Of a DNA stretch of 12,764 bases, positions 1-12,764 are shown piece after piece. The notes beneath the pieces were generated by a model, which saw nothing but the letters and a program-made list of their open reading frames with translations, had not been told where the DNA came from and did not search any database. The first letter of the stretch is position 1. Every line of letters starts with the position of its first letter. Origin of the DNA: Tannerella sp. (GTDB taxonomy: Bacteria; Bacteroidota; Bacteroidia; Bacteroidales; Tannerellaceae); NCBI GenBank assembly GCA_031279875.1, contig JAITHS010000002.1, positions 1-12,764 of the forward strand, given 5' to 3'. Position numbers and translations under genes: made by a program.

Positions 1-2733
1 TCACTGATGATGCACAACAACGAACTCTGGATAGGATATATCGGTGAAGGACTTGAAATAATGAACACCACAACCGGCATACGACGACAGTTGATTAAAA
101 ACATCAGCCACCCCTTCGACACTACCGTCATGGCATTATGCCCCGATTTCAACAACGATGTATATATCGGCACAACGCTTCATCTCATTAAATATTCCGC
201 CCATAACGACACCATGACAATCATCAAAGAAATACCACACGGCACATTTATATCCGACATCCTTCAAGACAGCCGACACAACCTCTGGGTCGCGCTTTAC
301 GGCAAAGGCGTTTACCGACTAAACACCAAAACAAACCGCTGGGATCATTTTACACACCCAACATCACTCTGCTATGACTACTGCATCAGCCTCTCAACCG
401 ACAGCGACGGACGCATCTGGATCGGTACCGAAGGAGGAGGAGTAAGTTGCTATAACTATCAAACCGACAGCTTCCGATCATGGTCAATCGCCGACGGACT
501 ACCCGCTAATACCGTTTACAAAGTTATTGACGACAACAGATCAAGCCTCTGGCTATCTACAACCAAAGGCCTCTGCCGAATGACAAAAGACGGGCGTATC
601 ACTACCTTTACACGCTCAAACGGACTTCTCAACGACCAGTTTAACTACAAATCGGGCATCCTCGCATCCGACGGAAGGCTTTATTTCGGCAGCCGAGAAG
701 GATTTATAAGATTCAAAGTGCAAGACATCAGCAGCAATCAACTCATTCCAACCGTCGTCATAACACAATTACGCGCCCTCGACCGCGATATCCCCGTCTT
801 CAACAACCTTCCGCTCAACCTCAAACACAATCAATCAACCATAACCATCAACTATGCTGCCCTCAGCTATAACGCGCCCGAACTCAACCGATATGCCGTT
901 AAAATGGAAAACTACGATACCGATTGGATTGAAATGGGAAATAATCACTCCGTAACATACTCCAATATGCCACCCGGAGACTATCAGTTTAAAGTCAAAG
1001 GCTCAAACAATGACGGTCTATGGAACGACATTCCTACCGTTTTGCCCATCACCATAGCCTCACCATGGTGGTCATCGGCTTTTATGAAATACTGCTATCT
1101 GCTCTTAATCTGCTATTGCATATATTTCATTTACCGATATATTCGCAAACGCAACGCCTTCAAATGGCAGCAGAAGTTAGACGACCTCAACCGCGCAAAA
1201 GAAAAGGCTATCTACGATGCCAAATTGAAATTCTTCGCCACCGTCTCACATGAAATAAGAACCCCGTTAAGCCTCATCAAAGCGCCTTTTGAATATATCT
1301 GCCGTAAAAACGTCGCTGACGAAGCTTTCTTCCCCGACAATCTCCGTGAAGATTTTCAGGAAAACATGGATATTATGGGCTTAAACATCGACAGACTAAT
1401 CTCGCTCTGCAACCAACTGCTTGATTTCTCAAAAGTAGAAAACGAAAATTTCATCCTCTGCTATACCCAAACAAATATTTCGGATACCATCATCAGCATC
1501 CTGCAATGGTTTAAACCCGTCATCAAACAGAAAAACATCACTCTCAACACATCTTTTCCCGACACTCCGCCGATGTCATATATCGACGGCGAAGCGCTGA
1601 CCAAAATAATCAGCAATCTGATGAACAACGCCACGAGATATGCGAAATCCGAAATATCATTGTCGCTTCATCTTACCGACGATTCTTTTATCATCAAAAT
1701 AGCCAATGACGGCATACCCATTTTGCCCGCAAACCGCGAAAAAGTTTTCGACATCTTCTTCCGCGAACAACGCAAAGACGGACAAGGTGCAGGACTTGGA
1801 CTGGCAATAGTAAAACACTTAACCGAACTGCTTCACGGCAAAGTATTTCTCGACCCAGATACCGCTCAAACGTGTTTTGTCGTCGATATACCGCTTACTA
1901 CAGTACCGCCGTCGTCAGCCGATACCGAAACAACGCCGCCTTATTCCGACAACTTCCAATGCCCAAACTTTATCAACGAACGACCCGTAATTCTCGTCGT
2001 AGAAGACAATCCTGACATGCGACAATTTCTCTGCAAACTGCTTAACGACGCCTACAACGTGCTTGCCGCCGACGATGGCGACAGCGCAATGGAAAAACTT
2101 AACTCCTGCGAAATTCATCTCATCGTTTCCGACGTCAAAATGCAGCGTATAGACGGCTTTACGCTCTGCCGACAACTCAAAACGTGCCTCAAATACAGCC
2201 ATATACCGATCATTCTCCTTACTGCAAAAACCGCTCTCAGCGACAAAATCGAAGGTATCGAAGCCGGAGCCGACGCATATATCGAAAAACCGTTCTCCTC
2301 CGATTTCCTTCTGGCACGTATTCAAAGCATCCTCAACAATCGCCAACGCCTCAAAGATGCTTTCCTTTCTTCGCCATACTCGTTTATCGACGCTATCGCT
2401 ACCGGCGAAGCAGACCGCAAATTTATCGAAACAATCAACAACATCATCCTGAACAATATTACCGACAGCGACTTCTCTATCGACAATTTAGCAAGCGAAG
2501 TATGTATGAGCCGCTCTACTCTTGACCGCAAAATCAAAGGTCTCGCCCACATTACAACTAATGATTATATCAAACTTGTACGCATCAAACAGGCCGCAAA
2601 ACTTATTTCGGAAAAAAACTACAAAATCAATGAAGTATGCTACATGACCGGCTTCTCATCGCCGTCATATTTCACAAAATGTTTCAAAGAACAGTTCGGA
2701 ATAACGCCTAACGACCTGATGAGAAAAAAATGA
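1..2733 (+). CDS. Hybrid two-component system sensor/regulator (HTCS), N-terminus missing
   Basis: This is a one-protein signalling system: a periplasmic sensor, histidine kinase, receiver and DNA-binding domain that in Bacteroidetes usually controls carbohydrate-utilisation genes. The frame is open to the left edge, so the start lies outside; full HTCS proteins are commonly 1300-1400 residues, so roughly 400 are missing. Numbering from the Met at base 7, residues 1-235 carry two-component propeller repeats (LWIGYIGEG, LWVALYGKGVYRL, IWIGTEGGGVSCY, LWLSTTKGLCRM). A Y_Y_Y domain follows to ~355 and one membrane helix at ~359-380. The HisKA box SHEIRTP has its phospho-acceptor His at 415. The ATPase has an N box NLMNNATRYA (~537) and GAGLGLAIV (~594). 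The receiver shows acidic E666/D667, phospho-acceptor D709, T739 and K761. An AraC-type helix-turn-helix ends the protein (~810-908). All catalytic residues are intact. The ligand and target operon cannot be told from this fragment. Confidence 0.96.
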   Translation, partial: SLMMHNNELWIGYIGEGLEIMNTTTGIRRQLIKNISHPFDTTVMALCPDFNNDVYIGTTLHLIKYSAHNDTMTIIKEIPHGTFISDILQDSRHNLWVALYGKGVYRLNTKTNRWDHFTHPTSLCYDYCISLSTDSDGRIWIGTEGGGVSCYNYQTDSFRSWSIADGLPANTVYKVIDDNRSSLWLSTTKGLCRMTKDGRITTFTRSNGLLNDQFNYKSGILASDGRLYFGSREGFIRFKVQDISSNQLIPTVVITQLRALDRDIPVFNNLPLNLKHNQSTITINYAALSYNAPELNRYAVKMENYDTDWIEMGNNHSVTYSNMPPGDYQFKVKGSNNDGLWNDIPTVLPITIASPWWSSAFMKYCYLLLICYCIYFIYRYIRKRNAFKWQQKLDDLNRAKEKAIYDAKLKFFATVSHEIRTPLSLIKAPFEYICRKNVADEAFFPDNLREDFQENMDIMGLNIDRLISLCNQLLDFSKVENENFILCYTQTNISDTIISILQWFKPVIKQKNITLNTSFPDTPPMSYIDGEALTKIISNLMNNATRYAKSEISLSLHLTDDSFIIKIANDGIPILPANREKVFDIFFREQRKDGQGAGLGLAIVKHLTELLHGKVFLDPDTAQTCFVVDIPLTTVPPSSADTETTPPYSDNFQCPNFINERPVILVVEDNPDMRQFLCKLLNDAYNVLAADDGDSAMEKLNSCEIHLIVSDVKMQRIDGFTLCRQLKTCLKYSHIPIILLTAKTALSDKIEGIEAGADAYIEKPFSSDFLLARIQSILNNRQRLKDAFLSSPYSFIDAIATGEADRKFIETINNIILNNITDSDFSIDNLASEVCMSRSTLDRKIKGLAHITTNDYIKLVRIKQAAKLISEKNYKINEVCYMTGFSSPSYFTKCFKEQFGITPNDLMRKK

Positions 2734-2738
2734 GGCTG

Positions 2739-3638
2739 TCAAATGCAATAATCTGTCATACCGGTAGCTCTTTGCTGTGTTATGCGCGAGTACGGCGGGA
2801 GGCTGTAGGTAAGCCACACGTTGCCGCCGATAACCGAATCATGTCCGATTGTAATTCTGCCAAGCACAGTCGCGTTGGAATATATCACCACATTATCTTC
2901 AATAATCGGATGTCGCGGCACGTTGATAGGATTTCCGCTCTCGTCCATAACAAAATTTTTCGCTCCGAGCGTTACTCCTTTGTAGAGATGAACATGGTTG
3001 CCGATTATTGCCGTTTCGCCGATAACGACGCCTGTGCCGTGGTCGATACTGAAATACTCTCCTATAGATGCGCCGGGGTGGATGTCGATACCGGTCAATG
3101 AATGCGCCAGTTCGGTGATGACGCGCGGCAGTACCGGAACGCCGACGATATGCAGTTCGTGCGCCATCCGATAGTGAATCATTGCTTGAATGCTTGGGTA
3201 GCAGATGATAACTTCGCCCACGCTTTTGGCCGCAGGATCGTTGTTGAACATTGCCTGCACGTCGGTACTGAGTAAGCGTTTGATGTCCGGCAGTTTGGTA
3301 AGAAACTGTTGCGCAATATCACCTGCGTCGGGTATATCTTTGTCGGACACGCCGTCAGGTTTAAAAAATTGCAAACTGTTGCGTATCTGTTCCGTCAAGC
3401 GGTTGGCGAGTTGCTCCATCCTGATACCAAGACAATATTTTTGAGTAATGACATTAAAACTGTCTTCACTGAAAAATCCCGGAAAAATAATATCCTTAAA
3501 CAAGGCGATAATTTCTTTTACCGCCGTCATATTCGGTAACGACTGTCCTACGTTACGCGGTATGTGCCTGTATTGAGGCGTCTCATAATCAGACAACAAC
3601 TCAATGTTCTGCTGAATAATCCCTGCAAGTTTGTCCAT
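2739..3638 (-). CDS. cysE: Serine O-acetyltransferase (EpsC/CysE type)
   Basis: This cytoplasmic enzyme transfers acetyl from acetyl-CoA to L-serine, the first committed step of cysteine synthesis. The 299-residue product has a helical N-terminal domain (~1-175) and a C-terminal left-handed beta-helix of hexapeptide repeats. Visible active-site elements are GIDIHPGA (D185), SIDHGTGVVIGET with the likely catalytic H200, KGVTLGAKN (~220) and PRHPIIEDN (H243). The long N-terminal domain matches the EpsC-like form found in Bacteroidetes. The start is the ATG at 3638, 11 bases downstream of the ribBA stop in an A/T-rich stretch with no Shine-Dalgarno sequence, so the two are probably co-transcribed. 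The 3' end lies five bases from the end of the convergent HTCS gene. I see no truncation. Confidence 0.95.
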   Translation of the reverse strand: MDKLAGIIQQNIELLSDYETPQYRHIPRNVGQSLPNMTAVKEIIALFKDIIFPGFFSEDSFNVITQKYCLGIRMEQLANRLTEQIRNSLQFFKPDGVSDKDIPDAGDIAQQFLTKLPDIKRLLSTDVQAMFNNDPAAKSVGEVIICYPSIQAMIHYRMAHELHIVGVPVLPRVITELAHSLTGIDIHPGASIGEYFSIDHGTGVVIGETAIIGNHVHLYKGVTLGAKNFVMDESGNPINVPRHPIIEDNVVIYSNATVLGRITIGHDSVIGGNVWLTYSLPPYSRITQQRATGMTDYCI

Positions 3639-3649
3639 ATAATTTATAA

Positions 3650-4858
3650 TTAATGAAGTTCATGTCCCATGCGCTCTTGTTTTGTGCGGAGATAGAACTC
3701 GTTATATTCGTTTGGCTCTATTATAACCGGAACATTCTCAATTACCTCCAATCCGTAAGCCTCCAATCCGACACGTTTGATAGGGTTGTTGGTCAACAGA
3801 CGCATCTTGTGGACACCAATCCGGCGGAGTATTTGCGCCCCGACACCGTAGTCGCGCTCGTCGGCTTTGTGGCAAATGTGCAGGTTTGCGTCAACAGTGT
3901 CATAGCCTTCCTCCTGCAATTTGTAGGCTTTTATCTTGTCCATCAGCCCGATACCGCGTCCTTCCTGATTGAGATAGAGGATGACGCCGCGTCCTTCCTG
4001 TTCGATTAATCTCATCGCCTTGTGCAGTTGGTCGCCACAGTCGCACCGTAGCGAGCCGAAGATGTCGCCCGTCATGCAGGACGAATGTACGCGAACAAGT
4101 ACTGCTTCGTCGGCTTTCCACTCTCCTTTGATGAGTGCAACATGCTCAATACCTGCACTTTTCTGATGAAAAGGTATTAAGCGAAAATGTCCGTATTTGG
4201 TCGGCATACGTACTTCTTCGCCTCTTTCGACGTGCGATTCGGCTAACAAACGGTATGCTATCAAGTCACTGATAGATATGATTTTAATGTCGAAACGGGA
4301 CGCTATTTCAAGCAGTTGCGGCAATCGTGCCATCGTGCCGTCTGGGTTAAGTATCTCAATGAGAGCGCCGGCAGGGTATAGACCGGCAAGTCGCGCCATG
4401 TCAACGGTCGCCTCCGTATGTCCGGCACGTCGCAAAACTCCTCGCGAGCGTGCCTTCAACGGATTGATATGACCGGGTCGTCCAAGGTCGGCAGGTTTAG
4501 TATCGGGAGAAGCGAGGGCGCGGATAGTCTCCGACCGGTCGTAAGCCGAAACGCCTGTGGTACAGCCGCCTCCGAGTTTGTCAACCGTAACGGTAAAGGG
4601 CGTTTCAAGTGGCGATGTATTGAGCGCTACCAGCATGTTGAGGTCAAGTTCTTCGCATCGTTCTTCGGTAAGCGGCGCACATAGCAACCCGCGTCCGTAA
4701 CTCATCATGAAATTGACTTTTTCGGGTGTTATTTTTTCGGCGGCGATGATGAAATCGCCCTCATTCTCACGGTCTTCATCGTCAACTACGATAAGAAATT
4801 TTCCTTCGCGAAAATCTTCTATCGCCTCCTCAATAGTATTTAATTTTATGTCTTGCAT
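3650..4858 (-). CDS. ribBA: Bifunctional DHBP synthase / GTP cyclohydrolase II
   Basis: This enzyme supplies both starting branches of riboflavin synthesis: 3,4-dihydroxy-2-butanone 4-phosphate from ribulose 5-phosphate, and the pyrimidine precursor from GTP. The 402-residue protein has the RibB domain at ~1-205, with the metal-binding acidic loop [10 protein letters not shown] (26-35), RSETIRAL and [11 protein letters not shown] (H147). The RibA domain at ~207-400 has zinc ligands in [17 protein letters not shown] (C261, C272, C274), NQEGRGIGL (~298-305) and LLTNNPIKR. The variants SSCMTGD and YLNQEGRG differ from the Escherichia coli wording but fit the Bacteroidetes RibBA family. Both halves look active. 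The start at 4858 is supported by the DDED motif beginning at residue 26 and by a TAnnTTTG box 28 bases upstream. No FMN riboswitch is possible in so short a leader. cysE follows after 11 bases. Confidence 0.97.
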
Positions 4859-4886
4859 AATGTCAATAATTATTGTTTTCGGACTG

Positions 4887-4894
4887 CAAAGTTA
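4887..4894 (-). promoter_or_regulatory. Putative Bacteroidetes -7 promoter box for ribBA-cysE
   Basis: On the minus strand this reads TAACTTTG, an exact match to the Bacteroidetes consensus TAnnTTTG. It lies 28 bases before the ribBA start codon, which would leave a leader of about 20 bases. No TTG is seen at the expected -33 distance; that region is the A/T homopolymer (4897-4905) and the edge of the heptamer array. The match and its position are seen; promoter activity is inferred. Confidence 0.55.
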
Positions 4895-4908
4895 TGAAAA
4901 AAAAATCT

Positions 4909-4957
4909 TAATTCGTAATTCGTAATTCGTAATTCGTAATTTTTAATTCGTAATTGA
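4909..4957. repeat. Seven-unit 7-bp tandem repeat (TAATTCG)n
   Basis: On the plus strand TAATTCG occurs four times in perfect tandem (4909-4936), followed by TAATTTT (4937-4943), another perfect TAATTCG (4944-4950) and a degenerate TAATTGA (4951-4957). The array fills much of the 118-base gap between mnmG and ribBA. It abuts a run of nine A at 4897-4905, directly upstream of the ribBA promoter-like box. It is noncoding. Similar A/T-rich heptamer arrays occur between genes in Bacteroidetes genomes, but I know of no assigned function. Unit number could vary between strains by replication slippage. Confidence 0.9.
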
Positions 4958-4976
4958 ATAAAGCCGCTTGCGTGGG

Positions 4977-6860
4977 TTATCGTCCCATCAAAACAAGCAA
5001 AATATTAATATCGCTTGGCGAGACGCCGGGAATACGTGCAGCTTGGGCTATTGTTTCGGGGTCTATGGCGGTGAGTTTTTGGCGGGCTTCGGTCGATAGC
5101 GATTGTATTGTCGAGTAATCAAATTTCCCCTTGATACGCAGACTATTAAGTCGCGACGACTTCTCTACAATCTGCTGTTCGCGGCGAATGTAACCCTCAT
5201 ATTTGACCGAAATCTCCGTTTCTTCTACTATTTCGGATTGCAGTTGTGGCGTCAACGGCTCCAACAACGCACGAATATTGGATAATACGCTGATTATCAG
5301 CATATTAGTAAGATTTATTTGCGGACGTTTCAGTATTTCGATAAGCTTCACGGCATGAGGTATCGGCGCCGTGCCTGACTGTTCAAGCAGCGGATTGATT
5401 TCGGCGGGAGTAACGGAAATGTTTTCCAAACAAAGCGTAATATTCTCAATAACAGACATTTTCCTCTTAAACAACTCATATCTTGCCTTATCTGCAAGTT
5501 TGATTTGAAATGATTTTTCCGTCAGACGCCTGTCGGCATTGTCCTGACGCAGCAAAATCCGGTATTCGGCGCGTGAAGTAAACATTCGATACGGCTCGTC
5601 AACGCCTTTGGTAACGAGGTCGTCAATCAGTACGCCGATGTACGCCTCGTCGCGCGAAAGCACCAGCGGTTCAACACCGGCGCTGTTGGCATGAGCGTTG
5701 ATACCCGCCATTAAACCTTGCCCCGCCGCCTCCTCATAGCCGGTAGTACCGTTTATTTGACCGGCAAAAAACAGATTCTTTATCAATTTGGTTTCCAGAG
5801 AGTTAAGCAACTGTGTCGGGTCAAAAAAATCATACTCGATAGCATATCCGGGTCGATAGAGTTGGATATTTCTAAAAGCGGGGATAGCCTGCAACGAGCG
5901 CAACTGAATATCAAACGGAAGCGACGAAGAATAGCCGTTGAGGTAGTATTCGTTAGTATTTTCGCCTTCCGGTTCGAGAAACAACTGATGACGGTCTTTG
6001 TCGGCAAAAGTAACGATTTTTGTTTCGATACTCGGACAGTAACGCGGTCCGATACTTTTAATCCGACCGTTATACAAAGGCGACTCCGACAATCCCCGAC
6101 GAAGAATGTCATGACATTCTTCGTTAGTATATAATGTAAAGCAACTCAACTGTTTAAGTTTGCTATCGACATTATCGAGAAACGAAAACTTATGAAACCC
6201 CGTATCTCCTTTTTGTTCGGTAAGATGCTCAAAATCAATGCTTTTACCATCTATTCTCACCGGTGTACCCGTTTTCATGCGCGAAGATTTGAAACCGAGT
6301 TCAACCAACTGTTCCGTAAGCCCGTGTGAAGCCGGTTCGGAGATGCGCCCGCCGCTAACCTGATGCCTGCCGACATGAATCAAGCCATTCAGAAACGTAC
6401 CGTTAGTCAGAACTACCGCTTTTGCTCTAAATTCGACGCCGAGAGCAGTTTTTATGCCCGTAACCGTCTTATTATCAACGATTAATTGCGTTACATTATC
6501 CTGCCATACAAAAAGATTGGGAATAGAATCGAGTATTTCGCGCCATGCTAAAATATATTTGCTGCGGTCGTTTTGAGTGCGCGGGCTCCACATCGCCGGT
6601 CCTTTGCTGATATTCAACATTCTGAACTGTATAGCAGTACTATCGGCAACAATACCCATATACCCACCCAGAGCATCGATTTCGCGAACAATCTGACCTT
6701 TGGCTATACCGCCGACGGCAGGATTGCAACTCATCTGCGCAATTTTATTCATATCCATCGTAACGAGCAACGTTCGCGAGCCGAGATTAGCCGCTGCCGC
6801 CGCCGCCTCACATCCTGCGTGCCCCGCACCTACCACTATAACATCATAATCAAATTTCAT
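4977..6860 (-). CDS. mnmG: tRNA uridine-34 5-carboxymethylaminomethyl modification enzyme MnmG (GidA)
   Basis: With its GTPase partner MnmE, this FAD enzyme installs the 5-carboxymethylaminomethyl group on wobble uridine 34 of certain tRNAs. The 627-residue length is normal for the family. Visible features are the FAD-binding VVGAGHAG (G11, G13, G16), SCNPAVGGIAKGQ with conserved C45, SKGPAMWSPRTQNDR (~86-99), KTGTPVRID (~196), GPRYCPSIE with the second conserved cysteine C275, FFAGQINGTTGYEEAAGQG (~364-382) and the C-terminal KYEGYIRREQ tRNA-binding region. The start ATG (6858-6860) overlaps the kinase stop codon by four bases (ATGA), which suggests translational coupling to the upstream signalling operon. 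No separate promoter match was noticed in the region just upstream. mnmE is not in the window. The gene appears intact. Confidence 0.98.
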   Translation of the reverse strand: MKFDYDVIVVGAGHAGCEAAAAAANLGSRTLLVTMDMNKIAQMSCNPAVGGIAKGQIVREIDALGGYMGIVADSTAIQFRMLNISKGPAMWSPRTQNDRSKYILAWREILDSIPNLFVWQDNVTQLIVDNKTVTGIKTALGVEFRAKAVVLTNGTFLNGLIHVGRHQVSGGRISEPASHGLTEQLVELGFKSSRMKTGTPVRIDGKSIDFEHLTEQKGDTGFHKFSFLDNVDSKLKQLSCFTLYTNEECHDILRRGLSESPLYNGRIKSIGPRYCPSIETKIVTFADKDRHQLFLEPEGENTNEYYLNGYSSSLPFDIQLRSLQAIPAFRNIQLYRPGYAIEYDFFDPTQLLNSLETKLIKNLFFAGQINGTTGYEEAAGQGLMAGINAHANSAGVEPLVLSRDEAYIGVLIDDLVTKGVDEPYRMFTSRAEYRILLRQDNADRRLTEKSFQIKLADKARYELFKRKMSVIENITLCLENISVTPAEINPLLEQSGTAPIPHAVKLIEILKRPQINLTNMLIISVLSNIRALLEPLTPQLQSEIVEETEISVKYEGYIRREQQIVEKSSRLNSLRIKGKFDYSTIQSLSTEARQKLTAIDPETIAQAARIPGVSPSDINILLVLMGR

Positions 6861-8662
6861 TGTATCAAATTTTCAAAATCAACGGCAGTTTCGAGCAGTT
6901 CTCCGCTGTCGTTGTAAGTGTCGTATTTGCCGTCGGAGCGCAGAAAGGCTCTTCCACCGGAAATTCTTTCTACTTGTTTGTATTTGCACGGTATATGCAC
7001 AATGCCTTTCTCGTCGATTACGCCATACAGTTTGGTCGTTTTATCGCGAACTATGTAATATTTGCCCAGACGTAAAGAGTTACTGCGCAGTTCGTATTTG
7101 TCAAGCCTGTCGGCGATGTTTTTTTCTTCTATTTTGTCGGTACATTCTTTCATGAGATTGTGCAATTCGACGTTATTTTTTAACTCGGACGCTTTTTCCA
7201 AGTCTTTCATTGCATCGGAGTATTTACCGGCATTCATCTTCTCTTTTGCAGATATAAATAACTGATTATAAATAGAATCCGATGATGTATCGGGATTATT
7301 ATCGACAGTCGGGATACGTTCTGTCGGCGTTACCTGCGGTTTAGTAATGATGCGTTCCGGCACAACAGTAGGTTTTTCGGGCGTAACAGGCGTAACAGGC
7401 GTAACGGTAAGCGTATCAGGTTCTATTACTTCATGCCATTTAAGCGGCGAAAATGAGCGCACAGGCACATCATTAAGCGGCACATAAGTCTTTTCTTTGC
7501 CGATATAATAATAGTAAAAAGCATAGCCTGCGAAAGCGACCAACAGCAGACCGCTTATAACAAGAACCGTAACAAGCGTTGCGGAAGAGCCTTTCGAGGC
7601 GACTTTCGCCGTTTCTACCTCGCCCCCGATAACAACCGTTCCATCTTCCTTATCAAAGTCATCGGAAGCATTGGTATAAACCGTATCATCATCCCTGTCC
7701 TGCAACGAACCGGTGGAAGCTGCTGTGTCGGGCAATGTCGGCTCAGGCTCTTCAAACTCATACGGCGGAATATCAAGCGACGCAAGCATTTCTTTAACGC
7801 TTTGATACCTGTCTTCGGCTCTGACCGACATGGCTTTGAGGATTACCGCTTCCGTTTTGGGGCTTATATTCTTATTAAGCGAAGACAGCGGCGTTAAATC
7901 TTTGGTAGCGCGCAGGATTGATTCAACCGGAACGACGCCTGTCAGGATGTTATACATCGTAGCGCCGAGCGAGTAAACGTCGGGGCAAGGCGAGAAGTTT
8001 AGCGTTCCTTCGTCGTCATACTGTTCGATTGAAGCAAAGCCTTTTGAGAGGGTCAGTGTTGTAGTCGTCGTTTCCTTATTTTCGATGTCATAGCGTTTGC
8101 TGACGCCAAAATCTATCAGTCGGGCGTTATTATGCCTGTCAATGAGAATGTTACCGGGCTTTATATCTAAGTGACATATATTTTTTTCATGAACGAAATC
8201 AAGGGCGTTACCTGCCTGATGAATATATCGAAAGGCTTTATTTTCGGTCATAACGCCCTTATTTTCAAGCATATGCTTCAACGAGCAGCCGTCGATATAT
8301 TCCATCACGATATATGCCGTATTGTTTTCCTCAAACACTTCGAGTACGTTGACAATATGCGGATGATGTACGTCGGAGAGGATTTTGGCTTCTTTGATAA
8401 GTTTTTCTTTAAACTTGTTGAACAGTTTTTCGCCTGTCTCCGAATGCACTTTGACGGCATAAGTAGAGTTGTCGCGATAGCAATAATCCTTGAAGAAATA
8501 CTCTTTGACACAAACCGGTACGTCGGTTCTCATGGCGCCGAGTTCACCTTTAACAATGGTGTTCCAGACGCCGAGATAAGTAATACCAAATCCACCTTGC
8601 CCTATTGTACGGGTCAGTCGGTATTTTTTGTGTTGCAAAAAGTATCCGTCAGGTAAGTTCAT
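6857..8662 (-). CDS. Membrane Ser/Thr protein kinase with TPR-like and WG-like extracytoplasmic tail
   Basis: This is a Hanks-type kinase expected to phosphorylate cytoplasmic proteins in response to an outside or envelope cue. In the 601 residues, the kinase domain is ~14-295: glycine loop GQGGFGITYLG (21-31), catalytic lysine in VCVKEY (K53), catalytic loop HLDIKPGN (D166, N171), DFG (D184), activation-segment GFASIEQYD, and DVYSLGATMYNILTG. HLD replaces HRD, so this may be a non-RD kinase. An acidic linker (~303-340) precedes one membrane helix (~361-387). Outside lie a Thr/Pro-rich stalk with TPVTPVTP (~418-447), a helical TPR-like segment (~465-515) and a WG-repeat-like segment (LYGVIDEKGIVHIPCKY, ~545-561). 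There are no PASTA repeats. It starts three bases after the PP2C stop and overlaps mnmG by four bases. Kinase assignment is firm; the signal sensed is unknown. Confidence 0.95.
   Translation of the reverse strand: MNLPDGYFLQHKKYRLTRTIGQGGFGITYLGVWNTIVKGELGAMRTDVPVCVKEYFFKDYCYRDNSTYAVKVHSETGEKLFNKFKEKLIKEAKILSDVHHPHIVNVLEVFEENNTAYIVMEYIDGCSLKHMLENKGVMTENKAFRYIHQAGNALDFVHEKNICHLDIKPGNILIDRHNNARLIDFGVSKRYDIENKETTTTTLTLSKGFASIEQYDDEGTLNFSPCPDVYSLGATMYNILTGVVPVESILRATKDLTPLSSLNKNISPKTEAVILKAMSVRAEDRYQSVKEMLASLDIPPYEFEEPEPTLPDTAASTGSLQDRDDDTVYTNASDDFDKEDGTVVIGGEVETAKVASKGSSATLVTVLVISGLLLVAFAGYAFYYYYIGKEKTYVPLNDVPVRSFSPLKWHEVIEPDTLTVTPVTPVTPEKPTVVPERIITKPQVTPTERIPTVDNNPDTSSDSIYNQLFISAKEKMNAGKYSDAMKDLEKASELKNNVELHNLMKECTDKIEEKNIADRLDKYELRSNSLRLGKYYIVRDKTTKLYGVIDEKGIVHIPCKYKQVERISGGRAFLRSDGKYDTYNDSGELLETAVDFENLIQ
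7381..7407. repeat. Three-copy 9-bp in-frame repeat in the kinase stalk
   Basis: On the plus strand GCGTAACAG occurs at 7381-7389 and 7390-7398, with GCGTAACGG at 7399-7407. Read on the minus strand it encodes the TPV units of the Thr/Pro-rich stalk that follows the kinase membrane helix. Changes in copy number would lengthen or shorten the stalk without shifting the frame. Confidence 0.8.
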
Positions 8663-8665
8663 ATT

Positions 8666-9430
8666 TTAGTTCTTTTTGTGTGTTTTCTGCACCGGCAGGA
8701 TGTAGAACGAAAAGTTGTCTTTCGCCTCATTAATACAGCGTTCTACGATTGTATCCTTAATATTTTCGGCATTACGGGCGGTAGCAAAAAGCAGGCACAG
8801 GTCGTTGTCGGAAAACTGTTCCGTAACGCCGTCGGTACACATCAGAAACCGGTCGCCCGGACGTATATCGGTAATCAGTTTGACGTCGGCTTCTACCGGC
8901 ATTGCTGTGCCTGTAATGGCTCTCGTTATAACGTTTCGTTGGGGATGGTGGGCTGCTTCTTCGGGCTTGATAATGCCTAACCTGACCCATGAATTGACAA
9001 GGCTATGGTCTTCTGTTTTGTTGATTATCAATCCTTTACGAAAATGATATATCCTGCTGTCTCCGATATGTGCTATGGTGATGCCGTTGGCACCGTTGTA
9101 GAGCATTGTCAGAGTTGTAGCCATGCCTTGTGCGGCAGGGTTTTGGGATATGTACTCGTCGAAGCGCGCTTCGGCATACCTGACGGCCTTGTTGACAAAT
9201 TCTTCCGTAGGGTTATCGTGTTCAAGAAAGGTGTCAAAAAAGGTATTCAGGCACTCGCAGGCTAATGATGAGGCTACTTCGCCTTTGCTGGCGCCTCCTA
9301 CTCCGTCGCATACGAGAAAAATTTTCTGCCCCGCACTCGCCAACTCGGATACGGGGTAGATACAGTCTTCGTTATTTTTGCGTTTGCCTTTATCTGTGGC
9401 GGCAAACGGTCTATCAAGCGTTATTGTCAT
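8666..9430 (-). CDS. PP2C-family (PPM) Ser/Thr protein phosphatase
   Basis: This is a cytoplasmic metal-dependent phosphatase that should reverse phosphorylation by the adjacent kinase. The 254-residue product is one PP2C domain of bacterial size. Seen in order are GKRKNNEDC (E21, D22), CDGVGGASKGEVAS with metal ligands D42 and G43, the AQGMATTLTML helix (~100-110), AHIGDSRIYHF (~120-130), EDHSLVNSWVRLG (~140-152), RNVITRAITG (~165-174), LMCTDGVTEQFSD with D200, and the final metal Asp in AKDNFSFYI (D238). All usual metal-binding positions are present, so it should be active. There is no signal peptide or membrane helix. Its start overlaps the preceding zinc ribbon-FHA gene by four bases (ATGA), and the kinase follows after three bases. 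PP2C plus kinase pairs are a standard bacterial arrangement. Confidence 0.95.
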   Translation of the reverse strand: MTITLDRPFAATDKGKRKNNEDCIYPVSELASAGQKIFLVCDGVGGASKGEVASSLACECLNTFFDTFLEHDNPTEEFVNKAVRYAEARFDEYISQNPAAQGMATTLTMLYNGANGITIAHIGDSRIYHFRKGLIINKTEDHSLVNSWVRLGIIKPEEAAHHPQRNVITRAITGTAMPVEADVKLITDIRPGDRFLMCTDGVTEQFSDNDLCLLFATARNAENIKDTIVERCINEAKDNFSFYILPVQKTHKKN

Positions 9431-9969
9431 GGTTTGTCTGTTTTATCATTAAAGCGAATTTGAGTGTGGCCGAGTGTGATTTCGTCATCGTTTTGCAGCA
9501 CTATTATGTCGCCTGTTTCCAAACTTTTTCCATTATATAACGTGTTATTTTTGCTGTTATTGTCTGACAGGCAATAAAAAAATCCCTTGCCTTTGGGTTT
9601 TTTCTTTACTTCGATACGGATATGGTTACGGCTCATCGTTTTGTCGGATGTTTTAACACAGAAATCGGCTACCGACACTTTTGCTTCGCGACCGACCGTA
9701 AATATCCCTTCTTTGATTTGAAAAACCTGATGAGCAGTATCGGCGTCGGGCAAGACGGTCAACGTTCCGACGGTGTTGTCGCCGGACGTTGAACTCGCCC
9801 CGAAGACGAGTATTGTCTCGCCTTCCTGCTCTTCGCTGATGTTGTCAAGATACGTTAAAGGAATGTCTTTTTTGCATTTAGGACATTTAAACGTAACAAT
9901 ACCTTCCGGGATACGACTCTCGTCAACTTTGAGTCCTATCTTACAATGAGGGCACTTGACTGCAATCAT
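9427..9969 (-). CDS. Zinc ribbon-FHA domain protein
   Basis: This is a predicted cytoplasmic adaptor that binds phosphothreonine. The first ~35 residues form an MJ0042-like zinc ribbon with two CxxC knuckles (C6/C9 in CPHC, C29/C32 in CPKC). A low-complexity linker follows, then an FHA domain at ~85-175. Key FHA positions are present: the GR pair (G93, R94), SRNH (S113, H116) and the Asn-rich loop DNNSKNNTLYNG (N141). The domain therefore looks competent to bind phosphopeptides. The linker contains several Thr and Ser that could be kinase targets (inference). The start ATG overlaps the end of the upstream acidic gene, and the stop overlaps the PP2C start, each by four bases. Its partner is unknown; the kinase and the acidic protein are obvious candidates. 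Confidence 0.9.
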   Translation of the reverse strand: MIAVKCPHCKIGLKVDESRIPEGIVTFKCPKCKKDIPLTYLDNISEEQEGETILVFGASSTSGDNTVGTLTVLPDADTAHQVFQIKEGIFTVGREAKVSVADFCVKTSDKTMSRNHIRIEVKKKPKGKGFFYCLSDNNSKNNTLYNGKSLETGDIIVLQNDDEITLGHTQIRFNDKTDKP

Positions 9970-10199
9970 AATATGATTGAAACATCTGCCTCGCTTATGT
10001 CTGACATATAAGCATCGATATCGGTGTCGTTAAACATGCCGTCATCTACCGTAATGTAGTCAACGTCTAACGAGCAGGAGTTATCGACTTGAACAAACTC
10101 AATATCATTAACTTCCTGACTGTCAATATCAACGAACAGCGCATCGCCTGTTGTCAGCATATCGTTATCTAACGTAACGAATGTATAACCATCTTTCAT
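9966..10199 (-). CDS. Small, strongly acidic repeat protein of unknown function
   Basis: I do not recognise a family. The 77-residue product has 17 Asp and 3 Glu against a single Lys and no Arg or His, so its net charge is near -19. It contains four related segments: FVTLDND (7-13), FVDIDSQ (22-28), FVQVDNS (35-41) and YITVDDG (48-54), i.e. [FY][VI]x[LIV]D at intervals of 15, 13 and 13 residues. It has no signal peptide or membrane helix and only one Cys. Three of its six Thr (T16, T50, T59) have Asp at +3, a context favoured by some FHA domains. It is believed real because its stop overlaps the next gene's start (ATGA), the repeat is preserved at protein level, and a TAnnTTTG box lies 29 bases before its start. 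A phosphorylated FHA ligand, an inhibitor or a metal-binding protein are all possible. Confidence 0.75.
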   Translation of the reverse strand: MKDGYTFVTLDNDMLTTGDALFVDIDSQEVNDIEFVQVDNSCSLDVDYITVDDGMFNDTDIDAYMSDISEADVSIIL

Positions 10200-10228
10200 A
10201 ATGCGTTAATTTTTAATGATTCGTGATG

Positions 10229-10236
10229 CAAAATTA
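10229..10236 (-). promoter_or_regulatory. Putative internal promoter box before the acidic gene
   Basis: The minus strand reads TAATTTTG, an exact match to TAnnTTTG, 29 bases before the start codon at 10199. No clear TTG lies 19-21 bases upstream. It sits in the only sizeable gap (10200-10325) of the signalling block, so the last five genes may have their own transcription start. The match is seen; activity is inferred. Confidence 0.5.
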
Positions 10237-10325
10237 GGTGTTTTTTGCGAGGCAGCATCATTTAAATGTGTTTTTTTTTCGTCCGCCAAACAAAAGGCTG
10301 AATATATTGTACAAAACATACACTT

Positions 10326-10979
10326 TTATGTACGAACCCACTTTGCTTTGCATGTTGGTGTTTGGCAAAGTTTTTTGTTTGCCAGCGATTCCCACGGTAG
10401 TTCGCCGAGAAAAACGCCGCATTTGGGGCATACGTAGTCGATTTTGAATTTGTTGGCGAGGCGTTGCAGCTGTGCCGGTATTTTGGCTGCTTGCCTTGCG
10501 CCTAAGTAGATGCCTAATGTTGGGGCGCAAACGGCTACTACAAAGCTGATTACGAACAGCCAGCGGTTTGTGTGTCCCATGAAGCCGAGTACTATGCCTA
10601 CCATTCCGATGACGGCAAAAGGCAGCGACTGAAACAGCCTGGTTTTGAACTGATTAGTCGATTGTACTTTGATTTTTTCTTTGATATAATTGTCGTAAAC
10701 CGGTTTGAGGGCAGCAAATTCGTCGCTGTAATCGTTTTCGTAGTGCAGTATATCCGACACGCGGACGGTGTTTTTCAAACCGAAAGAGACTGTATCATTA
10801 GGGCGTACTTTTTTGCGGATTATGCGGATATCGTTGACAAAGGTACCGTTGGTGGAGTTTTTGTCTTCGATGAAGAGGTCGCCGCCGTCGCGAACCAATA
10901 AAACGGCATGATAACGGCTCGCTTCGGGGTCGTCTATCACATAGTTATTGTCGGCAGCCTTACCTATTTTGATCTCCAT
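10326..10979 (-). CDS. FHA-domain membrane protein with C-terminal zinc ribbon
   Basis: This is a predicted inner-membrane adaptor with a cytoplasmic FHA domain. In 217 residues, the FHA domain occupies ~1-78 (SRYHA with S21 and H24; NSTNGTFVND at 41-50). A charged helical linker follows, then two membrane helices (~115-134 and ~140-160). A cytoplasmic tail carries a zinc ribbon (C184/C187 in CPKC, C205 and C210 in CQTPTC). Because there are two helices, both termini should face the cytoplasm. The usual Gly-Arg at the first FHA loop is Gly-Lys here (G6, K7), which may weaken phosphopeptide binding. The start follows the LytTR stop after nine bases. After its stop comes a 126-base gap with a promoter-like box. 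The role is unknown; tethering a phosphorylated partner to the membrane is a reasonable inference. Confidence 0.9.
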   Translation of the reverse strand: MEIKIGKAADNNYVIDDPEASRYHAVLLVRDGGDLFIEDKNSTNGTFVNDIRIIRKKVRPNDTVSFGLKNTVRVSDILHYENDYSDEFAALKPVYDNYIKEKIKVQSTNQFKTRLFQSLPFAVIGMVGIVLGFMGHTNRWLFVISFVVAVCAPTLGIYLGARQAAKIPAQLQRLANKFKIDYVCPKCGVFLGELPWESLANKKLCQTPTCKAKWVRT

Positions 10980-10988
10980 CGTTGATGT

Positions 10989-11420
10989 TTATTGTGATTT
11001 TTTTCTTTTCTTTGCCGGTTTCGTAGCGGAGTCAACGAGTTCGTCTGACGTATCGCCGCCGAGTACTTCGGCTTCAAGAGCGTCTTTAATAGTCCGTAGA
11101 GGTTCCTTTGGTATTGAAAGTTCACGTGGTTTGCCTTCTTCGGCAAGCAGCAGCAGTTTTTGTTTGGGTACGTTGATTTGCAAAATGTGCATCTTGTTTA
11201 CGATATGGCTTTTGCCGACACGGATGAGTATCGTATTGCGTTCGCTGAGTTGTAATTCGAGCATTTCTTCTATCTTGCCGAGGTTTACGGCAAAAGTAAA
11301 CTGTATCCCTTGCGCCAGCAAAAGACGGGTGTAGTTTCTGTCGGCTTCAAAGTACAGAATATTCTCAATATTAATACGTAACAATTCGTCACGTGTTTTT
11401 ATCATCAGATAATTGTTCAT
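10989..11420 (-). CDS. Stand-alone LytTR DNA-binding domain protein
   Basis: This is a likely transcription regulator. LytTR domains bind DNA through a beta-rich fold and are usually attached to a receiver domain; here the domain stands alone. The ~100-residue LytTR core shows LLRINIENILYFEADRNYTRLLL (from ~13, stated in parts: INIENILYFEAD and NYTRLLL) and the signature LIRVGKSHIVN (~65-75). A lysine-rich tail (TKPAKKRKKSQ) ends the 143 residues. There is no phospho-acceptor receiver, so control may come through phosphorylation by the operon's kinase or simply through expression level (inference). It is the first gene of the signalling block and has the best promoter match in the window just upstream. 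Autoregulation is plausible but no LytTR direct repeats were identified with confidence. Confidence 0.88.
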   Translation of the reverse strand: MNNYLMIKTRDELLRINIENILYFEADRNYTRLLLAQGIQFTFAVNLGKIEEMLELQLSERNTILIRVGKSHIVNKMHILQINVPKQKLLLLAEEGKPRELSIPKEPLRTIKDALEAEVLGGDTSDELVDSATKPAKKRKKSQ

Positions 11421-11451
11421 TCTTTGCGTCGTTTTCGTCGTATTTAAAGAA

Positions 11452-11482
11452 CAAAAGTACGAAATATTTTTGAAAAAACCAA
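11452..11482 (-). promoter_or_regulatory. Putative Bacteroidetes promoter for the LytTR-FHA-PP2C-kinase block
   Basis: The minus strand has TACTTTTG (11452-11459), an exact TAnnTTTG match, and a TTG (complement of 11480-11482) exactly 20 bases upstream. This fits the known TTG / 19-21 bases / TAnnTTTG pattern. It lies 31 bases before the LytTR start codon, in the 72-base gap after tsaB. It is the only site here with both elements at good spacing. Confidence 0.7.
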
Positions 11483-11492
11483 AATATTAAGA

Positions 11493-12203
11493 TTAATTAA
11501 CACAGAAAACCTTGTTTTTAGGTGTCGTAGCTATAAATTCTTTGAGGTAGAATGGCTCGAAATAAGCGGTATTTTCAAAGCGTTGTGCTGCAAAAGCCTC
11601 CGCTGCGGGCGTCGCCATGTCGGCGGCGGTGATTTCTACGCCTTGCAAAAAAAGGGTGTTCTCATGCTTGATGACCGTCGAGGCCTTGTCTGCTCCGTTG
11701 CCGAAAAACGCCACCCTGCCTTTCACCGAATACTCTTTGTAAGATTCTTCGGTCAGTATCTCGGCATGAGTTTCCTTTACTTCGTTGAGGTTTGTGTCGA
11801 ACACCGCCGCATAGACTTCCATCCTGCGGGCGTCGAGCATTGGGCAATAGAAATCGACTTGCGTTGTCGTTTTATCTACTTTTGCGACTTTTGCGGCTTT
11901 GGCGGCATAAATAAATAATGTAGGAATTGCGAGGAGCGGGATATTCAATCCGAAGCAAACGCCCTTTGCCGTAGAGACGCCTATACGCAGCCCCGTATAT
12001 GAGCCGGGTCCGGCGCTGACGGCCACCGCATCAATTGTTTTGTGCTGTTCGTGAGCGAATTTCAACGCTTCTTCGACAAAGACGCCTGTCATCTTGGCAT
12101 GTGTCATAGCTTCTTCGGAGACTTTCTCGAAGAGTATCTTTTCCCCTGCCGTTACTGCTACCGAGCAGATTTTCGCCGATGTTTCAATGTTTAATAATGT
12201 CAT
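11493..12203 (-). CDS. tsaB: tRNA threonylcarbamoyladenosine synthesis protein TsaB (YeaZ)
   Basis: TsaB works with TsaD and TsaE to add threonylcarbamoyl to adenosine 37 of tRNAs that read ANN codons. It is an inactive-looking ASKHA-fold paralogue that acts as scaffold for TsaD. The 236-residue product shows the N-terminal LLNIETSAKICSVAV, the diagnostic SAGPGSYTGLRIGVSTAKG (63-80) and MLDARRMEVYAA (~122-133). An Ala/Lys-rich stretch (AAKAAKVAKVDK, ~100-111) looks like a small lineage-specific insertion. The C-terminal end PFYLKEFIATTPK fits Bacteroidetes versions. The start at 12203 is set by the conserved N-terminus. A TAnnTTTG box and a perfect hairpin lie upstream. The 72-base gap to the LytTR gene holds a separate promoter, so the two may be separate units. 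Confidence 0.95.
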   Translation of the reverse strand: MTLLNIETSAKICSVAVTAGEKILFEKVSEEAMTHAKMTGVFVEEALKFAHEQHKTIDAVAVSAGPGSYTGLRIGVSTAKGVCFGLNIPLLAIPTLFIYAAKAAKVAKVDKTTTQVDFYCPMLDARRMEVYAAVFDTNLNEVKETHAEILTEESYKEYSVKGRVAFFGNGADKASTVIKHENTLFLQGVEITAADMATPAAEAFAAQRFENTAYFEPFYLKEFIATTPKNKVFCVN

Positions 12204-12220
12204 ATAACAATTTTAACTAT

Positions 12221-12244
12221 CGGGTCGCACAACGATGCGACCCG
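12221..12244. other. Perfect 9-bp inverted repeat in the tsaB leader
   Basis: CGGGTCGCA (12221-12229) and TGCGACCCG (12236-12244) form a perfect stem with a six-base loop. The stem is much more G/C-rich than its surroundings. On the minus strand it lies between the promoter-like box and the tsaB start, beginning about 11 bases after the box, so it would sit near the very 5' end of the tsaB transcript. No U-run follows on either strand, so a classical terminator is not well supported. An mRNA 5' stem-loop, a protein-binding palindrome or a weak terminator for the upstream glycosidase gene are possible. Confidence 0.7.
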
Positions 12245-12255
12245 GAATCACGGCG

Positions 12256-12263
12256 CAAAGATA
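12256..12263 (-). promoter_or_regulatory. Putative -7 promoter box for tsaB
   Basis: The minus strand reads TATCTTTG, an exact TAnnTTTG match, 52 bases before the tsaB start codon. No TTG lies at the expected distance upstream. The rest of the 127-base gap between the glycosidase gene and tsaB holds only the inverted repeat. Confidence 0.5.
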
Positions 12264-12330
12264 AGGAAAAGAATTAAGAATATTAGCGGATTACGTTGTA
12301 TAAAACGATAAAGATGACGTGGCACAGTCA

Positions 12331-12764
12331 TTACTTCTCGTAAAATTTCAGATTGACGGGCCCAAGGAGACCGGATATGCGAAGGAGAGTGTCGGCGCCG
12401 GAGGCATCAAACTTTTCTATGTTGGTGCGGGTGAAACGCTTATCGGGCGGAAGTTTGCCGTCGCCTATCAGACGGTTTGGCCATAGGTTGTAAACATCTA
12501 TTTCGAGGCTATTGGCACCTTTGCGGATAGCGTCTGTAATATTCAGAATGTAAGGTGGTTGCCACAGCAAACCGTTTACCTGCTTCCCGTTGAGCCTCAC
12601 AGTAGCCATTTCGTGCAGATTGCCAAGATCAAGAACGATATTTCGGCTGCTGCGCTCTTTGCCTGTTAATGTGAAAGTTGCGGAATAAGTTACTTTGCCT
12701 GAATAGTATCTGATATTTTCTTCACTGAAATCGGTCAGCGATTTAAGTTCTTCTGTTTCAATAG
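12331..12764 (-). CDS. Glycoside hydrolase, GH106-like (alpha-L-rhamnosidase type), C-terminal end only
   Basis: The frame has no stop up to the right edge, so this is the last ~143 residues of a longer protein; the Met at 12609 is internal. The fragment is a C-terminal galactose-binding-like beta-sandwich found in GH2-clan-like and GH106 enzymes. Upstream of that Met the frame reads IRYYSGKVTYSATFTLTG, then VLDLGNLHEMATVRLNGK, followed by LLWQPPYILNITDAI, GANSLEIDVYNLWPNRLIGD (with the characteristic NRLIGD) and the ending ISGLLGPVNLKF. These are typical of large secreted Bacteroidetes glycosidases annotated as GH106 or 'glycosyl hydrolase family 2, sugar binding domain'. The catalytic domain lies outside, so substrate specificity cannot be judged. 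tsaB follows after 127 bases with its own promoter-like box. Confidence 0.8.
   Translation of the reverse strand, partial: IETEELKSLTDFSEENIRYYSGKVTYSATFTLTGKERSSRNIVLDLGNLHEMATVRLNGKQVNGLLWQPPYILNITDAIRKGANSLEIDVYNLWPNRLIGDGKLPPDKRFTRTNIEKFDASGADTLLRISGLLGPVNLKFYEK

Follow-up and report, generated by a model that had tools for sequence, protein, structure and literature searches.

The window, i.e., the whole stretch of 12,764 nucleotides of Tannerella sp. DNA that we analyzed, carries the following genes on its minus strand, listed from the regulator onward:

10989..11420, minus strand: LytTR, a stand-alone LytTR DNA-binding protein of 143 aa (LytTR match E 2e-8)
10326..10979, minus strand: FHAzn, with an N-terminal FHA domain (E 3e-17) and a Cys-rich end (CPKC ... 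CQTPTC, read by eye)
9966..10199, minus strand: ACID, a 77-aa acidic protein of a conserved family, with relatives under purifying selection and a fixed position
9427..9969, minus strand: ZnFHA, a zinc ribbon plus FHA domain, 180 aa (Pfam FHA E 3e-12)
8666..9430, minus strand: PP2C, a Ser/Thr phosphatase of 254 aa (PP2C_2 E 7e-16)
6857..8662, minus strand: STK, a Hanks-type kinase of 601 aa (Pkinase E 2e-41)

Pfam found no receiver in the LytTR protein, which matched LytTR only, besides a sub-threshold DUF739. FHAzn has two TM-like stretches, near residues 115 and 141 (hydropathy 2.0 and 2.3), and is predicted to be a membrane protein; its FHA motif, which usually reads GR at that place, reads GK in the window and in a relative from genome G400. 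In ZnFHA, the Zn_ribbon_4 match (E 4e-6) was below the family cut-off, yet the four ribbon Cys and the FHA residues R94, S113, H116, and N141, which we take to be those that bind phosphothreonine, were invariant in all 10 aligned sequences, and thus the FHA core is intact. STK contains one TM-like stretch near residue 361 (hydropathy 2.39) and a WG-like end below the Pfam cut-off. PADLOC, which covers known anti-phage defence, gave no match for ACID, ZnFHA, FHAzn, or LytTR, while STK matched 35 of its families (best mad6, E 2e-57) and PP2C matched one (PDC-M21C, E 7e-11), all of which could reflect shared catalytic domains. Elsewhere in the window, an open-ended frame at 1-2733 resembles by eye a hybrid two-component sensor, with a propeller, a kinase, a receiver, and an AraC end, and the kinase gene shares 4 bases (6857-6860) with the next gene, which is mnmG-like by eye. 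A literature search, mostly of open-access papers, listed none on this cluster.

ACID runs from ATG to TGA and is a real gene. A previous sequence-only reading had described it as a highly acidic repeat protein of no known family, and most of that description proved exact. The protein contains 17 Asp and 3 Glu (20 acidic residues), one Lys, and no Arg or His, giving a net charge of -19, and four [FY][VI]x[LIV]D segments begin at residues 7, 22, 35, and 48. At least three copies of this pattern occurred in none of 20,000 shuffles of the protein's own residues, so the four segments are above chance. The 4-base overlap with ZnFHA was also confirmed. Pfam, NCBIfam, and PADLOC gave no match above their cut-offs, the PDB had nothing at E ≤ 1, and two further hits, Scytalone_dh (E 0.09) and PHROG phrog_9458 (E 0.057), are at chance level.

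Searching about 5.8 billion proteins with the ACID sequence alone retrieved 76 relatives in addition to the protein itself, every one at E < 1e-9, and a 19-sequence profile (A1) raised this to 886 matches, the best 120 of which were without a name or "hypothetical." One listed match, protein P0116 from a 565-base contig, carries Pfam PF12641 and PF00258; a 148-aa sequence that is probably P0116 has a flavodoxin-like start by eye, and this is perhaps a fused or chimeric frame. Within Tannerellaceae, the profile matched in 102 of 123 genomes and in 56 of the 61 better ones. Three genomes with a ZnFHA orthologue but no profile match (G097, G104, and G111) encode a divergent acidic ORF in the corresponding position, likewise sharing 4 bases with ZnFHA, and are therefore profile misses that carry ACID. 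In total, 58 of the 61 better genomes carried ACID, and all 58 carried an orthologous ZnFHA (partial in G024); the three without ACID (G061, G071, and G122) also lacked a ZnFHA orthologue and had only a distant paralogue. Carriers (41 loci) include Parabacteroides distasonis, goldsteinii, gordonii, massiliensis, and faecis as well as Tannerella sp. metagenome assemblies. ACID is thus an unannotated family across Tannerellaceae. In the order as a whole, A1 matched 5 of 393 genomes, all of the same family, and a second profile (A2) matched 1 of 345 genomes in the phylum, namely the window itself. The single case outside the family, in G400, is a 97-aa version with 27 acidic and no basic residues (E 5e-4 among the ORFs of two scanned loci; E 0.0168 genome-wide with A2). 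Since it was missed by A1 and matched only weakly by A2, remote members may be missed elsewhere.

The lack of any database family could be taken to mean that ACID is a spurious ORF in a spacer. We give this virtually no chance, because it is refuted by the hundreds of homologues and a dN/dS of about 0.15. The median NG86 dN/dS among relatives was 0.149 over 173 pairs (0.1 < dS < 1.5) that are not independent of one another, with a maximum of 0.64, so that the value near 1 which the sequence-only reading had named as a refutation was not seen. The four in-range pairs of the window's own ACID gave 0.38-0.39 at dS 1.43-1.50, and five others shown were saturated; these pairs say little on selection, and the case for purifying selection rests on the relatives.

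Across 60 distinct ACID genes, F7, V8, D11, D62, and D72 were invariant. The F of segment 1 was fixed and segment 4 had F or Y in 59 of 60, while segments 2 and 3 kept a looser hydrophobic-[VI]-x-hydrophobic-D pattern only. Acidic residues made up 29.7 per cent on average (minimum 25), and basic residues averaged 0.9 and never exceeded 3. Among 217 sequences, which form a set biased to the best-scoring matches, position 9 was Thr in 211, Ser in 5, and Val in 1; the pattern had missed two of the Thr, which were identified by eye. T50 was Thr in 170 of 217, usually with Asp at +3 by eye, and T6 was Thr in 56 of 60. A further TxxD, at T16 (TTGD), was found in the Tannerella group only and was not used. 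In 214 of 217 sequences, the C-terminus fitted the loose hydrophobic pattern D[IVLAF]x[IVFM][IMLTVF], with no more than one further residue behind it, although part of this conservation may be indirect, because the overlap with ZnFHA constrains the last ACID codon.

The earlier statement that the segments lack the DxDxDG calcium loop holds for ACID in the window and fails for the family as a whole, since 2 of 217 relatives have the loop and DxDG occurs somewhere in 97 of 217. This bears on whether ACID belongs to the calcium-binding repeats (EF-hand or FG-GAP-like), as a degenerate, shortened relative of long DxDxDG proteins that senses Ca2+ or another metal. Such long acidic proteins lie in Bacteroidales kinase clusters. 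In loci L105 and L107, their genes immediately precede those of a zinc-ribbon FHA paralogue and PP2C, i.e., at the same gene position as ACID; in L114, there is no adjacency to the FHA gene. Unlike ACID, those in L105 and L107 are 349 and 324 aa long and carry an extra SFAEAFA...GGVFEWHG domain. We scored the 8,000 best candidates, obtained 471 relatives, and used the best 120 of the 471; the ACID profile against these 120 scored 30.2 over 23 columns, whereas none of 60 column-permuted controls scored above 22.3. This local profile similarity indicates a possible homology only, as the hhalign probability was 41 per cent (7.7 with a four-sequence profile) and the matching unit is a common motif that could be convergent. 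With the full loop in so few relatives, we regard the calcium reading as improbable. As a separate observation, acidic proteins of 167-349 aa with a SFAEAFA...GGVFEWHG-like stretch are encoded at L105:5252-6301, L107:5562-6536, and L114:3944-4447 and 6706-7647, in other Bacteroidales and G071, and three of these four have DxDxDG-type repeats.

The sequence-only reading had suggested looking for homologues beside FHA, PP2C, and kinase genes; the homologues found (76, or 886 with the profile) recur there and, in related genomes, at the same place. The order LytTR-FHAzn-ACID-ZnFHA-PP2C-STK was kept in 18 of 20 larger loci, the exceptions being an insertion before PP2C in L040 and the early end of L047. 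An additional LytTR-FHAzn-like pair was seen in L036. ACID was present in 73 of 74 loci, several of which come from the same genomes, and its overlap with ZnFHA was exactly 4 bases in all 72 loci holding both, L143 ending first. Among the 102 genomes with a profile match, ACID abutted ZnFHA in 100, in 87 exactly at the ATGA overlap and in 13 up to 49 nt away, one of the matches stopping early; of the other two, G014 is cut by a contig end and G024 has only a partial ZnFHA match. A second, weak match in G054 (E 6e-4, within a frame of 695 aa) and ZnFHA rows weaker than E 2.8e-17 were left out of this count. Other junctions can break. LytTR-FHAzn lies on other contigs in G022 and also in G400, which belongs to another family and keeps the 4-bp ACID-ZnFHA overlap followed by PP2C and the kinase; an 880-aa gene separates ZnFHA from PP2C in G006 (L040:7171-9813); and in G080, G060, and G022 the kinase gene is found at another site of the genome. 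In G092, LytTR-FHAzn was present, ACID and a good ZnFHA match were not found, and kinase matches were weak. Wherever the contig allowed the test, no ACID was seen apart from ZnFHA. ACID is therefore most strictly tied to ZnFHA, and the pair persists when other neighbors part. However, G028 has a second ZnFHA copy (L097:5655-6170) without ACID, in a different kinase cluster. The idea that each zinc-ribbon FHA gene of the order is preceded by an acidic ORF was rejected; such FHA genes matched in 54 of 393 genomes, 30 loci were fetched, 24 of them paralogues (L169-L192), and an acidic ORF within 160 nt upstream was found in G460 only, L177 being cut by a contig end.

Another account of this pairing is that ACID serves ZnFHA as an assembly or solubility partner, its acidic repeats covering the basic zinc ribbon with no role in phosphorylation. 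The strict co-translation of the two proteins would fit, and so would the opposed charges, residues 1-40 of ZnFHA having a median net charge of +4 against -19 for ACID. However, the net charge of full-length ZnFHA is close to zero (median +2), and the Thr or Ser at position 9 of ACID in 216 of 217 sequences is left unexplained. We consider this account unlikely, though one that deserves weight.

Upstream of ACID, we found a promoter-like box and three imperfect repeats with a 21-bp period:

10325..10336, minus strand: repeat R1, TTCGTACATAAA, overlapping the last FHAzn codons
10304..10315, minus strand: repeat R2, TTTGTACAATAT
10283..10294, minus strand: repeat R3, TTTGTTTGGCGG, a weak copy in the window
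10229..10236, minus strand: -7-like box, TAATTTTG, matching Bacteroidetes TAnnTTTG and starting 37 nt before the ACID start

TAnnTTTG is given as the Bacteroidetes -7 consensus in a published account (PMC7366714). It occurred within 140 nt of ACID in 57 of 59 loci, compared with a mean of 6.1 and a maximum of 13 in single-base shuffles, and all but one of these boxes were 31-64 nt from ACID. A -33 TTTG at 17-23 nt spacing was seen in 6 of 59 loci only, a rarity that would fit an activator-dependent promoter. The repeat consensus is TTGGTACTTAAAA for R1 (loose), TTTGTACANTAAAC for R2 (strong), and TTTGATTATTAG for R3; some R1 conservation in the window may be coding, because R1 overlaps FHAzn codons. 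The R2 core TT[TC]GTAC[AG] was found within 250 nt upstream in 58 of 59 loci. R2 preceded the box by 67-69 nt in 41 loci and by 79-80 nt in 15, together 56 of 57 loci, which are related and hence not independent cases; these classes were set after the distances were known, and are about one helical turn apart. With a matrix built from 24 Parabacteroides-type sites, 15 Tannerella-group sites scored -13.4 to 15.5, whereas their shuffled versions averaged -53.6 with a maximum of -5.7 (n = 7,500); eight of the 15 real sites exceeded all shuffles and seven did not. In 1.35 million bases of fetched loci, duplicates included, the full matrix gave 121 matches above 10, of which 70 were placed before ACID by script, 49 were assigned to the same gap by hand from locus positions, and two lay elsewhere (L069 and L186). 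Scores at ACID were low in G080 (-2.5) and G001 (2.7), there was no match at this place in G022, and G400 scored 5.1 against a best off-target 4.8 in the loci shown. As for autoregulation, the fetched loci had no match above 10 in front of LytTR, and in the 23 loci shown no score there rose above background, in a search that could miss divergent repeats. Operators before relocated kinases were also sought and were not found in L199, L200, or L202, which argues against a wider regulon there.

According to the literature, the direct repeats of LytTR Regulatory Systems mostly follow a period of 9 bp + 12 bp = 21 bp shortly upstream of the promoter (PMC6193735), and AgrA repeats likewise lie just upstream of AgrA promoters (PMC4227749). 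The shared period makes R1-R3 a candidate LytTR operator and, together with the -7-like box and the mostly fixed distance, suggests that ACID probably heads a LytTR-controlled unit. The earlier picture of a gene inside a kinase/phosphatase/FHA operon thus stands as to its neighbors and needs amending as to its place, since ACID probably opens a transcription unit of its own.

As the first product of a unit that LytTR may control, ACID could also be a DNA mimic or acidic antagonist that binds LytTR and closes a negative feedback loop. The charge of ACID and its place directly after the repeats agree with this, and G400 and G022 still encode LytTR, so that action at a distance is possible. Nevertheless, it is to ZnFHA that ACID is tied, and LytTR-FHAzn is on other contigs in those two genomes. 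The C-terminal tail of LytTR, basic by eye in the window, was considered as a docking site for ACID and rejected, as 19 of 25 relatives shown have net negative tails. We hold this antagonist role to be a long shot.

The reading that we prefer, plausible though somewhat short of an even chance when taken as a whole, is that ACID is a genuine small cytosolic protein and a dedicated, phosphorylatable partner of ZnFHA, with which it is co-translated. LytTR, perhaps held by membrane-bound FHAzn, would switch on ACID-ZnFHA-PP2C-STK from the repeats. STK would phosphorylate Thr in the acidic segments of ACID, first T9 (FVTLD) and second T50 (DFITL), PP2C would reverse this, and the FHA domain of ZnFHA would hold or release ACID according to phosphorylation, so that ACID would carry the phosphorylation state. 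First, the fixed ACID/ZnFHA overlap, with breaks falling between other neighbors, argues for such a partnership. Second, the Thr or Ser at position 9, the C-terminal hydrophobic pattern, and the intact FHA core of ZnFHA are consistent with it. Third, the Asp usually found at +3 of T50 corresponds to an FHA preference in one yeast domain. Several points argue against it: the candidate Thr vary, T50 and T6 being incompletely conserved and position 9 being Ser in five sequences, and Ser is bound poorly by FHA domains; a Thr can be conserved in a beta strand for reasons other than phosphorylation; ZnFHA has a second copy without ACID in G028; part of the C-terminal conservation is possibly indirect; and FHAzn has GK. 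Control by LytTR is in turn opposed by the weak or absent operator in G400, G022, G080, and G001.

More speculatively, and with a low probability in our estimate, the partnership might form part of a two-layer circuit, in which FHAzn restrains the LytTR activator that drives the unit and ACID, once STK has phosphorylated it and ZnFHA has bound it, acts back on the LytTR or FHAzn step. If true, a LytTR regulatory pair would here be coupled to phosphorylation by a Hanks-type kinase, to our knowledge for the first time in any signalling system, and the messenger would belong to a new class of acidic repeat proteins. The cassette has a candidate client of its own and a specific candidate operator, so the targets of both the kinase and LytTR can be tested directly, and named strains of Parabacteroides distasonis, goldsteinii, and gordonii retain it.

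Parts of this arrangement resemble known systems. The T6SS PpkA-PppA-Fha1 threonine phosphorylation pathway combines kinase, PP2C, and FHA readout in one cluster, as the window does. Unlike that pathway, the window has a LytTR regulator and ACID instead; ZnFHA and FHAzn matched the T6SS model VI_FHA only far below the cut-off, and no T6SS family was found among the seven window proteins scanned with Pfam. In GarA/OdhI-type FHA switches, as proposed here, a small protein and an FHA domain are under kinase control, but there the FHA protein is itself the substrate, whereas ACID has no FHA domain; FHAzn matched NCBIfam OdhI at E 0.0018, below the cut-off. With the LytTR Regulatory Systems HdrRM and BrsRM of Streptococcus mutans (PMC6193735), the window shares a stand-alone LytTR protein without a receiver, an adjacent and here predicted membrane protein, and 21-bp repeats upstream of a promoter-like box, which here lie in front of ACID. 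It differs from them in that the membrane protein has an FHA domain, in that three repeat copies rather than two precede the second unit, from ACID onward, with none above background before LytTR in the loci shown, and in that a kinase, a phosphatase, and a second FHA protein follow.
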